Part shown: positions 1 through 39,515 of the stretch, piece by piece | How the letters are laid out: each line of letters begins with the position of its first letter | Position numbering within the stretch: the stretch's first letter is position 1 | Assembly: GCA_030536755.1 (NCBI GenBank) | Contig: JAUNPJ010000032.1 | Span: 1-39,515 of the forward strand | Direction of reading: 5' to 3' | DNA: 39,515 nt | Source of the DNA: Eubacteriales bacterium | GTDB taxonomy: Bacteria > Bacillota > Clostridia > Lachnospirales > Lachnospiraceae | The notes under the pieces: generated by a model | Database searches by the model: none | Seen by the model: the letters and a program-made list of their open reading frames with translations, nothing else | Told to the model about the DNA's origin: nothing | Position numbers and translations under genes: made by a program

Positions 1-7
1 CTTCTAT

Positions 8-36
8 ACTCTATCATATCAGTTATCATCTGTCAA
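8..36 (-). promoter_or_regulatory. Candidate sigma-A promoter P2 for a gene left of the window
   Basis: On the minus strand a consensus -35 TTGACA (31-36) is followed after 17 bases by TAGAGT (8-13). It lies about 96 bases downstream of a second promoter and points out of the window, so the two would drive the same unseen gene. The -10 is imperfect, hence moderate confidence. Confidence 0.45.
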
Positions 37-91
37 GAACTTTTTTAACTTTTTTTGAAACCGGCTTGCATTCAAGAAGTGGTTTCTTTGC

Positions 92-132
92 GACAGCCAG
101 ATTATCATAACACTTGATATTCTGGCTGTCAA
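92..132 (-). promoter_or_regulatory. Sigma-A promoter P1 nested in an inverted repeat
   Basis: The minus strand reads TTGACA (127-132), a 17-base spacer and TATGAT (104-109). The promoter sits inside an inverted repeat whose 10-base arms, GACAGCCAGA (92-101) and TCTGGCTGTC (121-130), match perfectly, with pairing extending inward through TTATCA/TGATAT. Overlap of a dyad with both promoter boxes suggests a repressor site. A T run follows on the plus strand (136-142), so the same dyad could alternatively be a plus-strand terminator. The regulated gene lies outside the window. Confidence 0.5.
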
Positions 133-162
133 CTGTTTTTTTCATTTATTTGCAATTTATTT

Positions 163-1530
163 TTATATTTTGATTGCCGCAATGGCTTCTCTGATATTTT
201 CTACATAAACCAACCGGATTCCTTCCACCTTCGTCAATGCTTTCTGACATGCCTTAGGCAAAATGACGGTTTCGAACCCAAGTTTTTTTGCTTCGGCCAC
301 TCTCTGTTCCGCCATACTGACCGCACGCACTTCTCCGCTTAATCCAACTTCTCCAAAAACAAGCACCTGATCTGGAATAATCCAGTCTCGATAACTGGAT
401 ACGACCGCGAGCACAATGCCAAGATCAATTGCCGGCTCATTCATCTTGATTCCCCCGGCAATATTTACATAGGCATCACAGGAAGACAGATTCATACCTG
501 CCCGCTTTTCCAAGACAGCCATCAACAGATTGACACGGTTAAAATCCGTACCTGCTGCCGTTCTTCTTGGCAATCCAAAATTACTCTGGCATACCAGAGC
601 CTGTATCTCAATCAGAATCGGTCTTGTGCCTTCCATCGAACATGCCACAACAGATCCGGAAGCACCTTCGGGCTTTCCATCCAACAAAAATTCCGACGGA
701 TTTTTGACCTCCTCCAGACCATTTTCACGCATTTCAAACACACCAATCTCGTTTGTGGAACCAAAACGGTTCTTCACGCCGCGCAAAATGCGATAGGAGG
801 CATGGCGGTCACCCTCAAAATAAAGAACCGTATCCACCATGTGTTCCAAAACTCTTGGTCCGGCTACGTTTCCCTCTTTTGTCACATGTCCAACAATAAA
901 TACCGTAATATTCATGCCTTTTGCAATCTGCATCAGAACATTTGTAGATTCACGTACCTGAGATACACTTCCCGGCGCAGACGAAATTTCTTCGTCATAC
1001 ATCGTCTGAATGGAATCAATTACCACCGCATCCGGCTTCTTTCGCTCGATCACCTCCCGGACAGTCTGGAGATTTGTCTCGCACAGCAGCTGCATTTGAT
1101 TGCCGATTTTACCGATTCTCTGTGCACGCAGTTTAATCTGACGAAGTGATTCCTCTCCAGATATATAAAGTACATTTGTGCCATGATTTGCCAGATTTTT
1201 ACAAACCTGCAAAAGTAAGGTGGATTTTCCGATTCCCGGATCACCGCCGACCAACACAAGAGAGCCAGGCACAATTCCGCCGCCCAGCACACGATCCAGT
1301 TCCTTGATTCCGCTGGTCTTGCGTTCATCTTCCTGCAGATCAATTTGACTCAGGCTCACCGGTTCCTTGACATTTTTACTTTTTACACTGCCTTTGGATG
1401 CAGCTTGTGCAGATACAGTTTCTTCCACAAACGTATTCCATTCTCTGCAGCCCGGACACTGCCCCATCCATTTTGCAGACTCATATCCGCAATTCTGACA
1501 AAAATAAATTGTTTTCGTTCCCTTTGCCAC
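163..1530 (-). CDS. radA: DNA repair protein RadA (Sms)
   Basis: RadA is a RecA-like ATPase that drives branch migration during recombinational repair. The 455-residue product has the family architecture: an N-terminal C4 zinc finger (CQNC then CPGC, residues 11-28), a RecA core with Walker A GGDPGIGKST, the RadA-specific KNRFG motif (in RGVKNRFGS) and a C-terminal Lon-like domain. Start choice: an in-frame ATG lies further up, but AGGAGG is seven bases before a GTG at 1530, giving VAKG, the usual RadA beginning. The longer start would run into the preceding gene's terminator. Length fits the family (about 450). It stands alone between terminators and appears constitutive housekeeping. Confidence 0.96.
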   Translation of the reverse strand: MAKGTKTIYFCQNCGYESAKWMGQCPGCREWNTFVEETVSAQAASKGSVKSKNVKEPVSLSQIDLQEDERKTSGIKELDRVLGGGIVPGSLVLVGGDPGIGKSTLLLQVCKNLANHGTNVLYISGEESLRQIKLRAQRIGKIGNQMQLLCETNLQTVREVIERKKPDAVVIDSIQTMYDEEISSAPGSVSQVRESTNVLMQIAKGMNITVFIVGHVTKEGNVAGPRVLEHMVDTVLYFEGDRHASYRILRGVKNRFGSTNEIGVFEMRENGLEEVKNPSEFLLDGKPEGASGSVVACSMEGTRPILIEIQALVCQSNFGLPRRTAAGTDFNRVNLLMAVLEKRAGMNLSSCDAYVNIAGGIKMNEPAIDLGIVLAVVSSYRDWIIPDQVLVFGEVGLSGEVRAVSMAEQRVAEAKKLGFETVILPKACQKALTKVEGIRLVYVENIREAIAAIKI

Positions 1531-1550
1531 AAACATTCCTCCTGTACGAT

Positions 1551-1580
1551 AAAAGACGGAGAGCATTTCATCTCTCCGTC
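1551..1580 (-). terminator. Rho-independent terminator after the 1592 gene
   Basis: Perfect 9-base arms GACGGAGAG (1555-1563) and CTCTCCGTC (1572-1580) close an 8-base loop. On the minus strand the stem is followed by four T. It separates the small hypothetical gene from radA. Confidence 0.7.
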
Positions 1581-1591
1581 CTGATTTTTTC

Positions 1592-2008
1592 TTATCCGAT
1601 TTTCTTGATTCTGACCTCTACGTCCTTTGCATTTTCCAGCTCTGCACTAAATGATAATTTTCCTCCAAGGTTCGTCTTCATACTTCCGATTCCTACACCA
1701 TCCAGGAAAATCTCATATATTGTATCTGCCTCCAGCTCTACTGTAATCTGTGCATCCTCCGGTCCTTCTACTTTGAAAGTCATTTCATTGCCTTCCAATT
1801 TCAGATCCAACACGGTAGTTCCTGGTACTGATTCATACACAAACATACCATTGCGTTCCAGTTTTGTGATCTCACGAAATGTCTTAACTTTATACATATC
1901 TCCCTGATACTCAAAATCAGATAATTTTGATTTGCTGGCCAACTCATAATCGCCAAAACTAATCGTTCCATTATCTTCTATGCGTATAAGTTCTTTCACA
2001 ACTGCCAT
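1592..2008 (-). CDS. Conserved hypothetical protein (138 aa), beta-rich
   Basis: I do not know a demonstrated function. The protein is small, without signal peptide or membrane segment, and has many alternating hydrophobic and charged residues, suggesting a beta-sandwich or barrel. The start is well supported by GGGAGGA before ATGGCAG. From memory, relatives occur across Lachnospiraceae, sometimes labelled 'endosialidase' without support from catalytic motifs; I see no sialidase motif. It has its own candidate promoter and its own terminator, so it is a single-gene unit between a phosphate transporter and radA. Its short, acidic, cytosolic nature would also suit a structural or binding protein. 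Confidence 0.75.
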   Translation of the reverse strand: MAVVKELIRIEDNGTISFGDYELASKSKLSDFEYQGDMYKVKTFREITKLERNGMFVYESVPGTTVLDLKLEGNEMTFKVEGPEDAQITVELEADTIYEIFLDGVGIGSMKTNLGGKLSFSAELENAKDVEVRIKKIG

Positions 2009-2059
2009 TGTTTTATCCTCCCAGATTCTGTCTTCTATATTAAGTTGTTGTATAGCGCT

Positions 2060-2088
2060 ATTATATAATAATTCTTGTGCGTTTTCCA
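2060..2088 (-). promoter_or_regulatory. Candidate promoter of the 1592 gene
   Basis: A perfect TATAAT (2060-2065, minus strand) lies 52 bases ahead of the ATG. The matching -35 at 17 bases is the weak TGGAAA (2083-2088). Confidence 0.4.
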
Positions 2089-2126
2089 GTGTAAGAAAGA
2101 AAATTTCTTTCTTTTTTCACATCAGC

Positions 2127-2154
2127 AAAAAACCGGACACTCCAGCATCCGGTT
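2127..2154 (-). terminator. Terminator of the Na/Pi cotransporter gene
   Basis: Arms AACCGGA (2131-2137) and TCCGGTT (2148-2154) form a stem that on the minus strand runs into six T. It starts eight bases after the cotransporter stop codon. Confidence 0.75.
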
Positions 2155-2161
2155 CTTCGTC

Positions 2162-3925
2162 TTATGGTAATTGATACATTTTTTTGTAAGCCTGATATTC
2201 TTCCGTAAATTGCTGGTTATCTTCGCTCTTCATGTTTTCCAGATATTCATGTGTATCATATCCATCCTGAAGAATCTGAATAATGCTGACTGCGATATTG
2301 GAACAATGGTCAGACACACGCTCGCAGTTGGTCGTTACATCGGAAAGAACAAATCCCATCTCAATTGTGCATTTTCCTTTACGCAGACGTTTTACATGAC
2401 GTTTCTTCAATTCTGCGCGCAGATAATCAATGACCTCCTCCAGAGGTTCAATCTCTTCCGCACCTTTCATATCTTCCGTCTTGAATACGCTCACGGTCTT
2501 ATCCAGAATATCACTAACGGCTTTTTGGAATACCGCCAGCTCATTTTGTGCTTTTGGAGAAAAAGCCAATCCTTTGTCATGTACTTCCTGTGCAGACTCC
2601 ATGATGTTCAGCGCATGGTCTGAAATACGCTCAAAATCTCCGATACACTGCAGAAGAATCGAACAGGTATGGCTGTCTTTTTCCGAAAGATGTCGGCTTC
2701 CCACTTTAACAAGATAAGTACCAAGCCCATCTTCATAAGCATCCACGATATTTTCGATTTCAACGACTCGCTCTGCTGCCGCCTCATCATAATTCGTCAG
2801 AAGCTGAATGGACGTAGACATGGCTTCCTTTACCAACTCTGCCATGTGATTGCTTACACGCTTACAGTGCTCAATTGCCAGAGAAGGAGAATCCAAAAAA
2901 CGTGCATCCAAAAGCTGCAGCATCTGATTTGTCTCTTCTTTGTCCTCCTCTTTGTCTCGCACCGTCAGACAGGCAAGTTTTACCAGATATTTATTAAACG
3001 GAAGCCACAACAGCGTTGCACCGATATTAAACAAACTGTGTACAACGGCAATTCCGGCCGGATTGGCTGACTCAGCCAGGAATGAAAAATGTGCAAATCC
3101 ATTGATTAAATAAAATCCTGCCATGAATACAACCGTTCCAATCAGGTTAAAATACAGATGCATACAGGCAGTTCTCTGCGCATTCTTTTTAGCACCAATT
3201 GCAGACAGAAGCGCCGTCACACAGGTACCGATATTCTGACCCATGATAATCGGAAGCGCAGAACCATAAGTCACTGCACCAGTCATACACAATGCCTGCA
3301 AAATACCAACAGATGCAGAAGAACTCTGAATCACAGCTGTCAAAATCGTTCCCGCGATCATACCCAAAAACGGATTGGAAAACGCAGTCAGAATGCTGGT
3401 AAATTCCGGCACGTCAGCCAGCGGTTTCACTGCCGCACTCATGGTATCCATTCCCGTCATCAGAACTGCAAAGCCTACCAAAATGGATCCAATATCCTGT
3501 TTTCTCTCTTTTTTGGAAAACAGCATCATAAAGACACCGATAATCGCCAAAATAGGCGAAAAAGAGGAAGGTTTCAGCATCTGAATCAAGAAGCTTTCAC
3601 CTTCTATACCTGTCAAACTTAAAATCCAGGATGTAGCGGTCGTACCGACATTGGCACCCATGATAATACCTACAGCCTGTTCCAATTTCATAATTCCCGA
3701 GTTAACAAAACCTACAGCCATAACTGTGGTTGCCGATGAAGACTGGATCACGGCAGTCACGCCCGCACCCAGAAGAACCGCTTTGAAAATATTAGAAGTC
3801 AGTGTTTCCAGTATTTTCTCAAGGCGTCCGCCGGAGACTTTTGCAAGGCCCTCGCCAAGCACATGCATTCCAAACAGGAACAACGCCAGACCGCCTACCA
3901 TGGATAATACACTAAAAAAATCCAT
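2162..3925 (-). CDS. Na+/phosphate cotransporter family protein with PhoU-like C-terminus
   Basis: This 587-residue membrane protein carries two inverted Na/Pi-cotransporter repeats, marked by the paired motifs QSSSATT with GANVGTT in the first half and QSSSAS with GQNIGTC in the second, over about eight to nine hydrophobic segments (residues 1-315). The last 240 residues are soluble, helical and PhoU-like. The family (NptA/YjbB type) couples sodium to phosphate uptake or releases phosphate when overfull; direction cannot be told from sequence. A GGAGG lies about 12 bases before the ATG, a long spacing. Neighbours give no functional hint, and there is no pst operon nearby. Confidence 0.9.
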   Translation of the reverse strand: MDFFSVLSMVGGLALFLFGMHVLGEGLAKVSGGRLEKILETLTSNIFKAVLLGAGVTAVIQSSSATTVMAVGFVNSGIMKLEQAVGIIMGANVGTTATSWILSLTGIEGESFLIQMLKPSSFSPILAIIGVFMMLFSKKERKQDIGSILVGFAVLMTGMDTMSAAVKPLADVPEFTSILTAFSNPFLGMIAGTILTAVIQSSSASVGILQALCMTGAVTYGSALPIIMGQNIGTCVTALLSAIGAKKNAQRTACMHLYFNLIGTVVFMAGFYLINGFAHFSFLAESANPAGIAVVHSLFNIGATLLWLPFNKYLVKLACLTVRDKEEDKEETNQMLQLLDARFLDSPSLAIEHCKRVSNHMAELVKEAMSTSIQLLTNYDEAAAERVVEIENIVDAYEDGLGTYLVKVGSRHLSEKDSHTCSILLQCIGDFERISDHALNIMESAQEVHDKGLAFSPKAQNELAVFQKAVSDILDKTVSVFKTEDMKGAEEIEPLEEVIDYLRAELKKRHVKRLRKGKCTIEMGFVLSDVTTNCERVSDHCSNIAVSIIQILQDGYDTHEYLENMKSEDNQQFTEEYQAYKKMYQLP

Positions 3926-4070
3926 TTTCTTTTTTCTTCCTCCCGTATTTCATATATTTTTCATCAAATCTTAACACAATATTAGCTTAACTGGTATTCG
4001 TAAAATCCGCAAGAGTTATATTGTTAAATCTATGTAAAATTATTTTACATTCCTTTTCATCAAAATACCA

Positions 4071-4112
4071 AAAAAATCCGCACCGTTTTTCTTATTTTAA
4101 ACGGTACGGATT
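4071..4112 (-). terminator. Terminator after clpC, possibly bidirectional
   Basis: Arms of 14 bases (4075-4088 and 4099-4112) pair with a single mismatch, and T runs flank the stem on both strands. It follows the clpC stop by a few bases. The roughly 140 bases between this hairpin and the cotransporter start (3926-4070) are AT-rich and hold no promoter I can assign with confidence. Confidence 0.8.
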
Positions 4113-4116
4113 TTTT

Positions 4117-6573
4117 CTATTCTTCCACTTTAAAAATGATTTTCTTTCTGTTCAGCCGAACGGATACAGAATCTCCTGATTTTATATTTCCTTCCAGAAT
4201 CTCATTTGCCATAGCATCTTCAATTTTGGACTGAATCGCGCGGCGCAGCGGTCTTGCTCCGTATTTACTGTCAAACCCTTCCTCTGCAATGTAAGTTTTC
4301 ACACCGGCACTGACCTTCAGCGTGATATTCATCTGCTCCTGGCAACGCTTCTGCAGCTGCTTCAAAAGCAATGCTACAATCTGCTGAATATGTTCCTGAT
4401 CCAGAGAATGGAAGACAATGATATCATCGATTCGGTTTAAAAATTCCGGTTTAAAGATTCTTCGCACCTCATCCATGACGCCGGATTTCATTCTCTCATA
4501 GTCATGTTTCGCATCATTGACCGAAGAAAATCCGAGTTTTTTTGGCTCTACGATTGCCTGTGCACCCGCGTTGGAAGTCATGATGATGATCGTCTCTTTG
4601 AAATCAACTTTTCGCCCCTGCGCATCGGTGATATGACCGTCATCGAGTACCTGCAGAAGAATATTAAACACATCTGGATGAGCCTTCTCAATCTCATCAA
4701 ACAAAATAACACTGTACGGATTTCTGCGTACTTTTTCACTGAGCTGACCGCCCTCATCGTAACCGACATATCCTGGAGGAGAACCGATCATCTTGGAAAC
4801 ACTGTGTTTCTCCATATACTCCGACATATCCACACGAATCATCGCCTGTTCACTTCCAAACACCGCTTCCGCCAGAGCCTTCGAAAGCTCCGTCTTACCC
4901 ACACCGGTAGGTCCCAGAAACAGGAAAGAGCCAATCGGTCTGGAAGGGTCTTTCAGACCAACTCTTCCCCGTTTTACCGCCTGTGCTACTGCAGTCACCG
5001 CCTGTTCCTGTCCAATCACGCGCTTATGAAGTTCTTTATCGAGACGGGCAAGGCGCTTGGATTCAGACTCCGCCAGCTTTTTCACCGGGATTTTCGTCCA
5101 TCCTGCCACAATATCGGCAACGGCATTTTCATCAACCACCAGGTTTGCTTTTTTGCATTTCTTACGGTATTTTTCAATCTCGGATTCGATTGCAGTCTCC
5201 AGCTTTGTCTGCTCCTTTTGAATCTCTTTCGCATACGGCAGATCACCATCCTTCAGCGCCTGCTCTTTTTCCATGATCAAGTGCTGAATCCGGTTCTCTG
5301 TCTCAATGATATTTTTTGGAGCTTTAAAACCGGCAAGCTGTACTTTCGAGCATGCCTCATCAATCAGATCCAGCGCTTTATCCGGAAGGAAACGGTCGTT
5401 GATGTAGCGCACTGCCATTTTTACAGCCGCCTCAATCGCAGAGTCCTCAATCGTCACATGGTGATGTCCCTCATAATACGGGCGAAGTCCCTGTAAAATT
5501 GAGATTGTCTCTTCCTGAGAAGGTTCCTCCACAACTACAGGCTGAAATCTTCGTTCCAGCGCCGCATCTTTTTCAATGTATTTGCGGTATTCTTCTCTTG
5601 TAGTAGCTCCGATCAGCTGAATCTCTCCTCTGGAAAGAGAAGGCTTCAAAATATTCGAGGCATCCAGTGCTCCCTCCGCACCTCCTGCACCGATAATCGT
5701 ATGCAGCTCATCGATAAAAAGTAAGATTCCTTTGTTTTCTGATACCTCACGAACCACATTTTTGATGCGTTCTTCAAATTCTCCGCGGTACTTGGAACCA
5801 GCTACCATTCCAGACAGATCAAGCACCACGATACGTTTATCTTTGACGGTATCCGGCACCATGCCCCACACAATTCTCTGGGCAAGGCCTTCCGCGATCG
5901 CCGTTTTTCCTACACCCGGTTCTCCGATCAGGCATGGATTGTTCTTGGTTCGTCTGCTCAAAATCTGTATGATTCTGGCAATCTCATCGTCACGCCCTAC
6001 GATTGGATCCAATTTCCCCTGCGCAGCCATCGCTGTCAGATCACGGCTGTACTGATCGAGAGTCGGCGTTGCACTTGAAGCGGATGCCTTCATCACTCTG
6101 CCGCTTTGCAGATCTTCCTGAGAAAAACGACTGTCCTCTCCAATCGCAACAAGAACAGCCACATACATTTTCTGGATGTTCACGCCCATCGTATAGAGAA
6201 GCCGTGTCGCCACACAATCATTTTCCTTGAGCATAGCCATCAGAATATGCTCCGTCCCAATCTGTTTGCCTTCAAAAGCCGCCGCTTCCTCCGCACTTCT
6301 CTCAATCACCTTCTGCGCTCTTGGTGTCAGACCGATTTCCATATCTGCCGTGGCAACATTAGATGCCGGAGCGATCAGACGATCAATCAGCGACATCAGC
6401 TTTTCTTCATCCACATTGAAATCCGACAGCACCATACTGGCCGTCCCTTCCGTCTCCTTCAGCAGACCAATCAGAATATGCTCCGTTCCTATATAACTAT
6501 GCTTGCAGTATCTGGCCATTTTCTCAGCCAGATTCAGAGCTTCTTTTGCCTGTTTTGTAAATTGCTCCTGCAT
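4117..6573 (-). CDS. clpC: ATP-dependent Clp protease ATPase subunit ClpC
   Basis: ClpC unfolds substrates and feeds them to ClpP. The 818-residue protein shows the double Clp_N repeat (residues 1-145), a first AAA module with Walker A GEPGVGKTA and Walker B LLFIDE, a coiled M region, a second AAA module with GPTGVGKTE and VILFDE, and the ClpP-docking LGF tripeptide (in KKLGFSS). Start: ATG at 6573 with AGGAGG five bases before; an upstream in-frame ATG would overlap the GntR gene. The GntR gene ends 16 bases before this start, so the two are probably one transcript. No ctsR, mcsA or mcsB is adjacent, unlike the classic Firmicutes operon. Confidence 0.96.
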   Translation of the reverse strand: MQEQFTKQAKEALNLAEKMARYCKHSYIGTEHILIGLLKETEGTASMVLSDFNVDEEKLMSLIDRLIAPASNVATADMEIGLTPRAQKVIERSAEEAAAFEGKQIGTEHILMAMLKENDCVATRLLYTMGVNIQKMYVAVLVAIGEDSRFSQEDLQSGRVMKASASSATPTLDQYSRDLTAMAAQGKLDPIVGRDDEIARIIQILSRRTKNNPCLIGEPGVGKTAIAEGLAQRIVWGMVPDTVKDKRIVVLDLSGMVAGSKYRGEFEERIKNVVREVSENKGILLFIDELHTIIGAGGAEGALDASNILKPSLSRGEIQLIGATTREEYRKYIEKDAALERRFQPVVVEEPSQEETISILQGLRPYYEGHHHVTIEDSAIEAAVKMAVRYINDRFLPDKALDLIDEACSKVQLAGFKAPKNIIETENRIQHLIMEKEQALKDGDLPYAKEIQKEQTKLETAIESEIEKYRKKCKKANLVVDENAVADIVAGWTKIPVKKLAESESKRLARLDKELHKRVIGQEQAVTAVAQAVKRGRVGLKDPSRPIGSFLFLGPTGVGKTELSKALAEAVFGSEQAMIRVDMSEYMEKHSVSKMIGSPPGYVGYDEGGQLSEKVRRNPYSVILFDEIEKAHPDVFNILLQVLDDGHITDAQGRKVDFKETIIIMTSNAGAQAIVEPKKLGFSSVNDAKHDYERMKSGVMDEVRRIFKPEFLNRIDDIIVFHSLDQEHIQQIVALLLKQLQKRCQEQMNITLKVSAGVKTYIAEEGFDSKYGARPLRRAIQSKIEDAMANEILEGNIKSGDSVSVRLNRKKIIFKVEE

Positions 6574-6589
6574 TTCATCCTCCTTTATG

Positions 6590-6961
6590 TCATATATGAT
6601 ACTCATCATAGATTTCGTCAATCAACGCATGAGCCTCTTCCCTGGTAATATTCTTACAGCAGCCTTTTGCAAGAACTACCATCAGGTTCTCTCTCATCTC
6701 CTGAATTGCTTTTATTTTATCGACATCGATCGATATGACTGCTCCTTTTCTGCGGTCAATCGTCACAAAACCTTCCTGGCGCAACACCGCATATGCTTTA
6801 TTCACCGTATGCATATTGATGCCTATGGTATCTGCAAGCTGACGTACAGAAGGCAGTGTCTCTCCTTCTTTTAATCTGGATGTAGCTATCCCCATAATAA
6901 TCTGATTACGAAGCTGCATATAGATCGCTTCATCACTGTTAAAATCAATTTGAATCAACAT
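6590..6961 (-). CDS. GntR family regulator, YtrA-like, upstream of clpC
   Basis: The 123-residue protein is a GntR winged helix-turn-helix (about residues 10-75, with LPSVRQLADTIGINMHTVNKA as recognition region) plus a short helical tail of about 45 residues. That size is typical of the YtrA subfamily, which lacks a full ligand domain and usually controls its own operon. A strong AGGAGG precedes ATG at 6961. It is the first gene of a two-gene unit with clpC, so I infer it regulates clpC, perhaps with an unseen stress or envelope signal. No CtsR-type tandem heptad is visible upstream. Confidence 0.88.
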   Translation of the reverse strand: MLIQIDFNSDEAIYMQLRNQIIMGIATSRLKEGETLPSVRQLADTIGINMHTVNKAYAVLRQEGFVTIDRRKGAVISIDVDKIKAIQEMRENLMVVLAKGCCKNITREEAHALIDEIYDEYHI

Positions 6962-7044
6962 TCAAACTCCTCCTTTGTACTTCTGTCATTCCTGCACTGC
7001 TCATTCACACGATGAGAGGCTTTTTGAAATCACCTGTTATACCC

Positions 7045-7073
7045 ATCATAGCATAGATAACATTTATGGTCAA
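7045..7073 (-). promoter_or_regulatory. Promoter of gntR-clpC
   Basis: TTGACC (7068-7073), 17 bases, TATGAT (7045-7050) on the minus strand, giving an 80-base leader before the GntR start. No CIRCE or tandem CtsR box overlaps it. Confidence 0.7.
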
Positions 7074-7103
7074 TGAAAGGAAACTCTGCGGCTGCATGAT
7101 ACC

Positions 7104-7147
7104 AAAAAAGCCGCGCAGCCGTGACAAAAATACCACCGGCTCGCAGC
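7104..7147 (-). terminator. Terminator of dapL
   Basis: GC-rich complementary arms (around 7111-7121 and 7137-7146, core CGGCT/AGCCG) are followed on the minus strand by six T (7104-7109). It lies just after the dapL stop codon. Confidence 0.65.
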
Positions 7148-7160
7148 CCTTTTTTATGCA

Positions 7161-8369
7161 TTACAGATTCTGAATTCTTCTGATTGCTTCTACCGTATTT
7201 TCGTAATTACCAAAACCAGTCAGACGGAAGAAGCCTTCTCCATGAGGTCCGAAACCAGAACCTGGAGTACCTACTACATTTGCATTCTCCAACAGATAAT
7301 CAAAGAACTCCCAGGAAGTCATTCCATTTGGAGTTTTCAGCCATACATACGGTGCATTGACACCGCCGGAAGCCTCAAAACCAGCTTTGAGGAGTCCCTC
7401 GCGAATGTATTTTGCATTCTTCATGTAGTAAGCAACCTGCTCCATCGTCTGTTGTTTTCCTTCTGGAGTATACACAGCCGCACCAGCCTTCTGAACCACA
7501 TAAGAAACACCATTGAAGGAAGTTTCCTGATGTTTCAGCCACATCCAGTTCAGGGAAACACCGTCTCTCTCCAGTTCTTTCGGAACCACGGTAAATCCAA
7601 GTCGCATTCCTGTAAATCCGGCATTCTTGGAGAAACTTCTCATCTCAATCGCACATTTTTTCGCACCCTCGCACTCATAAATGGAATGTGGTACATCATC
7701 CTCGGAAATATATGCCTCATAAGCAGCATCAAAAATAATCACTGCACCTACTTCATTTGCGTAATCTACCCATTTCTGAAGCTGATCTTTTTTCACAGTT
7801 GCTCCTGTCGGGTTATTCGGGAAGCAAAGATAAATCACATCCGGTCTCTCAGATGGAATCTCCGGCGCAAATCCGTTTTCCTCTTTGCATGGCATATAAA
7901 TCAGATTGCTCCAGTACTGCTTGTCTTCCTGATACTCGCCGGCTCTTCCTGCCATCGCGTTGGAATCTACATATACAGGATATACTGGGTCGCATACTGC
8001 AACTTTGATGTCTTTGCTGAAAATCTGTCCCAGATCGGCAGAATCACATTTTGCACCATCATTGACAAAGATTTCATCCATGCCAAGGTCTACACCTCTT
8101 GTTTTATAATCATTTGCAATGATCGCTTCTCTCAGGAAATCACAGCCTTCGTAATCCGGATATCCGCGGAATGTCTCTGCTTTTCCCATCTCATCAGCAG
8201 CCTCATGAATCGCACTTACGATTGCTGGAACTAACGGCAGAGAAACATCACCAATACCAAGTCGGATAATGCTTTTATCTGGATTTGCCTGGGTAAATTC
8301 GTTTACTTTTCTTCCAATGGTAGCAAACAGATAGCTGCCAGGAAGCTTCAGATAATTTTGATTAATCAT
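7161..8369 (-). CDS. dapL: LL-diaminopimelate aminotransferase
   Basis: DapL is a PLP enzyme that converts tetrahydrodipicolinate directly to LL-diaminopimelate, using glutamate as amino donor, in lysine and peptidoglycan precursor synthesis. The 402-residue protein matches the family length and shows the N-terminal GIGDVSLP motif, the FPNNPTGA motif and the PLP lysine in RSFSKNAGFTG. The start ATG follows AGAGGAG. It stands alone with its own terminator. DapL presence implies the aminotransferase route rather than the succinylase or acetylase branches. Confidence 0.96.
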   Translation of the reverse strand: MINQNYLKLPGSYLFATIGRKVNEFTQANPDKSIIRLGIGDVSLPLVPAIVSAIHEAADEMGKAETFRGYPDYEGCDFLREAIIANDYKTRGVDLGMDEIFVNDGAKCDSADLGQIFSKDIKVAVCDPVYPVYVDSNAMAGRAGEYQEDKQYWSNLIYMPCKEENGFAPEIPSERPDVIYLCFPNNPTGATVKKDQLQKWVDYANEVGAVIIFDAAYEAYISEDDVPHSIYECEGAKKCAIEMRSFSKNAGFTGMRLGFTVVPKELERDGVSLNWMWLKHQETSFNGVSYVVQKAGAAVYTPEGKQQTMEQVAYYMKNAKYIREGLLKAGFEASGGVNAPYVWLKTPNGMTSWEFFDYLLENANVVGTPGSGFGPHGEGFFRLTGFGNYENTVEAIRRIQNL

Positions 8370-8443
8370 AATAATTTTCTCCTCTCGCTTTATCGCTTCT
8401 TCGTACTATTGTAATAGATTATGAAAAAACATGCAAGACAAAA

Positions 8444-9001
8444 TCAAAAGATTCCCAGATGCTCCAATAAGATTTTCACGCCCATCACGACCAAAATGAT
8501 TCCGCCAGCCAGCTCTGCTTTGGAGCGATAGCGACTGCCAAATACATTTCCGATCTTGATTCCGACCACGCCAAAACAGAACGTCACCACGCCGATAAAA
8601 CAGACAGCCGGAATAATCTGTACCTGTAAAAATGCAAACGTAACACCAACGGCAAGCGCATCGATGCTGGTCGCGATCGCCAGAAGAAGCATCGTCTTTA
8701 CATCAAAGGAATCATCCATACATTCGTCCTCTTCTCTCGATTCCCGGATCATATTGATGCCGATAATTCCAAGCAGAATAAATGCAATCCAGTGATCGAT
8801 ACTCGTAATGTAACGTTCAAACTGCGTTCCAAGCAAATAACCGATCGCAGGCATCAGCGCCTGAAAACCACCGAAATAAATGCCGGCAAGCAGTGCATTT
8901 TTCCATTTCATCTTCGACATGGACAACCCCTTACAGATGGATACCGCAAAGGCATCCATCGACAGTCCCACCGCGATTACAAACAAACTAAATAAACTCA
9001 T
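8444..9001 (-). CDS. mntP: Manganese efflux pump MntP
   Basis: A 185-residue membrane protein of the MntP (DUF204) family that exports Mn2+. Six hydrophobic segments are visible, with the paired conserved acidic motifs [10 protein letters not shown] near the N-terminus and [10 protein letters not shown] in the second half. The start at 9001 has AGGAGG four bases before it; an upstream ATG at 9100 would run into dnaJ. The charged loop [12 protein letters not shown] lies mid-protein. The dnaJ terminator ends 36 bases before the start, so expression depends either on read-through from the heat-shock operon or on a promoter I cannot find. I see no yybP-ykoY type leader. Confidence 0.92.
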
Positions 9002-9036
9002 ATTTCCTCCTGATTTTTCATTCGTACACAATCCGC

Positions 9037-9076
9037 AAAAAAGAGACCTATTTGCAGAATTTTGCAAATAAGTCTC
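9037..9076 (-). terminator. Terminator of the heat-shock operon, between dnaJ and mntP
   Basis: Fourteen-base arms (9043-9056 and 9063-9076) pair with one wobble, and the minus strand continues into six T. The dnaJ stop lies six bases upstream. Confidence 0.88.
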
Positions 9077-9081
9077 ACGTT

Positions 9082-10191
9082 TTATTTTTTCTTGCTGCAA
9101 GCTTCATCAAATTTACGCAGTGCTTCTTTTGCTTCGCGGTTCAGCTTCGTCGGAACCTGCACCACCAAAGTTACATAGTGATTTCCACGAACCTTTTTAT
9201 TTCTCAGACTTGGCACACCTTTGTCTTTCAGACGAATACGTGTATCAGTCTGTGTACCTGGTTTTACAGTGTACATAATATCACCGTCCACGGTACTGAT
9301 TCTTACATCACCGCCCAGTGCGGCCTGTGCAAATGTGATCGGCGCAGTAGAATAAATATCTTCTCCGCGTCTCTGGAAAATCGGATGACGTGCCACAGCC
9401 ACCTCTACCAACAGATCACCTCTTGGACCGCCATTGCTTCCAGGCTCACCTTTTCCACTAATGCGGACAGCCTGACCATTATCGATACCGGCCGGAATCG
9501 AAATCTGGATCTTCGTGCGTTTGGAAATATATCCAGTGCCGCGGCAATCCGGACATTTCTCGCGGATGACCTTACCAGTACCGCCGCAATCCGGACATGG
9601 CTGGATATTTCTTGTCATACCAAACAGAGACTGGCTGGTATATACCACCTGACCCTCTCCATTACATTTCGGACATGTCTCCGGTGCTGTGCCTGCCTTC
9701 GCACCGCTTCCGTGACAGGAACTGCATTCTTCCTTCAGCGTGATCTCCAATTCCTTCTCGCAGCCAAATACAGCCTCCTCAAAGGAAATATTGACTCTCG
9801 CGCGAAGATTTGCACCTTTCATAGGGCCGCTTCTTGCTCTTCTGCTGCGTCCGCCGCCACCAAATAAGTCGCCAAAAATATCTCCGAAAATATCACCCAT
9901 ATCTGCAGAATCAAAACCGCCGAAGCCACCAAAACCGCCAGCTCCGCCGCCACCACCGTTTTCAAAGGCAGCAAAACCAAACTGGTCATACTGTTTTCTC
10001 TTTTCCGGGTCACTCAGAATGCTATACGCATTGGTCGCTTCTTTGAATTTTTGCTCTGCATCTTTATCACCCGGATTTACATCCGGGTGATATTTTTTGG
10101 CTAACTTACGATATGCTTTTTTTAATGTTGCGTCATCGGCATTTTTGTCAACGCCGAGGACTTCATATAAATCTCTTTGTTGTTCAGCCAT
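9082..10191 (-). CDS. dnaJ: Chaperone DnaJ
   Basis: DnaJ is the J-domain co-chaperone that delivers clients to DnaK and stimulates its ATPase. The 369-residue protein has the J domain with HPD (YHPDVNPG, residues 1-70), a Gly/Phe-rich linker, four CxxCxGxG zinc repeats ([32 protein letters not shown]) and the C-terminal substrate-binding domains. It is the last gene of hrcA-grpE-dnaK-dnaJ, 26 bases after dnaK, and is followed by a terminator. Confidence 0.98.
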
Positions 10192-10217
10192 TTTAAATCC
10201 TTTTCATCTCGTCTGTA

Positions 10218-12101
<1,884 letters not shown>

Positions 12102-12126
12102 CTATCATAAATACTATTGTTTCCAA

Positions 12127-12780
12127 TTAATTTGCCACCTTCACCATACTGTGTCTTACTACAAAATCTTTGTAGGTATAACCCTTCTGGAACTCTTCGA
12201 CAATCACATTGTCTTCCTGTTCCGGATCATCTACATGCATCACAGCGTTGTGAAGATTTGGATCAAACTGCTGCCCAACGGTCTCAATGACCTTGACTCC
12301 CATCTCATCGAAGGTTGTCATCAGCTGTTTGTAAATCATCTGAATACCCTCTGCAAACGCATCGCCTTCCGGCGCGTTTGCCAGACCTCTTTCAAAATTG
12401 TCTACAACCGGAAGCATCTTCTCGATGATTTCCTTCGCACCGATCACATACATACTTGCCTTTTCTTTCTCGGTACGCTTGCGGAAATTATCAAATTCTG
12501 CCATGGTTCTCTGAAGTCTGTCGGTCAGTTCCTCTATCTTTGTGTCCTTTTTATCTTTCTTTTCTTTCTTCTTGCCAAAGATGGATTTTTTCTGAGTTTC
12601 CTCCTGAGATTCCTCTGCTGTTTCTGTTTCTTCTTCAGCAGGTTCTCCGGCCTCTTCCTCTGTCTCCTCGGAAGCAGCTTCACATGTTTCTTCAACAGAT
12701 TCCGTATCCGGCGCCTCTTCAGCAGGAACTTCCTCCTTCACTTCCTCGGCATCCTTTGTCATCTTGTTTTCTTCTGCCAC
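12127..12780 (-). CDS. grpE: Nucleotide exchange factor GrpE
   Basis: GrpE exchanges ADP for ATP on DnaK. The 217-residue protein has a very acidic N-terminal 60 residues, a Lys-rich stretch, then the long helix with AEFDNFRKRTEKE and the C-terminal beta domain containing NLHNAVMHVDDP and VRHSMVKVA. The start appears to be GTG at 12780, with GGAAG upstream; an ATG seven codons in lacks a ribosome site. It lies 17 bases after hrcA. The acidic extension makes it a little longer than average. Confidence 0.96.
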   Translation of the reverse strand: MAEENKMTKDAEEVKEEVPAEEAPDTESVEETCEAASEETEEEAGEPAEEETETAEESQEETQKKSIFGKKKEKKDKKDTKIEELTDRLQRTMAEFDNFRKRTEKEKASMYVIGAKEIIEKMLPVVDNFERGLANAPEGDAFAEGIQMIYKQLMTTFDEMGVKVIETVGQQFDPNLHNAVMHVDDPEQEDNVIVEEFQKGYTYKDFVVRHSMVKVAN

Positions 12781-12797
12781 TACTTCTTCCTACCTTT

Positions 12798-13874
12798 CTA
12801 CGTCTTTCTAAACATATCATCTAACTGGTCTTTCAGTGTTTTCAAACTGTCGACCACATGCTCATAATCCATTCGCTTCGGTCCCACAATTCCTATGGTT
12901 CCCTTAATTCCGTCACCCAATTCATACGTTGCCGTTACAACGCTGCAGTCTTTCATCGTCTGAATTGGTGCCTCATCGCCGATATACACCTGAATACCGG
13001 TATTTTCCTCATCTGTCATCGTTTCTTTTACCAGATTCGCGAGCTGCTGTTTTTCCTCGAAGGTTGCAATAAACTCGCTTGCCTTCTGACTGTCGCTCAA
13101 CTCCGGATATTTGAAAATGTTAGTCGCACCGGAAGTATAAATCTTCACTTCCTCATCTACCTGAATCAGATTTCCCACTGCATTGAGTACATCTGCAATG
13201 ACTTCGCTGTGCACGCCTGCCTGCTCTTTCAGCTGCGCGATCATTCCAAGATTAATCTCGGAGGCCTGCAGACCGTTCAGATAATTATTCAGCAGAAAAT
13301 TCAGTTTAAAAATCGTGTCATCATTCATCGGCTCATCCAGATCAATAATTTCATTCTTAATCTGATTTCCTTCTGCCACGACCACCGCCAGAAGCTGCAG
13401 GGGATGCAGTCTGGACAACTGAATAAATTTGATTCTGCATCCGCTGTACTGCGGTGCTGAGATCAGTGTGGCGTAGTTCGTATCTTTTGCAAGAACCCTT
13501 GCCACCTGCTGAAGAAGATGCTCCATCTTATCGGTCTTTTCAATCATCAGCTTCTTTGCATTTTCCAGCTGAGAATCTTTCTCGGCAAGCTCCAGATCTT
13601 TTCCGGCAATCTGTGCATTTTTCTCAGCCATCATGGCATCTACATAATAGCGATATCCCTTGTCGGAAGGAACACGTCCTGCCGATGTATGCGGCTGTGC
13701 GATGTAGCCCATATCGGTCAAATCTGACATCTCGTTGCGAATTGTTGCGGAACTTAATTTCAAATCCGAATATTTTGCAATCGTACGGGAGCCTACCGGT
13801 TCGCCAGTTTCCAGATATGTCTGGATGATCGCTTTCAATATTTTCTGTTTACGCTCATCTAAATTGTGTTGCAT
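12798..13874 (-). CDS. hrcA: Heat-inducible transcription repressor HrcA
   Basis: HrcA represses heat-shock genes by binding CIRCE, with GroEL as its usual co-factor. The 358-residue protein has an N-terminal winged helix (residues 1-75, with PVGSRTIAKYSDLKLSSATIR split across the recognition helix) and the GAF-like central and dimerisation domains. AGGAG lies seven bases before the ATG. First gene of the operon, 30 bases downstream of a perfect CIRCE element, so it is autoregulated. Confidence 0.97.
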   Translation of the reverse strand: MQHNLDERKQKILKAIIQTYLETGEPVGSRTIAKYSDLKLSSATIRNEMSDLTDMGYIAQPHTSAGRVPSDKGYRYYVDAMMAEKNAQIAGKDLELAEKDSQLENAKKLMIEKTDKMEHLLQQVARVLAKDTNYATLISAPQYSGCRIKFIQLSRLHPLQLLAVVVAEGNQIKNEIIDLDEPMNDDTIFKLNFLLNNYLNGLQASEINLGMIAQLKEQAGVHSEVIADVLNAVGNLIQVDEEVKIYTSGATNIFKYPELSDSQKASEFIATFEEKQQLANLVKETMTDEENTGIQVYIGDEAPIQTMKDCSVVTATYELGDGIKGTIGIVGPKRMDYEHVVDSLKTLKDQLDDMFRKT

Positions 13875-13904
13875 TGTCGGCTCCTTTCTGATTTTTTGTA
13901 TTTG

Positions 13905-13931
13905 TTAGCACTCAAAATAGTGGAGTGCTAA
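13905..13931 (-). promoter_or_regulatory. CIRCE operator of hrcA-grpE-dnaK-dnaJ
   Basis: A perfect TTAGCACTC (13905-13913), nine bases, GAGTGCTAA (13923-13931), the exact HrcA consensus. It lies between the -10 box and the hrcA ribosome site. Confidence 0.98.
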
Positions 13932-13945
13932 CATCTACTGTAGAT

Positions 13946-13974
13946 AATATACACCTATGCACCCTTCTTGTCAA
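13946..13974 (-). promoter_or_regulatory. Promoter of the heat-shock operon
   Basis: Minus strand TTGACA (13969-13974), 17 bases, TATATT (13946-13951), placed directly upstream of CIRCE. A small dyad, CACCCTT...AAGGGTG, overlaps the -35. Confidence 0.85.
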
Positions 13975-13995
13975 GGGTGAGAAAAAAATTTTTAC

Positions 13996-14053
13996 AAAAA
14001 AACGCCTTTATTCTGTTATAGAAAGAATTTCTTCCTATTAAGAATAAAGACGT
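13996..14053 (-). terminator. Terminator of the panD-panC-panS operon
   Basis: Thirteen-base arms (14002-14014 and 14041-14053) pair with one wobble around an inner small hairpin, and the minus strand continues with seven T. It follows the transporter stop by nine bases. Confidence 0.85.
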
Positions 14054-14062
14054 TTCCGTATT

Positions 14063-15031
14063 TTATGCATCCAGTGCGTTTACCTTCATCACCGTTTCTC
14101 TTCTATCATTCCTTCTTCGTATACTTGCGAAAACAGAACCGGATATGTTATGCCATACACTGAAAATAGCTCCCGGCAGTGTTGCCAGTGGATTTGCGGC
14201 AAAATTAGCAGTTGCAAGCGATACCGCAAGACCACTGTTCTGCATCGCCACCTCAATGGCAATTGCGGTAGCCTTATTGTATTCCACATGAAAAACATTC
14301 GCCAGCACAAGCCCAATTCCCAGTCCACAGAGATTGTGGAGCATCACCACGCCAAGGACAAGCAGTCCGCAGCTTACGATCTTCTCGTTGTTGTTTGCCA
14401 CGATTCCGGAGATGATCATAACAATCGATACGACAGAAATCAATGGCAGGACATCCGAGATCTTCTGAATCTGCTTTCCAAACAGACTTCGGATCAAAAT
14501 TCCCAATAATACCGGAATCAAAATCACCTTCACTACAGAAATCACCATTGCCAGGAAGGAAACCTCTACCCATGCACCTGCAAGCACATATACGAGAAAT
14601 GGTGTCATCAACGGAGCGATCAGTGTGGATACAATCGTCATTCCCACAGACAGCGGTACATCGCCGCCGGCAATATAAGTGATGACATTGCTTGCTGTTC
14701 CTCCCGGACAGCATCCTACCAGAATCACACCGAGCGCAAGATCCGGATTCAGGTGCAGGAGCACTGCCAGCCCCCAGGCACACAGCGGCATGATCGTATA
14801 CTGACAGATACAGCCCAGAACAATTTCCTTTGGATGGGAAAATACAACCTGAAAATCTCCCATTTTAATGGTAAGTCCCATGCCGAACATCGCTACTCCA
14901 AGAAATACAGAAGTGTAATTCGTTGTCCATGCAAATGCAGATGGCACAAAAAATGAAAATACGGAGAAAATAATAATGACAACACCGATGAAACGTGTCA
15001 GAAAGGAGCTGATTTTTGCAATTTTTTCCAT
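14063..15031 (-). CDS. panS: BASS-family transporter, probable pantoate-type precursor importer (PanS-like)
   Basis: The 322-residue product is a bile acid:sodium symporter (BASS) superfamily membrane protein with about nine to ten hydrophobic segments and the signature GCCPGGTASNVITYIAGGD. Automated annotation would call it a bile-acid symporter. It starts five bases after the panC stop (ATG at 15031, GAGGTG upstream), in one transcript with panD and panC. PanS of Salmonella, a BASS member, imports ketopantoate. No panB or panE is present here, so import of pantoate or ketopantoate for PanC is the best reading. The fold is seen; the substrate is inferred from context. Confidence 0.72.
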   Translation of the reverse strand: MEKIAKISSFLTRFIGVVIIIFSVFSFFVPSAFAWTTNYTSVFLGVAMFGMGLTIKMGDFQVVFSHPKEIVLGCICQYTIMPLCAWGLAVLLHLNPDLALGVILVGCCPGGTASNVITYIAGGDVPLSVGMTIVSTLIAPLMTPFLVYVLAGAWVEVSFLAMVISVVKVILIPVLLGILIRSLFGKQIQKISDVLPLISVVSIVMIISGIVANNNEKIVSCGLLVLGVVMLHNLCGLGIGLVLANVFHVEYNKATAIAIEVAMQNSGLAVSLATANFAANPLATLPGAIFSVWHNISGSVFASIRRRNDRRETVMKVNALDA

Positions 15032-15035
15032 ATCT

Positions 15036-15875
15036 CTACACCTCATAACTGAAATTGTCAATGAGTCTCGTCTTGCCGATGTAAACAGCCATCGCTACCA
15101 GTACATCCTTCTCTACTTTCTCTACCGGCTGCATGGTCAGTGCATCTACCATCGATACATAGTCAATCTTTGACAAAGGCTCTGCCTCAATGATCGCACG
15201 CATCGGTGCCAATACATCCTCAGCGCTGCATCCGGCCTGGATCAGTTCCTGTCCTTTCTTCACTGCTTTCGACAGACATAATGCGGCCTTTCTTTCTTCC
15301 GCACTTAAATATGTATTTCTTGAGGATTTTGCCAGTCCGTCTTCTTCACGGACGATCGGGCATCCCACAACTTCCACATCAAAATTCAAATCCAGCACCA
15401 TTTTTTTGATAATTGCCAGCTGCTGTGCATCTTTCTGTCCAAAATATGCACGGTCAGGTGCTGCGATATGAAACAGTTTGGATACAACGGTGCACACACC
15501 CTTAAAGTGGATCGGTCTTGTCTTTCCGCAAAGTGTCTCGGAAAGAGTATCAATACTGACAAATGCACATGGATCATGGTACATTTCTTCCGGTTCCGGA
15601 TGGAAGATCAGGTCAGCGCCAAGGCTCTCGCAAAGTGCGCTGTCTCTTTCAAAATCTCTCGGATACGCTTCCAGATCCTCATTTGGTCCAAACTGTGTCG
15701 GATTCACGAAATCAGAAACTACTACAATATCATTTTCTTTGCGGGCACGGGCAATCAGGCTTGCATGTCCTTCATGCAAAAATCCCATGGTAGGGACAAG
15801 TCCAATGCTTTTTCCCTCCTTCTTCCATTGTCTTACCAGTTGCCTTGTTTCTAAAACAGTTGTTGTTACCTTCAT
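15036..15875 (-). CDS. panC: Pantothenate synthetase (pantoate--beta-alanine ligase)
   Basis: PanC joins pantoate and beta-alanine using ATP to make vitamin B5. The 279-residue protein shows the nucleotidyltransferase signature PTMGFLHEGHASL (HIGH-like), YFGQKDAQQL, and the KSSRNTYLS motif in the KMSKS position. It lies between panD, which supplies beta-alanine, and the BASS transporter, which may supply pantoate. Start ATG at 15875 follows AAAAAGGAG. Confidence 0.96.
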   Translation of the reverse strand: MKVTTTVLETRQLVRQWKKEGKSIGLVPTMGFLHEGHASLIARARKENDIVVVSDFVNPTQFGPNEDLEAYPRDFERDSALCESLGADLIFHPEPEEMYHDPCAFVSIDTLSETLCGKTRPIHFKGVCTVVSKLFHIAAPDRAYFGQKDAQQLAIIKKMVLDLNFDVEVVGCPIVREEDGLAKSSRNTYLSAEERKAALCLSKAVKKGQELIQAGCSAEDVLAPMRAIIEAEPLSKIDYVSMVDALTMQPVEKVEKDVLVAMAVYIGKTRLIDNFSYEV

Positions 15876-15926
15876 CTTTCTGCTCCTTTTTCAATGAATT
15901 AAGATAGCCTCTGTTCTGATTTTCTG

Positions 15927-16319
15927 TTATTCCATATCCTTTAACAAACCATGCTTCTCATAACTTGTCACACGGCTGATGTGATTTTTCTCATCTACAA
16001 AAACCACTTTTGGTTTATGCTCTTTGGCTTCCTTTGCATCCACGCCTGCATAAGCCATAATAATAATCTTATCTCCGGTGCTGACACATCTGGCAGCAGC
16101 TCCGTTCAGGCAGATCATACCACTTCCGCGCTCTCCGCAGATGGTATACGTCTCAAAACGACTTCCGTTGTTGATATCGACGATCTGCACTTTCTCGTAC
16201 TCCAGAATTCCGGCAGCCTCCAGAAGTTCTTCATCCACAGTGATGCTTCCCACATAATCAAGTTCTGCCTGGACGACAGTCGCACGGTGGATTTTTCCTT
16301 TTAACATCTCAAGTGTCAT
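15927..16319 (-). CDS. panD: Aspartate 1-decarboxylase
   Basis: PanD decarboxylates aspartate to beta-alanine with a pyruvoyl cofactor made by self-cleavage. The cleavage site YVGS is visible with Gly24-Ser25, the same numbering as the well-known family members, which supports ATG at 16319 (AAAGGA upstream). Length 130 is typical; the [10 protein letters not shown] turn is also present. First gene of panD-panC-panS, preceded by a leader with a terminator-like hairpin ending 24 bases before the start. Confidence 0.96.
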
Positions 16320-16342
16320 CTTATCTATCCTTTCTAAAATCT

Positions 16343-16419
16343 AAAAAAAGCACTTTTCGGGCAGACTTAGACCCGGAAAGTGCTCAAAATTCTTAAAATG
16401 AAAAATATTCCGTGAGTCT
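16343..16419 (-). promoter_or_regulatory. Candidate transcription attenuator in the panD leader
   Basis: On the minus strand arms 16372-16384 and 16349-16361 form a 13-base stem (one wobble) followed by seven T, a full intrinsic terminator inside the 5' leader. The upstream arm overlaps an alternative pairing: AGAC plus CGGAA (16416-16419, 16408-16412) with TTCCG plus GTCT (16369-16378). The two structures exclude each other, as in an attenuator or riboswitch. The promoter lies about 100 bases further up. I could not match it to a named riboswitch; a pan-motif RNA was considered but its bulged-A stem is not obvious. Confidence 0.55.
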
Positions 16420-16516
16420 TACTTCTTTTACAAATATAAGCTCAAATATCTTGTATAAAACAACAGTCAATCAGATTTGAATATAGTTTTGAAGAACAAA
16501 TACTATCTCAAGTCGT

Positions 16517-16544
16517 ATTATAACAGATGACACTCAGATTGCAA
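16517..16544 (-). promoter_or_regulatory. Promoter of panD-panC-panS
   Basis: Minus strand TTGCAA (16539-16544), 16 bases, TATAAT (16517-16522) with a TG extension one base before the -10. It starts in the gap right after the sugar kinase stop codon and implies a leader of about 190 nucleotides. Confidence 0.72.
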
Positions 16545-16558
16545 TATTTTTATCAATC

Positions 16559-17944
16559 TTATTTGTATTCTTCCACGTACATAATTTTCGCCTGCATTTC
16601 TCCCATCGACTCCACAACGCCTGCCGATGCCAGAGACATCAGCGCCGCACCGTAAGCCGCTTCCTCCTTACATACAGGAATCTGCATCTTCATTCCAAAC
16701 ATACCTTCCGCCAATTCCCTCATCAAAGCATTCTGGCGGATTCCATTACCGGATCCCACAAGGCGAACCGCCTGCTTTCCTGTCATCTGGCACATTTCTT
16801 CATACATGCCATACAATTCCCCGAGAATTCCCTGAATCACTCCGACAGTCATTGCGCCTGGATGAAAATTCTCAATACCGATACCTTTCATGCTTCCCCT
16901 CTCGCCTGGATTACTTCTCGTTCCCGCAAAAGTGGTTTTCACATTCCAGACATTTTCTTTTCCATATGTATCAAGAAACTCTCTTGCCTGCTGCTCCATG
17001 ACTCCATAAAGCGCACTCATATCATCACGTCCTGCTGCCTTACGGTAAAACTGTTCCAGCATCGCATACGCTCTTCCTCCGCAGAGTCCGGAACCAGCCA
17101 TAATATATAATTTTTCGGTACAGGGACGAAGCTCAATCGAGCCCTGGATATCCACATATCGGTCAATTCCAAAGGATACCTGACTTCCCGTTCCAATATT
17201 AACCAGAACCGTCTGCTCCAGATTCTGCACAGAACCAAGAATGCTTGCCTGGTTGTCTCCAAGAGAAGCGGTCACCGGGATTTCTTCCGACAGTTCCCCT
17301 GTTGTTTTTCCGACAATGCCATGTCCCTCCAGGACTTCCGGCAGATAGGAAATATCCACACCTGCCTCTTTCAGTTTCTGTATACAGAACTCGCCTTTTT
17401 CCAGATCGAAGCATCCCCAGCTCGCCGCCATATCTCTGGAAATGACTGGTGTTTTTAATCCGCACAGTTTCATGGCAATGTAATCGCTGATTGTCACCAT
17501 CTTTACCGCTTCGGCAGGAATCTTCCCATTTTTCTGAAGATAAAAATGCGTCGTCAGTCCATAACCGGATGCGGCAGAGCCTGTTGCTTTTTTCAGAGTT
17601 TCTGCATACGTTAAGCCCTCCTCCATCTCTTCATTTCCGCTTCCGTCCTGCCAGGTATAAAGAGGACTCACTGCATTTCCCTCTGCATCCACGTACAGCA
17701 TTCCATGCATCTGCCCGGTCATACCAATACTGTCCGGTACACCAAATTCCCCAATCAGCCCGGCAACGCCCTGTTTTGTCAGAGTCCATATTTTCTCTGT
17801 ATCCTGAATCTTATGAAAATCCTCTGCACTCTCTAAAAAAGACTGATGTGCAATCGTTTTGCTTCCCAGAAGCCCTCCGCGCTCACCATCTACCATAATA
17901 ATACTGATCGTTGTTGTTCCTATATCGATTCCAATTGCACGCAT
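16559..17944 (-). CDS. FGGY carbohydrate kinase, closest in character to sedoheptulokinase
   Basis: The 461-residue protein has the FGGY/actin-like fold: GIDIGTTTISI phosphate loop, GMTGQMHG, TWQDG, ISDYIAMKLCG, a second nucleotide motif NIGTGSQV, and the C-terminal LVGSGNGIRQN with EEAAYGAAL. The TWQDG plus AASWG pattern resembles sedoheptulokinase (SHPK) more than xylulokinase. Substrate remains open. It starts four bases after the GntR stop, last gene of the glycyl radical operon, so it presumably phosphorylates a sugar or polyol that enters or leaves the glycyl radical step. No terminator is visible after it; the pan promoter begins within 20 bases. Confidence 0.8.
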   Translation of the reverse strand: MRAIGIDIGTTTISIIMVDGERGGLLGSKTIAHQSFLESAEDFHKIQDTEKIWTLTKQGVAGLIGEFGVPDSIGMTGQMHGMLYVDAEGNAVSPLYTWQDGSGNEEMEEGLTYAETLKKATGSAASGYGLTTHFYLQKNGKIPAEAVKMVTISDYIAMKLCGLKTPVISRDMAASWGCFDLEKGEFCIQKLKEAGVDISYLPEVLEGHGIVGKTTGELSEEIPVTASLGDNQASILGSVQNLEQTVLVNIGTGSQVSFGIDRYVDIQGSIELRPCTEKLYIMAGSGLCGGRAYAMLEQFYRKAAGRDDMSALYGVMEQQAREFLDTYGKENVWNVKTTFAGTRSNPGERGSMKGIGIENFHPGAMTVGVIQGILGELYGMYEEMCQMTGKQAVRLVGSGNGIRQNALMRELAEGMFGMKMQIPVCKEEAAYGAALMSLASAGVVESMGEMQAKIMYVEEYK

Positions 17945-17948
17945 ATTC

Positions 17949-18974
17949 TCATTCCTTTCCTTTTACTTTATACACATCTGCCGTCCACTTGCTTTCCTCC
18001 TGGTTCTGACATTTCAGGCAGTCAAAAATTTTAGCAGCCATTTTCTGAAAATCCTGCTCCAGAGTAACAATTCCCAGTTCCTCTGCACCTGGCAGCACAT
18101 CAATGGCTGCCGCCTGATGAAACAGTCCCATCTCTTTTGCTTTTCGCTCAAAAGGAATGCCCAATTCTGCCACACTGTAGATTACCCCGTCACATTCCGA
18201 TAAACGCTGAAGATTTTCCTCCATCACCGCTGTAGGCATGTGTTCCGGATCTTTTCTATAGTCCCAGGAAATCCTGCTGACCACAGGTTCCTCAGCCAGT
18301 TTCAAATATTCCTGTTCACGAGCGCAGACACTTCGCACCTGTTTCTCATCCCATCCCACAAATCCGATTTGCTTACAACCGTTTTTCTGCAGTTTTTGAT
18401 ACAGACAGCGAATGGCCGCCTCATTATCGAGACACACTGCGTCTGCATACATACTCTGGCAGGTAGTATCAAACAGCACAAGATTCATTCCAAGTCCACG
18501 AAGTTTCCGCAGCGCCTCCCGACTCAATTCCATATCTTCAAGCCAGAGCACTACATTTCTTAAATCTTTTTCATAAATCTGAAACAGACATTTTTCCAGT
18601 GACTGATTTTTTGTTTTCTGTTTAAACAAGACAAGCGAGTCCATTTCCTCCGCCTCTGTCTGAAACGCGTCCATAAACTGGGAGAAAAAAGTATTCTGAG
18701 CAGGAGCCACCAGGGTGATGATATCCATCTTCCCCTTGCGTGCTCCATACTGCAGTGCAACTCTCGTTCCGCTTCCCTGAATTCGCTCAATAATCTTCTC
18801 CTCTTCCAGAAGCTTCAAGGCCTTTCGAACCGTCACTCTGCTGACCCCCAGTTCCTCCGAAAGTTTTCGTTCCGGCGGTATCAGACTCCCTTCCCGATAA
18901 ATGTCCTCATAAATCATCCGACAGATTTTTTTCTTTACATATTCATAAAGGTTCTGTTCCTCCAAATGTCTCAT
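17949..18974 (-). CDS. GntR/LacI-type chimeric transcription regulator
   Basis: The 341-residue protein joins a GntR winged helix (residues 10-75, PPERKLSEELGVSRVTVRKAL region) to a 260-residue periplasmic-binding-protein-like sensor, the AraR-type arrangement that binds sugars. It sits between the glycyl radical enzyme and the kinase, so it is the likely local regulator. The obvious targets are the two identical TTGGTA-N11-TACCAA sites at the activase promoter. A GGGACAG-type hairpin separates it from the enzyme gene and may lower its expression. Confidence 0.85.
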   Translation of the reverse strand: MRHLEEQNLYEYVKKKICRMIYEDIYREGSLIPPERKLSEELGVSRVTVRKALKLLEEEKIIERIQGSGTRVALQYGARKGKMDIITLVAPAQNTFFSQFMDAFQTEAEEMDSLVLFKQKTKNQSLEKCLFQIYEKDLRNVVLWLEDMELSREALRKLRGLGMNLVLFDTTCQSMYADAVCLDNEAAIRCLYQKLQKNGCKQIGFVGWDEKQVRSVCAREQEYLKLAEEPVVSRISWDYRKDPEHMPTAVMEENLQRLSECDGVIYSVAELGIPFERKAKEMGLFHQAAAIDVLPGAEELGIVTLEQDFQKMAAKIFDCLKCQNQEESKWTADVYKVKGKE

Positions 18975-18990
18975 CCTCTCTCTAAATTAA

Positions 18991-19013
18991 GGACAGGGGA
19001 CAGTTCCCTGTCT
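18991..19013. repeat. Short GGACAGGGGACAG-type palindromic repeat between glycyl radical enzyme and GntR genes
   Basis: Arms GACAGGG (18992-18998) and CCCTGTC (19006-19012) around GACAGTT. It is a short cousin of the long palindrome at 37432-37491, sharing GGGACAGGGGACAG. No T run follows on the minus strand, so it is a weak terminator at best. Confidence 0.55.
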
Positions 19014-19016
19014 TTC

Positions 19017-21398
19017 TCAACCCATAGCTGTTGAACATGGATCAAGTCTTTTGATTATATCTTCCTGTATTTCCGGAGAAAGGTCAAGGAAATTCACAAA
19101 AGTTCCGTGAATTCTTACAATATATACACCACTTGGCGCATATTTCTTTGGATTTGCCAGAACTGTTCTGAGCATTTCCGGTGTTGTTACATTGACATAC
19201 AGATAAAACGGCGAGACTTTTCCTTCATCATAGCTGTTGAAGAATAACGGTGTAAAGATTTTTGTCTTAAACTCCATGCCCTTCTCTTCCATCGTCTGTC
19301 CCTTAAAGTATCCCGGATTGATACCAAAGTGCGAAGCATAACCTCCATTCATTGTCTCAAATGGAAGATGACGATTGGAGAGCATACGCATTCCCAGTCC
19401 TCCGGAAGCCTCTCCATATAATGGGTCTACACCATAGTTCAGCATTTCTCTCGCTTTTCGTCCGTCCGGTGTTGCGCCAACCCAGTATCCATACATCAAA
19501 TGTGTGGATGGTGTTGCATAATCCGGACGGAATGGATTGCCCAGATAGTTTTTCTTAGAGGAAACCATGGCAGATACTTTTCTTGCAATCTCTGCTGCCT
19601 CTTTGTCGACGCGCGCAATGTTGTTTCCGAATTTATCACAATCCAGAAGGTACTGGTGCATTTCCTCATCCTGTTCAAAGTTCGTGCGAAGTGCTTCCAA
19701 GAAACGATTGGCATCCTCCGGCCTTTCCTCTACGAGTGTGTCAATCGCGATAAAGGAATCCGCCAGCACACTCAATCCGTGAATCAGGCAACCGCTGCCA
19801 TTGTACTTTGTTCCCTGCTTCTGTGTGTCACGCAGATCAATGCCACTCTCAATACCACCCATCATCGTTGACAAAAATGGCACCTGATACAGTCCGATCG
19901 CACGGGAAGCTCCATTGGCTGCTTCCACCATCTCATCTACATAAAATTCCAGTTCTTTATAAAATACCTCACGGATATTTTTCAGAAGGTCCAGGTTGTT
20001 GTCATAACCAAGTTCTTCTCTCGTCTTTCCAATCTGCTCACCTGTGATTTCAGATTTTCCGCCCTGCAGAACCAGTTCCAGAACCTTCGGCATATTCAAC
20101 CAGCTGTTGGTGGTATTTCCATTGTCTTTTCCCATGATCAGCGGTTCCTGACATCCTGCCACCGAATAATCCGGAAGATCCTCCGGGTCTACTCCTTTCC
20201 TGCGAAGCACTTCAAAAATCGCATCATCGTTAAACAGAGATGGTGTCAGTACACCTGGTGTAAAGAAGAATCGTCCCATCTCCTCATATAATTTATCCGG
20301 TGTGTTTTTATGAAGCTTCACAGACAGAATCGGCTGCGGAAGGTTCATATCATAATAAGCGTCAAACAGCGCGTAGGAAGTCGGATTGGTCAGATCATTT
20401 CCCTGTGCATCCCTTCCTCCGATAATCAGATTCTGCGAAATTGCCCAGCTTCTGTCTGCTACATTGAAAAATACCAGCATATGCTTCAAAAGGGCTGCTG
20501 TCGTATCACGGTCCAGATCTTCTTTTGCACGATATGGCTCAAAAATGCGGTCCGCATTTCCAACAGAAAAAGCAAATGGATTTGGTGTCTGCTCCACACA
20601 CATCGTCTGCCAGATCAGCAAGAAAGACTGAATCGCCTCGTACAGATTTTCTGCTCCATGAGCCGGAACTTTTTTCAGAGTTTCTGCCATCAGCGTGTAT
20701 CTGCATTTTTCTTTTCCTTCGGACTTTTCTGCCTGTTCCTGTGCCATGGTACTGTAACGCTCTGCCAGTACCAGCATCGCCTGAACAGACAGTTTCATCG
20801 CCTCATAATAGTCTTTTTTATCCTCATGTTCCTTCTGCTTCTGGCTGAGTTCTTCAATGACTGCCAGTGCACCATCTTTCAGAAAATGACGTACATTCGG
20901 AATCAGATGTCCCGTTACCTGTTCCATGAAAAAGACTGCTTCTTTTGTATATTTTTCTGCCGGTGCATAGGCCGCCATCAGCTCTTTGGCGAATTTATTT
21001 TTTGCATAATAATCTTTTACCTTCGCGATGCGTTCTTCCGTAATATCACCAATTGGATCAATGTCGCCGAATACTGCAGTCGGATCACAGTATCCGGCGA
21101 AAGAACTTACCTGAAATGCCGGATTGATCAGTGCATAAGAACGGGCAAATGCATCATCCTGCGTTCCTGCGAATACATGATAGTTCCCGATTGTAAGGGG
21201 AATTCTCTTCATAACCTGAATCAAGGTCTTTCCAATACGGATGCTGTCCGGATCGTCTTTGTATAATTCATCACATTCCATCGCGATCTCTCTTGCCCAA
21301 AACCAGCCTTCCAGATGATCCAGCTTTCTTTCTTCCTGAAAGCGCTCTTTTGCCAATTTTGTAATTTCTTCTGCGTTATAAATTTCCTGAATTCTCAA
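19017..21398 (-). CDS. Glycyl radical enzyme, pyruvate formate-lyase-like eliminase of unknown substrate
   Basis: The 793-residue protein has the PFL-like barrel and a C-terminal glycyl radical domain. The thiyl cysteine is C416 in AGCQEP, with E418 in the general-base position used by the dehydratase/lyase branch; PFL's double cysteine is absent. The radical glycine is G765 in RIHGTFVNFLDL, where most relatives have RVxGYS, so the residue after Gly is Thr instead of Tyr. Start is TTG at 21398 with AGGAGG upstream. Its activase lies 810 bases upstream across two repeat copies. A GntR/LacI-type regulator and a sedoheptulokinase-like kinase follow. Substrate unknown; a sugar, polyol or sugar phosphate is my inference. 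Confidence 0.9.
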   Translation of the reverse strand: MRIQEIYNAEEITKLAKERFQEERKLDHLEGWFWAREIAMECDELYKDDPDSIRIGKTLIQVMKRIPLTIGNYHVFAGTQDDAFARSYALINPAFQVSSFAGYCDPTAVFGDIDPIGDITEERIAKVKDYYAKNKFAKELMAAYAPAEKYTKEAVFFMEQVTGHLIPNVRHFLKDGALAVIEELSQKQKEHEDKKDYYEAMKLSVQAMLVLAERYSTMAQEQAEKSEGKEKCRYTLMAETLKKVPAHGAENLYEAIQSFLLIWQTMCVEQTPNPFAFSVGNADRIFEPYRAKEDLDRDTTAALLKHMLVFFNVADRSWAISQNLIIGGRDAQGNDLTNPTSYALFDAYYDMNLPQPILSVKLHKNTPDKLYEEMGRFFFTPGVLTPSLFNDDAIFEVLRRKGVDPEDLPDYSVAGCQEPLIMGKDNGNTTNSWLNMPKVLELVLQGGKSEITGEQIGKTREELGYDNNLDLLKNIREVFYKELEFYVDEMVEAANGASRAIGLYQVPFLSTMMGGIESGIDLRDTQKQGTKYNGSGCLIHGLSVLADSFIAIDTLVEERPEDANRFLEALRTNFEQDEEMHQYLLDCDKFGNNIARVDKEAAEIARKVSAMVSSKKNYLGNPFRPDYATPSTHLMYGYWVGATPDGRKAREMLNYGVDPLYGEASGGLGMRMLSNRHLPFETMNGGYASHFGINPGYFKGQTMEEKGMEFKTKIFTPLFFNSYDEGKVSPFYLYVNVTTPEMLRTVLANPKKYAPSGVYIVRIHGTFVNFLDLSPEIQEDIIKRLDPCSTAMG

Positions 21399-21437
21399 AT
21401 CTATTTCTCCTCCTTTTTATAATTGTTTCCACAACTC

Positions 21438-21796
21438 CCTATTTGTCGGGTTGTATGTGCACCACTTTCCTGGTCAACGAAGCAGAGTCTCAACGGCAAG
21501 GTTGGGCTTGAGGGTTTCCGAACGGCCATTTGCACAGGGAAGGTTTTCCATATCAAGTGCGATATCTCCGCTTCCGCTGGCAACCTGTTGATTTTCTTGT
21601 CTGGCTGCGCCGCCGATAGATTGCTTTACAAACAAACTCGCACGCGGTGCTCAAACAGTGTTTGCAAAGCAATCGCTATGCTCGCCAATCCGGCGAAAAT
21701 CTGCCAAAGGTCTGCCCTCGGAAGCGGAGATATCCGCACTTTGATTATGGAAAGTTGTCAATCTGTGCAAATGGGCCGTTCTACTTTGTTGGCATT
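21438..21796 (+). repeat. Structured repeat, copy A (plus orientation)
   Basis: Copy A begins CCTATTTGTCGGGTTGTATG and shares with copy B the head (about 55 bases) and a central core. It folds as one long imperfect hairpin: arms 21520-21576 and 21719-21781, core 21577-21718. Inside the core, GATTGCTTT (21619-21627) and CAAACA (21629-21634) pair with TGTTTG (21659-21664) and AAAGCAATC (21666-21674), capped by GCACGCGGTGC. Open frames through it (one of 137 codons) shift frame against copy B near the head, so I regard them as non-coding. The right boundary is approximate. Confidence 0.8.
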
Positions 21797-22190
21797 GTCT
21801 TTTGTTGGACGATATACCAAACAAAAGAGCGTGTAAAATTTAATGTTTTTTCAAAATTTGCATCATTTATAAGAACATAGGAGTTTTCTACATGACCGCA
21901 CTCGTTCGAGAGGGATATACCAGCGCAGACATTTGGAGAAATTTTCACAGTTTTTTCGAGCATAGCGATTGCTCGCGACGCACTGTTTGAGCACCACGTG
22001 CGAGTTTGCGTCAAGAGCAATCCATAAGCGGCGCAGAAAAAGCAAGAAAATCGACATGCCTGCGCTGGTATATCCCTCTCGGATGAAAGGCGGTCATGAA
22101 AAAACTCCGGAAGTAATCCCCCTACCCCTGTCGGTGGAAAGTGTTTCGTTGACCAGGAAAAGCGGTGCACATACGACCCTACAAACAGGA
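21797..22190 (-). repeat. Structured repeat, copy B (minus orientation)
   Basis: Copy B is a diverged inverse copy of A, starting at 22190 with CCTGTTTGTAGGGTCGTATG. Its outer arms (21880-21928 and 22060-22108) are self-complementary over about 49 bases but unlike those of copy A in sequence. The core helix GATTGCTC/GAGCAATC plus GACGCA/TGCGTC (21967-21982, 22007-22022) replaces A's GATTGCTTT/AAAGCAATC plus CAAACA/TGTTTG, with paired changes. A small hairpin with CTTTTGTT arms (about 21802-21828) marks the junction between copies. Read with the operon, it lies in the activase-enzyme transcript. The left boundary is approximate. Confidence 0.8.
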
Positions 22191-22207
22191 ATTTTCGTTT
22201 TTAATAA

Positions 22208-23080
22208 TCAGGTACGCACGACCTGTATTCCTTTGCTGCGAAATGTGTATTCAAAGAACCGAACGATTTCCGGAAGAATTTTTCCCGGCTTCATCTGATA
22301 TGTATAACCGCACTGTTCCCATTTTCCTTTGCCAAATTCATGGTACGTAAGAAGCTCCAGTCTGACATTTTCTCTCGCCGCAAAGTTTCCCAGAAATTCT
22401 GCAAACATCTGCGCCTCTTCCTTGCTGTCATTGAATCCCGGTATCAGTGGAATCCGTAAAAGTACATCTGAATGACTCTTTGCTGCCATCTGAATATTCT
22501 GTAAAATCTGTGTATTCGGCATGCCCAGCCACTGCTTATGTTTTTCATTGTAGCAGCTTTTGATGTCCATGATCCACTCATCCACCAGAGGAAGATATTC
22601 TTCCATCCGCGGATGTGTTCCATTACTCTCGATGGCCGTGTGAATACCTTCTTCTTTCAGTCTGGTCAAAAATAGTTTTGCTGCTTCAAACTGCATGGTC
22701 ACCTCACCGCCAGTCAACGTAACGCCGCCTCCATCGAAAAACATCGGTCTGCTTTCGATACATTCCTGAACCAGAGTCTCCACGTCATATTCCTGGCAGG
22801 AAAAACGCAATCCTTTCTGTCTCCGTCCTTTCACACAATTCATTTCCTTGCAATCCCGGCAAGTCTCCCTGTTCAATCTGCCGTTTTCTACCGCACCCCT
22901 GGGGCAGCAGCTTTCATCCAGCCATTCCTTTTCAGTCAGCAGCACACCTGCGGGGCACATTCCCTCCGGATTGGAACACCAGGGACAATGCATATTGCAG
23001 CCCTGCAGATGGTAGATCAGGCGATTGCCTCTTCCATCCTGGGAATAATTGAACCCTTTCTGAAATACCTTCAGCTTCAT
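22208..23080 (-). CDS. Glycyl radical enzyme activating enzyme (radical SAM)
   Basis: This 290-residue radical SAM protein would generate the glycyl radical on the neighbouring enzyme. It has the cluster motif CNMHCPWC (CX3CX2C) near residue 30, the SAM-binding GGEVT segment, and a cysteine-rich insert (CCPRGAV, CRDCKEMNC) in the place of the ferredoxin domain of clostridial activases. The insert has fewer cysteines than the usual two CxxCxxCxxxC sets, so perhaps only one extra cluster. AGGAGG precedes ATG at 23080. It is the first gene behind the double-operator promoter. Confidence 0.92.
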   Translation of the reverse strand: MKLKVFQKGFNYSQDGRGNRLIYHLQGCNMHCPWCSNPEGMCPAGVLLTEKEWLDESCCPRGAVENGRLNRETCRDCKEMNCVKGRRQKGLRFSCQEYDVETLVQECIESRPMFFDGGGVTLTGGEVTMQFEAAKLFLTRLKEEGIHTAIESNGTHPRMEEYLPLVDEWIMDIKSCYNEKHKQWLGMPNTQILQNIQMAAKSHSDVLLRIPLIPGFNDSKEEAQMFAEFLGNFAARENVRLELLTYHEFGKGKWEQCGYTYQMKPGKILPEIVRFFEYTFRSKGIQVVRT

Positions 23081-23091
23081 ACTTCCTCCTA

Positions 23092-23120
23092 CAATTGGTA
23101 TTCTATATTAATACCAATTG
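23092..23120 (-). promoter_or_regulatory. Operator O2 upstream of the activase gene
   Basis: A perfect inverted repeat CAATTGGTATT (23092-23102) with AATACCAATTG (23110-23120) contains TTGGTA-N11-TACCAA. It lies between the start of transcription and the ribosome site. The likely ligand is the GntR/LacI-type protein of the operon. Confidence 0.75.
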
Positions 23121-23146
23121 ATTCAAAAAAATAATTATTTTCTCTT

Positions 23147-23184
23147 ATTGGTATTATCATACACTACCAATTGTATCTTGTCAA
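23147..23184 (-). promoter_or_regulatory. Activase operon promoter overlapped by operator O1
   Basis: Minus strand TTGACA (23179-23184), 17 bases, TATGAT (23156-23161). A second TTGGTA-N11-TACCAA site (23148-23170) covers the -10 box, the same half-sites and spacing as O2. Binding there would block polymerase. Confidence 0.82.
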
Positions 23185-23233
23185 TCCTTTTACTTCTAAA
23201 TTTTCCCACAAAAAATATTCCTGTTTTTTTTAT

Positions 23234-23266
23234 AAAAATTCCCCCGAAGTCTGGTAACTTCAGGGG
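23234..23266 (-). terminator. Terminator behind the rsmH fragment
   Basis: Arms CCCCCGAAGT (23241-23250) and ACTTCAGGGG (23257-23266) pair with one mismatch and lead into an AATTTTTA tail on the minus strand. The intact rsmH at 28068 has no such terminator, so this is probably the original rsmH terminator. Confidence 0.6.
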
Positions 23267-23272
23267 ATAACC

Positions 23273-23556
23273 TTATGCCCGAATCGCCCACCTCATCTTT
23301 GTGGATCTGGCACGGCTGTTGCGCACGCACTCCTCCTCATACGGTTCATCCGAGTTCTCTACAAGCATGCCTATCAGTTCCTTTCTGTCAATCTGTTTCA
23401 GGCGCTCTGCTGCACTGATTCCCTTCTGCGGATTCATGCGCAGATCGAGTGGTCCCTCTACTTTATAAGAAAATTCCCGATTCGGATTATCAATCTGCAT
23501 GGAAGAAACACCAAGATCTGCCAACACAAAATCAAACTTTCCCGCCTCGGCTGCCG
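23273..23556 (-). pseudogene. Internally deleted duplicate of rsmH 3' part
   Basis: The reading frame matches the intact rsmH (28068-29117) from AEAGKFDFVLADLG through SDEPY, then jumps to EECVRNSRARSTKMRWAIRA. Nucleotide identity by eye is about 94 percent. The missing 360 bases equal the span between two CTCTTCTGC direct repeats (28125-28133 and 28485-28493) in the intact gene, so the deletion is in frame. It lacks the SAM-binding N-terminal third and cannot be a working methyltransferase. Upstream its frame continues into unrelated sequence. It marks the left border of the beta-glucoside cassette. Confidence 0.88.
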
Positions 23557-23691
23557 CGGGTCGCTTCGTGGCTGTAGAAGTCACCATAGGTGTAGCAGAT
23601 CACATAGCCATCCATCTGCTTATCAATAGACGGAAGTTTTTGAGTTAATAGGATAACTTTGTGCAAATTTCGATATTTTCTCATTTATAGT
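23557..23691. other. Junction sequence between rsmH fragment and bglA, possible gene remnant
   Basis: On the minus strand 23557-23640 reads in frame into the rsmH fragment as MDGYVICYTYGDFYSHEATR, which looks like real coding sequence but has no start or recognised family. I cannot name the source; a mobile-element gene is one possibility. The remaining bases up to bglA hold no clear terminator. Confidence 0.35.
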
Positions 23692-27005
<3,314 letters not shown>

Positions 27006-27054
27006 AACAGCTACCCCTTTCTTTTTTATTCAGCACCGGTTGCTTTATGATTCT

Positions 27055-27154
27055 ATTATATCGTTTTCCCAATAAATTACTATAGTTTCGGCGGCTTTAG
27101 GTACAGGTAGCTTTCAAAGAAACATGTTTTATGCAAGAAACACTGTGTTTCCTT
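27055..27154 (-). promoter_or_regulatory. Control region of bglP-bglA with a candidate RpiR operator
   Basis: A perfect TATAAT (27055-27060) lies about 50 bases before the PTS start, but the -35 region is poor, suggesting activator dependence. About 80 bases further up is a near-perfect palindrome, AAGAAACACTGTGTTTCCTT (27135-27154), core GAAACAC-T-GTGTTTC, a good candidate for the RpiR-type regulator. No convincing cre box is seen. Confidence 0.5.
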
Positions 27155-27183
27155 ATACTGTACAAATTCACTTATGTGTTTAC

Positions 27184-27210
27184 AAAAAAGACGGCTATAC
27201 AAGCCGCCTT
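27184..27210 (-). terminator. Terminator of the rpiR-type gene
   Basis: Arms AAGACGGCT (27188-27196) and AGCCGCCTT (27202-27210), one wobble, then six T on the minus strand. The stem includes the last codons of the regulator gene. Confidence 0.82.
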
Positions 27211-27920
27211 CCTATTGTTTCCAACAGATAAATAACTGGTACCTGTGTGGTAATATTATATTCTTCATCAATCAGATACCGCCCTACAAAATAAGGCAGA
27301 TGATAATCCGATAATTTTGCCAGTGTACAGGCATCTCCATTTGTTATGCTGAAAATAATGGCATTATGCCGTTTAAAACGTTCTGCCATACTCAATACCT
27401 GCTGTGTTTCTCCTGATTCTGACAACGCAATCACTACAGTCGAATCCATATCTTCATGAATCGGATAAAAAGGATCTTCAATATACTGGCTGTATTTTCC
27501 AATGTTTGAAAAATACCTTGCCCCATATTTTCCGAGAATTCCCGATGTCCCAATTCCAATAAAAATCAACTGTCTTGCTTCCCGTATCACCTGCGTAACT
27601 TCATTGATTTTCTCTTCATACTGTATAGATGTTACCGTATGTAAAAAATACATGATTTCATCGCTTCTGGTGTCTTTCACCTGTTTTTTCTGCTTTTCTT
27701 TCTCTTCCTGTAAAAACAGTTTAAACCGTAGCTTAAATTCAGAATATCCATCACAGCCTGTTTTTTTACAGAATCTGACAATCGTTGATGTTGACACATG
27801 AGCTGCCTGTGCCAGTTCGCGAATTGTCATATACCTTACTTCATTCTTGTGTTCCATAATGTAATTATACACAAGCATTTCCAAGTCATTGTATGACTGC
27901 AATATCTCGTAACCAAACAT
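27195..27920 (-). CDS. MurR/RpiR family regulator of the beta-glucoside genes
   Basis: The 241-residue protein has an RpiR helix-turn-helix (residues 1-78, TIRELAQAAHVSTSTIVRFCKK split) and a SIS sugar-phosphate domain (residues 110-235, IFIGIGTSGILGKY and ALSESGETQQV). SIS regulators sense sugar phosphates, fitting a PTS product. CGGAGG lies seven bases before ATG. It is followed by its own terminator, so bglP-bglA has a separate promoter. A 38-base perfect palindrome lies 18 bases upstream and may be an autoregulatory site. Confidence 0.9.
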   Translation of the reverse strand: MFGYEILQSYNDLEMLVYNYIMEHKNEVRYMTIRELAQAAHVSTSTIVRFCKKTGCDGYSEFKLRFKLFLQEEKEKQKKQVKDTRSDEIMYFLHTVTSIQYEEKINEVTQVIREARQLIFIGIGTSGILGKYGARYFSNIGKYSQYIEDPFYPIHEDMDSTVVIALSESGETQQVLSMAERFKRHNAIIFSITNGDACTLAKLSDYHLPYFVGRYLIDEEYNITTQVPVIYLLETIGRRLV

Positions 27921-27938
27921 GTCGTTCCTCCGTTAAAC

Positions 27939-27976
27939 AAGGAATTCTGTTATGATTAATCATAACAGAATTCCTT
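27939..27976. repeat. 38-base perfect palindrome between rsmH and the rpiR-type gene
   Basis: Two 19-base arms, 27939-27957 and 27958-27976, meet with no spacer and no mismatch; half-site AAGGAATTCTGTTATGATT. No T run follows on the minus strand, so it is a poor terminator. Position directly upstream of the RpiR ribosome site suggests an operator or a recombination scar. Confidence 0.9.
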
Positions 27977-28067
27977 CTCATGTACAAAACAGCTACTTTT
28001 CTTCAAAATTCATTTCACTCTTCCAAAGTTACTGCCTCTTTTTCACTCATCAAACTCTGTTAAATTA

Positions 28068-29117
28068 CTATGCCCGAATCGCCCACCTCATCTTTGTGGA
28101 TCGGGCACGACTGTTGCGCACGCACTCTTCTGCCGAAGGACGAATGACATCCTTGCAGATCTCGCTGTAAACACCTGCTTTATAACATTCCTTAAACGAT
28201 TTTTTCACGAGACGGTCCTCACCGGAGTGGAAGGTCAGAATTGCCACTCTGCCGCCGGGCGTCAGTACATCCGGCAATTTTTCCAGAAATTGATACAGGA
28301 CTTCAAATTCACTGTTCACGTCAATGCGAAGAGCCTGAAAGGTTCTCTGGCAGGACTTTTTCACCGCTTCCCTACGGTCTGCTGCCGGAAGGAAAGAAAG
28401 AGCCTCTTCAATCGTCTGTTTCAAATCTGTAGTTGTGAGAATTTCCTGTCCTTTCCGCTGACGGGACAGCACACTTTTGGCAATCTCTTCTGCATACGGT
28501 TCATCCGAGTTCTCTACCAACATTCCTATCAGTTCCTCTCTGTCAATGTGTTTGAGGCGCTCTGCTGCACTGATTCCCTTCTGCGGATTCATACGCAGAT
28601 CGAGTGGTCCCTCTACTTTATAAGAAAATCCCCGATCCGGATTGTCAATCTGCATGGAAGAAACACCGAGATCCGCCAACACAAAATCAAACTTTCCTGC
28701 CTCTGCTGCCACCTGATCAATATTTGCAAAATTCAGTAGTTTGACTGTCAAAATTTCTTCGCCGAACCCCTGTTCCTGTAAACGGGCCTTTGTCTTCGCC
28801 GATTCAATCGGATCTACGTCAAGCGCATAGATATGTCCTTTCGACTGGAGGCATTTGAGCATCTCTTTTGTGTGTCCTCCGTAGCCCAGTGTCGCGTCAA
28901 GCCCAATCTGGCCCGGCTGAATCTGCAGAAAATCCAGAATTTCCTTCACACAGATGGAGATATGCATCCCAGCCGGCGTCCCTCCCTTGCTGATAACCTT
29001 TGCCACCGTATCCGCATACTTCTCCGGATTGAGTTCTTTATACTTTTCTTTGTAACTTTTTGGATGTGTTCCTGAATAGCGAACACGCCGTTTGTGCTTC
29101 TTTTCCTGATTTTCCAT
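28068..29117 (-). CDS. rsmH: 16S rRNA (cytosine(1402)-N4)-methyltransferase RsmH
   Basis: RsmH methylates C1402 of 16S rRNA. The 349-residue protein has the SAM loop GLDATLGYGGHTKEM, the DFVLADLGVSS motif, PLDLRMNP, and the C-terminal RVAILTFHSGEDR and RSTKMRWAIR. It is longer than the usual 310 through a basic N-terminal extension of about 45 residues. It is not in a division-wall cluster, where rsmH usually sits. A partial second copy lies at 23273, and the sugar cassette fills the space between. Promoter at 29203-29231. Its 3' end has no terminator. Confidence 0.95.
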   Translation of the reverse strand: MENQEKKHKRRVRYSGTHPKSYKEKYKELNPEKYADTVAKVISKGGTPAGMHISICVKEILDFLQIQPGQIGLDATLGYGGHTKEMLKCLQSKGHIYALDVDPIESAKTKARLQEQGFGEEILTVKLLNFANIDQVAAEAGKFDFVLADLGVSSMQIDNPDRGFSYKVEGPLDLRMNPQKGISAAERLKHIDREELIGMLVENSDEPYAEEIAKSVLSRQRKGQEILTTTDLKQTIEEALSFLPAADRREAVKKSCQRTFQALRIDVNSEFEVLYQFLEKLPDVLTPGGRVAILTFHSGEDRLVKKSFKECYKAGVYSEICKDVIRPSAEECVRNSRARSTKMRWAIRA

Positions 29118-29202
29118 AGCTGGTCTCCTTACTTATTCCTGCGATAATAAAATATCCACATTTTTCCTTTCCATCTGCAAAAGCGGATTTTTCCCTGTTC
29201 AA

Positions 29203-29231
29203 AGTATACTATAAGAAAAGAAAAGCCACAA
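29203..29231 (-). promoter_or_regulatory. Candidate promoter of rsmH
   Basis: Minus strand TTGTGG (29226-29231), 17 bases, TATACT (29203-29208), giving a leader of about 80 bases. It lies immediately downstream of the preceding gene's terminator. Confidence 0.55.
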
Positions 29232-29232
29232 G

Positions 29233-29265
29233 AAAAAAAGATACCGCTGCATTTGCAGCGGCATC
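29233..29265 (-). terminator. Terminator of the secreted FN3-like gene
   Basis: Arms 29240-29251 and 29254-29265 (core CCGCTGCA/TGCAGCGG, one mismatch) followed by seven T on the minus strand. Confidence 0.85.
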
Positions 29266-29312
29266 CGATTCGTTACTGTTCACTCCGATTCTATTTATTT
29301 TATTCTATTTGT

Positions 29313-30122
29313 TTATTTTACTCTTTCCACGAGATATTCTTTTGCTGACGTAGGATAAGAACTCACGATAATCGCATATGTATTTTTGCCGTTAAGACTT
29401 CCTGTCCTGAAATATCCCGTAATGTAATATGCATATCTGGAAGCATCATCATACACTCTGTAATATGCATCGATCATTCCCACAGCAGAAACTTCAATCA
29501 ACCAGTTACCTTTTTTTACAATTCTTGTTTTTACATTTGTCGCTCCGCCCTCACTCAATACTCCCGGAAGGTAGGCTTGATTGGCAAGCGGCATCGTGAT
29601 AAATTTTTTATTGATCTTATCATAAATCATAACCGGATAAACAGTCCCTTTATTCCCCGTCTGTCCAAGAAAATACAAATTCTTGGAAGTCGGATTCGTA
29701 ATTTTAATTCCAAAACTGCTTGTACCGGCATTCACAAACGTGGTGCCCGCCACACGAGCTCCTATCCACCCACTTACCGTACAAATCGGTACGGCACTGC
29801 TGAATGCTCCTTTGCTGCTTCCTCTGACGGCACGGACCTTATAATAAAACTCTCCTTTTTTCGTATCCGTACAGGAGATACTCTTTGTCGTTTTGATTTT
29901 TGCATAGCTTTTTCCTGGTACAGCGCGATATACCTGATAGGAAGTAGCTCCGCTTACCTTTTTCCAGGATATCTTTGTGACACCTTTTGTGTAGACAACC
30001 CTCAGACTTTTTACCTGTCCGACACTCGCCGCCATAACGGGCGTAGTTTTCACGGTCAGAATCGTACACGCCAACAGCATTGTCATAACCAAGCAGGTTA
30101 TTTTCTTTTTCCATTGCTTCAT
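29313..30122 (-). CDS. Secreted protein with fibronectin type III-like domain
   Basis: The 269-residue product starts with a Lys-rich n-region and a hydrophobic stretch (CLVMTMLLACTILTV) ending near VMAAS, a clear Sec signal peptide. Residues about 35-110 look like an FN3 module (VKSLRVVYTKGVTKISWKK, YQVYRAVPG, YYKVRAVRG). The remaining 150 residues form an unrecognised, probably beta-rich domain. No cell-wall anchor or LysM is visible. Start: the ATG at 30122 is six bases after GAGAGGG, while the ATG two codons earlier abuts that site. Function unknown; adhesion or surface binding is possible. Confidence 0.8.
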   Translation of the reverse strand: MKQWKKKITCLVMTMLLACTILTVKTTPVMAASVGQVKSLRVVYTKGVTKISWKKVSGATSYQVYRAVPGKSYAKIKTTKSISCTDTKKGEFYYKVRAVRGSSKGAFSSAVPICTVSGWIGARVAGTTFVNAGTSSFGIKITNPTSKNLYFLGQTGNKGTVYPVMIYDKINKKFITMPLANQAYLPGVLSEGGATNVKTRIVKKGNWLIEVSAVGMIDAYYRVYDDASRYAYYITGYFRTGSLNGKNTYAIIVSSYPTSAKEYLVERVK

Positions 30123-30199
30123 ATACATCCCTCTCTTCCTTCTGTTCTTTTACGGATGATTTCGCATGAAAATACGAAATCGCAATGATTGATAAGAAT

Positions 30200-30228
30200 A
30201 TTATAAAATAGCCCCAACGCCAAAGCAA
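30200..30228 (-). promoter_or_regulatory. Candidate promoter of the secreted FN3-like gene
   Basis: Minus strand TTGCTT (30223-30228), 17 bases, TATAAT (30200-30205). It is divergent from the regulator promoter that follows. Confidence 0.6.
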
Positions 30229-30269
30229 TTTTATTTCCAAAGTGTCCATGACAATTCAGAAATTTAAGA

Positions 30270-30298
30270 TTCAAAATATGCAAAAAATATACTATAAT
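30270..30298 (+). promoter_or_regulatory. Candidate promoter of the large HTH regulator
   Basis: TTCAAA (30270-30275), 17 bases, TATAAT (30293-30298), 27 bases ahead of the start codon. Confidence 0.55.
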
Positions 30299-30325
30299 AG
30301 AATAAAATCAGGAAGGAGAAAAGGA

Positions 30326-32062
30326 ATGAGTTTTAGCAGCCTATTGAACCAATATATAACAAAGATGAATTGCACAGCCAAAGAATTGTCAGAAAAAACT
30401 GGTCTTTCCACTGCCACCCTGAGCAGGTACCGTTCGGGAGAACGTATACCTGACTCCGAACAACTACATAAGCTGCTTACAGGAATTGCCGCCCTGGCAC
30501 TGGAAAAGCAGATCAAAGAAATTTCTCCGGAAAGCATTCATGCCGATTTCAGACCATTCATAGAAAAAAATACTTTTGATTACGAACACTTTACCGCTAA
30601 TTTAAATGCACTTATTTTAGTTCTGGATATCAGTATGTCCAAACTTGCCAGAGCATTAAATTTTGACCCTTCCTATCTCTCGCGCATTCGTCTTGGTCAG
30701 AGAAATCCTGCCAATTATGAAGAACTGATTGACGGAATCTGCAGATATGTCACTCGTACCTACAATTATGATGAGAAAAAAGCTGGGATTGCCGAGTTGA
30801 TCGGCTGTCATCCAAACGATATTCTCTCAGAAAGCAGCTGCTTTTCTATGCTGCGCGAATGGCTGGGGAATGGAACTGCCACCACACAAAACTACATGAA
30901 TGACTTTTTGACAAAGTTGGATGAGTTTAACCTGGAAGAATATATCCGCGCCATTCATTTTGATGAATTAAAGGTTCCTCCCTCTGCACCATTTCAGCTT
31001 CCCACCACAAAAACTTATTATGGAGTAGAAGCCATGAAGCAGGGAGAACTTGATTTTTTCAAATCCACGGTCCTTTCCAAATCCACAAAACCAGTTTTTA
31101 TGTGCAGTGATATGCCGATGGAGGATATGGCAAAAGACTTGGATTTCGGCAAAAAATGGATGTTTGCCATTTCCATGACACTCAAAAAAGGACTCCATCT
31201 CAATATGATACATAACATTGACCGCCCCTTTAAAGAAATGATGCTGGGGCTTGAGAGCTGGATTCCTCTTTATATGACCGGACAGGTATCGCCCTATTAT
31301 CTAAAGGGAACACACAACAGCGTATACAACCATTTTCATTACGTTTCCGGTCAGGTTGCCCTGGTCGGTGAATGTATACAGGGATTCCATAATGAAGGGA
31401 AATATTATCTGACGAAAAACAAAGAAGAAGTGGCTTATTATCAGAAAAAGGCATCTCGCCTTCTGGGAAAAGCGAAGCCTCTGATGGAAATTTATCTTCG
31501 TGATTCCGAAAGCACTTATCATGCTTTTTTAAATGCAGATGCACATACAGAGGGCACACGGCATAACATCCTTTCCTCTCTGCCTGTTTATACTTTGCCG
31601 GAAGAGTTACTGAGAGAAATTCTCAAACGCCATTCTGTTTCCGAAACGGATAGCAAACATTTGATCAGATTTGTAAACAAACAGAAGACGCTGGCAGAAA
31701 CTATTGTTCAAAGCAACCACATTCTTGATGACATTCCGCTGCTGACACCGGAAGAGTTTGAAAAACATCCAATGGCATTGTCTCTGTCAGGCGCATTTTA
31801 TGAAAAAGAACTTCTCTATACTTATGAGGAATATAGCGTACACCTGGAAGCAACAAAACAATTTGAGAAAAGCCATACCAACTATCATTTAGAACTGAAC
31901 AACACACACGCTTTTCGCAATATTCAAATACAAATACATAAAGGAAAATGGGCGATGGTTTCCAAAACCAAAACGCCCACCATTCACTTTGTCATTCGGC
32001 ATTCGAAAATGCTGAACGCCTTTGAAAATTTCATTGCACCAGTGATAGAACCAGAAGATTAA
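30326..32062 (+). CDS. Large orphan XRE-type regulator with two helix-turn-helix regions (578 aa)
   Basis: The first 60 residues are a Cro/C1-type HTH (CTAKELSEKTGLSTATLSRYR), and residues about 95-150 hold a second HTH-like repeat (SKLARALNFDPSYLSRIRLGQ). The remaining 400 residues match no domain I recognise; they lack membrane segments and ATPase motifs. GGAAGGAG precedes ATG at 30326, and upstream in-frame ATGs have no ribosome site. It is the only plus-strand gene in its area and converges on cardiolipin synthase with seven bases between. From memory, similar proteins occur as multiple paralogues in Lachnospiraceae. Targets unknown. Confidence 0.82.
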   Translation: MSFSSLLNQYITKMNCTAKELSEKTGLSTATLSRYRSGERIPDSEQLHKLLTGIAALALEKQIKEISPESIHADFRPFIEKNTFDYEHFTANLNALILVLDISMSKLARALNFDPSYLSRIRLGQRNPANYEELIDGICRYVTRTYNYDEKKAGIAELIGCHPNDILSESSCFSMLREWLGNGTATTQNYMNDFLTKLDEFNLEEYIRAIHFDELKVPPSAPFQLPTTKTYYGVEAMKQGELDFFKSTVLSKSTKPVFMCSDMPMEDMAKDLDFGKKWMFAISMTLKKGLHLNMIHNIDRPFKEMMLGLESWIPLYMTGQVSPYYLKGTHNSVYNHFHYVSGQVALVGECIQGFHNEGKYYLTKNKEEVAYYQKKASRLLGKAKPLMEIYLRDSESTYHAFLNADAHTEGTRHNILSSLPVYTLPEELLREILKRHSVSETDSKHLIRFVNKQKTLAETIVQSNHILDDIPLLTPEEFEKHPMALSLSGAFYEKELLYTYEEYSVHLEATKQFEKSHTNYHLELNNTHAFRNIQIQIHKGKWAMVSKTKTPTIHFVIRHSKMLNAFENFIAPVIEPED

Positions 32063-32069
32063 TTGGATC

Positions 32070-33644
32070 TTACATCAGCGGAGCAATGGTTTTCAGCACA
32101 AAACCGGCTGCTTTTCTGGTCCATTTCTCTTTTCGTATGGTTTCCGGTGTTACTTTGCGGCATTTTTCCAGCGTAGACTGGAAATCCGCTTCGATTTCCG
32201 GAATACAGTCGACTTCATACATATAGGTTGCACATTCAAAATGATGATACAGGCTGCGATAATCCAGATTAATGGTTCCCACTACAGCCTCACGGCCATC
32301 ACTGACAAATACTTTGGCATGCACAAACCCGGGCGTATATTCGTAAATCTGAACACCCGATTCCACCAGGGATGCATAATGTGTCTTTGCAAGCGCATAG
32401 GGAGCTGCTTTATCCGGTATGCCTGGCAGAATCAGACAAACCTCCACGCCTCTCTCCGCTGCAAACTTCAGAGCCGTCTCCATCTCGCCATCTAAAATGA
32501 GATACGGTGACATGATATGTACATACTTTTCGGCCCTGTTCAAAATATCCATATATACCCGCTCGCCTACTTTATCCTGATCCAACGGACAGTCTCCATA
32601 AGGAATCACATAACCGGCAGTCTTTTGAGGAGCCAGAGTCGGATAAGCCAAAAACTTATCAAACTCCGATCTCTTCTCGTCAATATTCCACATCTGGAGA
32701 AACATCAGGGTAAAGCTTTTGACTGCCTCTCCTTTGAGCATTACAGCTGTATCCTTCCAGTGACCATATCTCTCAATATGGTTGATGTACTCATCTGCCA
32801 GATTGACACCGCCATTAAAAGCAGTGTGACCATCGATCACAAGAATTTTCCTGTGATCACGATAGTTATAATGTGTTGATACAAAAGGCGTCACCGGAGA
32901 AAACATTTTGCACTTGATTCCCAGCTTCTGCAGCCGCTTGGGATAATCATGCGGCAGTGTAGAAAATTCACAGGTACCGTCATACATGACACGAACATCC
33001 ACACCTTCTTTTACCTTTTGTGCAAGGATTTCCAGCACCTTCCCCCACATCATTCCCTCATCAATAATGAAATATTCCAGAAATATAAAATGTCTGGCTT
33101 CTTTCAGCTGATGAAGCATTTCCTCCCACTTATTTTCTCCAAGAGGAAAGTAGGTTACCGATGTCTGGTCATACACCGGAAAACAACCGGATCGATGCAT
33201 ATAATGTGCCAGAGCTACTGCTCCGGAATTCTCATTGCGAAATTTCTCCAGGATCTCCTCTGACTGAGGAATACTCTCTTTTGTCTGAGAAATCAATTGA
33301 TTCAGCCTTGCCTTCAAAGCCCGGTTGCCAAGATTGCTCTGTGTATACCAAAACAGCAGCGCCCCAAATACCGGCATCAACATGATTACAATCAGCCACG
33401 TAATCTTTGCTGTAGGATCAATACTGCTGTTTAGAAGATACAATACCATACCAACGGTAAACAGAATCGTTCCACCAAAAATATGCGGCAGAAAATTTTC
33501 AAACCAGCGAAACACTCCAAACAACAAAAAAATCTGAACGATCAACAGCAGTAATATGAGCCCCATCCGGCTAAATATGGCGTGTATGATTCCTTTCTGC
33601 CCTTTTTTCAGCAAGGACAATCCTATATTTTCTTCATTTTCCAT
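32070..33644 (-). CDS. cls: Cardiolipin synthase
   Basis: The enzyme condenses two phosphatidylglycerols into cardiolipin at the membrane. The 524-residue protein has two N-terminal membrane helices (residues 25-90) and two phospholipase D HKD motifs, HRKILVID and HAKVFVSD, each followed by the conserved Gly/Asn segment (FNGGVN and VGTINLD). Length fits bacterial ClsA-type enzymes. It follows the XRE/cupin gene by 26 bases and probably shares its transcript. Confidence 0.95.
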   Translation of the reverse strand: MENEENIGLSLLKKGQKGIIHAIFSRMGLILLLLIVQIFLLFGVFRWFENFLPHIFGGTILFTVGMVLYLLNSSIDPTAKITWLIVIMLMPVFGALLFWYTQSNLGNRALKARLNQLISQTKESIPQSEEILEKFRNENSGAVALAHYMHRSGCFPVYDQTSVTYFPLGENKWEEMLHQLKEARHFIFLEYFIIDEGMMWGKVLEILAQKVKEGVDVRVMYDGTCEFSTLPHDYPKRLQKLGIKCKMFSPVTPFVSTHYNYRDHRKILVIDGHTAFNGGVNLADEYINHIERYGHWKDTAVMLKGEAVKSFTLMFLQMWNIDEKRSEFDKFLAYPTLAPQKTAGYVIPYGDCPLDQDKVGERVYMDILNRAEKYVHIMSPYLILDGEMETALKFAAERGVEVCLILPGIPDKAAPYALAKTHYASLVESGVQIYEYTPGFVHAKVFVSDGREAVVGTINLDYRSLYHHFECATYMYEVDCIPEIEADFQSTLEKCRKVTPETIRKEKWTRKAAGFVLKTIAPLM

Positions 33645-33670
33645 TTGTCTGCACCTTTCCTGTTCTATTT

Positions 33671-34222
33671 TTAATAAGCTACGAAAAAGGTCATGAAACT
33701 GACCGGTTGCTCCGTATCATTCACATATCGGTGCTCTCTGTCCGATTCAAAGCGAAATACTTCTTCCGTAGAAATCCGATAAGAACTGTCTCCAACTTCC
33801 ATCAAGAGTTCTCCCTCTCGAACGGAAATATACTCCCTTGTCTTTTCACCATGGCTTCCGCTTACATATACTCCATGCGGTTCAATATCTATTCTGTATA
33901 TTTCTACCACATGATTATCCTCAATGGGAAAGCAGGTCCACACCTTATACTGTCCCGGCACATCTTTGGTCGGCTCTGTTTTTGTGACCTCCACAAGAAA
34001 GCTGTCCATAGGTGGTGTGCGGATCAAATCGTCAAACTCGATTCGAAGACCGCTGATGATCTTCCCCAGCGTTCCAATCGAAGGATTACCGGTTCCTTTT
34101 TCAATCTGTGCAAGCATACTTTTGCTGACCCCGGTCTGTTCCGCCACTACGTCAAGGCTCATTCCCTTGGACTTTCGAATCCGATTTAAATTTGCAGCGA
34201 TATTATGAGATAAATAATCCAA
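33671..34222 (-). CDS. XRE family regulator with cupin sensor domain
   Basis: The 183-residue protein has a Cro/C1 HTH (residues 1-65, MSLDVVAEQTGVSKSMLAQIEKG) and a C-terminal cupin (about 105-180) that binds a small ligand, the PuuR/SutR-type layout. The start is TTG at 34222 behind AGGGGGTGG; the nearby ATG is out of frame. It heads a two-gene unit with cardiolipin synthase. Ligand unknown. Confidence 0.87.
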   Translation of the reverse strand: MDYLSHNIAANLNRIRKSKGMSLDVVAEQTGVSKSMLAQIEKGTGNPSIGTLGKIISGLRIEFDDLIRTPPMDSFLVEVTKTEPTKDVPGQYKVWTCFPIEDNHVVEIYRIDIEPHGVYVSGSHGEKTREYISVREGELLMEVGDSSYRISTEEVFRFESDREHRYVNDTEQPVSFMTFFVAY

Positions 34223-34243
34223 ACAACCACCCCCTGCATGTAT

Positions 34244-34273
34244 AAAAAGACGCTTACGGAACTGGTAAACGCC
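34244..34273 (-). terminator. Terminator-like hairpin in the leader of the XRE/cupin gene
   Basis: On the minus strand GGCGTTTAC (34265-34273) pairs with GTAAGCGTC (34249-34257), nine pairs including wobbles, then five T. It lies between promoter and start codon, within a leader of only about 75 bases, so transcripts may end early. No plus-strand gene ends here. Confidence 0.45.
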
Positions 34274-34302
34274 TTCGTCACAAAGTTATTTTAATGAAAT
34301 TT

Positions 34303-34331
34303 AGTATACCTTTCACCTGATATTTTGTCAA
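34303..34331 (-). promoter_or_regulatory. Promoter of the XRE/cupin-cls unit
   Basis: Minus strand TTGACA (34326-34331), 17 bases, TATACT (34303-34308). Confidence 0.75.
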
Positions 34332-34431
34332 TTACCATCTGATTGTGATACTTATGTTTTTTCCAAATATCTTTTTTGTATATTTTTGTTAACATTGGTT
34401 ATCCTCTTATTATGAACAGGAGGAATCCATT

Positions 34432-34632
34432 ATGAAATTTTTAAATTGTTTTGCTTTAACTGTTACGATCATAGGAGCAGTCAACTGGGGACTCATCGGA
34501 TTTTTTCAATTTAATCTTGTTTCTTTTCTTTTCGGCAACATGACCTGGCTTTCGAGAATCATCTACGGATTAGTCGGTCTTTGCGGTCTTTACATGATTA
34601 AATTTTATGGTCCCTCTCTGGAGGAAGAGTAA
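34432..34632 (+). CDS. DUF378 family small membrane protein
   Basis: A 66-residue protein with two hydrophobic helices around residues 5-25 and 40-58 and the DUF378 features AVNWGLIG and IIYGLVGLCGLY. AGGAGG lies eight bases before the ATG. It has its own strong terminator and is a monocistron divergent from the XRE/cupin gene. The family's role is unknown. Confidence 0.88.
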   Translation: MKFLNCFALTVTIIGAVNWGLIGFFQFNLVSFLFGNMTWLSRIIYGLVGLCGLYMIKFYGPSLEEE

Positions 34633-34640
34633 TCCACTTA

Positions 34641-34678
34641 AAAGATACCGGGCGAAAACCTTCTCCCGGTATCTTTTT
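34641..34678 (+). terminator. Terminator of the DUF378 gene
   Basis: Perfect arms AGATACCGGG (34643-34652) and CCCGGTATCT (34665-34674) followed by T on the plus strand, nine bases after the stop codon. Confidence 0.9.
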
Positions 34679-34684
34679 ATTATT

Positions 34685-34704
34685 GGTTCAAAAACATAGT
34701 CTTG
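34685..34704. repeat. 20-base direct repeat, first copy
   Basis: The 20 bases starting GGTTCAAAAACATAG recur exactly at 38461-38480, where they encode the end of the HD-domain protein. Here they lie just past the decayed FGGY kinase. A perfect hairpin, AACGTTGGG with CCCAACGTT (34710-34733), follows at once. Confidence 0.7.
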
Positions 34705-34719
34705 AGGACAACGTTGGGG

Positions 34720-35785
34720 TTAGACCCAACGTTCGCACATGAGTGGTCTGACTGCCTGATATACATTTTGATATTTTTCATAGATTCTCATATACTTTTC
34801 ATGCATTGCCGATCTTGGTTCATAAGTTTTCATTTCTTGCACCATATGAACTGCGGCATCCTGCAGATCATGAAAAAGTCCTATCGCAATTCCAGTAAGC
34901 ATAGCACTTCCTACCGTTCCCGCATCTACAGTTTTCAATGCAACCATAGGCACATTCAGCATATCTGCCTTCATCTGCATCCATTCTTCAGAATGGGCTC
35001 CACCGCCGGTGGCGTGGATTTTTCCAAACCGGATTCCTGAACCCTGAAGTGCCTGCAAAATGAGGCAGCACCAGAAGCCCACTTGGAATCTCTTCTTCTT
35101 TCTGAGACGCATAAGCCTGTTCCAGATACTCATTGACAGAAATCCCCTGTTCTTTCGCCAACTCCATTTCTTTTTTTGCCAGTGTCTCCGTACACCACTG
35201 CATCAGGGCTCCCCCAGTGTAGGAAAATGCATATGCCACATATTTTCCCGGTATTACGTAAGGCACTACGGAAAAATATCCCTGATACATCACGTTGATG
35301 TCCGGTATCTGATCGTACACCGGAGTAAGGCATTCTACTGTTCCTGCCCCATCCACGGCTACAGAGCCGTCAAAAGCACCTGCTCCTACAGCTGCTGATA
35401 CCTGATCGTGACTCACAGAAACTACTTTTGTATCCCGGCCAAGTCCCGTCTTCTGTACTGCTGCCAGACTGACCGTCCCGGCAACAGTTCCGGTCGGTAC
35501 CGGCTTTGCCATCAGCCCCATATCAATTCCTGCCGCCTCATCCACACAGACAAAAGTTTCTCCAAAGCTGGTAACACCGATTCCTGCAATATCAGGATAC
35601 TTTTTTGCCATCTCATGAATACATGCATATACGCCTTCCATGATTACTGATACATCCACCTCATGTCCGCCTACAGCACGTTTCACCGGATAATCACGAT
35701 ATGCTTTATCCAGATATATCCCTTGTTCATCAAAAACAGTACATTTACAGCCGGTTGTTCCTATATCCAATCCCACAATTTTCAT
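34720..35785 (-). pseudogene. Decayed FGGY carbohydrate kinase (xylulokinase-like)
   Basis: The N-terminal frame (35785 down to about 34988) starts MKIVGLDIGTTGCK and shows SHDQVSAAVGAG, but FVCVDE jumps straight to GIDMGLMAKPVPTG, losing roughly 100 residues of the first domain. After LPHFAG another segment is missing and the frame shifts; the C-terminal frame resumes with GKIHATGGGAHSEEW and VDAGTVGSAM (to 34720). Intact relatives are near 490-500 residues. Two deletions plus a frameshift make it non-functional. ATG at 35785 has GAGGGA upstream. It follows the isomerase remnant by 13 bases, the skeleton of one operon. Confidence 0.88.
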
Positions 35786-35798
35786 AGTCATTCCCTCA

Positions 35799-36455
35799 TT
35801 AATCAATGTCAACCCACTCGTATCCGAGATATGTCGTAAATGCCTCTTTTAAGATTTCTTTCATATGCCCTACACCTACGCAGGTGTGATGCTTAAAGCC
35901 GCCTTTAGCCAGTTTAATCATTTTATCCTGCATGTTATCGATGGCGCAAACTCCTGCGCATCCGAAATATGCCTCTTCGATTGGGTCATCGGTGAATTCT
36001 GCTTCGCTGGCATACATAACCACCTTCCCATCTACGGTTAAGCAGTTGGAAATAGTAGTTTTCATTGGGCGAATGCGTCCTTCATTGGTTCCCCATCCGG
36101 ATCCCGGATCACCTTTTGCAAACATCTTATGCTCGGTAACCGTTCCTTTTTCCGTCATGAGACTCTGTGCAGTCGATCCACAGTGGAACAGGATTACCTT
36201 GTTCTCATCATCTCCGTAGTTATTGTTCCAGTCAAGGACAGCAGTAGGCTGCTCGCTGGCGAGTGCCATTGCCCTCATGGATATAGCAGAAGTCAGGTCA
36301 ATTTCACATGAGGTCACGATACCGCGATCATTCAACTCAGAAAGGAGTACACATGGACATACACGAAGGATTGTTTCCATCTCATTCCAGCAGCGAATTG
36401 CCAAAGCATCCAGATGATACTCTTCCACATACTCGTCAATGACAACAGAAATTCG
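35799..36455 (-). pseudogene. C-terminal remnant of an L-fucose/L-arabinose-type isomerase
   Basis: About 218 codons remain of a family usually 470-500 residues long. Recognisable parts are YHLDALAIRCWNEME, the LFHCGS and GDPGSGWGTNEGRI region, and GFKHHTCVGVGHMKE near the end. A good AGGAGG (36460-36465) is followed by an immediate stop and then open frame, so the N-terminal half was deleted right behind the original ribosome site. A GTG at 36428 could give a shorter product of 209 residues, but half the fold is gone. First gene of the decayed sugar operon. The precise sugar is unknown. Confidence 0.8.
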
Positions 36456-36534
36456 TTATCCTCCTTATCTTCTTTCTGTTATAAATACTATCCTTCTTTT
36501 TTCCTTTTTTATATAGAATCATGTTCTTTTTACT

Positions 36535-36562
36535 TTGAATTTGTTCGCAGATATGTTAAAAT
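36535..36562 (+). promoter_or_regulatory. Candidate promoter of the AraC/PocR regulator
   Basis: TTGAAT (36535-36540), 16 bases, TAAAAT (36557-36562), 28 bases before the start. Confidence 0.5.
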
Positions 36563-36590
36563 TTATAAAAGAAAAGAATGGAGATGCAAG

Positions 36591-37463
36591 ATGATATCAA
36601 CTTTCGACATTACAAAGCTGAATGCTTTGTTAAAAGATTTTTATAACCTTACACAGATTCGTATTACAATATTTGACGAGAATTTTCATGAGCTTGCTGC
36701 ATATCCGGAACATATTGCGCCTTTTTGCCAGATCATTCGCACAGATGAAACTGGCAGAAAAGAATGCCAGCAATGTGATGAAAATGCCTGCAAAATTGCT
36801 GCTAAGCGTCATTCATTGTATACTTATCGGTGCCATGCAGGGTTAACAGAAAGCATCAGCCCACTTTATATGGGAAATATCATTATCGGATATCTTCTTT
36901 TTGGCCATGTATTTGCATATAAGTCACATGAAGCTGGTTGGGAAGAAATAAAGAAAAGATGCCAGATTTACAACATCAATATGTCAGATTTACAAAAAGC
37001 CTGTTTCATGCAGCCTCTGAAAACAGAGAATTATATAACCTCTGCCTCCCATATTCTGGAAGCAGTCGCTGCATATCTATGTCTGGAACGAATGGCTTCT
37101 CTTCGCAGGCAGACACTTCCTGTTCGAATTGATGAATATATTCAATCCCACTTTACAGAGGACATCGATGCGATGCAGATTGCGCATGAATTTGGAATTG
37201 GAAAGACTCAGCTATATGAAATAGCAAATCAAAATTACGGAACCGGGATTGCTGAGCATATTCGTAATCTTCGAATTGTCAAAGCAAAAAAAATGTTATT
37301 GGAATCCGAATTACCTTTAACAGAAATCTCAGCACAATGCGGATTTAAAGACTATAATTATTTTATTACCGTTTTTAAAAAGACAGTTGGTATTCCACCC
37401 AAAAAATACAAAAATCTGATAACAAAGAGGTGGGACAGGGGACAGGTTTGTGTCCGGAAATAA
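36591..37463 (+). CDS. AraC family regulator with PocR sensor domain
   Basis: The 290-residue protein begins with a PocR ligand domain (residues 1-165; cysteine cluster CQQCDENACKIA and YRCHAGLTESISPLYMG) and ends with a double AraC HTH (about 180-280; QIAHEFGIGKTQLYEIANQN and ISAQCGFKDYNYFITVFKK). GGAGATGCAAG precedes ATG at 36591; the longer frame upstream has no site. It is divergent to the decayed isomerase-kinase operon, which it probably controlled. The last 12 or so residues (RWDRGQVCVRK) are encoded by a palindromic repeat that supplies the stop codon. Confidence 0.9.
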   Translation: MISTFDITKLNALLKDFYNLTQIRITIFDENFHELAAYPEHIAPFCQIIRTDETGRKECQQCDENACKIAAKRHSLYTYRCHAGLTESISPLYMGNIIIGYLLFGHVFAYKSHEAGWEEIKKRCQIYNINMSDLQKACFMQPLKTENYITSASHILEAVAAYLCLERMASLRRQTLPVRIDEYIQSHFTEDIDAMQIAHEFGIGKTQLYEIANQNYGTGIAEHIRNLRIVKAKKMLLESELPLTEISAQCGFKDYNYFITVFKKTVGIPPKKYKNLITKRWDRGQVCVRK

Positions 37464-37491
37464 ATCCGGACACAAACCTGTCCCCTGTCCC
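37432..37491. repeat. Perfect 27-base inverted repeat (GGGACAGGGGACAGG family)
   Basis: Arms 37432-37458 and 37465-37491 pair without mismatch around AATAAA. The first arm begins GGGACAGGGGACAGGTTTGT. No T run follows on either strand, so it is not a standard terminator, but it sits between convergent genes. A short relative is at 18991-19013. It overlaps the end of the AraC/PocR gene. Confidence 0.92.
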
Positions 37492-37562
37492 TCCCCGATA
37501 AAGCAGGAATAAGATTGCTAACAAAATCGTTTCCAGACTGCCCCCAACGTTCACATAAATCA

Positions 37563-38417
37563 TTATTTTATCCCAAAGAGCCTTTTGGCATTTTCATTCG
37601 TCACTTTTTCCACATCAGCTACATCAATTTCTTTTATTTCTGCAATTCTTGCTGCGATGTCAGGAATAATCAAGCTTGTATTTCTTGCTTTTTTCCATTG
37701 TTTTCCAGTGACATCGTCCGGTTTATCTGGTTTTACATATGGACCATCTGTTTCCAGCAAAAGATATTCAAGAGGTATGTCTCTCACACTTTCCTCCAGT
37801 TCCTTACACTCTTCCTGGAGAAGAGAACCGCCAATACCAAGCATAAGCCCAAACTCTTCTGTGTATATTTTTGCAGTCTCAATTCCACCTTTAAAGCAAT
37901 GGCAAACTCCACCGTGAATTCTTTTTTTATAACGTCTCAAGATTTTTATAGCATCTTTATCTGCAAGTCTGATATGCAAAATCAATGGAAGTTGTCTTCT
38001 ATCTGCTAAAAGAAGCTGCCAGATAAACCACATTTTTTGCCTTATGCGATGCTGTTTCATACGCTCATAATGATAATCCAGCCCCAGTTCTCCAATTGCC
38101 ACAACATGAGGATTATTCGATAACTCTTCCAGCTCTTTTCTTTTTTTCCATTTTGTCTGCGGCGCTCTTGTCGGATGAACGCCAACAGCAGCATACAAGA
38201 AATCCGGATATTTCTTTGCATACTGTAAAATCTTATCGTTTGATTCCAGCTCAATTCCCGGCTCAATACAAAATTCTACACCTGCGTCTTTTGCTGCATT
38301 CATCAATGCGTCCCTGTCTTTATCTATAATTCTGTCATCCGATTTTGACGAATCAATACATGGAACTTCTCCATCAAACAGATGATGCGTAAGATGAATA
38401 TGCGAATCCACAAACAT
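37563..38417 (-). CDS. TatD family metal-dependent hydrolase
   Basis: TatD proteins are TIM-barrel metal-dependent DNases. The 284-residue protein has the metal ligands in order: FVDSHIHL, IGELGLDYHY, LILHIR, CHCFKGG and LLETDGPYV. Length is typical or slightly above. GGAGG precedes ATG at 38417. It follows the HD gene by 29 bases and shares its transcript. Physiological substrate unproven, and this is not necessarily the main tatD of the genome. Confidence 0.92.
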   Translation of the reverse strand: MFVDSHIHLTHHLFDGEVPCIDSSKSDDRIIDKDRDALMNAAKDAGVEFCIEPGIELESNDKILQYAKKYPDFLYAAVGVHPTRAPQTKWKKRKELEELSNNPHVVAIGELGLDYHYERMKQHRIRQKMWFIWQLLLADRRQLPLILHIRLADKDAIKILRRYKKRIHGGVCHCFKGGIETAKIYTEEFGLMLGIGGSLLQEECKELEESVRDIPLEYLLLETDGPYVKPDKPDDVTGKQWKKARNTSLIIPDIAARIAEIKEIDVADVEKVTNENAKRLFGIK

Positions 38418-38446
38418 CGCTCATACCTCCAAATCCATATTTTTCA

Positions 38447-38944
38447 TCAGCTGTCCGCCGGGTTCAAAAACATAGTCTTGCAAATCTGCTTTCCGCTCTC
38501 TGTTCGGAAAATTTTATGATAAACAGAATTCACGGTCTCCATGTTTGAATGGTCTTCATATAAATTCACAAGAAAATCAGCTTCTACTAGGATTTGATAA
38601 TCCATTCCCTCTATATTCGTATAAGTATGGTGATGCCCGACCAGATAACATACACGCTCTGTTATTTTGTCTTCGAATCCCAGCTTTACCAGCATTTCTC
38701 TGGCAACGGATGGTCCTTCCTGCTCCTGCAGTTTTCCATTGCATTTTCCGTATTTTCTTTCTGCCGGTTTGATACCAATATCATGTACATAAGCTGCCGT
38801 CTCCAGTATCTTCATACTTTTCTCATCTAACTGTTCCATTTCGCCGATCAGTTTTGCAAAAGAATGTACTTTCACAAAATGCTGAATCCTTTTTGCATCT
38901 CCGCTATAATAACGTATCATTTCCATAAAAAGCTTATCTTCCAT
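38447..38944 (-). CDS. HD-domain phosphohydrolase
   Basis: The 165-residue protein carries the HD metal motif: H in KVHSFAKLI, HD in AAYVHDIG, and HHHT in LVGHHHTYTN. Such stand-alone HD proteins hydrolyse nucleotides or related phosphates; the substrate is unknown. GCGAGGA precedes the ATG. Its final residues (TMFLNPADS) come from the 20-base repeat also found at 34685, so the C-terminus may have been altered. It lies between a truncated Rrf2 gene and tatD. Confidence 0.85.
   Translation of the reverse strand: MEDKLFMEMIRYYSGDAKRIQHFVKVHSFAKLIGEMEQLDEKSMKILETAAYVHDIGIKPAERKYGKCNGKLQEQEGPSVAREMLVKLGFEDKITERVCYLVGHHHTYTNIEGMDYQILVEADFLVNLYEDHSNMETVNSVYHKIFRTESGKQICKTMFLNPADS
38461..38480. repeat. 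20-base direct repeat, second copy
   Basis: Exact copy of 34685-34704, here inside the 3' end of the HD-domain gene. Confidence 0.7.
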
Positions 38945-38983
38945 TTTATTTTCCTCGCCACTGTATATTTTTGTCGATCACCA

Positions 38984-39178
38984 TTATTTCATAACACGTC
39001 TCATGCTGATCCCTCTGTGACCATCAACAATCTCCGCTTTTTTTAGAAGCGCCAGAATTTTCCGAATGTAGCTGGCGTTGGTACCAACGCTCCCTGCCAT
39101 CTGGTCGGAAGTCAACGAATTGGGAGACTCTGAAATCAGTATCAATACATGCACCGCAACAGAAAATTTTGTGTCCAT
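38984..39178 (-). pseudogene. Truncated Rrf2 family regulator
   Basis: The 64-residue frame is the N-terminal winged helix of Rrf2 (KFSVAVHVLILISES, TSDQMAGSVGTNASYIRKI, LKKAEIVDGHRGIS) and then ends in MRRVMK. Intact members are 130-150 residues with a cysteine-containing C-terminal half, which is missing. AGGAGGG lies eight bases before the ATG and a consensus promoter stands upstream, so it may still be expressed. It heads the HD-tatD unit. A short but functional DNA-binding protein cannot be excluded. Confidence 0.8.
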
Positions 39179-39215
39179 TCGATTTGCCCTCCTATCATTT
39201 CATTTTCACTTTATG

Positions 39216-39252
39216 TACAAAATACATTTCTATGTTTTCTTATGTATTTGTA
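39216..39252. promoter_or_regulatory. Inverted repeat in the rrf2 leader
   Basis: TACAAAATACAT (39216-39227) faces ATGTATTTGTA (39242-39252), one base difference in length. It lies downstream of the start of transcription and may be the operator of the Rrf2-type protein. Confidence 0.45.
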
Positions 39253-39266
39253 TCAGATACGGTTGC

Positions 39267-39295
39267 ATTATATGGTAATCAGAATAATTTGTCAA
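39267..39295 (-). promoter_or_regulatory. Consensus promoter of rrf2'-HD-tatD
   Basis: Minus strand TTGACA (39290-39295), 17 bases, TATAAT (39267-39272): a full sigma-A consensus. Confidence 0.88.
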
Positions 39296-39305
39296 TATTT
39301 TCTCA

Positions 39306-39515
39306 ATGTCAAGCATTACTCATAATTTTGTCGTATCCAACCCGAAAAGCGTAAAACGTTTTGTTACTGCTCTTGAGGAAGCAGAACACGACCGCACACC
39401 AAAGCAAACACTTCCCGAAGTAGCTCTTTGCCGTATTTATCTAACATCCGCACAAGAAAATCTGTCCCTTAACTCACACCGGCTTCCTGTCCAGACTTTT
39501 TCCCAAAAATGGGTA
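39306..39515 (+). CDS. TnpW-like fragment running off the right edge
   Basis: From ATG at 39306 the frame stays open to the end of the window (70 codons seen). Its first 45 residues, with HNFVVSNPKSVKRFVTALEE and AEHDRTPKQTLPE, resemble TnpW-type proteins of Tn4451-like or related conjugative elements; the rest does not. No ribosome site is visible before the ATG. It may be a remnant of a mobile element lying to the right. Identification is from memory and low confidence. Confidence 0.35.
   Translation, partial: MSSITHNFVVSNPKSVKRFVTALEEAEHDRTPKQTLPEVALCRIYLTSAQENLSLNSHRLPVQTFSQKWV

Follow-up and report, generated by a model that had tools for sequence, protein, structure and literature searches.

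In bacteria, MITEs and small intergenic repeats (for example, bcr1 and the RU/ERIC family of enterobacteria) are non-coding, bear long terminal inverted repeats, and are dispersed in intergenic regions. In the attC sites of integrons, the structure and the unpaired bases are conserved, and the paired arms are free to vary. REP and REPIN palindromes, tagged with GTAG or CGTC at the end, are 20–40 bp long (PMC3733652, available text); nowhere in this text do the terms Clostridi-, Firmicutes, Lachnospir-, Roseburia, or Eubacterium occur. Another described group comprises 92 stem-loop families from 40 genomes (PMC2267715, available part), and these repeated intergenic sequences with a common secondary structure resemble the core family considered here at the level of description. 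In the published literature, searched mostly by titles, we found no description of the core repeat, and among the matches listed for short core motif strings there was no bacterial-repeat title.

The repeat was analyzed in a 39,515-nt stretch of DNA from a Lachnospiraceae genome, called the window below. On balance, it seems rather likely that the locus contains a non-autonomous, hairpin-forming mobile DNA element, that its family is defined by a palindromic core of ~147 nt, and that the folded DNA is recognized in trans.

Structure of the composite element and its genomic site

The window contains one non-coding element of ~760 bp (positions 21433–22194), in which terminal inverted repeats surround two inverted hairpins, A on the plus strand and B on the minus strand. 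Its features are as follows.

21433..22194, no strand assigned: entire composite element, with approximate outer ends; supported by the outer inverted repeats I3 and I5 and by similar copies at other places in the genome
21433..21484, plus strand: left terminal inverted repeat (I3, I5), with GTATGTGCACC at 21453–21463
21526..21774, plus strand: hairpin A with its own terminal stem (inverted repeats I4 and I10; ssDNA fold)
21572..21718, plus strand: core A, a full-length covariance-model match (123.1 bits with model R2)
21606..21617, plus strand: left side of the conserved middle internal loop of core A, TGCGCCGCCGAT (alignment; position read from the sequence)
21619..21674, plus strand: variable inner helix of core A, both arms and the apex between them (inverted repeat I6)
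21634..21659, plus strand: conserved apical segment of core A, AAACTCGC-hairpin-GCTCAAACAGT (alignment; position read from the sequence)
21675..21684, plus strand: right side of the middle internal loop of core A, GCTATGCTCG (alignment; position read from the sequence)
21885..22104, minus strand: hairpin B with its own terminal stem (inverted repeats I2 and I8; ssDNA fold)
21922..22070, minus strand: core B, a full-length covariance-model match (115.6 bits with model R2)
21967..22022, minus strand: variable inner helix of core B, both arms and the apex between them (position read from the sequence; fold)
22142..22194, minus strand: right terminal inverted repeat (I3, I5), with GGTGCACATAC at 22164–22174

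An inverted-repeat search of the window pairs 21433–21468 with 22159–22194 and 21466–21484 with 22142–22160; the window copy is a pair of cores inside terminal repeats of ~50 bp. Hairpins A and B form an inverted repeat with 96-nt arms that are 78% complementary. The initial annotation described two head-to-head copies of a repeat. Two inverted cores are indeed present, but they are not separate copies: the "head" common to A and B is the terminal inverted repeat of a single element, and the unit is thus one composite element. Folded as single-stranded DNA, it has a predicted energy of –196.5 kcal/mol, compared with –102.5 ± 4.1 in 20 shuffles (z = –23), and the predicted fold contains the outer stem and both hairpins.

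In the core plan, the terminal stem is followed by a second one, then by an asymmetric internal loop (TGCGCCGCYTAT / GCTATGCTCG) and a variable inner stem; the apical segment is AAACTCGC-mini-hairpin-GCTCARACAGT. The inner arms occupy 21619–21634 and 21659–21674 in core A (plus strand; inverted repeat I6) and 21967–21982 and 22007–22022 in core B (minus strand; read from the sequence). The compensatory changes initially reported for this helix are exactly as stated: CAAACA/TGTTTG in A corresponds to GACGCA/TGCGTC in B, with both partners replaced in three pairs (C-G to G-C, A-T to C-G, and A-T to G-C). The same is true of the one changed pair in the outer helix, GATTGCTTT/AAAGCAATC in A and GATTGCTC/GAGCAATC in B. 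The apical segments compared are GCACGCGGTGCTCAAACAG in A and GCACGTGGTGCTCAAACAG in B.

The element encodes no recognizable conserved protein: its three longest ORFs (109–137 aa) have no Pfam match, and all frames are interrupted, as expected from the earlier argument against a protein. In line with the initial remark that no named RNA is known with this layout, neither the element nor 14 loci with other cores gave a match at Rfam gathering scores; a 1-kb stretch yielded only two sub-threshold matches at chance level. The only Rfam match in the window is a pan motif (RF01749) at 16410–16509 on the minus strand (40 bits, above the gathering score).

The placement of the element between a glycyl radical activase and its enzyme was correctly recognized. 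The gene of a PFL-like glycyl radical enzyme (19017–21398, minus strand; PF02901) is on one side, and the activase gene (22208–23080, minus strand), whose product scores above the cut-off of TIGR02494, is on the other. The enzyme itself scores under the cut-off of each named NCBIfam equivalog listed. In the congener G001, the activase–enzyme gap is 62 nt and the element is absent. The site is occupied in the genome of the window (G000) and in the congener G002, and empty in the more distant G001.

Distribution, arrangement, and mobility of the core

The expectation of dispersed copies across Lachnospiraceae was borne out by a covariance-model search (model R1), which found the ~147-nt core in 34 of the 299 family genomes sampled, G000 included, at E ≤ 1e-3 (28 at E < 1e-6). 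A blastn survey of 397 family genomes, with only two candidates scored per genome, matched 19 of them, G000 included, mostly in the core only. When more candidates were scored, the single-contig genomes G307 and G216 proved to have 33 and 17 core copies, respectively, dispersed and without arrays; in the genus of G307, the core is present in 7 of 23 genomes. In a sample of the phylum, model R2 matched 7 of 398 genomes, namely G000, two more of the family, and four from three other families (31–39 bits). The seven weak loci of this sample have in common the apical AAACTCGC-GCTCARACAGT segment, situated in long hairpins. Five loci from other families (L355, L358, L359, L360, and L362) combine long hairpins and the same apical segment with different lower loops. 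An exact pattern was found in 98 stretches of named genomes; the 80 listed belong to Lachnospiraceae, Blautia, Eubacterium, unspecified Clostridia/Eubacteriales, and one Prevotella MAG, the match in the latter (L228) not being confirmed by R1. Contigs of the culturable [Eubacterium] cellulosolvens LD2006 are also among the matches.

A phage or plasmid origin was rejected: plasmid and phage collections contained no DNA similar to the element, and matches in viral contigs are few. The strict pattern matched no stretches of these contigs and a looser pattern matched four (L368–L371). Model R2 scored L371 at 97.5 bits (at a contig end), L370 at 30.9, and L368 at 21.4 (E 0.0037), and gave no match in L369; by inspection, an obvious hairpin is seen in L369–L371 and none in L368. 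So far, the core family has been seen mainly in Lachnospiraceae.

The core stands alone in G307 and forms inverted pairs with similar spacing in G216, G147, UBA4348, and the genus of the window. Nearly each copy in G307 has its own terminal stem (30 arms were listed; the stem of L172 is paired poorly), and these stems are unrelated except for a weak AGAAAATTT-like motif. Arms that differ from copy to copy, with only a weak motif in common, are not explained by one MITE having simply been amplified. In G267, four copies are near-identical and have the common ends GACAAACGCATGAAT...ATTCATGCGTTTGTC, and thus the terminal stem is part of the repeated unit there. Pre-existing terminator hairpins as insertion targets were not favored, because the G267 copies carry their own stem and the G307 stems are long. 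The ends are TGACACAGAACCGTCC...GGACGGTTCTGTGTCA in UBA4348 and GTATGTGCACC... in the genus of the window; the UBA4348 loci with cores between ends of the former type are L216, L219, L245, and L286.

In the loci L287 and L258 from other genomes, which represent the same host locus, core orientation is opposite at the two sites; the intergenic DNA is unalignable, so both inversion and independent insertion may explain the difference. Inverted cores around genes (L287, L258, and L151) were rejected as transposons: the enclosed genes differ, and the first two are a single host locus. In L151 (G131:C114), a 322-aa ORF at 3417–4385, tyrosine recombinase-like by eye, lies between inverted cores 2.6 kb apart.

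G000 (3.84 Mb in 145 contigs) contains 108 blastn pieces of the element, with both palindrome strands counted, and 42 matches to its left end (window 21431–21510, 80 nt) at E ≤ 1. With 150 candidates scored per genome, core matches number 31 in G000, 47 in G002, and 0 in G001. Eleven G000 loci have flanks corresponding to G002 loci that also have the element, a count that gives no rate, because most of the G002 loci were selected for its presence. When L028 is compared with L261 and L024 with L306 (G000 vs. G002), the flanks agree and the inside is inverted, and the G002 element C30:3192–3939 joins flanks of two different G000 copies. A comparison of L010 with L039 was left out, since it paired ends that do not correspond.

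The element has the terminal inverted repeats and the lack of coding capacity of a MITE, and insertion polymorphism is seen for one copy, L062, whose site is contiguous and empty in G002 (C113), ~20 nt on either side of the terminal repeats also being missing. For the other seven of eight flank pairs searched, we found one side, separate places, or nothing. No target site duplication was detected in 19 two-ended copies from these two genomes, since the longest word common to the two flanks averaged 5.3 nt, vs. 5.4 nt in shuffled pairings; the flanks were of 45 nt, many of them including outer terminal-repeat bases, and a short duplication farther out could escape this comparison.

Individual copies have lost, exchanged, or gained parts. 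One or both hairpins are lost in L015, L016, L026, L061, and L062; in the deleted copies, which also include L024, either one or both hairpins are gone or A is fused directly to B. L005 keeps B and both ends, A being replaced by other DNA. A chimera with the outer stem of A and the inner helix of B occurs in both sister genomes (L017 and L301), so some double changes come from exchange between copies. Another palindrome family, whose ends resemble GTACA-CGAAT-ATAA, lies inside the element copies L004 (within 1440–2380, a hairpin of ~55 nt) and L306 (within 481–1365, a larger insert). Near the element ends in L015, L033, and L064, REP-like GGACAGGTTTCTGTCC or its variant adjoins the terminal repeat. 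Among the copies inspected, none was autonomous in the sense of enclosing a transposase within the ends of the element; many of them, as well as most terminal-repeat-only matches, stop at contig ends.

Covariation of the core helices

In an unfitted alignment of 18 cores, fourteen of them from other genera, 24 of the 30 pairs have double changes and 22 columns are invariant; many genera keep both the asymmetric internal loops and the apical segment. The covariation anticipated across many copies was confirmed with 110 distinct copies, drawn from 115 matches at 100 chosen loci: all 30 pairs covary, doubly changed cells number 867, vs. 228 in shuffled data, and 91.9% of 3187 cells hold standard pairs. 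Within one genome, 19 of the 30 pairs covary, with 101 doubly changed cells vs. 29.6 shuffled. Stems are more variable than loops in G307 (mean entropy 0.54 and 0.42 bits, respectively), the difference being modest.

The core thus has the covarying helices of a structured RNA. It does not have the wobble pairs well above A-C that such an RNA would show: on the core strand, there are 2878 Watson–Crick, 50 G-T, 77 A-C, and 182 other cells (3187 in total), vs. 221, 14, 0, and 0 in 235 cells of the tRNA control from the same loci (11 distinct tRNAs, 16 listed). The corresponding counts in 30 of the 33 G307 copies, three short ones being dropped, are 817, 4, 21, and 53, and the terminal stems of two genomes contain 30 G-T and 43 A-C cells. 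Alignments A2 and A4 were fitted to the structure, and the RNA parameters used for fitting favor G-U. As far as sequence comparison can tell, the covariation is not RNA-like, and stems that change yet stay matched point to folded DNA rather than an RNA gene.

A small RNA, 3'-UTR, or cis-regulatory structure under selection for RNA folding would account for the strong covariation with conserved unpaired loops and for the detection of the asymmetric core by one strand orientation of the model. Between pairs of genes transcribed in the same direction there is also a weak tilt, the core running against transcription in 21 rows and with it in 13 (some loci being present twice and at least one match being spurious). 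The inner-helix mismatches in G307 and G216 are A-C (12), never G-T, and read on the minus strand they would be wobble pairs; however, several of these occupy one common site and reflect few events. Over all helices neither strand has the tRNA-like wobble excess, Rfam gives no match, no clear rule of gene orientation emerges from the mixed orientations, and orthologous insertions are found with the inside inverted. Because G-T is not above A-C, orientation is mixed, and corresponding sites hold both orientations, a DNA hairpin fits better, and RNA as the molecule, one of the two initially considered, is quite improbable. The covariation could instead be purely mutational if the palindromes were passive, the arms changing by template switching without selection for folding and an ordinary transposase spreading the copies. 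Template switching is described as making multibase compensatory changes and as able to create and mend hairpins in one event (PMC8794818, available part). Consistent with such a process, nearest copies in G307 differ by 64 two-sided vs. 37 one-sided changes, and, between sister-genome copies, two base pairs are changed on both arms (CC/GG to TT/AA). G307 copy pairs with two differing pairs have 8 two-sided vs. 2 one-sided changes; those with a single differing pair have 1 vs. 3, which is against a pure double-change mechanism. Arm copying alone would moreover erase the loops and the apical segment that are kept across many genera, and the chimera in L017 and L301 demonstrates that exchange between copies also yields double changes, so we consider purely passive palindromes improbable. 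Still, part of the covariation may be mutational, produced by template switching between the arms, and compensatory change alone, which the initial annotation took as the mark of selection on structure, does not prove such selection.

Two other explanations concern the system that moves or recombines the core. A REPIN-like element moved by a RAYT or IS200-type Y1 transposase would agree with the inverted palindrome pairs, the intergenic dispersal, and the absence of detected target duplication, and the UBA4348 cores lie between REP-like ends, TGACACAGAACCGTCC / GGACGGTTCTGTGTCA, which we take to be reminiscent of RAYT-linked repeats. However, 11 of 19 core-bearing genomes have Y1_Tnp (PF01797), as do 13 of 21 genomes without cores (for G024, G026, G028, and G030, the absence of cores rests on a DNA search), and it was not found in G307 with its 33 cores; none of 30 Y1 loci has a core within the flanks examined, and the core measures ~147 nt, not 20–40 bp. 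A RAYT/IS200 partner was rejected on this lack of association, the mobilizing enzyme was not found in the family surveyed (PF01797/Y1), and the REPIN explanation is very unlikely. The core could instead be a folded single-strand site, attC-like or of another type, at which a tyrosine recombinase acts, rather than a mobile element. In favor of this are its unpaired bases, which are conserved, its paired arms, which vary, and its strand asymmetry, all resembling attC sites, and the putative integrase gene between two cores in G131. The latter case is a single example, and the copies in G307 and G216 are dispersed, not arrayed, which makes a site of this type extremely unlikely.

Proposed mechanism and comparison with known systems

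Folded DNA, together with arm-to-arm copying or conversion and selection, explains the data better than RNA. We suggest that an enzyme supplied in trans would recognize folded DNA, either single-stranded or cruciform, through the conserved unpaired loops. The arms would stay complementary because copying or conversion between them in palindromic DNA alters both sides at once, and selection would keep the loops and reject poorly folding copies. The multiple copies, the covariation, the one empty site, and the inversions between sister genomes also support the mobile structured element envisaged in the initial annotation. Probably, this is a new family of MITE-like mobile DNA hairpins recognized through conserved unpaired loops.

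A broader possibility, which we put forward tentatively and regard as somewhat unlikely, is an undescribed Bacillota-wide class of mobile DNA, whose enzyme would read the unpaired loops and accept arms of any sequence, re-made as mutual complements during movement or replication. Recognition of the loops under arms of any sequence would account for the same core under quite different terminal repeats. The distant relatives, in four genomes of three other families and in proviral contigs, have only the apical AAACTCGC-GCTCARACAGT segment in common.

If the core family does consist of mobile DNA hairpins, Lachnospiraceae genomes would gain a large unnamed repeat family, with 33 core matches in a single-contig genome, and it would account for assembly breaks, inversions, and rearrangements at core sites. 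The family would also provide a natural test of the origin of compensatory changes, as the near absence of wobble intermediates and the double changes between close copies are the prediction of template switching, and it would illustrate that strong covariation alone is no proof of an RNA gene. The mobilizing enzyme, once found, could reveal a structure-guided recombination system.

Compared with known systems, the core family shares with REP and REPIN sequences intergenic, dispersed palindromes that are often paired in opposite orientation and probably mobile. It differs from them in the ~147-nt core with larger arms in place of a 20–40 bp palindrome tagged with GTAG or CGTC, in the conserved internal loops, in the genome-specific ends, and in having no linked Y1 (RAYT) transposase. 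Like MITEs, RU/ERIC, and bcr1, the element is non-coding, intergenic, and dispersed, with long terminal inverted repeats; unlike them, the family has terminal repeats that are unrelated, arms that vary yet stay paired, and no detected target duplication. Integron attC sites are similar in principle, by analogy only, the core being without arrays. The mobile hairpin repeat family described here is new, a variant of the REP/MITE kind with an unusual modular core and DNA-like covariation.
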